The notes below the pieces were generated by a model that was given only the letters and a program-made list of their open reading frames with translations, was not told the DNA's origin and searched no databases. A stretch of 34,483 nt of DNA from a virus, in the IMG/VR virus record IMGVR_UViG_3300046798_000022, positions 1-34,483 of that record; one strand, 5' to 3'. Shown piece after piece: positions 1 through 34,483 of the stretch (position 1 is the stretch's first letter; each line of letters begins with the position of its first letter). Both the position numbers and the translations under genes were made by a program.

Positions 1-12
1 CGTCGATTCAGA

Positions 13-243
13 TCAGAAATCGTATTCCGATCGCCTTCGCTTCCATTGTTTCCCGTCGTGCCAGCCTGTCGTCCACGTCCGGCCCTGACGGTCCAGAATC
101 AGCATCGGCTCGTCATCGCCGGTTGCCAGGACGGCCATCTGCGGCGCAACCGGAACGCGCCTCAGAACGCCGTCGATCATGCGCTCCTCAACGCCGAATC
201 CTGTCGGCCATTCGGGTAGCGCGTCCAGTTCATCTTGAGTCAT
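13..243 (-). CDS. Small hypothetical phage protein (76 aa)
   Basis: I do not recognise a family. The ATG at 243 overlaps the stop of the HNH gene as ATGA, which decides the start; the longer open frame upstream is only the antisense-like continuation inside the HNH gene. The N-terminal part is acidic (TQDELDALPEWP) and the C-terminus is basic (KQWKRRRSEYDF). The protein looks soluble, with no signal peptide. Because it is coupled to an HNH gene at the end of the structural block, a packaging or head-related role is possible, but this rests on position only. Confidence 0.65.
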   Translation of the reverse strand: MTQDELDALPEWPTGFGVEERMIDGVLRRVPVAPQMAVLATGDDEPMLILDRQGRTWTTGWHDGKQWKRRRSEYDF

Positions 244-548
244 TCGCCTCGCCTCGTCTTCGCGCTGTGACATTCCAAACACAGCCCTTGCAGGTTCGAC
301 CGGTCGAAGAACAGTGCCTCGTCTCCACGATGCGGCATGATGTGATCGATGTCGTCGGTCAGTCGGCCGCAGTCCGTGCGGCAGAACGGCTCTTCCTGCC
401 TGACCTGATCGCGTAGGATCTTCCATCGCTTCGTGGCGTAGAGCTGATGACCCGCCGACCGGCTGTGTTCAATGCACCATCGGCCTGCGGTCAGGTTCGG
501 ACATTGGCGGCCGTCCACCTTGACGCCGCAGACCTTCAGCCCTGACAC
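240..548 (-). CDS. HNH endonuclease
   Basis: The 102-residue protein has an N-terminal zinc-finger-like cluster (Cys7, Cys16, Cys25, His28) followed by an HNH nuclease core: DIDHIMPH at about 66-73, Asn85, and CLECHSAKT at about 90-98. The conserved DH pair, Asn and His are the usual metal-binding and catalytic residues of the family. Such HNH proteins cut or nick DNA, and in many phages they sit beside the terminase genes and act in DNA packaging. The start is a GTG at 548 lying just after the TAA of the upstream gene at 555-557; no ATG is available before the core. The 3' end overlaps the next gene as ATGA. Terminase should lie further downstream, outside the window. Confidence 0.88.
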   Translation of the reverse strand: MSGLKVCGVKVDGRQCPNLTAGRWCIEHSRSAGHQLYATKRWKILRDQVRQEEPFCRTDCGRLTDDIDHIMPHRGDEALFFDRSNLQGLCLECHSAKTRRGE

Positions 549-554
549 GCTCAG

Positions 555-761
555 TTACCCCAGACGATGATCGGATCCCACACGAGACTGAGTAGCGCCT
601 GCATCCAGTCCATCGTTTCTCCTGTCGATGTAGACGTAGCCCGTGCACGAGCACTCGAGGCACGGCATGAGCGTGCGCCGCTTGGCGGGATCGTGCGCCG
701 TCTTGATGTGCCCGCAGTTCGCGCACGGCTTGCGCCACTGGAGCTTGGCCGCGTCCTTCAT
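555..761 (-). CDS. Small zinc-ribbon-like protein (68 aa)
   Basis: The protein carries a CANCGHIKTAH segment and, after about 20 residues, a CLECSC segment. These could bind one zinc ion as in small phage zinc ribbons. I chose the ATG at 761, 7 bases after the stop of the gene upstream, because the open frame above it runs back into that gene and looks non-coding. The basic stretch between the cysteine pairs (DPAKRRTLM) would suit nucleic-acid contact. It sits directly upstream of the HNH gene, so a role in packaging or DNA processing is an inference from position. Confidence 0.65.
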   Translation of the reverse strand: MKDAAKLQWRKPCANCGHIKTAHDPAKRRTLMPCLECSCTGYVYIDRRNDGLDAGATQSRVGSDHRLG

Positions 762-768
762 GTCGCGC

Positions 769-1203
769 CTATTCCCATGCGCCCGTGCGCGTGATGTCGA
801 TTCGGCCATAGTCGAGCACGGTTTCCGCGCCCGCGTCGATCCGCTTGAGCGCGTAGACGTATGAGCCCGGCTTTATTTCAACGGCCGGTGACACGTCCGG
901 ATCGTACGTATCGGTGTCGTCGATCTGGACCTCGGCCGTCTGCTCGGGACTGCCGCCGAATCCGCCCGCGATAGCGATCCCACCCGGCGATCCGGATGAT
1001 GTTTTGTAAATCAGCGTCGCGGCGCTGTTCTCCTTTTTGCGCACGGTGAACGAGAGATCCCATCCGGTGATGTCCTTCAGCGGCGCCGTGCCCGCGAGGA
1101 TAGCCGCCTCGAGCTGTTCGTCGGTAAGCCCATCGCCGTCGTAAATCTTGAACGGGATAACGACATCGGTATCGAACGTGATCGACAGATTACGTCTCAG
1201 CAT
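769..1203 (-). CDS. Small structural protein, baseplate/fibre N-domain-like
   Basis: This 144-residue protein is predicted to be all beta. Its pattern is a strand with a VIPFKI core near the start, a DLSFTVRKKENSAATLIYK segment in the middle, then an AEVQID strand and a PGSYVYALKR segment near the end. That layout resembles the N-terminal domain of phage baseplate upper proteins and of small beta proteins that flank fibre genes; this is a fold-level impression, not a firm family match. It follows two fibre-like genes and the Trp-repeat microprotein, with a one-base gap to the latter, and precedes the zinc-ribbon gene. A virion role at the tail tip or in an accessory fibre is likely. Confidence 0.6.
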   Translation of the reverse strand: MLRRNLSITFDTDVVIPFKIYDGDGLTDEQLEAAILAGTAPLKDITGWDLSFTVRKKENSAATLIYKTSSGSPGGIAIAGGFGGSPEQTAEVQIDDTDTYDPDVSPAVEIKPGSYVYALKRIDAGAETVLDYGRIDITRTGAWE

Positions 1204-1204
1204 G

Positions 1205-1375
1205 TCATTCCATCGATCCCGCGACGATCGGCAGTCGCGTCACAGAGGATCCATCGACCACGTCCAGCCGTTCGGCGCTATGGTCGGCATCGACATCGCG
1301 CCACGCGCCTTCGTCCCAGGCGTCAGGCTCCCACGAGCCCGCATCCCAGCTTGAGCCAACAGGCCCGGCCGGCAT
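1205..1375 (-). CDS. Trp-repeat microprotein (56 aa)
   Basis: The ATG at 1375 directly follows the TAA of the fibre-like gene at 1376-1378, and the stop is one base before the ATG of the next gene, so the frame fills the gap exactly. Residues 9-27 hold four tryptophans in an irregular repeat (SSWDAGSWEPDAWDEGAW), spaced 5, 5 and 5 residues apart and interspersed with Asp, Glu and Gly. The C-terminal half is an ordinary soluble sequence. There is no signal peptide or membrane segment. Aromatic/acidic repeats of this kind occur in small phage proteins next to tail-fibre genes; the function is unknown. It may be a decoration or chaperone peptide for the fibre encoded just upstream. Confidence 0.7.
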   Translation of the reverse strand: MPAGPVGSSWDAGSWEPDAWDEGAWRDVDADHSAERLDVVDGSSVTRLPIVAGSME

Positions 1376-2212
1376 TTAGACCGGACCCCACGGATCGCCG
1401 CTCGTGCCGGCGCCGTCGACGGTGACGCTGTTGATCGCCTGGACGTTCGATGCGACGCGATTGCTCCCGTCAAACGTCAGCTTATCGGTTTTCACCTTGA
1501 TCGCCGCGACTTCGGTGTCCACGAATCCGGATACCGTTGCCACGGCTGAGGCCACCGAGGCCACGCTTGACGCTGTCGCGAGTGCCGCATCGGCTATTGC
1601 CGTGTCCGCTTCGGCGTTGACTTGCGCCGCACTCAGATCGTTGAATCCGGTAACGCCCGTGCCCTTGGCAAGCGCGATGTTGGCGCCAGACGTGAGTGTT
1701 CGCGAGACGGCGCCCCAGATGGCCGACGCCACGCCGGCCGCCGATGCCCCGATCGTAGTAATCAGCCCTTGCAAGCTGGCCTCGAGCGCCACGGCACCGG
1801 CTGAGAGGTTGTCCAGATAGCCCGCGCGCGTCGACGACAGGCGCGACAGGAGCGTCGTCACGCCGGCCGAATCGCCAGGCGCAGAGGCCGCGAAAATCAT
1901 GTCGTACGCCGCCTCTTCCAGCACGACATACGTGCCGAACACCGGGAGCGCACCGGCCACGACGACGGAATAGAACAGCTCGCCGACGTTGGCGGTATCC
2001 GTCGCGTCAAAGGTCAGCGAGTAGACGCCGTTCGCCTGATGCGTCCCGCCGCCGCTGTTTTTCGTCGAGAGGCTCGTGCCATTCGCCCGAAGAATCACGT
2101 CCGTGTTCGCGATCGTCAGACCGGTCTCGGCCGTTTTGAAATCCGTATCATCGACGAACGGACCGATCGCTCGCGCCTGGCTGGCTGTCGACTGTCTCAG
2201 GTATCCGTTCAT
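1376..2212 (-). CDS. Tail fibre-like structural protein
   Basis: The protein has 278 residues. The first 110 or so form a beta-rich domain (GPFVDDTDFKTAETGLTI, then NGVYSLTFDATDT and VLEEAAYDMIF) of the kind found at the base of phage fibres. The rest is Ala/Ser/Val-rich and likely helical or coiled (ASSVASVASAVATVSGF), ending in a Gly/Thr-rich tip (SVTVDGAGTSGDPWGPV). A fibre that attaches by its N-terminus is the best reading. Its layout parallels the protein at 18841-19893, which has a similar N-domain and IWD-type motifs. The start ATG is 3 bases after the stop of the upstream gene. It lies outside the main tail operon, so it may be an accessory fibre. Confidence 0.65.
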   Translation of the reverse strand: MNGYLRQSTASQARAIGPFVDDTDFKTAETGLTIANTDVILRANGTSLSTKNSGGGTHQANGVYSLTFDATDTANVGELFYSVVVAGALPVFGTYVVLEEAAYDMIFAASAPGDSAGVTTLLSRLSSTRAGYLDNLSAGAVALEASLQGLITTIGASAAGVASAIWGAVSRTLTSGANIALAKGTGVTGFNDLSAAQVNAEADTAIADAALATASSVASVASAVATVSGFVDTEVAAIKVKTDKLTFDGSNRVASNVQAINSVTVDGAGTSGDPWGPV

Positions 2213-2215
2213 CGC

Positions 2216-2902
2216 TTACGCTCCACGCTGGCGGGCGTAGTAGCCCGCCGGTTTACCGCCGCCAGTGCCAGCCAATTTGAACGTCACCACAGAGGCGATG
2301 TAGACGGCGCCGTCTGTGTTCAAGGTCGTCTCGACCGGATCGGTTGCCGCCGTGACCTTTGAACAGAGTAACGCGCGGGCGCCGGTATGACCGCTGCCGA
2401 TCTGATTGCCATTGGTAGGCACTGCGAATCCATTGGTTAGAAACGTGAAATTCGTGGTGCCAGATCCGTCGAGATTGAACATCGCGATCGCCAGTTCTAT
2501 CGCGTCGGCCAGCGCGCCGGTCGTCCCTGATGAGCACGACGATCCGCTTGTGAAATTCTGTGTCGCCGACTGATCGACCGGTGACGCCGTGAGCCCGGCC
2601 AGCTCCAGCACAAACATGCCGGCCGGCTGCGCATTGCCCCAGGCCAGTCGAAACAACGTGCTTCCTCCGGCGACGGCTTCGGCGATATACCACCGCTGTA
2701 AATTTCCGGCGTTGTCGTGATCGATGATGCCGACGAGCGCGTCGCCGTCGGTTTGGCTCATGCCGCCGAATCCCGCCAACGAACTGTTGCCCTGGAAACC
2801 CAGAACGACCGTATTCCCCGGCGAGAGATCGATCGTCGCCGACAGCTCGACGTCGGCGCCAGCCGTTTCATTCCAGACCGCCTGAATCAACGGATCGGGC
2901 AT
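2216..2902 (-). CDS. Beta-rich virion protein, fibre or adhesin-like
   Basis: I do not recognise a named family. The 228 residues alternate short hydrophobic strands with Gly, Ser, Thr and Asn, as in extracellular or virion beta-sandwich proteins (ELSATIDLSPGNTVVLGFQG at the start, VYIASVVTFKLAGTGGG near the end). A CSSG segment holds the central cysteine. There is no signal peptide. A GAGGTAA ribosome site lies 8 bases upstream of the ATG. It sits between an exported protein gene and a fibre-like gene. An outer surface role on the virion is plausible. Confidence 0.6.
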   Translation of the reverse strand: MPDPLIQAVWNETAGADVELSATIDLSPGNTVVLGFQGNSSLAGFGGMSQTDGDALVGIIDHDNAGNLQRWYIAEAVAGGSTLFRLAWGNAQPAGMFVLELAGLTASPVDQSATQNFTSGSSCSSGTTGALADAIELAIAMFNLDGSGTTNFTFLTNGFAVPTNGNQIGSGHTGARALLCSKVTAATDPVETTLNTDGAVYIASVVTFKLAGTGGGKPAGYYARQRGA

Positions 2903-2908
2903 CGATCG

Positions 2909-3349
2909 TTACCTCGGCGCGGATGACGGACAGAGCGTGATCGTAGTGCCGTCGATGATGCTTTTGACGGCCGTCGCGCCATTCATCCTGACGTCAACGC
3001 GCGTCTTCGACGGCCCGTATTCGATCGTGATGACGTGCTGTCCCGATGTCGTGAAGACGATCGGCGTCGACGTGATGTAAAACGCCAGACCGTTCAGGCC
3101 GAGATCCTCCGGCGCCTCGAGATGCTGCCCGTAGACGTTGTAGCCGTAGCGCACGAGCGGCCCGGCAATCGGCACGTTGACGCCGTCGACGGTCATCCGC
3201 TGCGCGCTCGTGTCGGCGACCGGCGGCCCGCAGAAGGGCACCTGGACGCGCTCGCCGATGCAGACGTCGTAGATCGCAAACGCCCGATCGCAGACGTTTT
3301 GCCCTTGCGAGCTCAGGCCCAGAGCCAGCGCCAGAAGGACACCAGTCAT
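2909..3349 (-). CDS. Exported protein of unknown function (146 aa)
   Basis: The ATG at 3349 overlaps the stop of the gene upstream as ATGA, giving an N-terminus MTGVLLALALGLSSQGQ that reads as a short signal peptide with weak positive charge. The mature part has four cysteines (NVCDRAF, DVCIGER, PFCGPP, TLCPS), compatible with disulfides outside the cytoplasm, and a beta-rich centre (VFTTSGQHVITIEYG). The C-terminal half resembles an Ig- or Fn3-like strand pattern. It is coupled to a second exported protein, so the two may act together at the host envelope. A longer start at 3391 would destroy the signal peptide and overlap the upstream gene by 46 bases. Confidence 0.65.
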   Translation of the reverse strand: MTGVLLALALGLSSQGQNVCDRAFAIYDVCIGERVQVPFCGPPVADTSAQRMTVDGVNVPIAGPLVRYGYNVYGQHLEAPEDLGLNGLAFYITSTPIVFTTSGQHVITIEYGPSKTRVDVRMNGATAVKSIIDGTTITLCPSSAPR

Positions 3350-3774
3350 TTCGGGATCGGCTGTCCTGGCTGTCCAGGCGACCGCTGCCACACGTCCGAC
3401 GGCACCGAATTCGGCGACATGAGCGCCCCGGCCTTCGCTCTGACGACGAATGTATAGGTGCCGAACTTCACCGGCTGGACGTTCAACGCGATCGAGACGT
3501 TGCCCTGAGCATCGGCCGCGGGATCGCCGCCCTGAATCGTCTGCACGACCACGCCTGTCACCGAGTCGACGATGTCCACTTCATGCCCGTCGTCGAGCGC
3601 ATGATCCGGACAGGTGAACATCACGCCTGACGGATTCCGGACCGGCCCGGCGGACTGTGTCGCGGCCGCACGCCTCGCCGGAGCGGCCGGAGGTTTCGGC
3701 TGTGCGCTCGAGACAGCCGCGATACCGAACAGAATGCCCACCGTCAGCGCCACCCGTGCGATTGTTCTGGTCAT
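3346..3774 (-). CDS. Exported Fn3/Ig-like protein, internal start product (142 aa)
   Basis: The ATG at 3774 has a strong ribosome site (AAAGGGG, 5 bases upstream) and opens a clear signal peptide: MTRTIARVALTVGILFGIAA followed by a VSSA-QP type cleavage site. A Pro/Ala-rich linker follows (KPPAAPARRAAATQSAGP), then a beta domain of about 95 residues with a GTYTFVVRAKAG strand typical of Fn3 or Ig-like folds. The protein should be secreted or periplasmic. The frame is open upstream through a zinc-finger region up to 4014, so a longer fusion form is possible; see that entry. Its stop overlaps the next gene as ATGA. Confidence 0.72.
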   Translation of the reverse strand: MTRTIARVALTVGILFGIAAVSSAQPKPPAAPARRAAATQSAGPVRNPSGVMFTCPDHALDDGHEVDIVDSVTGVVVQTIQGGDPAADAQGNVSIALNVQPVKFGTYTFVVRAKAGALMSPNSVPSDVWQRSPGQPGQPIPK

Positions 3775-4014
3775 GCGTTCCCCTTTGTGAGAGTCGAGAT
3801 AGGCCCGGATCATCCGGAGCTGTTCGTCGCGAATGCGGCGATGATGGACGTTATTGCTCGGCGACGGCAGGCGCGTGGAGGCGATCGCGTCGCCCTGTTT
3901 CGTGGCGGCGAATCGGAGATCGTGCGCGTGCTGGACGTGGCAATCATGCGAGCAATAGCGCCGATTGTCACGTTTCGGCAGCGCCTTGCAGCCCGGTCTA
4001 GCGCAGATCGGCAT
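3346..4014 (-). CDS. Zinc-finger protein fused in frame to the exported protein (222 aa long form)
   Basis: The ATG at 4014 (another at 4020) opens a zinc-finger segment: PICARPGCKALPKRDNRRYC with a following SHDC, giving a C-x4-C and a C-x3-C pair. It continues with a basic helix region (RIRDEQLRMIRAYLDSHKGE) and, with no stop codon, runs into the exported protein at 3774. Small zinc proteins of about 80 residues with this layout are common in phages and usually end where this frame meets the second ATG. The bases coding SHKGER also form the ribosome site of the internal start. Either a stop codon was lost and a fusion is made, or two products share one frame. The start overlaps the end of the gene upstream by 17 bases. 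Confidence 0.55.
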   Translation of the reverse strand: MPICARPGCKALPKRDNRRYCSHDCHVQHAHDLRFAATKQGDAIASTRLPSPSNNVHHRRIRDEQLRMIRAYLDSHKGERMTRTIARVALTVGILFGIAAVSSAQPKPPAAPARRAAATQSAGPVRNPSGVMFTCPDHALDDGHEVDIVDSVTGVVVQTIQGGDPAADAQGNVSIALNVQPVKFGTYTFVVRAKAGALMSPNSVPSDVWQRSPGQPGQPIPK

Positions 4015-4348
4015 TGACATCTGAGGCGCCCACAGTATAGCCGAGCCAAAACCATACCGTGACGGCTTTCCCGAAATCGCCGACGCGCTCGCCGGCCTTG
4101 CCGATAATCCCATCCTCCACGAGCGCGTTACGGAGTGAACAGATCGACTGGACCGGAACGATGCAGTCGCAGGCCTTCGAGAGTGCCCGCGAGGCCTCCG
4201 GATCGGTCAGGCCTGGCGGCCCCGCAGCCCGGTAGAGCGCCATGAGCGCAGCCACCTTCGCGCCGCGAGTGCGCCCGGCCGAGACCGCGGCCTTGTGCGA
4301 CGTGTGACTGCCGCGCGCGAACGGTAGGCCGGATTGGGTAAATGGCAT
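3998..4348 (-). CDS. Winged-helix-like DNA-binding protein
   Basis: The 116-residue protein begins GSHTSHKAAVSAGRTRGAK, a basic lead, followed by a helix-turn-helix pattern (VAALMALYRAAGPPGLTDPE, then VPVQSICSLRNALVEDGII) and a beta-wing (GDFGKAVTVWFWL). This layout, with a serine-rich recognition helix and a wing, is shared by small phage proteins that regulate or assist replication. The start ATG lies directly after the TGA of the methylase-like gene. The end overlaps the zinc-finger start. It is the last gene of the DNA-metabolism block, so it may act as a late activator or replication accessory; that is inference. Confidence 0.6.
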   Translation of the reverse strand: MPFTQSGLPFARGSHTSHKAAVSAGRTRGAKVAALMALYRAAGPPGLTDPEASRALSKACDCIVPVQSICSLRNALVEDGIIGKAGERVGDFGKAVTVWFWLGYTVGASDVNADLR

Positions 4349-4933
4349 TCATGCACCTCTGACCATTGAAATCAGCAGATCGCGGAACGCAAGTGGCGTC
4401 GCCTTTGCCTCACGTTTGCTCAACTGCCCGATACCTAGCGCCGCGAGCTGTGCTCTCGGCCTGTCTGCACTGATCCACGCTTCCGGAGCCTGCCCTGGTC
4501 CCCATGCCAGCGTGGGAGGATCGAAGCCATAGGCGTAAAGCCATGTCGCCTTGCGCGCCCTGTGGCCGTAGTGTCTCTGCTCGACGTGCGCGACCCATCC
4601 GCCGCAGATCGTCCGCTGCCATCCGCCGCCAGGACTCGGCCGCGACAATCCAAACGTCTTCCACGCGAGCGTCAGTGCAGGATGCTCCAACACGCCGCCC
4701 CAGGCCCGCACAGCGCGCAGTGCTGCCTTGAAACAGCCTCCATCGTCACCGACGCGATGCCCATAGCGTTTCTGATTCACTGGCGCCATCTGGCACCAGC
4801 GATCGCACGGCGGATGTGCGATAACGCGCCACGGTCCGTCGTAGAGCCTGGCGTCCCGCTTCAAATCCCACAGGTCGATCCCTTGGACTCCCGCATAAAT
4901 GCCATTCGATTCGACGAATAGCGCCGCGATCAC
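4349..4933 (-). CDS. DNA methylase-like protein with PPC motif
   Basis: The 194-residue protein starts with a short hydrophobic strand and FVESNGIY, which looks like a reduced SAM-binding start. A PPC motif follows at 41-43 within VIAHPPCDRWC, then GGVLEHPALTLAW at about 79-91 and a GWVAHVEQRHYGHRARKATW segment. The PPC and the EHP segment recall motifs IV and VI (PC and ENV) of cytosine-C5 DNA methyltransferases, but the protein is much shorter than that family and the other motifs are not evident. Phages often carry such shortened methylase-like genes. Base modification or protection of phage DNA is the likely job. The 5' end overlaps its upstream neighbour as ATGA. Confidence 0.55.
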   Translation of the reverse strand: MIAALFVESNGIYAGVQGIDLWDLKRDARLYDGPWRVIAHPPCDRWCQMAPVNQKRYGHRVGDDGGCFKAALRAVRAWGGVLEHPALTLAWKTFGLSRPSPGGGWQRTICGGWVAHVEQRHYGHRARKATWLYAYGFDPPTLAWGPGQAPEAWISADRPRAQLAALGIGQLSKREAKATPLAFRDLLISMVRGA

Positions 4934-5202
4934 GCTTCCTCTTCGTCCTCGGCCTCGAGCAACGGCAGGACGGTGCCCTCTCGGATGGCCGTCCGGAGCG
5001 CCGCGACATTCTTTTCTCGGACTTCCTTCGCTACCTTCAGGTTGTGCTTGTAGCGTGCGATGTCGTCGTCGTCCCGCTGGATCGACAGCTCGAGCGCCCG
5101 CAGGTTCGCGACGTATTCAGACGGTTCCTGGACTTCCCCGCTGCGCCCGTTGACGATCGAATCGTGACTCAGCGTCAGCCGCAGACCGTTCGTAGATTCC
5201 AT
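4930..5202 (-). CDS. Small helical/coiled-coil protein (90 aa)
   Basis: The protein is highly charged and probably almost all helical: YVANLRALELSIQRDDDDIA followed by KHNLKVAKEVREKNVAALRT, ending in an acidic tail (EAEDEEEA). I chose the ATG at 5202 because a GAAAGGTGG ribosome site lies 8 bases upstream; a GTG at 5214 falls inside that site. It overlaps the 3' end of the RusA frame by 86 bases in another frame. No family is recognised. It is coupled by ATGA to the methylase-like gene. Confidence 0.65.
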   Translation of the reverse strand: MESTNGLRLTLSHDSIVNGRSGEVQEPSEYVANLRALELSIQRDDDDIARYKHNLKVAKEVREKNVAALRTAIREGTVLPLLEAEDEEEA

Positions 5203-5647
5203 CGGTAATGCCACCTTTCGCCCAAATGTGAAACACGGCCCGCGGGAATTCGCCGGCCGCCGCGTAATGCTTCCGCGCGATCAGGAGCGTGACTTGCGCA
5301 TCGTCGTGCCACACGACGCCCGTGAGCGCGTCTTTGACGGCCCTCGCGAGTTTGTCGGTATCCGGTTTCGTGATGTGCGGGAAGTCGATCAGCGCGTTGC
5401 GCTTCGTCTCGTACTTCTGCGGCCGCGGGAGGTAGAACGTGACGTCGAGCGCGACCGGCACGGCCGTCAGCGGTAACAGCCCCTGATGGGACATCGCGAT
5501 CGCCGCCACTTGCGCGATGTCGCGCGCCCAGGCTTTGCACTTCAGATTGTCGTTCGTCACAATAATCCGATTCGTGCCCCGCTGACGAAAGGCCTTCGTT
5601 GAGCCCTTCGGCTGACTCACGCCGGCCACGGTAAAGGAGAGCGTCAT
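5117..5647 (-). CDS. rusA: RusA-type Holliday junction resolvase
   Basis: The 176-residue protein matches the RusA family: an N-terminal strand (SFTVAGVSQPKGSTKAFRQ), a basic middle, then the signature KPDTDKLARAVKDAL at 94-108 and WHDDAQVT at 113-120. The aspartates of these two motifs are the expected metal-binding residues for cutting four-way DNA junctions. The start ATG at 5647 overlaps the Dam-type methyltransferase stop as ATGA; the longer frame upstream is the antisense side of that gene. The last 25 residues or so (ADAESRFDRQRAQRGSPGTV) look unlike the family and lie over the start of the next gene, so the tail may be a lengthened or shifted end. It acts late in replication to resolve branched DNA before packaging. 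Confidence 0.9.
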   Translation of the reverse strand: MTLSFTVAGVSQPKGSTKAFRQRGTNRIIVTNDNLKCKAWARDIAQVAAIAMSHQGLLPLTAVPVALDVTFYLPRPQKYETKRNALIDFPHITKPDTDKLARAVKDALTGVVWHDDAQVTLLIARKHYAAAGEFPRAVFHIWAKGGITDGIYERSAADAESRFDRQRAQRGSPGTV

Positions 5648-6099
5648 GGCCTGAACACCACCACCATAGAAGGGAACGGCGCCGGATCTTTGCAGCCGCC
5701 GAACTTCAAGCGGCCTGGCAGAAATCTGACCTCCACGCCTGGTCTCGGACGATGCGCCGCAGCGTCCCAGATGTGCGCGTGAAACGCTTTCGTATCGGTT
5801 CTGGCTGGCAGGAGCATCACCGTCGTCACGCCATTCAGCCGCTCGGCTGCGGCCTTTGAGATGAACAGTTTGGATAAACCGCGCGAATATGGCGGGTTGC
5901 ACCAGACCGGCCCGACGGTCGGCCATCGCGCGGCCGTCAATGCCGAATGAGACTCGCTCCAATAGATCGGGCATTTGCTGTTGTCTCGACTCGCCGCCAT
6001 GTCAGCCACGAACTGGAATTCGAGATCGAGCAGATCCCAACAATCCTGCGGCGTGCTCCATTCGTCAGACTTGGAACTGAACATCAGTGCGTTATTCAC
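5644..6099 (-). CDS. Phage Dam-type N6-adenine DNA methyltransferase
   Basis: The 151-residue protein has the phage Dam family layout: SDEWSTPQDCWDLLDLEF near the start, a D-x-AAS segment (FVADMAASRDN), and the catalytic NPPY at 68-71 in GPVWCNPPYSRG, followed by a hydrophobic strand (VTTVMLLPARTDTKAF) and an ending FGG...PFPSMVVVF. Members methylate adenine, often in GATC, and protect phage DNA from restriction. The GTG at 6099 overlaps the upstream stop as GTGA and has a GGGGGAAG ribosome site; the ATG at 6084 is a second choice. The neighbouring RusA and replication genes place it in the DNA-metabolism operon. Confidence 0.88.
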   Translation of the reverse strand: MNNALMFSSKSDEWSTPQDCWDLLDLEFQFVADMAASRDNSKCPIYWSESHSALTAARWPTVGPVWCNPPYSRGLSKLFISKAAAERLNGVTTVMLLPARTDTKAFHAHIWDAAAHRPRPGVEVRFLPGRLKFGGCKDPAPFPSMVVVFRP

Positions 6100-6413
6100 A
6101 GCTTCCCCCGTCGCGTGCGCCCGGCCGCCAGTAACACATCGTCGACAGGCTCTGACATCGCAGCCCGATACGCCGGAAACATCCGCGCAATGTCCTCCGG
6201 CTCGGCCCAATCCTCGATCATCACGATCCGCTCGTGCGCGATCCCTTTGATCGCCGCCCAGACGTGCCACAGCGGATTGGTCTTGCGCCCGCAGTTCTCA
6301 CCGACGCGCCACGCCTGACCCGCCGCGCAGAGGCAGATCCCGAAGTCGTCCGGATCGCCGGAGTGATAGCACAGGCGGATGATGCCCTTGTCGCCGCAGT
6401 GCTGGCAGTTCAT
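6096..6413 (-). CDS. Small cysteine-rich hypothetical protein (105 aa)
   Basis: The N-terminus holds two cysteine clusters, MNCQHCGDKG and a later ICLCAAGQAWR, with a further cysteine in GENCGRK, so it probably binds zinc. The C-terminal half is helical and ends in a basic tail (AAGRTRRGKL). It is coupled to both neighbours by ATGA and GTGA overlaps. Small zinc proteins like this are common in phage early operons. No specific function is seen. Confidence 0.68.
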   Translation of the reverse strand: MNCQHCGDKGIIRLCYHSGDPDDFGICLCAAGQAWRVGENCGRKTNPLWHVWAAIKGIAHERIVMIEDWAEPEDIARMFPAYRAAMSEPVDDVLLAAGRTRRGKL

Positions 6414-6739
6414 GGCGTCGGTGTCCCGTCAGGCTGAGACTGCGCGAGGGCGGCATCGATGATGCGTCCGATACTCGCCAGTAGAGACACGAGCAACTGA
6501 AGCGTTGCGTCCGGTCTAAATCCTGTATGCGCTCGCACCTTCACCAGCGCATCTCGGAGTGCGGCACAGCCCGCGCAGGGCTTGGCGATAGCCGTCTCAC
6601 GCACCGCCCTGACATAACTCTCCAATTGCCGGCCTACCGAATGCGTGCGCATATCGGTCCCCCTGGGGACCAGCATAGCCAACTCAATGATCATCTTCGC
6701 GCACTCGTCCTCTTCACGCTCCGTCAGTCGGTCACTCAT
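6410..6739 (-). CDS. Hypothetical protein, copy A of a tandem pair (109 aa)
   Basis: It shares its start (MSDRLTER), a central PCAGCAALR segment and its end (QSQPDG.P) with the gene immediately upstream, while the sequence between those blocks differs. The pair therefore arose by tandem duplication followed by divergence or exchange of inner segments. The CAGC pair could bind a metal or form a disulfide. The inner helix (TLQLLVSLLASIGRIIDAAL) is amphipathic. ATGA overlaps link it to both neighbours. No family is recognised. Confidence 0.66.
   Translation of the reverse strand: MSDRLTEREEDECAKMIIELAMLVPRGTDMRTHSVGRQLESYVRAVRETAIAKPCAGCAALRDALVKVRAHTGFRPDATLQLLVSLLASIGRIIDAALAQSQPDGTPTP
6717..6739 (-). 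repeat. Direct repeat copy 1 over the tandem-pair starts
   Basis: The 23 bases at 6717-6739 are identical to 7055-7077. They cover the MSDRLTER starts of the two related genes and record the tandem duplication. Confidence 0.8.
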
Positions 6740-7077
6740 GGCTGCTCCCCGTCAGGCTGAGACGGCGCGAGGGTGGACTTGATCACTCGCTGCCAATATT
6801 CCGCCGCATCGTTATCAATGAACAGGGCGTGATCATAGATTCGCTGGAGCGCCTCGCGGAGTGCGGCACAGCCGGCGCAGGGCTGCGGCTTGGGCGCTGG
6901 CGGTACAGCCGTACCAGAGATGCGATAGTTTTCAGCACGCCAAATAGCTTCCGGTCTCCCGTCTGTTAGCAGTGCGAGCAGTTCCACGATCTCTTCATGG
7001 TCGCGCACGCTATAAGTAGCGCCGTAACAGTCCACGCGACACGGGAACGAGACGCGCTCCGTCAGTCGGTCACTCAT
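6736..7077 (-). CDS. Hypothetical protein, copy B of a tandem pair (113 aa)
   Basis: The start is the ATG at 7077, which overlaps the DUF1376 gene stop as ATGA and begins MSDRLTER exactly like copy A. The central PCAGCAALREAL segment and the SQPDGEQP end are also shared. The N-terminal third instead carries CRVDCYGATYSVRDHEEIVE, absent from copy A. The DNA over the shared start is identical for 23 bases in the two copies. The function is unknown. Confidence 0.68.
   Translation of the reverse strand: MSDRLTERVSFPCRVDCYGATYSVRDHEEIVELLALLTDGRPEAIWRAENYRISGTAVPPAPKPQPCAGCAALREALQRIYDHALFIDNDAAEYWQRVIKSTLAPSQPDGEQP
7055..7077 (-). repeat. Direct repeat copy 2 over the tandem-pair starts
   Basis: This is the second copy of the 23-base sequence found at 6717-6739, coding the first residues of the upstream gene of the pair. 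Confidence 0.8.
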
Positions 7078-7853
7078 GCGATCCCCCGTCGGCGTTTCTC
7101 GGCCTGCAAGCGTTCCTGACACCAGGACGCGCGCGAGCGAAACATCGCGACCGTCGCCGTCCGGCTGCGCGTAAAGTCGTCATCTGACGCCAGGAACACG
7201 ACCATCAGGTCGTTGAGCGTCGCGTCATCGTAGACACGCACGAGCTGTAAGGCCTCTTCGTAGTCCTTCCGAGGATTGCCGATGTAGGCGACGCCTCTAC
7301 GGTTGAGATGTTCGTCCTGGTAGCGTTCGACGAATGTTCCGGCTCGTCTCGCGTGCTCGTCCGGCCGCGGTACCGTCTCCGAAGATGAAGATGAAGATGA
7401 AGATGAAGATGAAGATGAAGAGCTATCGTTTGACAATGGCACGACGTTAGTTTCTGCCAATGGCACGTCTATGGCTGTGCCATGCGTCTGCCATCGCTTT
7501 GCCGCACCGGCTTTCCCGGCGTCTGACTTGTCCTGTCGATAGCAGGCGAGCTTGGACCGCTCGCGTTCCTGTCTGGGATTGACCAGTCGGCCAAGTTCAG
7601 TCGGATGCCCCTCGAACTGCGACCCGACAGCCGGCCAGCACTTCCTGATCTCGGCGACCGTGCAGCCGGCGAGCTTCGCCAGGCGATCAAACTCCGTCGG
7701 AATCGATCCGTTCGTCCAGGCCCAACACAGCAAACGAGTGAACAGCCCGCACTCGGCGAGCGTCATCGCGGCTTGATCTTCGTCTGACAGGAAATCGTTC
7801 GTGTAGAACTGGAAGGCGGGCGCCTTGCCCGTGCTAGGATGCTGATCAGCCAT
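7074..7853 (-). CDS. DUF1376 (YdaU-like) phage replication protein
   Basis: The N-terminal 75 residues or so match the DUF1376 pattern: FQFYTNDFLSDEDQAAMTLA, then ECGLFTRLLCWAW and PTEFDRLAKLAG. These proteins are found at the replication-origin-binding position of many phages. A central linker contains 15 consecutive serines at about residues 143-157, coded by a GAAGAT hexamer repeat at 7381-7422. The C-terminal part is helical (YEEALQLVRVYDDATLNDLM) and ends in a basic stretch. The ATG at 7853 has an AGGAG site 9 bases upstream; a GTG at 7922 would add 23 residues of poor quality. It probably loads or partners a host helicase. Confidence 0.78.
   Translation of the reverse strand: MADQHPSTGKAPAFQFYTNDFLSDEDQAAMTLAECGLFTRLLCWAWTNGSIPTEFDRLAKLAGCTVAEIRKCWPAVGSQFEGHPTELGRLVNPRQERERSKLACYRQDKSDAGKAGAAKRWQTHGTAIDVPLAETNVVPLSNDSSSSSSSSSSSSSSSETVPRPDEHARRAGTFVERYQDEHLNRRGVAYIGNPRKDYEEALQLVRVYDDATLNDLMVVFLASDDDFTRSRTATVAMFRSRASWCQERLQAEKRRRGIA
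7381..7422 (-). repeat. GAAGAT hexanucleotide repeat in the DUF1376 gene
   Basis: Six exact GAAGAT units and one changed unit (GAAGAG) stand in line at 7381-7422 on the plus strand. They code a run of 15 serines in the protein linker. A whole-unit change in copy number keeps the frame, so the repeat could vary the linker length. Confidence 0.85.
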
Positions 7854-7857
7854 TTCG

Positions 7858-7874
7858 GACGACTCCTGATCGTC
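7858..7874 (-). promoter_or_regulatory. Hairpin with ribosome site in its loop
   Basis: On the minus strand GACGA and TCGTC pair around a 7-base loop (TCAGGAG) that contains the AGGAG site of the DUF1376 gene. It could hide or display the ribosome site depending on stability or a bound protein. Confidence 0.4.
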
Positions 7875-7882
7875 TGTGGTTA

Positions 7883-7917
7883 GGTGACGCCGGCCGTTGC
7901 TCGCGGCTTGCGTCACC
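7883..7917 (-). promoter_or_regulatory. Bulged hairpin upstream of the DUF1376 gene
   Basis: GGTGACGC and GCGTCACC pair over 8 bases with an inner GCCG/CGGC stem, giving a bulged hairpin in the 100-base gap. It has no U-run. With the hairpin at 7858-7874 it makes a structured leader for the replication gene. Confidence 0.42.
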
Positions 7918-7953
7918 GACACTTTACACGCTCCCCGCTGGCTGTCGCAACCA

Positions 7954-8166
7954 TCAATAACTCAGATTCGAGTCCGGCACCATGTGCGCCCGAGGCCGCA
8001 TGCGCTCGACTTGGGTAAAAGCCAGTGCCGTAAAGCCGTCAGTTTTTGCGCCGATCCACCAGGAAATATCCGCCGAAAACCGCCGGTTTTTCCGCTCGTT
8101 TTCCGGAATTTCCGGCCCCGATCCGTATTCCGCCGCGTGCTCCTGTTGCGCCTGGATGCGTCCCAT
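7954..8166 (-). CDS. Small hypothetical protein (70 aa)
   Basis: The ATG at 8166 has a GGGGG site 6 bases upstream and fills the space after the methyltransferase gene. The sequence is soluble and mixed: QAQQEHAAEYGSGPEIPE, then a basic NERKNRRF and SADISWWIGAKTDG. No motif is recognised. The same DNA is open in several frames on both strands, so this is the most likely of several possibilities, not a certain gene. Confidence 0.45.
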   Translation of the reverse strand: MGRIQAQQEHAAEYGSGPEIPENERKNRRFSADISWWIGAKTDGFTALAFTQVERMRPRAHMVPDSNLSY

Positions 8167-8185
8167 GTTCGGCCCCCGATCGTGG

Positions 8186-9151
8186 TTACGCTGTTCGTTC
8201 CGTCGAGAATAACGGTGCTACCGCTCCGATGCGCTTGCGTGCCAGTTCGACGTACGCCGGATTTAATTCGCAGCCTATGAAATCGCGATTGTTGCGAACC
8301 GAGACGGCGCCCGTCGTGCCGCTGCCGGCGAACGGATCGAGCACCAGATCGCCAGGACGCGACCCGGCGAGGATGCACGGCCGGATCAGATCCTCGGGGA
8401 AGGTGGCGAAGTGGGCTTCGGCGTAGGGCTGCGTCGCGACGTGCCACACGCTGCGCTTGTTGCGAGTCGATTGCATGTCGCCGACTCTTAACGTGCTGCG
8501 CCCGCTACCGTTTGTGGTCTGGCCGTCCCTGCAAGCCTTGTCCCGAGCGTCATAGCGTCCTAATGCCTTCCACGATGTTTCTGCGCTGACAGATTCCATG
8601 ATGGCGCCAGCGTCGTAGTAGTAGCGCGCGCTTTTGCTCAGCAGGAAGATGTATTCGTGCGCCTTCGTCGGCCGGTCCGTCACGCTCTCAGGCATGGGAT
8701 TGGGCTTCGACCAGATGATGTCTGAACGGAGGTACCAGCCGTCGGCCTGGAACGCGAAGGCCACGCGCCAGGGGATGCCGACCAAGTCTTTCGGCTTAAT
8801 GCCGGCAATCTTGCTCTTGTCCATAGCGCGGCCACTACCGCCGTCAATATGACTCTGACGAGCAGCCGCGCCCCGCTGTCCGACCGACCCTGAAACAGAG
8901 GCGCTATACGAGTCACCTAAATTAATCCAAATCGTACCGTCATCCCGCAGCACCCGCCGCACCTCGCGGAACACCGCCACGAGCTGCGCCACGTAGGCGT
9001 CAGGCGTCGCCTCTAGGCCGATCTGGCCATCGTGCCCGTAGTCCCGCAGGCCCCAGTACGGCGGCGACGTCACGCACGCCTGAACGCTGCCAGCTTCGAC
9101 CGTGGAAAGGCTCTCGCGCACGTCGCCGCAGATGACCCGCCACTCGCTCAT
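8186..9151 (-). CDS. DNA methyltransferase, N4-cytosine/N6-adenine, beta class
   Basis: The 321-residue enzyme has catalytic motif IV first (TSPPYWGLRDYG, SPPY at 29-32) and the SAM-binding motif I last (LDPFAGSGTT, about 271-280), which is the order of the beta class. Other family segments are VFREVRRVLRDDGTIWINLGDSY and IIWSKPNPMPESVTDR. It transfers a methyl group from SAM to an exocyclic amine of adenine or cytosine. The start ATG at 9151 overlaps its upstream neighbour as ATGA; the longer frame reads antisense into that gene. No restriction endonuclease accompanies it, so protection of phage DNA is more likely than a full restriction system. Confidence 0.92.
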   Translation of the reverse strand: MSEWRVICGDVRESLSTVEAGSVQACVTSPPYWGLRDYGHDGQIGLEATPDAYVAQLVAVFREVRRVLRDDGTIWINLGDSYSASVSGSVGQRGAAARQSHIDGGSGRAMDKSKIAGIKPKDLVGIPWRVAFAFQADGWYLRSDIIWSKPNPMPESVTDRPTKAHEYIFLLSKSARYYYDAGAIMESVSAETSWKALGRYDARDKACRDGQTTNGSGRSTLRVGDMQSTRNKRSVWHVATQPYAEAHFATFPEDLIRPCILAGSRPGDLVLDPFAGSGTTGAVSVRNNRDFIGCELNPAYVELARKRIGAVAPLFSTERTA

Positions 9152-9525
9152 CGGTGCACCTTCGGCCGTTGCGAACCAAAGGCGTGTGACGGCCCGGCGT
9201 CCTGTCCCTGTCGGCGTTCCGACACGTCTCGCTGCCGCTCGCACAGGCGGCACCAGAGGCGCCGGAGGCCCATGTCATCGTTCCCGCCGTGAAAGACGCG
9301 CTCACAGTCCGCGCAGACGGTATGTGGGCCATCTGGCGACCAGTCGATCGGCGGCGGCCCGAACGCCTCCGGGATGTGCCACTGGCCCTTACGTGGCCCT
9401 TCGACAACGAAGACTTTGAGAAACTTCTGACCCGTCGAACGGTTCGTGCACTCGCGCACGTAACCGACGCTCCCGGCGCCGTCCTCGAGCCGATCCCCGT
9501 CCTGATACTGCGGCCGGTCCCTCAT
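9148..9525 (-). CDS. Zinc-finger-like hypothetical protein (125 aa)
   Basis: The N-terminal half is polar and acidic (YQDGDRLEDGAGSVGYVREC) and the middle is beta-like (KFLKVFVVEGPRKGQWHIP). Then comes a four-cysteine cluster, VCADCERVFHGG followed by LWCRLCERQRD, which fits a treble-clef or HNH-like zinc site without a visible HNH catalytic triad. ATGA overlaps couple it to the coiled-coil protein upstream and to the methyltransferase downstream, so it may assist one of them in DNA binding. Confidence 0.66.
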   Translation of the reverse strand: MRDRPQYQDGDRLEDGAGSVGYVRECTNRSTGQKFLKVFVVEGPRKGQWHIPEAFGPPPIDWSPDGPHTVCADCERVFHGGNDDMGLRRLWCRLCERQRDVSERRQGQDAGPSHAFGSQRPKVHR

Positions 9526-10436
9526 GGCTTGCGCCGTCCTGGCTTCGCGCGCGTCGAACTGTCCTGGTAGGCTTCGACGCCGGCCATCCGGAAGGCTTTC
9601 CCCTCGGCCTTTGCGCGCCGGTTGATGTAGCCCCAATCGATGGAGAAGCACGCCAGGCTTTCGAGGCCATCGGCCGCGGCGCGCATGAGTTTTCGGATTT
9701 CCCCGGCCTGCATCGGCGAGAGATCGCCGATCTCCGGATTCGGATCGGCATCGGCCGGCGTGCCTGCTGGCCGGGCTTTCCAGGTCTGCAAGATCGTCGT
9801 GCTGGCGAGCGGCGGCGGCGAGCTCACAGCGGGCGCTACAGGCGGCGCGGTCGCCGTCTCGGCCTCGGCCTTCATCGCCTGCACGATGTGCTCAGGAGCG
9901 GCCTGCTGTGCCGCCGCTTCGGCCTCCCGGCGCAGACGGTCCCGCTCCAGCCGATTCGCCTCCGCTTGAGCCTTCCGTCGTTCGTCATCAGCAATGGCCT
10001 GAAGCCGTGCAGTCTCGGCCGCAATCCGCCGGCCGACAACCGTGATCGCCGTTTCCCCGGCCTGCATCCATTGCCCGCGGCATGAGGTAATCGCGACGTG
10101 GAGCGCGTGCGCCTGGCTCGCCGGTTCCTCGAAATGTTGTCGGACGTCGCCGACGGCCCGACGCAGCGAGGCGATCGCCTGATCGGCCTGACGTAGCCCT
10201 GACGCGCCGACGACTTCGATACCGAGCGCAGCTTCGGCCGCGGCGTCGATCTGCGCCTTGAGCGCGGGATCCGGCACGAACCTGATCAGGCTCGGGAGCG
10301 GAAAGTCAGCCGGTAGGACCGTCATCAGGCCGAGCGATTGCACCTCGCGCGCTTCGGTCGGCTCCGGAATGTCGATCAGTAAGCTATCGTCATCGTCGAA
10401 TAGCGTTTGCATAGGCTCGCCGTCTGTAAAACTCAT
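9522..10436 (-). CDS. Coiled-coil phage protein of the recombination operon (304 aa)
   Basis: The first 50 residues are acidic (QTLFDDDDSLLIDIPE). A long helical middle follows, RRIAAETARLQAIADDERRK continuing into an Arg/Glu/Ala-rich coiled coil of about 60 residues, then a Pro/Ala-rich linker (APPVAPAVSSPPPLA) and a compact C-terminal region with SIDWGYINRRAKAEGKAFRM. The C-terminus resembles the end domain of phage proteins found beside RecT-type and exonuclease genes. It likely works with the two genes upstream, but no enzyme motif is visible. The start ATG at 10436 overlaps the nuclease stop as ATGA. Confidence 0.68.
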   Translation of the reverse strand: MSFTDGEPMQTLFDDDDSLLIDIPEPTEAREVQSLGLMTVLPADFPLPSLIRFVPDPALKAQIDAAAEAALGIEVVGASGLRQADQAIASLRRAVGDVRQHFEEPASQAHALHVAITSCRGQWMQAGETAITVVGRRIAAETARLQAIADDERRKAQAEANRLERDRLRREAEAAAQQAAPEHIVQAMKAEAETATAPPVAPAVSSPPPLASTTILQTWKARPAGTPADADPNPEIGDLSPMQAGEIRKLMRAAADGLESLACFSIDWGYINRRAKAEGKAFRMAGVEAYQDSSTRAKPGRRKP

Positions 10437-11068
10437 CGCTCGATCCTCCGGCACGCCTGATGATGGTAGGTTGTGCAAAATGCCGAAAACTTCCCGAAGT
10501 CTGACCAGTCGGAGTAAACGTGAATCCGATACGGGACGCCGTTGTCCGGCGTGAGCTGCACGGCCCATCGCTCGTCGGTCTGATGCTCATCCGACGCCGC
10601 GGCATATGCGGCAGTCTGGTACTGCTTGGCCGAATGTGCCGGATCGCCCGTGGCGATGTCGACGAGGATCCGCTTGCCCGATTTGATGCGCCCGTAGGCG
10701 TCCAGCGTCCCGCAGTAGAACAGGCCTGGATGGTAGACGATGCGCTCCCGCTGCTCAGGCGCGAATCCGGTATTCGCCCGGAATGCGATCCACGCGTCGA
10801 GATACGGCCGCACGTCCAGATGCACGGCTTCGACGTCCAGATCCTGATCGTCCCAGGCGTGACAGTCGGCGTGCACGGCCGTCCCGAGATCCCGCTTCGC
10901 CTCGAGCACTTCGCGCGCGAACGCTGACCGTGCGCCGATGGCCTCGAAGTCGGCCGAGATGCCCGTCGCCGCGAGGATCTGCGTCACGCTCGGGACGACT
11001 CGGCCATCGGGCAGCGTGTAGCGATGGGCGATGGGATCGAATGTGATCATGTCGGCCGTGAGCATCAT
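10433..11068 (-). CDS. RecB/Cas4-like PD-(D/E)XK nuclease
   Basis: The 211-residue protein begins with a short beta hairpin (THE pattern FDPIAHRYTLPDGRVVPSV) typical of phage RecB-like nucleases, then AVHADCHAW near 65-72, GLFYCGTLDAYGR at about 115-127 and RILVDIATG at 133-141, followed by QYQTAAYA at 149-156. These match the order His, Asp, D-x-K and Q-x3-Y of the superfamily, except that the expected lysine after Asp137 is Ala139. The enzyme would resect DNA ends for the annealing protein. I chose the ATG at 11068 because it overlaps the stop of the 59-residue gene as ATGA; the earlier ATG at 11101 lies inside that gene. Confidence 0.8.
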   Translation of the reverse strand: MMLTADMITFDPIAHRYTLPDGRVVPSVTQILAATGISADFEAIGARSAFAREVLEAKRDLGTAVHADCHAWDDQDLDVEAVHLDVRPYLDAWIAFRANTGFAPEQRERIVYHPGLFYCGTLDAYGRIKSGKRILVDIATGDPAHSAKQYQTAAYAAASDEHQTDERWAVQLTPDNGVPYRIHVYSDWSDFGKFSAFCTTYHHQACRRIER

Positions 11069-11244
11069 CGTTTGTCCATTGGTAAATTGCGTTTTTGCCA
11101 TGCCTCAAGCAAATCCATGACGCATTCAACGCGCCGCAAAATCGCATCTCGAAATGGCCCGGCCGGAATCTGTGGCGCGATCCTCAGAAATTCGTCGCAG
11201 TAGGTTCGGATCCAATCCTGGTCTATAGGTGCACGATCCGGCAT
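11065..11244 (-). CDS. Small helical protein (59 aa)
   Basis: This short frame exactly bridges the candidate annealing protein and the nuclease: it starts at the ATG at 11244, 4 bases after the upstream stop, and its TGA overlaps the nuclease start as ATGA. It reads as two amphipathic helices, DWIRTYCDEFLRIAPQIP and FRDAILRRVECVMDLLEAWQ, with a basic end (KRNLPMDKR). No family is recognised. Position suggests an accessory of the recombination pair. Confidence 0.68.
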   Translation of the reverse strand: MPDRAPIDQDWIRTYCDEFLRIAPQIPAGPFRDAILRRVECVMDLLEAWQKRNLPMDKR

Positions 11245-11247
11245 ACA

Positions 11248-12426
11248 TCAGCCCTCTTGCCCTGGCTCTCTGTCGTCAACGCCGATGATCTCGACGAGCT
11301 TTGCAGCATGCGCCGGAGTCTTCGGCGCCTCGGTCACAAGCTGCACGATCGTCTCAGTGCTGGCGTAGCCTTCGGCCGTCAGGATCAGCGCCGCATCGGC
11401 CGTCCCGCAACGGAAACCCGTCGAGAGCATCACGAGCGCCGTTCCGTTCTCGCGTTTGTTGACGCTGACGATCGTGCCGACCGTACCCGTCATAGCCGCA
11501 TCCGTTTTCTCGATGATGGCAGACACCACACCGGCGGCCCTTTCCCTGATAACGTCTTCGAGTTTCGGCCCTGGTATCGGCGTGTTTAGAATGGCCGCCG
11601 CGACGTCTGACGCCAACGTAGAGGCCGGAGTAAATCCGGCCTGCTGAGACTTCCGCGGCGCAGCCTGGACGGCCGGCCCTGTCTCCGGAAACGCCTCCTC
11701 GACGCTCGTCTCGCCTTCCTTCAGCGCGTTCAGGATGCCGGCGAGCGTCGCCATGTGCTCGAGCGTGATGTCGGCTTTCCCCTTCAGCCCGATCGCCGCG
11801 CACAGCCGGAGCTCGGTCACGCCGACCACGGCGAAGGCCTTGAGCATGTCGTCCCGGCGACTGCTGAACGTCCTGGCGTCGCCCGCGATGACTTGCCTGC
11901 AGCGGAGATAGATCGGGCGCCAGAACGGCGACGGGACGCACTTGAAGACGGCGTTTCGGAGCGCGATGGATGCCGCGGCGTTACCGGTCACGACGATCAT
12001 GTCGTCGCCGAACGTCTCGCCCTTCCGATTGGTCACGCGCCGCTTGACCTCGAAGCCGACGGCCACGTTGTTCTGGACGTCCCAGGCTTCGCCGCGCGCC
12101 GTGATGAACCGGCCATCATCCGATGTGGCTCCGGCCTGAATCCGCAGGTTGCCCCACGCCGAGGCGACGATTTCCGCCAACCGTGCCGACGGCCCTTCAA
12201 TCGTCTTCCCGTCGCGCGGGATGGCGTAGACGCAGCTCGCCGCGATCTCCGGCGTCAGCGTCGCCATTTCGGTCGCCGACTGGACGAACTGTGTAACCGA
12301 GCGCGGATAGCGCCGGGCTGTCGAGACCTGAACGTCAACCGTCGCGCCGCCGGCCTCGTGCAGACTCGGCGAGATTTCGCGCTCGGACTGGACAAGCTCT
12401 GAAGAAACGTGAGACTCTTTTGCCAT
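11248..12426 (-). CDS. Candidate single-strand annealing (recombination) protein, 392 aa
   Basis: The central 200 residues contain a conserved-looking core: TEMATLTPEIAASCVYAIPR, GKTIEGPSARLAEIVASAWG, ITARGEAWDVQNNVAVGFEV, GNAAASIALRNAVFKCVP and a DDMLKAFAVVGVTELR segment. I recall this core from phage genes in the annealing-protein position, but they are mostly annotated hypothetical. The C-terminal third is a beta-rich domain with a linker. With a RecB-like nuclease and a coiled-coil partner just downstream, a Red-type recombination role is the best inference. The ATG at 12426 is 12 bases from an AAAGGAA site; a GTG at 12435 sits 4 bases from it and may be the true start. Confidence 0.6.
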   Translation of the reverse strand: MAKESHVSSELVQSEREISPSLHEAGGATVDVQVSTARRYPRSVTQFVQSATEMATLTPEIAASCVYAIPRDGKTIEGPSARLAEIVASAWGNLRIQAGATSDDGRFITARGEAWDVQNNVAVGFEVKRRVTNRKGETFGDDMIVVTGNAAASIALRNAVFKCVPSPFWRPIYLRCRQVIAGDARTFSSRRDDMLKAFAVVGVTELRLCAAIGLKGKADITLEHMATLAGILNALKEGETSVEEAFPETGPAVQAAPRKSQQAGFTPASTLASDVAAAILNTPIPGPKLEDVIRERAAGVVSAIIEKTDAAMTGTVGTIVSVNKRENGTALVMLSTGFRCGTADAALILTAEGYASTETIVQLVTEAPKTPAHAAKLVEIIGVDDREPGQEG

Positions 12427-12435
12427 AACCGTCAC

Positions 12436-12602
12436 GGGTTCCTTTCGCCAGAGGCCGCCGAATACCACCCCGGCGGCCTCGTTTCATTTCAGGCGCGCGA
12501 TCTGTCCGTTGTCCGCATTCACCTCCACCACGACAGCCACTTTCCTTTCTTTTGAAAATGTTTGCCGAGTAGGGCGTCAGCCGTCCAGATCGCGCGCCTG
12601 TT
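12436..12602 (-). other. 167-base gap with a hairpin and a possible 18-residue leader ORF
   Basis: Besides the hairpin at 12451-12480, the minus strand has an AAAGGAAA site followed by GTG at 12540 and a frame of 18 codons (VAVVVEVNADNGQIARLK) that ends at 12484. It could be a leader peptide or chance. I see no promoter-like pair of boxes. Confidence 0.3.
12451..12480 (-). promoter_or_regulatory. GC-rich hairpin upstream of the recombination genes
   Basis: The sequence GAGGCCGCCG, a 10-base loop and CGGCGGCCTC form a perfect 10-bp stem between the 182-residue gene and the candidate annealing gene. On the minus-strand transcript it lies just before the AAAGGAA ribosome site. No U-run follows on that strand, so it is not a standard terminator. 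It could shield the ribosome site or set a processed 5' end. Confidence 0.5.
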
Positions 12603-13151
12603 TCAGTACTCCAAACCACGCAGACCAAACGCACGGCGCCGCGAAAACGGCAGATCGTCGCTGTCCTTCTGTAGAGGCGGCGTCTTTCCGCCAACTCGAT
12701 CGGGGACCGTATTGCCCTCATTGCGATCTTGGAGCCTTGTCCGTCCTAATTTGGCGTTCAGCTCTAGGCCTGATTCGCGCCGTTGTTCTTTCTGCGCTTC
12801 AGTCAAGGGCTGTTTGCCGCGCGCGATCTTGTTCGATCCCGAACGAGTAACCATCGCGCCGCGCAGTTGAAGCGAAAACGGAGTAGACGGCTTGCCTTGA
12901 TCGAAATTGACGATACAGACTTGAGCGGTCCTCGGCGTCAGGTAGGTGAACCGCACGCCTTTTTTTGGATCGGTATAGCGGATCGTCGCCAAGTCAACGG
13001 AGATGTTTTTAGCTTCCGGCCTAGCGACGGCCAACGCTTCCGCGATGAGGCAATGCGTCGAGTTTCGTGCCTGCGCCGAATCGATGATGTCCTGAGTTAC
13101 GTGCAACTGAATCTTCGGCCCCTTCGGCAATCTTCCGGACGTCTTAGACAC
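12603..13151 (-). CDS. Conserved phage hypothetical protein (182 aa)
   Basis: The N-terminal 100 residues show a pattern seen in many phage early proteins: a first strand (KIQLHVTQDIIDSAQARNST), a CLIAEALAVARP helix, then VDLATIRYTD and FDQGKPSTPFSLQLRGAM. The remaining 80 residues are very polar and likely disordered, with KQPLTEAQKEQRRESGLEL and repeated Arg/Lys/Asp. No catalytic motif is seen. It starts the part of the early operon between the mini-genes and the recombination genes. A 15-base gap separates it from the membrane peptide upstream. Confidence 0.68.
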   Translation of the reverse strand: MSKTSGRLPKGPKIQLHVTQDIIDSAQARNSTHCLIAEALAVARPEAKNISVDLATIRYTDPKKGVRFTYLTPRTAQVCIVNFDQGKPSTPFSLQLRGAMVTRSGSNKIARGKQPLTEAQKEQRRESGLELNAKLGRTRLQDRNEGNTVPDRVGGKTPPLQKDSDDLPFSRRRAFGLRGLEY

Positions 13152-13166
13152 TCTCCACCATCCTTT

Positions 13167-13262
13167 TTATTCTCCGAACCACCAGGCCCAGAAGTGATCG
13201 GCCGTCCAGTACCACAGGTAGAGCAGCGCCCAGACGAGGCCGATCGCGATCGTGGCCTTCAC
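13167..13262 (-). CDS. Membrane mini-protein (31 aa)
   Basis: The GTG at 13262 has a GGGAGGAT site 4 bases upstream and overlaps the stop of the preceding mini-gene as GTGA. The product, VKATIAIGLVWALLYLWYWT followed by ADHFWAWWFGE, is one membrane helix with an aromatic C-terminal belt. The length is near the lower limit for a gene, but the ribosome site and coupling support it. The function is unknown. Confidence 0.52.
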   Translation of the reverse strand: MKATIAIGLVWALLYLWYWTADHFWAWWFGE

Positions 13263-13351
13263 CGATCCTCCCGAGAATCGTTCAGGCCGCAACACTTCGC
13301 GATCAGAATCGCAAATGCGAGATACGCGACGATGGCCGCCAGAATCCACAT
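13259..13351 (-). CDS. Membrane mini-protein with conserved-looking KCCGLND end (30 aa)
   Basis: The ATG at 13351 follows a GAGGG site that overlaps the preceding stop. The peptide is MWILAAIVAYLAFAILIAKC followed by CGLNDSREDR: one membrane helix and a short cytoplasmic tail. Tiny membrane peptides with a K-C/F-C-G-x-N/D tail occur in many tailed phages by my recollection, though their role is unknown. The stop overlaps the next mini-gene as GTGA. Confidence 0.58.
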   Translation of the reverse strand: MWILAAIVAYLAFAILIAKCCGLNDSREDR

Positions 13352-13358
13352 CAGGCCC

Positions 13359-13448
13359 TCATTTCCACGACATGCGCTTGTGCGCGACCGGCGTCAGCGG
13401 GAGCGGATAGAGCCACGACAGGACGGCCGAGATCAGACGCTTGATCAT
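13359..13448 (-). CDS. Mini-protein (29 aa)
   Basis: The ATG at 13448 overlaps the stop of the 84-residue gene as ATGA. The peptide is MIKRLISAVLSWLYPLPLTP followed by VAHKRMSWK: a short amphipathic helix and a basic tail. A 7-base gap with a GAGGG site leads to the next mini-gene. The function is unknown, and support comes from the overlap and the tight spacing. Confidence 0.5.
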   Translation of the reverse strand: MIKRLISAVLSWLYPLPLTPVAHKRMSWK

Positions 13449-13699
13449 CGCTGAGCCCCGGCGGCGCGAGCACTAATGATGCGCGGACGGCCGGCAGGAT
13501 GGTTGAGCCAATATCCGATCGCACGCTCTGCCATCCACCGTCGCGCGTCCTTATAACTCTTGAAGATGCGCGCCTGTGCGCCCGATGGCGACCATCCCAT
13601 ACTGCTACCTGCGAGGCCGCCACTCCACAGATAAACGGCCGGACCGTCTGAATCGTCACGAACGATCACGAAACCGTCTGCGTAGTTTTTGACCGGCAT
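13445..13699 (-). CDS. Small hypothetical protein (84 aa)
   Basis: The sequence has a compact alpha/beta look: a strand pair (GFVIVRDDSDGPAVYLWSGG) and a helix (SYKDARRWMAERAIGYWLNH), ending in a basic tail. No family is recognised. The ATG at 13699 follows the upstream stop by 3 bases, and the 3' end overlaps the first mini-gene. An alternative 102-residue frame over the same DNA at 13351-13659 is judged spurious. Confidence 0.66.
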   Translation of the reverse strand: MPVKNYADGFVIVRDDSDGPAVYLWSGGLAGSSMGWSPSGAQARIFKSYKDARRWMAERAIGYWLNHPAGRPRIISARAAGAQR

Positions 13700-13702
13700 T
13701 TG

Positions 13703-13858
13703 TCAGTCCTCGGTCAGCAGCAGCGCCACGCGCCCCAGGACTTCGATCTCGGTCAGCCCGTAGACCATGCAGAGGCCGAAATTGCCGACGGTCGCGCGGA
13801 AGCCGTGACCGACGATGGAATCGAGCAGCACGAGACAGCCGTTGATCGTCATTCTCAT
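13703..13858 (-). CDS. Small protein coupled to the repressor (51 aa)
   Basis: The ATG at 13858 overlaps the repressor stop as ATGA. The peptide is MRMTINGCLVLLDSIVGHGF and continues with a Gly/Val/Leu-rich strand pattern to VLGRVALLLTED. It is not clearly membrane-bound. Coupling to the HTH gene suggests a partner, antirepressor or co-regulator, but no motif supports one of these. Confidence 0.58.
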   Translation of the reverse strand: MRMTINGCLVLLDSIVGHGFRATVGNFGLCMVYGLTEIEVLGRVALLLTED

Positions 13859-14127
13859 ACGGTCCCTCCGGTCTGGACGTCGGCGATGGTTGACGGAAAC
13901 AGATCCTCGACGGCAATCCCGAACACGCGCGCCAGCTTGATCGCGTTCGCAATCGACAGCTCGCGCCGCTGCCCGGTGAGGATCTTGGAAATGGTCGATT
14001 GCGTGACGCCGGATTGCCGTTCGAGCGCCTCTTGCGTCAGAAGCGCCTTGCCCATCGCGAATCGGAGCCGGGCGGCGTCCGTCGGTTGCACCTGCCGCAA
14101 CTGCCTGCGATGATGTTTCGTGAGCAC
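13855..14127 (-). CDS. XRE-family helix-turn-helix repressor-like protein
   Basis: The 90-residue protein has a Cro/CI-type HTH at about residues 20-75: RLRFAMGKALLTQEALERQS, GVTQSTISKILTGQ and a following ANAIKLARVFGIAVEDLF helix. This is the fold of phage repressors and small regulators. It lacks a CI-type dimer or cleavage domain, so it is more like a short Cro-like protein. The GTG at 14127 is within a base or so of the predicted transcript start from the promoter at 14135-14164, so the mRNA may be leaderless; an internal GTG before residue 14 is another option. Unusually for a repressor it points the same way as all other genes. Confidence 0.82.
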   Translation of the reverse strand: MLTKHHRRQLRQVQPTDAARLRFAMGKALLTQEALERQSGVTQSTISKILTGQRRELSIANAIKLARVFGIAVEDLFPSTIADVQTGGTV

Positions 14128-14134
14128 GAAAGCG

Positions 14135-14164
14135 ACTATGCGCTAGGGGAATATTCCCTGTCAA
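14135..14164 (-). promoter_or_regulatory. Promoter for the repressor/early operon
   Basis: On the minus strand a perfect TTGACA lies at 14164-14159, and 18 bases later CATAGT (4 of 6 to the consensus) at 14140-14135. The start point would fall near 14128, next to the GTG at 14127. The whole spacer is occupied by the palindrome described separately. This is the clearest sigma-70-like promoter in the window. Confidence 0.62.
14147..14158. promoter_or_regulatory. Operator-like palindrome GGGAATATTCCC
   Basis: A perfect 12-bp palindrome sits between the -35 and -10 boxes of the repressor promoter. A protein bound here would block polymerase, so autorepression by the adjacent HTH protein is the natural inference. 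Confidence 0.55.
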
Positions 14165-14172
14165 GCACAATC

Positions 14173-14241
14173 TTTGACGCTCGCCGGTTCCCCCCAGGTA
14201 TCCAGTCGGGTGGATCTGGACCCTGCCCGGCGAGTGTCAAA
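14173..14241. repeat. Large inverted repeat in the regulatory gap
   Basis: The arms TTTGACGCTCGCCGG (14173-14187) and CCGGCGAGTGTCAAA (14227-14241) pair over 15 bases with one mismatch. The 39-base centre holds a second, imperfect pairing around CCAG and CTGG. No U-run follows on either strand, so a terminator is unlikely. It may be an operator pair or an extruding regulatory structure. The rest of the gap from 14128 to 14255 holds nothing else I can identify. Confidence 0.5.
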
Positions 14242-14255
14242 CTGTGTTTATGTCG

Positions 14256-14468
14256 TTATGTCGGATAGTGACGTAATGGCGTCGGCCTCGGCAGCCCGTC
14301 CCATTCGAGCACATCGCACGCCTCGATCTTGACGAGCGGATCGGCCGGCGCCTCGATCGCGTCCACGATGGCCGTCAGCGCGTCGAGCGTGCGATTGAGC
14401 TCGCCGTTCCCTTCCGTCAGCGCCTCGATCTTCTGCCGAGCAATCGCCGCGAGTTCTGCGCGCGTCAT
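14256..14468 (-). CDS. Small helical protein (70 aa)
   Basis: The ATG at 14468 overlaps the PAP2-like gene stop as ATGA. A helix rich in Ala/Glu (MTRAELAAIARQKIEALTEG) and a second one (NRTLDALTAIVDAIEAPADP) precede a short tail, EWDGLPRPTPLRHYPT. No family is recognised. It is the last gene of the late operon before the regulatory gap. Confidence 0.6.
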   Translation of the reverse strand: MTRAELAAIARQKIEALTEGNGELNRTLDALTAIVDAIEAPADPLVKIEACDVLEWDGLPRPTPLRHYPT

Positions 14469-15007
14469 TTGATCACCGCCCGACAGAGGTAAATCGAGCC
14501 CACACCGACGCCAGCGCCCGCCGCCACGTCGATCCAATCGTGCTTCGCCGCCGCGATCCGGAGGTAGCCCGTGCCGATGGTAAGGGGTATGCCAACAGAC
14601 CACCGCCAGCCCGCCGCCGCCGCCGCCGTGGCCGAATGACCTGACCAAAACGCATTATCGTCGCTCCCGTCCGGACGTTCCTGGTGCACGACCTTTTTGG
14701 CGATCCATGTCGCCCCATGCGCGACGCCTTCACTACATGCCTGACGCCAGAGATCGCGCGTCCGATGTTCGCCGCGCAGACTATGGATCGTGTCGAGCGT
14801 GATCTGGATACCGGCCGTCGCGTAGCTCATGCCGTTCGCGAGATCGCGATGCGGCGGCGACCAGGCGAAACGGTCGGACGCCTGCGGGAGCGTCGCGCCC
14901 TGCCCGTAACACGGCCGGCTGAGCGCCAGGATCAGGACGATGAAGAGCACGATGCAGAGACGGACCAGCCACACGGGCGGCCCTTCGTCACCGCGAGGCG
15001 CCGTCAC
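14465..15007 (-). CDS. PAP2-type membrane/exported phosphatase
   Basis: The 180-residue protein has the three PAP2 signatures in order: K104-x6-R111-P112, the S122-G123-H124 triad segment in FWSGHSAT, and R150-x5-H156-x3-D160. The histidines 124 and 156 would be the nucleophile-pair residues of lipid phosphate phosphatases. The N-terminus (residues 12-30) is a strong membrane or signal helix, and residues 123-150 and 160-176 are moderately hydrophobic. Members remove phosphate from lipids such as undecaprenyl pyrophosphate or phosphatidic acid. It lies after the tail genes, where lysis genes usually are. It could affect the cell-wall lipid carrier. The GTG at 15007 overlaps the upstream stop as GTGA. 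Confidence 0.78.
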   Translation of the reverse strand: MTAPRGDEGPPVWLVRLCIVLFIVLILALSRPCYGQGATLPQASDRFAWSPPHRDLANGMSYATAGIQITLDTIHSLRGEHRTRDLWRQACSEGVAHGATWIAKKVVHQERPDGSDDNAFWSGHSATAAAAAGWRWSVGIPLTIGTGYLRIAAAKHDWIDVAAGAGVGVGSIYLCRAVIK

Positions 15008-16293
15008 AGATGGTTCACCGGATTCATTTTGATGAAGTGCTGTTTCGGTTCCGTCTTCGTGTAGCCGTTCGGAAACGATGGCGCCCGCGTCGCCCCATCG
15101 AACACATCGGCGATCCAGACGGCGCCGGAGTCGTCACCGTGCACGGCATACGCGATCGCGTCTTTACTCGGCGGCCTGGACGGATCGGCCGATTTCCAGC
15201 CGTGCGACGGCCCGAGATCGAACGCGTTTTGCTCGGTGATCAGCGTCATCAGTTGCCGCCGCTGATCGTCGTCGCCCTCGGCTAAATCTTTGTGCCTGAG
15301 ATAGAGCGCGTTGACGTTCGCCTTGACTTTGTCCGGAAGCGGCACCGCGCCAGGTTCCGGATCGCCACCACCACCGCCGCCGTTGTCGGCCTCGAGCGCC
15401 GCGATCCGCGTCTCGTGATTACTGACCGTGCCTTGGAGACCGTTCAGATCGTTATTCTGTTTCGCGTCGCTCGCCTGGAGATCGGCCACTTTGTTTTCGA
15501 GCGCCTTGATCCGCGCTTCGAGCCCCGGATCGCCAGGAATGACGGCGCCGATCAATTCAGCCCGATCGCCCACGAAGAGCCGGATCCCAGACACCGGATC
15601 GCCGCCCGTCGTCACGGCGTAGCGCGTGCGACCGGCCGCGCACTTCGGCGTGTAGGCGAGCTGCCCGTCCCAGAGCACGCCGGCATGTCCGTCCGAGAGG
15701 CGCCATTTTGCGCCGGTCTCCTGGCCTTCGGCGACGCTCAGATCGCCGTCGAAATCGGGCTGTGTCCCGCCTGGAAAGAGAAACCTGTTCTCGTCCGTAT
15801 CGATGACGCGCGGCGCGTTGTCTGTCCCTTCCACGCGCGCGAGGCCAGTTGGTTTCCCGAGGCGCACGACCGACGTCAGGATGCCGGTCTCGAGAATCAG
15901 GAGCGTCACCGGATAGCCGGCCGCGGCTTTCCCCTGAATGGCCGCATACGATCCGCCGAAACAGATCGGCGAGCTGCCTTCGCAGTCAGGGAACGTCCAT
16001 CGCTGATTCGTCACGAGGTTCAGGACGTAGCCCTTGCGCCCGTCATGCCAGCCGGCGAACGTGTGTCCGGTGCTCGGATGGCAGTGCACGCGCCCATAGC
16101 CGTAGCCTTCGACCATCGTTTCAACAAAGAATGGCTGGCTGTTGCCGTCAGGTAATACCACGCCGGCCCAGGCGTACAGCCGGATCTCCGTCCCGCCGCC
16201 TTTGGCGAAGCCGCCGATGATGACGCCGTGATCGCCGTCGCCGGCAAAGGCGACATCCGGAAACCATCCAAGGCCGAGATTGGTCTTTGGCAC
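15004..16293 (-). CDS. Fibre-like protein with beta N-domain and coiled coil
   Basis: The 429-residue protein has a beta-rich N-terminal half of about 270 residues (FPDVAFAGDGDHGVIIGGFA, later YGYGRVHCHPSTGHTFAGWH), a heptad coiled coil (LEARIKALENKVADLQASDA continuing to NHETRIAALEADNG), a Gly6 linker and a helical C-terminal domain. A trimeric virion appendage is likely. The GTG at 16293 has an AAGGGG site 5 bases upstream; an ATG at 16323 would overlap the upstream gene by 20 bases. It follows the membrane/coiled-coil gene and precedes the PAP2-like gene. No enzyme motif is seen, and a lysin role cannot be excluded for the N-terminal half. Confidence 0.6.
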   Translation of the reverse strand: MPKTNLGLGWFPDVAFAGDGDHGVIIGGFAKGGGTEIRLYAWAGVVLPDGNSQPFFVETMVEGYGYGRVHCHPSTGHTFAGWHDGRKGYVLNLVTNQRWTFPDCEGSSPICFGGSYAAIQGKAAAGYPVTLLILETGILTSVVRLGKPTGLARVEGTDNAPRVIDTDENRFLFPGGTQPDFDGDLSVAEGQETGAKWRLSDGHAGVLWDGQLAYTPKCAAGRTRYAVTTGGDPVSGIRLFVGDRAELIGAVIPGDPGLEARIKALENKVADLQASDAKQNNDLNGLQGTVSNHETRIAALEADNGGGGGGDPEPGAVPLPDKVKANVNALYLRHKDLAEGDDDQRRQLMTLITEQNAFDLGPSHGWKSADPSRPPSKDAIAYAVHGDDSGAVWIADVFDGATRAPSFPNGYTKTEPKQHFIKMNPVNHL

Positions 16294-16303
16294 TGTAACC
16301 CCT

Positions 16304-16465
16304 TCAGATGGCGCGGTCGCCATTCCTCGAGCGCCGGAGGATCCCGGCGTCCGCAAGACGTTCCTGCAATTCCGCAATCATCCGCAACAGCCGGACGATG
16401 CAGGCCCCGTGATGCTCGTCAGAGAATTCATGTGCCGGCCGCCGGCAGACCGGACAGATCGTCAC
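16304..16465 (-). CDS. Small zinc-binding protein (53 aa)
   Basis: The GTG at 16465 overlaps the upstream stop as GTGA; a longer ATG start at 16504 lies inside the upstream gene. Residues 4-23 hold CPVC, then HEFSDEHHGAC, enough ligands for one zinc ion. A helix (IVRLLRMIAELQERLADAGI) and basic tail follow. The function is unknown. Confidence 0.56.
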   Translation of the reverse strand: MTICPVCRRPAHEFSDEHHGACIVRLLRMIAELQERLADAGILRRSRNGDRAI

Positions 16466-16749
16466 CGTTTCGCTTTCAAGTCTTCCATCTGCCGTTTGAT
16501 CCATTCGAGATCGGTCTGCATGCGCCCCAACTGCAATTGAAGGATCTGCGCCGTTGTGTTCGAGCTGTCTGACATGGCCGACTGCCGTGTTTGCATGGCC
16601 GCAACCGCCGCATTCGCCGCCGCCACATCCTGGCGCACCGCGGCCGCCGAATTAAAACACCATAAGCCGAGCGCGAACAGAAACGACGACAGTAACCCGA
16701 TCGCCCAGACAAAGGTACTATTATCGACCTTCCGCGCCAGGACGTTCAT
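16462..16749 (-). CDS. Membrane-anchored coiled-coil protein, spanin- or holin-accessory-like
   Basis: The ATG at 16749 has a GAGGAAGG site about 5 bases upstream. One membrane helix at residues 13-35 (WAIGLLSSFLFALGLWCF) is followed by a long polar helix (AAVRQDVAAANAAVAAMQTR and ILQLQLGRMQTDLEWIKRQM) to the C-terminus. This N-in, C-out anchored coiled coil is the layout of inner-membrane spanins and of some holin partners. Its position after the tail genes fits a lysis role, but no outer-membrane partner or endolysin is recognised nearby. Confidence 0.6.
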   Translation of the reverse strand: MNVLARKVDNSTFVWAIGLLSSFLFALGLWCFNSAAAVRQDVAAANAAVAAMQTRQSAMSDSSNTTAQILQLQLGRMQTDLEWIKRQMEDLKAKR

Positions 16750-16810
16750 ATGGCCTTCCTCTAAATTCTCCGAATCGCTCGCGCGCATCGATCCCATTGG
16801 CTCGGCCCCC

Positions 16811-18802
16811 CTACGTTGATCCGAACGGTTGCTCCCGGTTTGTCTTCGTGACGGCGAACGTGTCCAAATCTAGGACGTGCACCTGACATCGGATCGCGCG
16901 CGCGTCATTGCTGAGCGCGTCGAAGTGCGCCAGCGTATCGACTTGCCCGAGATCGGTGTCAACGCCGCACTCGGACTCGGTAAACGTGGCGTGCACTGGC
17001 GGCGTCGCGTTTTCATCCAGGATCATCTGGACGATCGCCGCCGCCGTCTCCTCGTCGCGGATCAGCTCGAAATCGACATCCTCCGGACGCTCCCCGTATT
17101 TGACAATGCTCGGCGCATCCCGCGGCGCGTCCAGCCCTTCGACCGAGACGAACCAATCCGGATTGACTTGCGTCGTTGTCTTCGGCAACAGCTCGCCCTC
17201 GGCCGGCGTGCCGCCAGCCAGCGGCGGGACGTAGCGCCTAGCGACGTGGTAATTGACGATGTTGCGCACGAGATCGCGCTGACGCTTCGCCTTATACGTC
17301 GCCTCGAACACCGTCGCAGGCGGCCCCAGGACGCGATTGATGGTCGCGCCGGTATCGATGGCCGAGACGATCAACTGCCCGTGCCGATTCGGGCCGTAAT
17401 CAAAGTGCCCGTTGCGTGCGAAGAGCGCCAGCAGATCCCGGAACGTGACCGCCTCGCCACCGTGGCCGAGGATGAATGCGCCCTTCACGCCGCCGGCCAT
17501 CTGGCTATCCCGGAGCGTCTTCAACGCCTCGATCGTATCGGTATCGATGCGCGAGTAGAGGCCGGGACTCGAGCCCACCGTCGGCGGCGACAGCCACGCG
17601 CCGGACTGGTAGTTGCCGAAGACAAAATTCGTCAGCAGATGCAGGAACTGCCGATAGAGATCGTCGATGATCCGGCCTGTGCCGTCGCCAACTTCGTCGA
17701 TGCCCCAGACGTTCGAGACGTGCGGGACTTGGCCGTTGCGGGACAGGTCGGACCGAGGCCCGAACATATACATCGCCGAGTAGACCCGGCCGTTACGTGT
17801 GATCGTCGTCGCGCTCCCGAATTCGTCCGCCCACCAGGTGGTGCCAGGCCAGGCGACCTCGACGAGCCCAGAGGCCGGTGTGATTTGGACTCTCGACGGA
17901 TACGGCGTACCTGTCGATAGGCCGCCGCCGGCCGCGACGAACTGCGATTGCCAGGCCCCGAGCGCATGCCCGGCGCAGATGTATTCATCCCAGAGCTGTC
18001 CGCCACGCGAGGCGAACGGATAGCGCCCGGTGAACACCCACGGGACGACTCCCTGCGGCGCCTCGGCCGTCTCGTCGGACAGCTCGCCATAGAGGATCGG
18101 CACCGGTTTGCCGAGCATGACCGGATTGCCGGGATTCGTCGGATCGCTCGGATCGTTCCCCATCTGCGGGAAGTCGTCGAGATTGAATACCCGTTGCGGG
18201 AAGGTCCGCTTGTTGAATTCGTCCAGTAAGACGGTCAGGTAATCCGTCACCGTCAGCGAGAGCAGGCGACTCGCGGTCGGATCGGCATCGGTGATGATGC
18301 CGTCGAAGACGCGCGTTTTATCGTCGGGATCAATCCGGAGACGCCGCTTCGACGAGACGTATTGCGTATACCGACAGCCGACGAGCGAATCGGTGTCTTC
18401 CTGCGCCCGCAGAACGCCGTCCGTATCGTCGAGCGTCGGATTCATCGTTGACCCGACGGCCTCGCCTTGCGCGTTCGAGAGCGAGCGCGTCACCGTGCCG
18501 AACGTGACGGCCCTCGGTTCCTTCGGATCGCCCAGATTGATCGCCACCTTTGCATGGCGCCAAATCGTGCTGTCGGCAAGCTCTATTTCGCACCACGTAG
18601 CAAGCGGCGCATCGTTACAGATCGAGGCGTCCGGCGCCGGATTGTCGCCAGGATTCACCTCGCCGCCGCCGTCCGGAGGGATGATGATCGCTGGCGCGAA
18701 TGGCCGCCGCTGGATCACCGCGACGGCGAGCTGCGTCATCCGGATCGACGTGACCGCATCGTCAGACGGCGTGCCTGAATCGACGAGCCACGGCCCGAAC
18801 AA
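16811..18802 (-). CDS. Tail hub/tip-like protein
   Basis: This 663-residue protein follows the distal tail genes. Segments such as RSLSNAQGEAVGSTMNPTLD, DKTRVFDGIITDADPTASR and LSLTVTDYLTVLLDEFNKR, followed by GNPVMLGKPVPILYGELSDE, fit a large beta-rich hub protein that closes the tail tube. The listed start is a TTG, but the frame is open upstream to 18844 and reads SYVRGRTLGSWPQ without a break, so the true N-terminus is probably there, at a CTG overlapping the previous stop as CTGA. No enzyme motif is visible. The C-terminal part includes a conserved-looking TFTESECGVDTDLGQVDTL segment. It likely contacts the host surface or the fibres. Confidence 0.66.
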   Translation of the reverse strand: MFGPWLVDSGTPSDDAVTSIRMTQLAVAVIQRRPFAPAIIIPPDGGGEVNPGDNPAPDASICNDAPLATWCEIELADSTIWRHAKVAINLGDPKEPRAVTFGTVTRSLSNAQGEAVGSTMNPTLDDTDGVLRAQEDTDSLVGCRYTQYVSSKRRLRIDPDDKTRVFDGIITDADPTASRLLSLTVTDYLTVLLDEFNKRTFPQRVFNLDDFPQMGNDPSDPTNPGNPVMLGKPVPILYGELSDETAEAPQGVVPWVFTGRYPFASRGGQLWDEYICAGHALGAWQSQFVAAGGGLSTGTPYPSRVQITPASGLVEVAWPGTTWWADEFGSATTITRNGRVYSAMYMFGPRSDLSRNGQVPHVSNVWGIDEVGDGTGRIIDDLYRQFLHLLTNFVFGNYQSGAWLSPPTVGSSPGLYSRIDTDTIEALKTLRDSQMAGGVKGAFILGHGGEAVTFRDLLALFARNGHFDYGPNRHGQLIVSAIDTGATINRVLGPPATVFEATYKAKRQRDLVRNIVNYHVARRYVPPLAGGTPAEGELLPKTTTQVNPDWFVSVEGLDAPRDAPSIVKYGERPEDVDFELIRDEETAAAIVQMILDENATPPVHATFTESECGVDTDLGQVDTLAHFDALSNDARAIRCQVHVLDLDTFAVTKTNREQPFGST

Positions 18803-18840
18803 CTGCGGCCAGCTCCCGAGCGTGCGCCCGCGAACATAAC

Positions 18841-19893
18841 TCAGGACAGCGCCCCGATCTCGTCAATCGGCTGATTCGCGGCGTCCACCGTGATCGCCGC
18901 GGAGAGCGCGTTCGTGCCGGCGTAGTCGCCCGTGCTGTCGGCGACCTCGAGCGTCCCGGCGTTATCGCGCACCTTATGAACGGCCTTCATCACCGCGGCG
19001 CCGAGGCAGAGCGGACCGGCCTTGATCGTCGCCTCGACGGCCGACGTCTGACGCGTCAGGATCGTGTCGGCGATGACGGTCGGATCGGCGCCTGAGCTGG
19101 CGGCGTTCAGCGCCTCGCCTGTTGTGCCGCTCGCCAGATGGCCCGCAATCGCCTCATCCCAGACCGCATCGGCAATCGCCGCGGCAGTCGGCGCAGACCC
19201 CGTCGAGATGTCCTGCAACTGCTTGCCGGCCGTGCCTGGCGTCGTGTGCCCTGACAGCGCCTCGTCCCAAATAGCGTCGGCGAGCTCCGCGCCGGCATCG
19301 GTCGCCAGGGAGGCCGCCGTGATGGCGTTCGCCGCGATGGCGCCGACGCTGGCATCGATGCGGCCTGAGACGAGCGCCGCCGGAAGTCGCGCCTGAATGT
19401 CCTGCGTATCCGCCTCAACGTCCGTCGCCGTTTTGACCGTCGTGCCGCTCAGATTGTTCGTTGTCGTCGGACTGCCGACGTTCGCCCAATCGACGCCGGC
19501 CTCGCCGCCGGAGGAGACGTCGAGCGTCCGACCCGCAGTCGTCGGTCTCAACGCCGACCGGTTCTCGATCGAAAAAATCGCGAGAAACGCGTTGACCGTT
19601 TTGCCGTCAATCACCGCTCCCACGAGCATCACGGAGTAATTGTGACCGGACGCGTAGAACCCGGAATCTGTGTTGTCGGACAAATCGACGTTGATCAAGT
19701 GCACGCCGGTCACGCCGTCAAAATCTTCGTTGTCGGTGATGCCGGCTGACGATGACCGCTGCGTCACGCTGTTGTCTTTATAGATGCGAATCGATCCATC
19801 AGTCGCGCGCGTGATAGACGAACCGTCGACGGCATTGGTATTCCACGGGACTTGAATCGTCGAGCCCGCCGCGACGTCGCCCAGATTCAGCAT
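18841..19893 (-). CDS. Tail fibre-like protein with IWDEA repeats
   Basis: The 350-residue protein has a beta N-terminal domain (TIQVPWNTNAVDGSSITRAT, then VHLINVDLSDNTDSGFY) of the type found at fibre bases, and an Ala-rich middle with two copies of an ADAIWDEALSGH-like unit (about residues 205-255). The C-terminal region is beta-like with GPLCLGAAVMKAVHKVRDNA. The architecture matches the protein at 1376-2212, suggesting two fibres of one lineage. The start ATG overlaps the upstream gene by 7 bases. The role is probably host attachment. Confidence 0.66.
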   Translation of the reverse strand: MLNLGDVAAGSTIQVPWNTNAVDGSSITRATDGSIRIYKDNSVTQRSSSAGITDNEDFDGVTGVHLINVDLSDNTDSGFYASGHNYSVMLVGAVIDGKTVNAFLAIFSIENRSALRPTTAGRTLDVSSGGEAGVDWANVGSPTTTNNLSGTTVKTATDVEADTQDIQARLPAALVSGRIDASVGAIAANAITAASLATDAGAELADAIWDEALSGHTTPGTAGKQLQDISTGSAPTAAAIADAVWDEAIAGHLASGTTGEALNAASSGADPTVIADTILTRQTSAVEATIKAGPLCLGAAVMKAVHKVRDNAGTLEVADSTGDYAGTNALSAAITVDAANQPIDEIGALS

Positions 19894-21122
19894 GATGCAA
19901 CCTTTCCACCGATCAGACCACTCAGAAGATTCGGATCCGAATTGACGAGGCCGCCGACACTGCTAGCGACGCCATTCCAGACCACGCCCATATATTGCAG
20001 CACGGCCGTCCCTGCAGCGCCGCCCATCACAAATCGAAACGCCATCACGTCAGAGGCCGCGAGCGTGAGCGTCGTTCCGGTATTCTCGAACGTGCCCGAT
20101 GTACTAGACGGAATCGTGACAGAGAGCGCAGAATCTGATCCGCCCTGGCGTACAGCCGCAGAACTGGACGCCGCGATCGAATTGGACGAAATCCGCACGG
20201 CCAGATTCGACAGTCCTCCGGCCAATAGCGCATGGGCTGAGACGTTCGATTCTGTCGCGTTCGCAGATAGAGGCCCGTTCAACGAGAAAAACGTCGTAAC
20301 GCCCGCGCTGATCGTGATGTTCGCAGAATTTGACACGAACTGCGCAGCGTTCGACGTTGTCTCAAAATCTACGGCCAGTGTGCCGATCGATTGCGTGCCG
20401 CTCGAGCCGCCAAACGTATAATGCCAGTCGAACGCGTCGTCGACGGCAACCGCCTCAGTATGCGTCGTATCCTCGAACAATCCGGCCGTTGTCGTCGGCA
20501 CCGTGATCGTGATCGTGGTATCCGTTCCGGCCTTCGCCACGGCACACGTACAATTGCCGTTGCGACCATTCGTCACCACGAACACGGCCGCATTCTTGAG
20601 CGTGCCGGCCGTCTTGAACTTCGATCGCGGCTGATTCGTATCTGTCGTATCGTTCGTGTTGGCGAATCCCAGGAACGCCGTCCCGGTGATCAGTCCGTTC
20701 AGCGAAACGTAACGGCACACTGTGTTCGACGTTGCCGAGAAGACCGCCCCGTGCACGGTCCAGGTGAACGCCGCGCCGCCGGCCCCGGTCACGATCTGCG
20801 CGCAAATGTCGTCGCCCGCCGCGACGGTATCGGTATTCGTGACGTCCTCGAAGTGCCCGGCCGTTGACGATGGGATGGAGATCGCGCCGTTCCCGTTGGC
20901 CCCGTTTTTCCGCAACTTGAACGTGGAGGCGCCGCGGCTGTTCGTGACCAGATTGATCATCAGGTTCGAGAAGAGCCCTGCGGATCGCCACCGAACTTTT
21001 TTGTTCGCTTCCGTGTTGTCGATCAGGCCTTGCGCGCCGGCCCCGATGTGCACGTACGTCGTGACACTGGCACCCACGGTGCCAGCCAACGCCTTGCCGG
21101 CGAGATGCGGGATTGCGGCCAT
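19887..21122 (-). CDS. Tail protein with three beta-domain repeats (411 aa)
   Basis: Three repeats of about 95 residues fall near 40-130, 165-255 and 290-385. Each has the order F-x-AG-x-L-x-N, a VxxNxR/S-type strand, NG or similar turn, a TITVP or AISIPS strand, then a GxFEDxTxTxxVAxxD block. The N-terminus (MAAIPH) and the repeats match those of the 740-residue protein two genes upstream. These are probably beta-sandwich units displayed along the tail or in a fibre. No signal peptide or enzyme motif is seen. The stop overlaps the next gene by 7 bases. Confidence 0.7.
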   Translation of the reverse strand: MAAIPHLAGKALAGTVGASVTTYVHIGAGAQGLIDNTEANKKVRWRSAGLFSNLMINLVTNSRGASTFKLRKNGANGNGAISIPSSTAGHFEDVTNTDTVAAGDDICAQIVTGAGGAAFTWTVHGAVFSATSNTVCRYVSLNGLITGTAFLGFANTNDTTDTNQPRSKFKTAGTLKNAAVFVVTNGRNGNCTCAVAKAGTDTTITITVPTTTAGLFEDTTHTEAVAVDDAFDWHYTFGGSSGTQSIGTLAVDFETTSNAAQFVSNSANITISAGVTTFFSLNGPLSANATESNVSAHALLAGGLSNLAVRISSNSIAASSSAAVRQGGSDSALSVTIPSSTSGTFENTGTTLTLAASDVMAFRFVMGGAAGTAVLQYMGVVWNGVASSVGGLVNSDPNLLSGLIGGKVASC

Positions 21123-21485
21123 CTACCGGAGCCTGACCCGCTCGAAATGCGCGACCGCTTCGATCGCCTCGTGCTGGCGTCCGTCCGGGGCAACGATAGA
21201 GAAGTCGCCGGACTCAGGGTGATAGGCGACGTCGACCGACCCGATCGGCACGCCGAACCGCTCGGCCAAGGCTTCATGGATCTGCGTACTGCGCGCACTC
21301 TCGCCGCGGAGAAAGTCGAAATGCGCGCCATCCTTCGCGCCTGGCAGATCACGATGCGCCGCGCATGGCAATCCTGCGACCGGCGTAAACGTCTGCTCGT
21401 CGAGCGGCAAGCTGGCGTCGTATTCGTATTCGATCACGCAGGGGCACACATGCTGCCACCTGATGCGCGTTATCTTCCCGGCCAT
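21123..21485 (-). CDS. Small tail-region protein with Cys motif (120 aa)
   Basis: The N-terminus reads MAGKITRIRWQHVCPCVIEY, with CPC at 14-16 and a later PCAAHR, so a bound metal ion is possible. The rest is alpha/beta with LAERFGVPIGSVDVAYHPES. It lies between the two triple-repeat proteins. No family is recognised; the position suggests a small tail or assembly component. The ATG at 21485 follows the upstream stop by 9 bases. Confidence 0.64.
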   Translation of the reverse strand: MAGKITRIRWQHVCPCVIEYEYDASLPLDEQTFTPVAGLPCAAHRDLPGAKDGAHFDFLRGESARSTQIHEALAERFGVPIGSVDVAYHPESGDFSIVAPDGRQHEAIEAVAHFERVRLR

Positions 21486-21494
21486 CGTTGCACC

Positions 21495-23717
21495 TCACAC
21501 CACCGTGATCCGCACCGGCCATTGCAGCGCATCGAACGCCGCCGCGCCGAAGACGGATGAGTCCGGCATTTTGTCCATCGGTTCCCGCAAAAACTTCCAA
21601 TCGGTCGGCGGCGTCTGCTCATGCGGAAAGGTCAGCGTCGCTGCCTTCTGCACGCCGACAGCGACCGTTACCGCGCCGCCGACTACCGCGCCGGTTTTGA
21701 TACACGGCATCGGCTGCATCCCGAGGATTTCACGATCTGGAAACGGGATCGGATCGACGTAGGTTTCCTCGATCGTTCCGTCGGACGCCTCGAACGCATA
21801 CGTCAGATCGTCGTCCGGCGTCACGTCGTCCAGGACGGCGACATGATCCACCCCGGTATTGATCTGGAATTGCTGCGTCGCGCCGAGGATCCGATTGTTC
21901 GACCAGAGCGCCCAGACGTCGACCGGCCCGAGAAGATCGTTGAGCCTCGGCCCGCCGGCATCCAGCACGACGAGATGCGAGTAATCGGTATCACCGTTGC
22001 TGCATGCGTAGATACGGAACCGATCCCACTGCGGGAGCGCCGCCCCTTGCGCGTTGACTCCGGAAATCGACAGCACGACGCGCGGCGTGACGTCTCCAGC
22101 CTGGTAGACGTGCACGACGACGAGCCCCGTCGGATTCAGCATGGTCGCCTTCCACGCGAGATAGATCCGCGTGTTCAGCGGAACGACGTAGGACGACGGC
22201 GAGCTGATCGGCGTGCCGCCGCGGTAGATTTGCAGTGTCCGATCCGTGTTCAGATCGAGCTTCACCTGACTGCTGTTGAAATAGAGAAACTCGGAGATCG
22301 TCTGTCTCGAGACCGGCCCGGCACTGATGCGGAAATCGGATTGCAATACGGCCTTCGCGCTCGCTGCGCTCAACGTGCGCTCTAGGTAATCGCCCTGTTG
22401 CCCGCTGAACCGGATCCCGGATTGCCCGGCCGGCCCATACGGACCGGTCGCAATCGTGCCGCCGGCCGACTCGCTCGAATACATCCGCAGGCGTTGCGGC
22501 CCGGTGTAGTGACTGAAGGGATCGCAAAACAAAAGCCCATTCAGCTCGCCGACCGAGATCCCCCACAGGAGGCCCGTCAGCACAAACGTAATCCCGCCGA
22601 CGCCGCTCGTGGTGACGATTTTGAGCGCGACAGCGTCCGTCGCCGCGATCGCGTCAAAGTGTTCGATGTCCTCGAAGTCTCCGAGGCCGCCCGCCGGGAT
22701 CGTAAACGTGCAATTGCCGTCGACACCATTGATCACGAGCGTCACGCTGAGCGTGCCCGGCGATGTGTTATTGGAGATCCGATAGCGCAATCGACTGAGC
22801 GCACCGGCCATTTGCAACCGATGTTCAGCATCGGCGAGCGTCGCGCTCGGCGCACCGGATCCCATTACAGAGAGGTATGTCGTGCCGGCTGAACTGAACG
22901 TGTGAAACGTCGTGCCGTAGAACATCGATTGATCGTTGACCGTGACCAGATCGATAGCCTGCCACGATGCCGAGATCGAGCCTGACAGCCCGGTCACGTC
23001 GAGCACCCATTTAGCCCGGCTTCCGACCGCCACGTCGGAGGTATGCGTCGTGTCTTCGATCGTGCCCGTCACGCCCGCGGCGAATGTAACCGAGATCGCC
23101 GTCGCGACCCCATCGACCCACAGCGTGTACGTGCTGTCGTCATCCCGAGTATTGCTTGCGAGTTTCACGGCTGCGTTTCGGAGTGTCCCTGCCGTCTGGA
23201 ACGTGCACCATACGTCATCACCAGTGGTGCTGACCGATCCGGCGACGCCCGCGCCTGCGATCGGCATGTGCGACATCCCGCCGCTGTGCGTGCCTGTTTC
23301 GATGTGCACGTACCGGGTGACTGAATCGGTATCCGCCGCGAAGAGGCAGCCAATCGCGTCGTAGGTAAACGCGCCAGCCCCGGAGCCTCTCACAACTTCG
23401 ACGTTGACATCATCGCCGGCCGCAATGGCATCGGTCGCGCCGGCCTCGAAATGTCCCGTCGCGCCGCCGGGAATCGTGACCGTGGATGACCCTGGCGCAC
23501 CGTTGATCTGAATCGTCACCGTCCCTGCGCCGCTGCGCGCATTTGATAGGACGTTGATGAACAATTTCGAGATCGTGCCAGTCGAGCGGTAGCGAATGCG
23601 TGTACGGACGTCGCCGAGATTGTTCAGCAGGACAGCGCCGCAGCCGATAGGCTGATGGAGCGATGGAGCGCCACCGAATCCTCCGACGGCCGTAGAGACG
23701 TGCGGGATGGCCGCCAC
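21495..23717 (-). CDS. Tail protein with three beta repeats and a lectin-like domain (740 aa)
   Basis: Residues 38-130, 165-255 and 295-385 hold the same beta repeat as the 411-residue paralogue (STGTISKLFINVLSNARSGA; TAGTLRNAAVKLASNTRDDD; MAGALSRLRYRISNNTSPGT). Residues 405-620 look like a LamG/ConA-type jelly roll: DPFSHYTGPQRL, YLERTLSAASAK, RIYLAWKATM and an ending with NDLLGPVDVWAL, the pattern of phage carbohydrate-binding domains. The last 110 residues are a separate beta region. It likely binds surface sugars at the tail tip. The GTG at 23717 is 1 base after the upstream stop. Confidence 0.72.
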   Translation of the reverse strand: MAAIPHVSTAVGGFGGAPSLHQPIGCGAVLLNNLGDVRTRIRYRSTGTISKLFINVLSNARSGAGTVTIQINGAPGSSTVTIPGGATGHFEAGATDAIAAGDDVNVEVVRGSGAGAFTYDAIGCLFAADTDSVTRYVHIETGTHSGGMSHMPIAGAGVAGSVSTTGDDVWCTFQTAGTLRNAAVKLASNTRDDDSTYTLWVDGVATAISVTFAAGVTGTIEDTTHTSDVAVGSRAKWVLDVTGLSGSISASWQAIDLVTVNDQSMFYGTTFHTFSSAGTTYLSVMGSGAPSATLADAEHRLQMAGALSRLRYRISNNTSPGTLSVTLVINGVDGNCTFTIPAGGLGDFEDIEHFDAIAATDAVALKIVTTSGVGGITFVLTGLLWGISVGELNGLLFCDPFSHYTGPQRLRMYSSESAGGTIATGPYGPAGQSGIRFSGQQGDYLERTLSAASAKAVLQSDFRISAGPVSRQTISEFLYFNSSQVKLDLNTDRTLQIYRGGTPISSPSSYVVPLNTRIYLAWKATMLNPTGLVVVHVYQAGDVTPRVVLSISGVNAQGAALPQWDRFRIYACSNGDTDYSHLVVLDAGGPRLNDLLGPVDVWALWSNNRILGATQQFQINTGVDHVAVLDDVTPDDDLTYAFEASDGTIEETYVDPIPFPDREILGMQPMPCIKTGAVVGGAVTVAVGVQKAATLTFPHEQTPPTDWKFLREPMDKMPDSSVFGAAAFDALQWPVRITVV

Positions 23718-23718
23718 G

Positions 23719-24486
23719 TCAGAGCCAGCCTTTTTGTTGCTCGTCGAAGTCGAGCGTAATCGAGTCGAGATACTGGCCCGCGGTTTCGGTCGGCGCGACG
23801 TAGAGAAACTCGCGCAGATCCGTGGCGAGATCCACGAGCATGGCGTCGGTATCGTCTTCGTCGCGAATCAGCAGGAAATTCTTGAACTGGCCTTGCGTAT
23901 CGCGCTCAAGCGCCAGCAGATCATCGCGGACCTCTTCGCCGAGCGCCGTCGCATGCAGGCCACGATACCGGACCCCGAGGCCAAGCTTTTTTTTCACGCC
24001 GTAATCGGTGACGTGCACGATCGTCCGATGCGTTTCTCGGTCGCTCGGATTCGGCGCCCATTGGATCTTGAGCTCGCGCAACGTCTCGACGAGCACCGGC
24101 ATCCCGAGCGCCACGCCTGACGCCCCTGTCAGCGCAATATCCCAGGTGGTGCTGGAGGCGTTCGCGACCGTGCGCAGATCGACCCACGGATCGAGATAGA
24201 GCCCGTCGAGCGGCAGCGCCGGAATCGTGACGGCCTCATTCAGCCCGGCGCCGTTCGTCACCTGGATCGCCGTCGCATTCGTGTTGATGAAGGCGATCGC
24301 CTCGAGCGATTGTGATCCGGCGAACGTCGCCCGATAGGTGATCGTGGTGCCGCTCGACTTCGCCACGGTATAGACGAAGGCGTCGGACAGATTCGCCAGC
24401 GGGTACAACGAATCGACCGAGCCGGCCGGGACGCTCCACGTCGCGTCGTTCGTGACGATGTCGGAAGGCCTGGAATAGAGCGCCAT
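23719..24486 (-). CDS. Distal tail-like protein (255 aa)
   Basis: It directly follows the tape measure gene, with a TGATG overlap, which is the position of the distal tail protein in siphoviruses. The sequence is beta-rich in the first half (TTITYRATFAGSQSLEAIAF) with a carbohydrate-binding-module look, and the second half has RETHRTIVHVTDYGVKKKLG and FKNFLLIRDEDDTDAMLVDL. The end (SITLDFDEQQKGWL) is a strand-rich tail. It probably forms a ring at the tail tip joining tube and hub. Confidence 0.66.
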   Translation of the reverse strand: MALYSRPSDIVTNDATWSVPAGSVDSLYPLANLSDAFVYTVAKSSGTTITYRATFAGSQSLEAIAFINTNATAIQVTNGAGLNEAVTIPALPLDGLYLDPWVDLRTVANASSTTWDIALTGASGVALGMPVLVETLRELKIQWAPNPSDRETHRTIVHVTDYGVKKKLGLGVRYRGLHATALGEEVRDDLLALERDTQGQFKNFLLIRDEDDTDAMLVDLATDLREFLYVAPTETAGQYLDSITLDFDEQQKGWL

Positions 24487-27400
24487 CAGGACACCATCCG
24501 TCGGACGATCGTCTTCACGCCGCGCGCGTTCGTCGCGTTTTCCCGGTGGAGCACATCCACCACGGCATCCTCGAGCACGCGTTTAAGGCTCGAAATCTGC
24601 GCCTCGCTCTGTAAGGTCGGATTGTTGACGGCGATCGAGACGGTGACGGACACGCCGCCAGAGCCGGCATCGGCCGAGGCCGGATACCCGCCGCCCATCC
24701 ATTCGCGATTCATGCGCTCGAATCCCTCGCGCCCGATCACCCGCATGGCGTCGGCGTTGACGATGCCCTCGCCCTCGGCCGCCATCACCGGAATCCGGTC
24801 CGCGCCGGCCGGTGCCGGAAAGTCGAGCACGCGCCCGATGATGCCGCCGCCGGCAAACCGCCGCTTTGGAGCACTCGTGCCGGTGCCCGATGTGCCAGTC
24901 GGCGGCGTCGACGTGGAATCCGTGCCGCCCGTGCCGCCGGCCGGCGTCGCCGTCCCGCCGCCCGTGCCTGTCGATCCCCTCGGCACGGCCTGCCCCGTGG
25001 CCTCTGCGGCCCCGCGCGCCCGGCCGAAGCCTTCCTCTGCGCTCGTGCCAACCTTGCTGAAGGCGTCGATCAGATCCTGGAGCTTGGCGATCAAGTCGTC
25101 GATCGATTGGGACAGCGGTTTCTCGAATTCGAGACTTCCGAAATCGGTGAGCTTGTTACCGTTGTCGTCGATCAACAGCCCGGCCTCGATCATGGCCTTG
25201 ATGATCGGTTTCATCCCCTCCGGGATCTTGAACCCGGCTTTCAATGCCTCGGTGACGAGATCCTGTACCGACTTCTGCATGCCGACGAGCACGGTATTCG
25301 TATCCGCTCCGGCCGACTGCAACAGTGTCCAATCGTCGATGATCTGTTTCGCGATGTCGTTGATCCGCAGTTGGTTGACGGCCTTGCCCAACTGCTCAAC
25401 CTTGATCCCGTAGCGCCCGGCCGCGGCCTCGACGTCCTTGAAGGCGACGACGGCCTGCCCGGACATGCCCAGGAGCGCGCGCGCGGCCTCTTCGGATAGC
25501 TTGCCCGAGCGGATCAGCGTTTCCAGCATCGGCTGGAGCGCCGCCGGGATCTTCTGTCCGGTCTGGACCGCATCGATCACGAGCTGCGAGAGGCCGCCGG
25601 ACATGGCGTCCAGCCGTTTCGTCACGTCGACGCCAGCCAGCCCGAGCGCGCGGAAATCCAAAATCAATTGGCGCGTCTGCTGATCGATGTTCGCTTGCTG
25701 GATCGTGTCGCCGAGATCCTTCCAGGTGAGCCCGTATTTCTGGAGGCGCGCATTGCTGTCGGCGACGGCCTTATCGAACTGCGCCAGCGCGATATTGAAG
25801 GCCGACAAGCTGCGCGTCGTGAGCAGGCCTCCGGCCGAAGAATCGAGGCCAGCCGTGAGCGCCGCCGTCGAGATCGCCGCCTTGCCACCCCGCTGCGCAA
25901 TCGCCGCCGCGGACTGACCGCCGAGTTCGTCGCGCGTGATCAGCTTGATCGCCGCTTGGATGATCCCGAGGTAGCTCAGGGTATTCGTCGCGACGTTGGC
26001 GATCAGGCCCGCTGTATTGATCAGGCCGTTGTTGAAATCGTCGATCGCCTTATGCATGGCGACGGTCGCATTGACCGCCGACCCAATATTGCCGATGAAC
26101 ACGCCGAACACGCCGGGAATCATGCCGCCGACGTGCTCGAGCGCAGACCCCACGGCGAGCCAATCGGCCGTGAGATCGCCCGTCACCTTTTTTAAGGCCT
26201 GCTGATAACGCTGCCAGGCTGCGCCGAGCTGTTCCGTCGTGTACAACCCAGACGCCAACATCTGATCGTAATCACGCTTGAACGCATCGGCCTGTTGCTT
26301 CAGCTCGCTCCGTGTCAGGATGCCGCTTGCGTGCATCCGCTCGACGAGCGTGTCGGCCGTACCGAGCGCTACACGAACCTGGTGATCGTAGAATTCATCG
26401 ATCGCCGCGCGCCGCTGTTTCGTGATCCCAGATTCGACATCGCCGACGTTTTTAATGCTGCGAATCTCGGCCGCCCGTGCCATCTCGATCTGTGCGAGCT
26501 GTCGATTCAGGCCGCTCGTGCCCTGCAAGGCGAGCTGATCGTTCAGCTTGCCGAGCGCGACGACGCTCTCGACGATCCCGGCTGTCGACGCATCCATCAC
26601 CTTCCGCTGATGGTCGACGAAGTCCTGCGCCTGCTTGTCGGCCAGCTTCAGCGCATCCGTGCGGCCCTTCTCGACGGTCGCGACCTCTTTCACCTGGACG
26701 GCCGTGACGTGCAGCGCGCGCGCGATGTCGGCCTCTGAATTTCCACGCTTCAGCAGCCAGGCTACCGTCTCTCGCTGTTGACCGACCAGATCCTGACTCG
26801 ACGCCGACAGATGATCTTGCGCTTCGGTGAATTTCTTTTGCTCGGCTGCGGCTTCCGCGATCGCCTTTTTGTGATCGGCGTATCGCTCTTTCAGGAGCGA
26901 CAGCATTTCTTCGGTGATGCCGAAGCGATTGATGATCTCGTCGTTCGACTTGCCGAGTTTTTCGGCCGCCATCACCTCTTCGATCGTCGTCATCGAGAGT
27001 TTGGCGACGGCGATCTCGGCTTCGCGCAGTGCCTTTGTGTAGGATTCGACCTGCTCGACTGGCGGCACCACTTCGGCCGGCTTCGTCGTCTTTGCCGGCT
27101 TCGTCGCCGCCACGACGCCGCCGACGAATCCCTTCGCGGCTCCGAAGAGACTGGACGATTCGGCAAGGCTCGCCGCCGCGATCGCCGCCAACGTCTTTGC
27201 GGACTCCACAACGCCGGCACGGCCCGCGGCCTGAGCAATCACCGCCGCCTGGCCGAGCGTTGACGTGATGTCCTTTTGACGATCCTTGACGAACAGATCC
27301 CAGGCGTCCGACATCGCATCGATCGCCTCGAGCTGTTCCCGACTGGCCTTGTGCGCGCCGTCGGCGATCTTGTCCCATCCTTCAGAGATCGCCGGCAGAA

Positions 27401-28280
27401 TTTCACCCGCGCCTTTCCCGAACAGCTTGATCGCGTCTTCGTTTCTCCGCTGTGCGTTCTCGACGCCGCCGAGCGCACGCGCGATCGTCTCGAACTGCTG
27501 ATCGACGCCCATCTTTCGGACGTCCTGCCAGGAGAGGCCGAGATCCTCGACGGCCTGCCTGACGCTGCCTTTTCCACCCGAGATATTCGCGCCAAGTTTG
27601 AACGCCGCCGTCGTGAACGCCTCGAGCGACGAGCTTGTGAGCGCCGCCGCGGCGTCCATCTTCTGAATCGAATCCGTAGACAGGCCGGTCTTATTCGAAA
27701 GATCGAGGATGTGTCCTGCGGATTCGATCGAGGCCTTCGTAAACGACAGGAGCGACGACGCCGCCGACGAAATCAGATTGCCGATCGCGAAACCGCTTGC
27801 GAGCTGCGCAACAGAGCCAGTCAGTAGCGCCATCCCTTTTGACGCAAGCGTCGCCTTTTCGCCAACTGGCGACAGGCTCGAGGCCAGGGATTGCAGGGAT
27901 GCCGGAGCGGCCTTGCCGAGCGCCGCATATTTCGCCGTCGCGTCGCCGATGATCCCGCTCAGTTTGGATTGCTCGGCCGCTGTCAGCTTCGAGACGCCGC
28001 CGATCGCCTCGACGGCTTTGGCGTAGGTATTCGCCTTCTCGATCGCGTCGAATCCGATCAGCGAGGCGACCGCTTTCGAGAGGCCGCGCGTGCCCTCTTC
28101 GGCCTTCGTGAAGGCCTTCCCCATCGCCGCCGAGACGGCCTCGGATTGCGTCCCGGCGGCCTTGATGTCTTTGGTAAATTGCTGCGTCGCCGATGCGGCT
28201 TTTGCCACGCCGGCCTGATATTCTGCCGAGTCGGCCGACAGCAGGACACGCAGGATCCCGACGGTTGCAGAGGCCGCCAT
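24486..28280 (-). CDS. Tail tape measure protein (1264 aa)
   Basis: This is the longest gene and lies right after the tail assembly chaperone, the standard tape measure position. It opens with a helical region (VGILRVLLSADSAEYQAGVA, then AASATQQFTKDIKAAGT), has long coiled-coil stretches, hydrophobic segments (ALLTGSVAQLASGFAIGNLI; FGVFIGNIGSAVNATVAMHK) and a Gly/Thr/Ser/Pro-rich linker near residues 1125-1165. No lysozyme or peptidase domain is obvious. Taking about 1.5 Angstrom per residue, the tail would be roughly 190 nm. The ATG at 28280 overlaps the chaperone frameshift stop as TGATG. Confidence 0.9.
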   Translation of the reverse strand: MAASATVGILRVLLSADSAEYQAGVAKAASATQQFTKDIKAAGTQSEAVSAAMGKAFTKAEEGTRGLSKAVASLIGFDAIEKANTYAKAVEAIGGVSKLTAAEQSKLSGIIGDATAKYAALGKAAPASLQSLASSLSPVGEKATLASKGMALLTGSVAQLASGFAIGNLISSAASSLLSFTKASIESAGHILDLSNKTGLSTDSIQKMDAAAALTSSSLEAFTTAAFKLGANISGGKGSVRQAVEDLGLSWQDVRKMGVDQQFETIARALGGVENAQRRNEDAIKLFGKGAGEILPAISEGWDKIADGAHKASREQLEAIDAMSDAWDLFVKDRQKDITSTLGQAAVIAQAAGRAGVVESAKTLAAIAAASLAESSSLFGAAKGFVGGVVAATKPAKTTKPAEVVPPVEQVESYTKALREAEIAVAKLSMTTIEEVMAAEKLGKSNDEIINRFGITEEMLSLLKERYADHKKAIAEAAAEQKKFTEAQDHLSASSQDLVGQQRETVAWLLKRGNSEADIARALHVTAVQVKEVATVEKGRTDALKLADKQAQDFVDHQRKVMDASTAGIVESVVALGKLNDQLALQGTSGLNRQLAQIEMARAAEIRSIKNVGDVESGITKQRRAAIDEFYDHQVRVALGTADTLVERMHASGILTRSELKQQADAFKRDYDQMLASGLYTTEQLGAAWQRYQQALKKVTGDLTADWLAVGSALEHVGGMIPGVFGVFIGNIGSAVNATVAMHKAIDDFNNGLINTAGLIANVATNTLSYLGIIQAAIKLITRDELGGQSAAAIAQRGGKAAISTAALTAGLDSSAGGLLTTRSLSAFNIALAQFDKAVADSNARLQKYGLTWKDLGDTIQQANIDQQTRQLILDFRALGLAGVDVTKRLDAMSGGLSQLVIDAVQTGQKIPAALQPMLETLIRSGKLSEEAARALLGMSGQAVVAFKDVEAAAGRYGIKVEQLGKAVNQLRINDIAKQIIDDWTLLQSAGADTNTVLVGMQKSVQDLVTEALKAGFKIPEGMKPIIKAMIEAGLLIDDNGNKLTDFGSLEFEKPLSQSIDDLIAKLQDLIDAFSKVGTSAEEGFGRARGAAEATGQAVPRGSTGTGGGTATPAGGTGGTDSTSTPPTGTSGTGTSAPKRRFAGGGIIGRVLDFPAPAGADRIPVMAAEGEGIVNADAMRVIGREGFERMNREWMGGGYPASADAGSGGVSVTVSIAVNNPTLQSEAQISSLKRVLEDAVVDVLHRENATNARGVKTIVRRMVS

Positions 28281-29001
28281 CAGGCCGCATCCTTTCGGAT
28301 GAACCGTACCCGCTTCAATGGGATCCCGAGTTGATCACTGAGGATGTGAATCATAGTCCGCTGTTCCGCCGGTGTCTGCGGCCCGCTGCGCCGCACGCTC
28401 TGTAAGACCTTTTCCAGCTTCGGCAACTTCTCGACCCGATGAAACGCCGCCGTGTGCCACGCCAGCGACAGCGCCGCCTCACGTTCCGTCAGTCGTCGTT
28501 CGTGCGCGATCGCAAATTCCCGGAACAGTTCACGAATCGTCAGGCCCCAGAAGTCGGCATGGCTCAGACCGATGCGGCGTCCGTGACGGTAGAGGCCTGA
28601 CCAGTCCCATCCGCTTTCGGTTTGCGTCCGCGCTTTTTCGGCTGAGCCTCCGGAGGGTTTGGCTTGATCCCGAGCGCGTCGAGATCCGCCGCATCCGGCG
28701 TCGCAGCGACGGTGAGATCCTTGATACTCCGCGCCATTTCATCGGCCGCCGATTCCAGCATGATGTCGCCGGCCTGCTTCAACGTCACCTCGGGATGATG
28801 CAGCCGCAGCGAGGCCCAGACGAGGATCCGTTGATGCGTCCACGATCCCGCTTGCGCCAGCGTCATGATCTGATGGAAAAACACCCGCCGATCCGGCGTG
28901 CTGGCGGCCTCTTCCATCGCGACCATTGCATCGGAATCGAGCTTGAGAGTGTAGGTGGTGCCATTGACGGTGTAGCTCGTGTCGCCCGTTTTTCGATTCA
29001 C
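28280..29001 (-). CDS. Tail assembly chaperone, -1 frameshift fusion (about 240 aa)
   Basis: Between the zero-frame stop and the tape measure start, the -1 frame is open without a stop and has no usable start of its own. It reads YRHGRRIGLSHADFWGLTIR, then ELFREFAIAHERRLTEREAA and a basic end (LKRVRFIRKDAA), stopping at 28280-28282 in a TGATG overlap with the tape measure. This matches the second part of lambda-like G-T proteins. The likely shift point is GAAAAAG at 28633-28639; slipping there gives 123 plus 117 residues. The fusion would link tube subunits to the tape measure during assembly. Confidence 0.78.
28564..29001 (-). CDS. Tail assembly chaperone, zero-frame product (145 aa)
   Basis: It lies between tail tube and tape measure, as lambda G does. 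The sequence has a beta start (SYTVNGTTYTLKLDSDAMVA), a helical centre (RRVFFHQIMTLAQAGSWTHQ, LRLHHPEVTLKQAGDIML) and a basic, Pro-rich end (NPPEAQPKKRGRKPKADGTG). The last part would be replaced when ribosomes shift; see the frameshift entry. The start is a GTG at 29001 with a weak upstream site. The protein probably coats the tape measure during tail assembly and is not part of the virion. Confidence 0.78.
   Translation of the reverse strand: MNRKTGDTSYTVNGTTYTLKLDSDAMVAMEEAASTPDRRVFFHQIMTLAQAGSWTHQRILVWASLRLHHPEVTLKQAGDIMLESAADEMARSIKDLTVAATPDAADLDALGIKPNPPEAQPKKRGRKPKADGTGQASTVTDAASV
28633..28639 (-). promoter_or_regulatory. Candidate -1 ribosomal slippery site GAAAAAG
   Basis: The minus strand reads CCG AAA AAG in the zero frame (Pro-Lys-Lys). 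Tandem AAA AAG lysine codons are the commonest slippery pair in bacteria; the base before is G where A would be ideal. A GC-rich stretch follows. The shift joins the chaperone to the -1 frame coding the second part. Confidence 0.6.
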
Positions 29002-29109
29002 GTCCGCTCACGCTCCCTCGTGCGCGCGTATCAGTTCGACGAGTGCTGCCAGGCCCCGCGTCGTCTGCCGACTTCGCGTGTCCACCGCCGTGGAGGCCTG
29101 ACAACCTGG
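29002..29109 (-). other. 108-base gap between tail tube and chaperone genes
   Basis: No clear gene or promoter is seen. The frame of the tail tube gene stays open for 33 codons past its TAA, to a TGA at 29008-29010, with an ending that looks helical (LAALVELIRAHEGA). A 25-codon frame starting at a GTG lies within it but has no ribosome site. Both could be chance. Confidence 0.25.
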
Positions 29110-29634
29110 TTACGGCAGGCCGCCCGAGTAGTCCCTGAGCGGCGTGATCTCGCACGTAAACGGCACTTTGTCCTCGAGCCCGACCGTACCCGGCTGATAT
29201 TTCGTGACGACGCCACGGAAAGGCAATTCAATGCCCTGCAACGGCGATCCCGTCGCGCCGGCATCTTCGCGATCCGGATAGACGATTTTGAAATTGTTTT
29301 CAGTCACGTTGATCCAGAGCGACAACAGCGAATGCGCCGCGTCGAACCCATCCCCGCCGGCCTGCTTGTGTGCTCCGTGATTGATCCTGTAGTTGCCCTC
29401 GAGCACGATCGGCCCGCTGTCCCGCAGTGTGCCTTTCTTCTCGTGATGCCGCCGCGGCGAGCGCAAGTGTGTGATTTGGACGACGCCCGTCGTCAGATCG
29501 CCAGGCGTGATCGAGTTGATGTCCGGAATCGCCACGAATGTCTCGGGCGATCCGTCGTCCTGCCCCACCAGGAGCTGCGCGCCGTAGCCGATGAAGGCCT
29601 CTCCGGCGTAGTAGAGATCCGTTACGTCTGACAT
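29110..29634 (-). CDS. Major tail tube protein
   Basis: The 174-residue protein lies just upstream of the tail assembly chaperone and has the beta-rich look of siphovirus tube subunits: FIGYGAQLLVGQDDGSPETF and SITPGDLTTGVVQITHLRSP near the start, VLEGNYRIN in the middle, and LPFRGVVTKYQPGTVGLEDK with a FTCEITPL end strand. The LTTG-x-VQITHL and late GxVTKY segments fit the tube fold. The ATG at 29634 has an AAGGGAG site 7 bases upstream, one of the better sites in the late genes, as expected for a protein needed in many copies. Confidence 0.78.
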   Translation of the reverse strand: MSDVTDLYYAGEAFIGYGAQLLVGQDDGSPETFVAIPDINSITPGDLTTGVVQITHLRSPRRHHEKKGTLRDSGPIVLEGNYRINHGAHKQAGGDGFDAAHSLLSLWINVTENNFKIVYPDREDAGATGSPLQGIELPFRGVVTKYQPGTVGLEDKVPFTCEITPLRDYSGGLP

Positions 29635-29665
29635 GTCTGTCTCCCTTGCTGTCTGTTGAGTGTCC

Positions 29666-30106
29666 CTACGCCGTGAGCCTGTATGTAATCCAATAGTCCT
29701 GCGTCATCCGCAAAACCCGCTGCTCTTTCGCGTCGTAAAACCGATCCCGGCTCCCGCGATGGCTGATGTTCATCACCGCGAGATCCTCGACGACGCCCGA
29801 CCATCCCCAGAGGCCCGACGCGCCAGGCCCGAGCCCGTCGCCATCGAAGGCCGCATAGAGCGCCGTGACCTGGTAGGTATCGGCGCCGCTTTCTTCGTGC
29901 GCTCTCGCTTCGACCGTGACCCGGCACTGTCCGATGCCGTCAGGCCCGCGCAATTGTTGGCCCCGATGGTCGCCGGCCGAGTAGACGAGCACGAGCGGAT
30001 ACGTCGGATCCTGCGGCGTCTTGTCCAGATACACCCGCGCGCCGACGATGGCATGGACCGCCGTCAGGCCCGCCGTCCGATTCCTGATGGCCTGTTCCGG
30101 CGTCAC
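29666..30106 (-). CDS. Tail terminator-like protein (DUF3168 type)
   Basis: Position (after the gp10-like gene, before the tail tube) and sequence agree: VHAIVGARVYLDKTPQDPTY and PLVLVYSAGD near the start, a central RVTVEARAHEESGADTYQVT, and a late RVLRMTQDYWITYRL strand. Proteins of this type cap the tail tube and join it to the head. The start GTG at 30106 overlaps the upstream stop as GTGA. Confidence 0.72.
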   Translation of the reverse strand: MTPEQAIRNRTAGLTAVHAIVGARVYLDKTPQDPTYPLVLVYSAGDHRGQQLRGPDGIGQCRVTVEARAHEESGADTYQVTALYAAFDGDGLGPGASGLWGWSGVVEDLAVMNISHRGSRDRFYDAKEQRVLRMTQDYWITYRLTA

Positions 30107-30549
30107 AGCAGACCGCCTCCGCCCGGCGTGTCAATCGGCCCGAGATCCACCGTCGACGGCCGGTTGATGCCCTTACCGGCGAGCTCGCGCCAGATGGCCG
30201 CCGCCGTGATCTGCATGCTCCGATCGACGTTCGCGTCGTATGCCGGCCGCGCGAACGGCTGCGCCGCGGTATCGACCGTGCCGACCTCGAGCGGGACGCC
30301 GTAGGCGAAACCCTTGATCGGCCCGATGGCGACGGCCGCCTGATCCTCCGTCCGCGCCCGGCTGATCCCGATGTTGTCGGCGATGTGCGGCGCCTCGTCG
30401 CTCCGCGGCGCCCCGGACGCCATCGCCGCCCGAATCGGCTCCGCCCCTTCAGCCAGGGCCGAGACGAGCACCGATGTCGAGGCTTTCAGCCCGAGCTGAT
30501 TCAGCGCCTTGACCAGTTCCGGCCCGCCGAATGACTGGATCTTGAACAT
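30103..30549 (-). CDS. HK97 gp10-like neck/tail completion protein
   Basis: The 148-residue protein begins FGGPELVKALNQLGLKASTS and has the family pattern of an N-terminal helix (VLVSALAEGAEPIRAAMASG, then APRSDEAPHIADNIGISR) and a beta half with VAIGPIKGFAYGVPLEVGT and PFARPAYDANVDR. The G-x-E-x-GT and QPFxRPAxD segments are typical. It joins the neck during head-tail connection. The ATG at 30549 is 3 bases after the upstream stop. Confidence 0.82.
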   Translation of the reverse strand: MFKIQSFGGPELVKALNQLGLKASTSVLVSALAEGAEPIRAAMASGAPRSDEAPHIADNIGISRARTEDQAAVAIGPIKGFAYGVPLEVGTVDTAAQPFARPAYDANVDRSMQITAAAIWRELAGKGINRPSTVDLGPIDTPGGGGLL

Positions 30550-30552
30550 CGC

Positions 30553-30900
30553 TCAGCCCTTCGCGATCGTCATCAACGCGATCTGCTGGTTCAGCCCGAC
30601 TGGCGCCGCCGTCACGATGTCGTAGATCCGGCCGGCGTAGGTCAGCCGCCGATACTTCGGCACGTTCAGCCGCTCCGGATCCATGTTCGCCTGATAGGGC
30701 ATCGTCCACCGTGTGTCGTACCGCGAATCGAGGCCCTCATTCTGGAAGGCCTCATCCCCGGCCGAGTCGTCGCGTTTCATCCAGCAGTCACAGAGGCGGA
30801 TCCAGGTTTCGACCGGCCGCCCAGACGGCCCGACGGTTTCCGTCATCTGCTGGATCGTCACCAGTTTCGTCCGCGCGCCGGCCGCTGCGATGCTCGGCAT
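30553..30900 (-). CDS. Head closure/head-tail adaptor protein
   Basis: The 115-residue protein matches small beta-barrel head-tail adaptors (SPP1 gp16 type): TKLVTIQQMTETVGPSGRPV near the start, WIRLCDCWMKRDDSAGDEAF in the middle, TRWTMPYQANMDPERLNV and the conserved RRLTYAGRIYDIVTAAPVGL end. It closes the portal after packaging. Its start overlaps the last glycosyltransferase stop as TGATG, so the sugar cassette and the head genes are read together. Confidence 0.82.
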   Translation of the reverse strand: MPSIAAAGARTKLVTIQQMTETVGPSGRPVETWIRLCDCWMKRDDSAGDEAFQNEGLDSRYDTRWTMPYQANMDPERLNVPKYRRLTYAGRIYDIVTAAPVGLNQQIALMTIAKG

Positions 30901-31535
30901 CAGGATTCCAGCCTCGACAGCGCCGGGACGTCCCAGGGCTTCGGCCGCCCGTGAAAGCAGACGACGCGCGCGCCGGCCGGCACACCCCGATCCCGACAGT
31001 GCACTTTGTAGGACACGGCCTGACCAGGGACGACATCATCCCAGAACGTGACGGCCTCGAGGCGTTCGCGCTCGATCCACCGCTGATCGCCGCCGGTCAG
31101 ATACCGCGCCATCACCCCACCGGCATCGGCCGCAAACCGGGTATAGAGTTCGTCCTGTTCGCCCGCCGTCCACATCATCAGACCCGACCCGAGCCCGCGC
31201 ACCGGCTGGATCGGCGGCCGCCGGTAGAAGTCGGCCAGCGCCAGGAACGGCTCGCGCCGCCGGATCATGTCGTCGAGCGGCCCGACAATCGTCGAATCCA
31301 GGTCCAGATAGAGGATCCGCGCGCCGGCGGGAAACATCCCCGGCGCGAACAGTTCCAGCTTCGCCCACCAGCCCGACCAGCGGCCCGACAGCGGCACCGT
31401 CGGCACGCCCGGCACCGGAACATCTGACAGGCAAACGATCGCCTCGCCTGGGGCAAATGTGCGAGCCTGACCGGCCAGCCGTTGGACATGCTCGGCCCGA
31501 TAGGCGCCGCCGGACCGCAGGACACAGGCGATCAC
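30900..31535 (-). CDS. Glycosyltransferase, GT-A fold with DxD (211 aa)
   Basis: The start (VIACVLRSGGAYRAEHVQRL) and the VPTVPLSGRWSGWWAKLELF segment resemble sugar transferases that read a nucleotide sugar. A clear DxD motif lies at 78-80 in ILYLDLDSTIVGPLDDM, which would bind the metal and the nucleotide sugar. The end, VVCFHGRPKPWDVP, is like the closing block of family-8-type enzymes. The acceptor is unknown. The GTG at 31535 overlaps the upstream stop as GTGA. Confidence 0.8.
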   Translation of the reverse strand: MIACVLRSGGAYRAEHVQRLAGQARTFAPGEAIVCLSDVPVPGVPTVPLSGRWSGWWAKLELFAPGMFPAGARILYLDLDSTIVGPLDDMIRRREPFLALADFYRRPPIQPVRGLGSGLMMWTAGEQDELYTRFAADAGGVMARYLTGGDQRWIERERLEAVTFWDDVVPGQAVSYKVHCRDRGVPAGARVVCFHGRPKPWDVPALSRLES

Positions 31536-32242
31536 GGCTGCACCTCGATCCGCTCGTGATCCCATCGGCCGGCCCTGAACACCCGTTCCGCCTTCATCGC
31601 GTCGAAGGCCGCCCGGTTGCCCCGGCCGAACCAGTTCTCCCGCTCGCCGACGTGCGCGACCCGGAACGGGACGCACTGCACCGTCTTGCCGGCCTTCCGC
31701 CAGCGGTCCATAAACCGGTTGTCGTAATTCCCGGCGTGCGTCCAATGGCAGTCGAGCAACGGCGAGGCCTGGACGACGGGATCGGCCGAATGGTACAGCT
31801 GGAAATAGCCGACGCCAGGCACATCAAACGCGCACTTCGCCTGCCCGCGATCCTCGAGCGCGTCCGGTTGCGCATCGTAGCGTAGACAGCCGTGGAGCCG
31901 ATCCGGCTGCGGCCGGCTCCGGTCCAGCCGTGCCAGCCAATCATCTGGCGGAACGACGTCCGAATCGAACAACAGCCGCCAGGACCGCTCGCCGCCGATC
32001 CGCTCTTCCATCCACAGCCGGGCGGCCTCGAGCGCACGCCCTTTGTTGAATGAGGCCCCGTCCCGGTAAAACAGATCCGTCACGAACACTTTGACGGCCG
32101 CCTCGGCGCACAGCTCGATCGTCGCGACATCCCGCGGCGCCGTGACGACCGTGAGCGATTCGAGGCCGGACAGCCACCGCGGCAGGCCGACCCGGAGAAA
32201 CTCGGCGTAGTCGACGCAGACGGTGAGCCCGTGGATCTTCAT
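31532..32242 (-). CDS. Glycosyltransferase-like protein, GT-A fold (236 aa)
   Basis: The protein begins with a Rossmann-like half (HGLTVCVDYAEFLRVGLPRW, ESLTVVTAPRDVATIELC) and has GASFNKGRALEAARLW at 62-77 and a DSD motif at 93-95 in LLFDSDVVPPDDW, as in GT-A enzymes that hold a metal and nucleotide sugar. Later segments (HWTHAGNYDNRFMDRW, PFRVAHVGERENWFGRGN) resemble family 2-type ends. The ATG at 32242 overlaps the methyltransferase stop as ATGA; a longer frame runs antisense into that gene. Confidence 0.72.
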   Translation of the reverse strand: MKIHGLTVCVDYAEFLRVGLPRWLSGLESLTVVTAPRDVATIELCAEAAVKVFVTDLFYRDGASFNKGRALEAARLWMEERIGGERSWRLLFDSDVVPPDDWLARLDRSRPQPDRLHGCLRYDAQPDALEDRGQAKCAFDVPGVGYFQLYHSADPVVQASPLLDCHWTHAGNYDNRFMDRWRKAGKTVQCVPFRVAHVGERENWFGRGNRAAFDAMKAERVFRAGRWDHERIEVQP

Positions 32243-32769
32243 GGCTTCGTCACCCACCAGGACACCGATTCCTGCGGCTCGAGCGTCGTGTGCAGTTCGA
32301 GGCCTTCCGTCCGGACGAATTCGTCGACGGCCTGCCGGACGCCGCTGCATTCCTGCGTGTAGTCGTGCCCGGCCAGGATGCCGCCCGACACCACCTGCGG
32401 CCACCAATCGGCGATGTCGGCCTTTGCAGAGGCGTAGGCGTGATCGCCGTCGATGTAGACGAATCCCGGATGATGGTACGGCAGGCCCGGCATGAGCTCG
32501 GCGGCCCGGTGTCCCGTCATCCGCAACAGGCGGAACTTCTGACGATACGGCGCCAGGAGCTGCACCGCGATCAGCAGATCCGGCAACCGGTCGAAGTCCA
32601 TCTGATCGTAGGGCGCCCACGGATCGACGCAGACGAGCACCTCGGCGCACTTCCACCGCTCGAGCAGCGCCGACGCGAACAGCCCGCGATCGCACCCGAT
32701 CTCGATCCCGCGTCGGATCCCGCGCTCGTTCAGCAGATCGGCGAAATTGACTCGGCTGTGGAGCTTCAT
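32239..32769 (-). CDS. Class I SAM-dependent methyltransferase (176 aa)
   Basis: Motif I is GIEIGCDRG at 21-29, followed by VLVCVDPWAPYD and, later, FVYIDGDHAYASAKADI (IDGDHAY at 106-112) and GGILAGHDYTQE. This matches Methyltransf_24-type enzymes that methylate small molecules or sugars; DNA-methylase motifs are absent. Placed between three glycosyltransferases, it likely methylates a sugar. The ATG at 32769 overlaps the upstream stop as ATGA. Confidence 0.82.
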   Translation of the reverse strand: MKLHSRVNFADLLNERGIRRGIEIGCDRGLFASALLERWKCAEVLVCVDPWAPYDQMDFDRLPDLLIAVQLLAPYRQKFRLLRMTGHRAAELMPGLPYHHPGFVYIDGDHAYASAKADIADWWPQVVSGGILAGHDYTQECSGVRQAVDEFVRTEGLELHTTLEPQESVSWWVTKP

Positions 32770-33722
32770 GCTGGCACCCCGGCCGCCGCGGTCGCAATCG
32801 CCAAATCGAGCGTCCGTCCGATCGACCGATAATCGTAGAAGTCTCGCGCCTTTGCGGACCATTCCAACCGCTCGTCGAGATCCCAGCATCGCAACTGATC
32901 CGAGATGACGGTCCGCAGTTCCCGGAGCCCGATCGTCGGCTTCACCCGAATCAGCGCCCCATCGATCGCCGGGAGCACGTCGAAGGCCGGGAGATCGGTG
33001 ATCACCGTGCAGCCGACGGCGACCGATTCGATCATCTTCCGGAGCGCAAACCCGAACATCGACGCCGTCGCGATGTGCACCTTATACCGCGCCAGGTGCC
33101 TCAAGTACGCCGGCGTCGTGCTCCCGGCGTTGCCGTAGCCTGGATGTTTCAGGACATCGATCCCGAGCAGCGCCTTATCCCGCACGACGCGCTGCCGGAG
33201 CGGGTAACTCTTCGAGACGGCGCCGGACACCACCGCGCCGCCGCGCGGCCGACGTAGGTCGATCGGATCGAGATCGGCGACGTTGACGGAATGGTACGTC
33301 CGGATCAACGCCTTCCCCTGCAACCATCCGCTGTGTTGTTCAACGGATCGCGGATGGTAGTAGACGATCGCCGCATCGGCCCCGACAGAGTCGAAGAATT
33401 GCGCCTGATACGCCAGGCTCGTCGCCGCATCTTTGACCACGACGGCCTTGAAAGCGCCGTGGTTTTGCAGCGACGACACGCGCCCGAAGCCAATATCCTT
33501 ACGGAAACAGATCGGCGAATTCGGATCCCAATCGCGCGGATCGTGCACCACGACGTGATCCGGCCGATAAGCGTCGAGTATTTCGACGACGTCAGTCCGC
33601 CCGTCGTATCCCGCGCCCGCGAGCGTCCAGCCGGCCGCCCGCAGCCCTTCTTGGAACTGGTCGCCCTCGCTCGTCATGTGACGGCGATAGTCGATGTTCG
33701 CCAGAACGACGCGCGCATTCAT
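32766..33722 (-). CDS. Glycosyltransferase, GT-B fold (318 aa)
   Basis: The first 130 residues form a Rossmann-like half (RVVLANIDYRRHMTSEGDQF, later VEILDAYRPDHVVVHDPRDW and AVVVKDAAT). The second half has RGGAVVSGAVSKSYPLRQRV, then KVHIATASMFGFALRKMIES and VAVGCTVITDLPAFDVLP, the pattern of GT-4-type nucleotide-sugar binding. The E in KMIE-S may be the conserved catalytic glutamate; the second glutamate of an EX7E pair is not present. The ATG at 33722 overlaps the radical SAM stop as ATGA. Confidence 0.74.
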   Translation of the reverse strand: MNARVVLANIDYRRHMTSEGDQFQEGLRAAGWTLAGAGYDGRTDVVEILDAYRPDHVVVHDPRDWDPNSPICFRKDIGFGRVSSLQNHGAFKAVVVKDAATSLAYQAQFFDSVGADAAIVYYHPRSVEQHSGWLQGKALIRTYHSVNVADLDPIDLRRPRGGAVVSGAVSKSYPLRQRVVRDKALLGIDVLKHPGYGNAGSTTPAYLRHLARYKVHIATASMFGFALRKMIESVAVGCTVITDLPAFDVLPAIDGALIRVKPTIGLRELRTVISDQLRCWDLDERLEWSAKARDFYDYRSIGRTLDLAIATAAAGVPA

Positions 33723-34483
33723 GGCGTCCCGCTCCGAAGCCGCTGATAGTCCGTCGGCGAGTCCGTCGGCAGGCTCGTCAGGTCGCCGTGGAGCTGCCCC
33801 GAGACGTGCGGCGACTTCAGCCGGCCGGCGATCAGCGGGACGAACGAGGCCGAGTAGTCATACGTCGCGTCCACGTCCCGGTGTCCGAGGCGCCGGAGCG
33901 GCACGCCGCAGCCCTGATCGCAGCATTGCCGGACCTGATGCCCGAATCGGTCCATCTTGAATTGCCACCATCCCGAGACCGCCGGGATCCCGTGGTTCTC
34001 TCCCCGGATGCCGTCGAGCGCCCCCGCGACCTCGCAGAAGTACGCGAACGGCGCCCCGTCGCGCTCGAATATCGCCGCACTCCACCGCTGATTGATGTCG
34101 CAGGATTCGCGCGCCGCGATCCACTCCGACGGCAGCATCCCGAGATCCCGCCAGTCGAGCAACAGCGGCGAATGCCACGACGCCCGATCCCGCGACGTCG
34201 GGATCAGTCGGCCCGGTAGCCACTTGTCGATCTCAGCCGCGGCCGCTGCGTCAGCGTGCGCGTTCAGGTTGAACCGGCCGAGCGGATAGAACGTGTCTCG
34301 CACAAGCTGCCCGTGCTTCATCAGGTTATTCGTCCACAGGCCCCGCTGACGCTGATCCGGCACCTCTTCGACCAGGACCGCCATCAGGTCTGCGAATCTG
34401 GGATGCACGCAGGGATTGCCGCCGAACACGCCGCGGATTCCCGGCCAGCCCTTCAGCGACCGCAGCGCCTGGCGGAACACGTC
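33719..34483 (-). CDS. Radical SAM-like protein, 5' end outside the window
   Basis: The visible 254 residues begin inside the enzyme. A GGNP-x-VHP motif (FGGNPCVHPRFADLMAVLVE) is like the GGEP motif after the CxxxCxxC cluster, and WTNNL follows as in the strand after it. The C-terminal half has several cysteines (ESCDINQRW, AYFCEVAG, RQCCDQGCGVPLRR), which fit an auxiliary iron-sulfur or SPASM-like site. The cluster-binding CxxxCxxC would be in the part cut off, so the family call is strong in pattern but not complete. A GTG at 34480 is not the true start. The substrate is unknown; the sugar genes downstream suggest a modified sugar or peptide. Confidence 0.72.
   Translation of the reverse strand, partial: DVFRQALRSLKGWPGIRGVFGGNPCVHPRFADLMAVLVEEVPDQRQRGLWTNNLMKHGQLVRDTFYPLGRFNLNAHADAAAAAEIDKWLPGRLIPTSRDRASWHSPLLLDWRDLGMLPSEWIAARESCDINQRWSAAIFERDGAPFAYFCEVAGALDGIRGENHGIPAVSGWWQFKMDRFGHQVRQCCDQGCGVPLRRLGHRDVDATYDYSASFVPLIAGRLKSPHVSGQLHGDLTSLPTDSPTDYQRLRSGTP

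Follow-up and report, generated by a model that had tools for sequence, protein, structure and literature searches.

Organization of the locus

The window analyzed here is the whole 34,483-nucleotide stretch of virus record IMGVR_UViG_3300046798_000022. It ends in a cassette of five minus-strand genes (30900-34483), all of which are complete within the window except the first. This first gene (33719-34483, minus strand) encodes a twitch-type radical SAM enzyme and is cut by the window end, which leaves codons 44-297 of 297. It is followed, on the same strand, by genes for a GT-B-fold glycosyltransferase of 318 aa (32766-33722), a small-molecule-type class I SAM methyltransferase of 176 aa (32239-32769), a GT2-like GT-A glycosyltransferase of 236 aa (GT-A1; 31532-32242), and a second GT-A glycosyltransferase of 211 aa that belongs to the P1 PmgQ / P7 HdmD family and has a GTG start (GT-A2; 30900-31535). 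The next gene, outside the cassette, encodes the head closure protein Hc1 (30553-30900, minus strand; PF05521, Phage_HCP, E 1.1e-11; phrog_25). The five junctions read ATGA, ATGA, ATGA, GTGA, and TGATG, with overlaps of 4, 4, 4, 4, and 1 nt, the last of them joining Hc1 to GT-A2. An earlier note on this DNA had described five coupled genes running into the head closure gene, and all of them, with an overlap at every junction, are present.

A second contig, IMGVR_UViG_3300046526_000085, shares 10,762 nt with the window (99.95% identity) and supplies the full 297-aa radical SAM protein, as well as a sixth cassette gene upstream. The product of the sixth gene is PmgO/sialyltransferase-like (phrog_4603, E 3e-51); its score against PF01973 (Maf-like), 28.5 bits, lies under the Pfam cut-off of 34.6. 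All six cassette genes are located between the genes for head-tail adaptor Ad1 and head closure protein Hc1. No membrane segment is predicted in any cassette protein (hydropathy never reaches 1.6 over 19 residues). Compared with an approximately 90% identical relative (L017), every cassette gene has a dN/dS of 0.07-0.17, and therefore all of them are under purifying selection.

The radical SAM enzyme

The first cassette protein is a true radical SAM enzyme, and its twitch domain is like those of BtrN and SpeY. In the complete copy of its gene (L002:7872-8765), the first 43 codons, which lie outside the window, contain the cysteine triad CDLMWCSNC. A CxxxCxxC motif had been expected upstream of the window edge; the triad exists, but in the clade of the window phage it is CX4CX2C, with one extra residue. 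Across loci the spacing is CX3CX2C in 72 cases and CX4CX2C in 17. The triad cysteines C20, C25, and C28 are present in 86 of 87 aligned family members, the remaining one being truncated. The GGE motif of radical SAM enzymes binds the methionine end of SAM; its place is occupied here by GGNPCVH (residues 64-70; 34403-34423, minus strand), whose GGN is kept in all 87 members. The auxiliary-cluster, or twitch, region (33908-34102, minus strand) contains Cys171, Cys193, Cys231, and Cys235, which are invariant in 87/87 members and are the putative ligands of a single auxiliary [4Fe-4S] cluster. The phage enzyme thus has four auxiliary cysteines like BtrN, unlike MoaA, which has three (PMC9012708).

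The Pfam Radical_SAM model matches eight of 11 relatives (best E 1e-5), and the protein from the window itself has no match in Pfam, PHROGs, or NCBIfam at their thresholds. Its AF2 model has a pLDDT of 90 and a pTM of 0.89. A Foldseek comparison of this model with the PDB yielded SpeY (E 5e-7) and BtrN (E 2.7e-4) and no other match with E <0.001, and in a profile search of the PDB with the radical SAM family the top match was BtrN (E 1.9e-4). SpeY and BtrN are alcohol dehydrogenases that oxidize aminocyclitols or sugar alcohols. The TM-scores to both are moderate, 0.44-0.55, though these are the best matches in the PDB, and therefore the exact reaction is not fixed by them.

One phage lineage has the radical SAM domain joined to an exostosin GT47 domain, and another has it joined to a GT2 domain; in a homologue from Methylobacterium it also appears to be fused to a GT2-like domain. 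The BtrN/SpeY-like fold, these fusions, and the near-obligate linkage to glycosyltransferase genes support a sugar-related role of the enzyme, in agreement with its proposed place in a sugar cassette. The same evidence suggests that a sugar is the substrate, and the enzyme probably oxidizes one of the sugars handled by the cassette.

Glycosyltransferases and methyltransferase

The AF2 model of the GT-B protein (pLDDT 93) has 69 PDB matches with E <0.001 in Foldseek; those listed are GT-B enzymes, among them PimA (E 4e-7) and SdgB (E 5e-7). The EX7E donor-binding motif of GT4 is absent from this protein: the equivalent stretch, FGFALRKxIE, lacks the first Glu, while R228, K229, and E232 are invariant. 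The protein is therefore assigned to the GT-B fold but left out of GT4.

In GT-A1, D93xD95 is invariant among 26 relatives, up to 12 of which have Pfam GT2-family matches. Comparison of its profile with that of the GT2-family partner from another lineage gave no significant match, so the assignment rests on the single-member Pfam matches and the DxD motif. No other gene accompanies the radical SAM gene as often as GT-A1 does (34 of 90 loci, as defined by BLAST clusters). GT-A2 matches the glycosyltransferase family phrog_1962 (E 6.5e-41) and, in tblastn searches, P1 PmgQ and P7 HdmD. The third cassette gene is named 'DNA methyltransferase' in PHROGs, a label that we rejected: Pfam assigns its product to Methyltransf_24 (PF13578, E 9.6e-14) and to no DNA methyltransferase family. 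The fold labels first given from the letters alone were upheld for all five proteins, by Foldseek for the radical SAM enzyme, AF2 and Foldseek for GT-B, PF13578 for the methyltransferase, D93xD95 for GT-A1, and phrog_1962 for GT-A2.

Distribution and genomic context

The radical SAM gene was found on at least 105 viral contigs. Of 44 GT-B loci found independently, 42 contain the radical SAM gene as well, and the other two end at contig edges; since all 42 testable loci contain both genes, the set is a unit. The carriers form 38 lineages (70% identity), with a separate glycosyltransferase gene within 6 kb in 26 of them. A methyltransferase gene lies within 6 kb of the radical SAM gene in at least 22 of the 38; the methyltransferase counts are lower bounds because, in contigs of high GC content, genes that were short and overlapped others escaped the gene caller. 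Some relatives are also accompanied by epimerase and UDP-sugar genes.

The cassette is often, but not always, linked to head genes. A recognized head, packaging, or tail gene is present on the contig in 18 of 38 lineages, within 3 kb in 16 of these. In five lineages the nearest recognized genes encode a helicase, primase, or exonuclease, and about 15 lineages are without recognized context. 

The carrier phages are unrelated: their terminases, portals, and capsids differ. The terminase of the window phage is closest to those of Gordonia and Mycobacterium phages. In 50,697 deposited phage records, we found no match to GT-B, GT-A1, or the radical SAM protein (queried with the window's own sequence and two distant ones), and no cultured carrier phage emerged from these searches. 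Of the three outcomes that the earlier note had named as refuting its idea, two did not occur: the cysteine triad is there, with an extra residue in the window clade, and the homologues, instead of belonging to host surface-polysaccharide loci, are overwhelmingly phage-borne. Bacterial copies are rare. A scan with a broad alignment gave six genomes, an earlier scan with a narrow alignment gave zero, and 570 further bacterial genomes drawn from the same class and order contained no copy of the radical SAM family. One bacterial homologue, from Chromatiaceae, has a flagellin gene about 3 kb away and a PF01973 (Maf-like) gene at a distance of 2 kb.

Proposed function and alternative explanations

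On balance, the evidence tips slightly toward a phage-encoded cytoplasmic glycosylation cassette in which the radical SAM enzyme oxidizes or epimerizes a sugar hydroxyl, with a virion protein as the probable acceptor. The glycosyltransferases (PmgO/Maf-like, GT-B, GT2-like, and PmgQ-like) would build a short glycan stepwise on the acceptor, and the methyltransferase would cap a hydroxyl. Using a 5'-deoxyadenosyl radical, the radical SAM enzyme would turn a sugar hydroxyl into a ketone, as enzymes of the BtrN/SpeY type do, or epimerize it. The most likely acceptor would be a virion protein produced from the same late operon. The interpretation given in the earlier note, a methylated, radical-modified sugar on a virion protein that perhaps hides the phage from host defense or antibodies, is supported in part: for the enzyme classes, the coupling into the head operon, and the sugar role of the radical SAM enzyme, while the virion acceptor, the methylation of the sugar, and the hiding role stay proposals.

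The choice of a virion protein is suggested by the operon position and by analogy with partial homologues in phages P1, P7, and D3. HdmB and HdmD of P7 ('head morphogenesis') are homologues of two cassette genes, and an HdmB-type gene is present in the D3 head operon. Observations that count against this explanation are the replication-gene neighbors in five lineages, the missing context in about 15, the moderate TM-scores, and the dispensability for plaques of the P1 homologues, pmgO and pmgQ, whose deletion or silencing causes no plaque phenotype (PMC10695390). Nor did we find a structural protein common to all carriers. A collagen-like head protein was considered as a general glycan acceptor and rejected; it is encoded three genes upstream in the lineages of the window phage and in no other lineage.

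Phage glycosyltransferases are often explained as modifiers of the host surface. Accordingly, the cassette could alter a host surface polysaccharide during infection, leading to receptor masking or superinfection exclusion, an explanation that we consider unlikely. Pelagimyophage host-recognition regions with glycosyltransferases and radical SAM cassettes have been interpreted in this way (PMC7029224); the separation of the cassette from recognized head genes in some lineages and the epimerase and UDP-sugar genes beside some relatives point in the same direction. However, the window cassette encodes no membrane protein, flippase, polymerase, or lipid-carrier transferase, its overlaps tie its expression to that of late head genes, and two of its genes are homologous to genes of P1/P7 morphogenesis operons.

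Twitch and SPASM enzymes are known to act on peptides. The radical SAM enzyme might thus modify a residue of a virion protein directly, creating an attachment site or a cross-link, with the glycosyltransferases acting afterwards. The SPASM/twitch enzymes anSME, EpeE, SuiB, and PqqE do appear lower in the structural list, and EpeE in the profile list. The matches with E <0.001 are, however, limited to the small-alcohol enzymes SpeY and BtrN, the fusion partners are glycosyltransferases and not peptide-recognition domains, and neither a precursor peptide nor a common acceptor gene was seen, which makes direct modification of a residue quite improbable.

We give a low probability to hypermodification of phage DNA, in which the glycosyltransferases and the radical SAM enzyme would act on a modified base and block restriction. 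Hydroxymethyl-pyrimidine synthases derive from the thymidylate synthase / ThyX family, and neither PF00303 (thymidylate synthase) nor PF02511 (ThyX) was detected in six carrier records, all of them fragments. In its fold, the radical SAM enzyme matches dehydrogenases of small alcohols, and the methyltransferase family, despite its PHROGs name, is not one that acts on DNA. On the other side are the replication genes near the cassette in some lineages and the phage glycosyltransferases known to modify DNA (PMC6024577 and others). Finally, a diffusible sugar- or cyclitol-derived metabolite instead of a glycoconjugate is very improbable: SpeY and BtrN do come from antibiotic biosynthesis (PMC9012708), but the cassette lacks a cyclitol synthase, aminotransferase, and transporter, and the radical SAM gene is instead partnered by several glycosyltransferase genes and by relatives (Maf-like, PF01973) of enzymes that glycosylate proteins.

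Returning to glycosylation of virion proteins, a wider claim can be put forward tentatively. Twitch radical SAM enzymes of a widespread phage family, not described before, may be strictly combined with GT-B proteins of a new family and with a DxD transferase so as to furnish virion proteins with a keto sugar or an inverted one, and this unit may have moved between unrelated phages, often staying in the operon for particle building. Until now, the targets linked to phage glycosyltransferases have been DNA, host lipopolysaccharide, and, as a recent addition, virion proteins. If our explanation is true, the firm inclusion of a radical SAM dehydrogenase in a glycosyltransferase cassette represents chemistry undescribed for viral protein glycosylation, with an oxygen-sensitive enzyme at work in the minutes of particle assembly and making an oxidized sugar. 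The particles of the carrier viruses may bear a sugar of unusual chemistry, and we predict a virion protein with added mass and a minus-2 Da or epimer signature. The radical SAM gene can serve as a marker for finding further systems of this kind, and its rare bacterial copies, one of them beside flagellin, suggest that phages and their hosts exchange glycosylation chemistry.

Comparison with known systems

In the papers that could be searched, mostly outside subscription journals, we found no description of a virion glycosylation set that includes a radical SAM enzyme; this agrees with the remark in the earlier note that no such case was known. The nearest functional parallel is provided by mycobacteriophages Che8, Corndog, and Myrna, for which capsid and tail-tube proteins are proven acceptors of phage glycosyltransferases (Freeman et al. 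2023, as related in PMC12363180 and PMC12619734). Both systems have phage-encoded glycosyltransferases; virion acceptors are proven there and likely here. The accounts of the mycobacteriophage system in these papers report no radical SAM enzyme, and the deposited records without a match to the radical SAM, GT-B, and GT-A1 proteins include thousands from actinobacterial phages.

In pelagimyophages, radical SAM genes, whether or not of the present family, likewise occur together with glycosyltransferase genes; their clusters lie in the tail-fiber region and are interpreted as modifying the host surface (PMC7029224). Flagellin glycosylation islands with Maf transferases resemble the cassette in combining a PF01973-family gene, glycosyltransferases, and sugar-modifying enzymes beside a structural protein gene, but their genes for nonulosonic acid synthesis are missing from the phage set, and the phage PF01973 match is below threshold. 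Serotype-conversion cassettes of the gtr type have a membrane flippase and a membrane glucosyltransferase, and these have no counterpart in the window cassette, as judged from hydropathy (<1.6 over 19 residues).

The modeled radical SAM enzyme appears similar to BtrN and SpeY in fold, in the N-terminal triad, and in four cysteines that could provide a fully ligated auxiliary cluster. It differs in being phage-encoded, in GGN replacing the GGE-type motif, in CX4CX2C in the window clade, and in an identity of only 12-17%.

The closest genomic relatives are the pmgO-pmgP-ppp-pmgQ operon of P1, the hdmB-hdmC-ppp-hdmD operon of P7, and orf7 of D3, which contain homologues of two of the six cassette genes (30-38% identity, nearly full length). 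The P1 and P7 operon genes, like those of the cassette, are coupled by overlaps, whereas radical SAM, GT-B, and GT-A1 genes are lacking in all three phages. In D3, the PmgO-like gene is located in the head operon beside Ad1, and Hc1 directly follows Ad1, where the window phage carries the cassette.

Structure of the Cassette

The earlier note described five coupled genes that run directly into a head closure gene, and this arrangement is confirmed. On the minus strand of the linear 34,483-bp IMG/VR virus record, the radical SAM gene rSAM (33719–34483, incomplete at the right edge) is followed by the GT-B gene (32766–33722), the methyltransferase gene (32239–32769), GT-A1 (31532–32242), GT-A2 (30900–31535), and head closure gene Hc1 (30553–30900). 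Overlaps at the five junctions measure 4, 4, 4, 4, and 1 nt, and dN/dS of the cassette genes, calculated against an approximately 90% identical relative, is 0.07–0.17. Thus, the five-gene observation is real and not a chance one. Next on the same strand are genes for a tail-completion or neck protein, a tail-completion protein, the tail tube, and the tape measure (24486–28280); the tape measure has a Thr/Ser/Gly-rich linker, TPAGGTGGTDSTSTPPTGTSGTGTS, close to its C-terminus.

A 43,006-bp contig, IMGVR_UViG_3300046526_000085 (L002), aligns with the window across 10,762 nt, differing at five positions, and thus can be used as its extension. It yields the complete rSAM protein (297 aa, N-terminus MKAPTDKSNDTIQIVISRSCDLMWCSNCTQLL), preceded by a sixth coupled gene (L002:7276–7875, 199 aa). 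Further upstream are the head-tail adaptor Ad1, a collagen-like protein, the portal, a fused protease and capsid protein, and the terminase, so that the six cassette genes occupy exactly the space between Ad1 and Hc1. Because Ad1 directly adjoins Hc1 in phage D3, the cassette appears to have been inserted at this joint.

Novel Radical SAM Family

In family-profile searches the window rSAM protein alone matched no family; however, 8 of 11 relatives matched Pfam Radical_SAM. Successive IMG/VR scans raised the number of relatives from 14 to 29 and finally to at least 105, of which 80 were fetched. In 87 aligned full-length members (one cut at the triad), the N-terminal cysteine triad is invariant, as are GGN, His119, His147, Cys171, Trp177, Ser178, Cys193, Glu194, Cys231, and Cys235. 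The triad expected upstream of the window is indeed present, but its spacing in the window clade is CX4CX2C rather than the CxxxCxxC proposed earlier; among 90 loci, CX3CX2C occurs in 72 and CX4CX2C in 17. The one-residue insertion is found in two separate branches, the window clade and loci L032, L033, and L077.

The AlphaFold2 model (pLDDT 90) retrieved from PDB only SpeY ("Twitch Radical SAM Dehydrogenase") and BtrN below E 0.001. Independently, BtrN was the top sequence match of a 46-member family profile (E 1.9e-4). Together with the invariant triad and the Pfam matches, these results bear out the first gene as radical SAM-like. BtrN oxidizes 2-deoxy-scyllo-inosamine and binds its auxiliary cluster by four cysteines, compared to three in MoaA (PMC9012708); in the window family, four C-terminal cysteines are invariant. 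A search of predicted viral structures gave, as its best matches, unnamed phage radical SAM proteins sharing approximately 12% identity. Radical SAM proteins are thus already known from phages, while the window family has no description in the literature searched.

Partner Proteins and Gene Fusions

The fold assigned previously to the second gene is upheld: it matched no sequence family, and its model (pLDDT 93) is a clear GT-B glycosyltransferase, with matches including PimA, the phage HY126 glycosyltransferase, and SdgB, which glycosylates SD-repeat proteins. This family lacks the EX7E motif of GT4. The methyltransferase and DxD glycosyltransferase predicted for the third and fourth genes also hold, as a Methyltransf_24 enzyme and as GT-A1 with an invariant DxD and Pfam GT2-family matches in up to 12 of 26 relatives, respectively. 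The fifth protein is a homolog of phage P1 PmgQ and phage P7 HdmD. The sixth, a homolog of P1 PmgO, P7 HdmB, and D3 orf7, belongs to phrog_4603 ("alpha-2,3-sialyltransferase", E 3e-51) and weakly matches PF01973 (MptE-like), under the curated cut-off. The P7 hdm operon is annotated as head morphogenesis. P1 forms plaques without pmgO and pmgQ (PMC10695390), and this dispensability fits a decoration role.

A separate scan for the GT-B family with its own sequence patterns yielded 44 loci. The rSAM gene is present in 42, the other two being contigs that start inside the GT-B gene; GT-A1 is present in 39, and four of the five loci without it end shortly after the GT-B gene. The rSAM domain is fused to exostosin GT47 in L068 and relatives and to GT2 in L040, and a Methylobacterium homolog, by eye, runs on into a GT2-like domain. 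The rSAM gene is further accompanied by a GT2 protein, NAD-dependent sugar epimerases (PF01370) and, by eye, GT32-like and sulfotransferase-like proteins. Thus, the finding is larger than first noted: the cassette has six genes, its radical SAM enzymes form a new, conserved phage family, and the genes make up a strict unit.

In L045, L057, L064–L068, and L075, the rSAM–GT47 fusion lies immediately downstream of the major capsid gene and is followed by a heptosyltransferase-like gene. In L027, L032, L033, L037, and L077, the sulfotransferase-like protein (GTGRCGS/TxT start, by eye) adjoins the rSAM gene, suggesting that glycans may be sulfated there. The glycosylation islands of L083, L090, and L091 encode a second, different radical SAM protein of approximately 265–270 aa (e.g., L091:11550–12362) with CDCSCFGC or CDLDCFGC and a canonical GGEP.

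The fusions and the linkage to glycosyltransferases make a sugar the likely rSAM substrate. In principle, the rSAM enzyme could instead modify a protein residue directly, as peptide-modifying twitch enzymes appear lower in the structure and profile match lists.

Distribution and Possible Targets

Grouping at 70% identity gives 38 rSAM lineages. Within 6 kb of the rSAM gene, a separate glycosyltransferase is found in 26 and a methyltransferase in 22. A recognized head, packaging, or tail gene is on the same contig in 18 lineages, within 3 kb in 16 of these. These structural neighbors are unrelated (terminases phrog_9, phrog_2, and phrog_675; portals phrog_12, 113, 156, and 21; capsids phrog_617, 1005, and 4523); hence the cassette has moved between phages, often landing in a particle-building operon. 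In the window clade, it is clearly in the head operon. We infer that a virion protein is the target. In five lineages the nearest recognized genes encode a helicase, primase, or exonuclease, and approximately 15 of the 38 have no recognized gene context, which weakens this reading but does not remove it.

In the window clade, but only there, a candidate acceptor is the collagen-like protein between the portal and Ad1 (L002:5875–6954), approximately 0.9 kb upstream of the sixth gene. It is rich in Lys and Asp and has up to 20 Gly-X-Y repeats, and up to 35 (GPPGPPG) in sister lineages.

Modification of the host surface is the published explanation for other phage clusters of glycosyltransferases and radical SAM enzymes (PMC7029224), but the usual membrane partners are missing from the cassette. 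Sequence prediction finds no membrane protein among its products, so that glycosylation would be cytoplasmic, without need of a lipid carrier. Another alternative is hypermodification of phage DNA, but no thymidylate-synthase relatives were found in six carrier records, all of them fragments. DNA methylation appears to be served by separate enzymes outside the cassette, given two DNA methyltransferase-like genes seen by eye on the minus strand (5644–6270 and 8186–9253), one phage Dam-like and one with TSPPYWGLRDYG.

In the proposed mechanism, family assignments suggest that a PmgO/Maf-like or PmgQ-like transferase would attach the first sugar to the acceptor, GT-B and GT-A1 would lengthen the glycan, and the methyltransferase would cap a hydroxyl. 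Judging from the fold and cysteines, the 5'-deoxyadenosyl radical of the rSAM enzyme may then abstract a carbinol hydrogen and the second electron pass to the auxiliary cluster, leaving a ketone; epimerization is the alternative outcome. The order of these steps is a guess. The modification might serve stability, defense, or receptor binding.

Comparison with Known Systems

The rSAM protein (three different queries), GT-B, and GT-A1 had no match in 50,697 phage records. Scanning 84,980 species genomes for the rSAM protein gave matches in six; another 570 genomes, drawn from the same class or order, gave none. As a phage glycosylation cassette, the gene set belongs to a general kind that is already known, but it contains a new enzymatic component. 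On a Chromatiaceae MAG contig, the rSAM homolog has a flagellin gene (E 3e-76) at a distance of approximately 3 kb and, at 2 kb, a PF01973 gene scoring above the Pfam cut-off. A NeuB-like gene and an epimerase gene (both by eye) are in the vicinity, as are FliD- and FliW-like genes. The layout of this one locus resembles a Maf-type flagellin glycosylation island (PMC11339370), and the only characterized cellular setting seen for an rSAM homolog is one of protein glycosylation.
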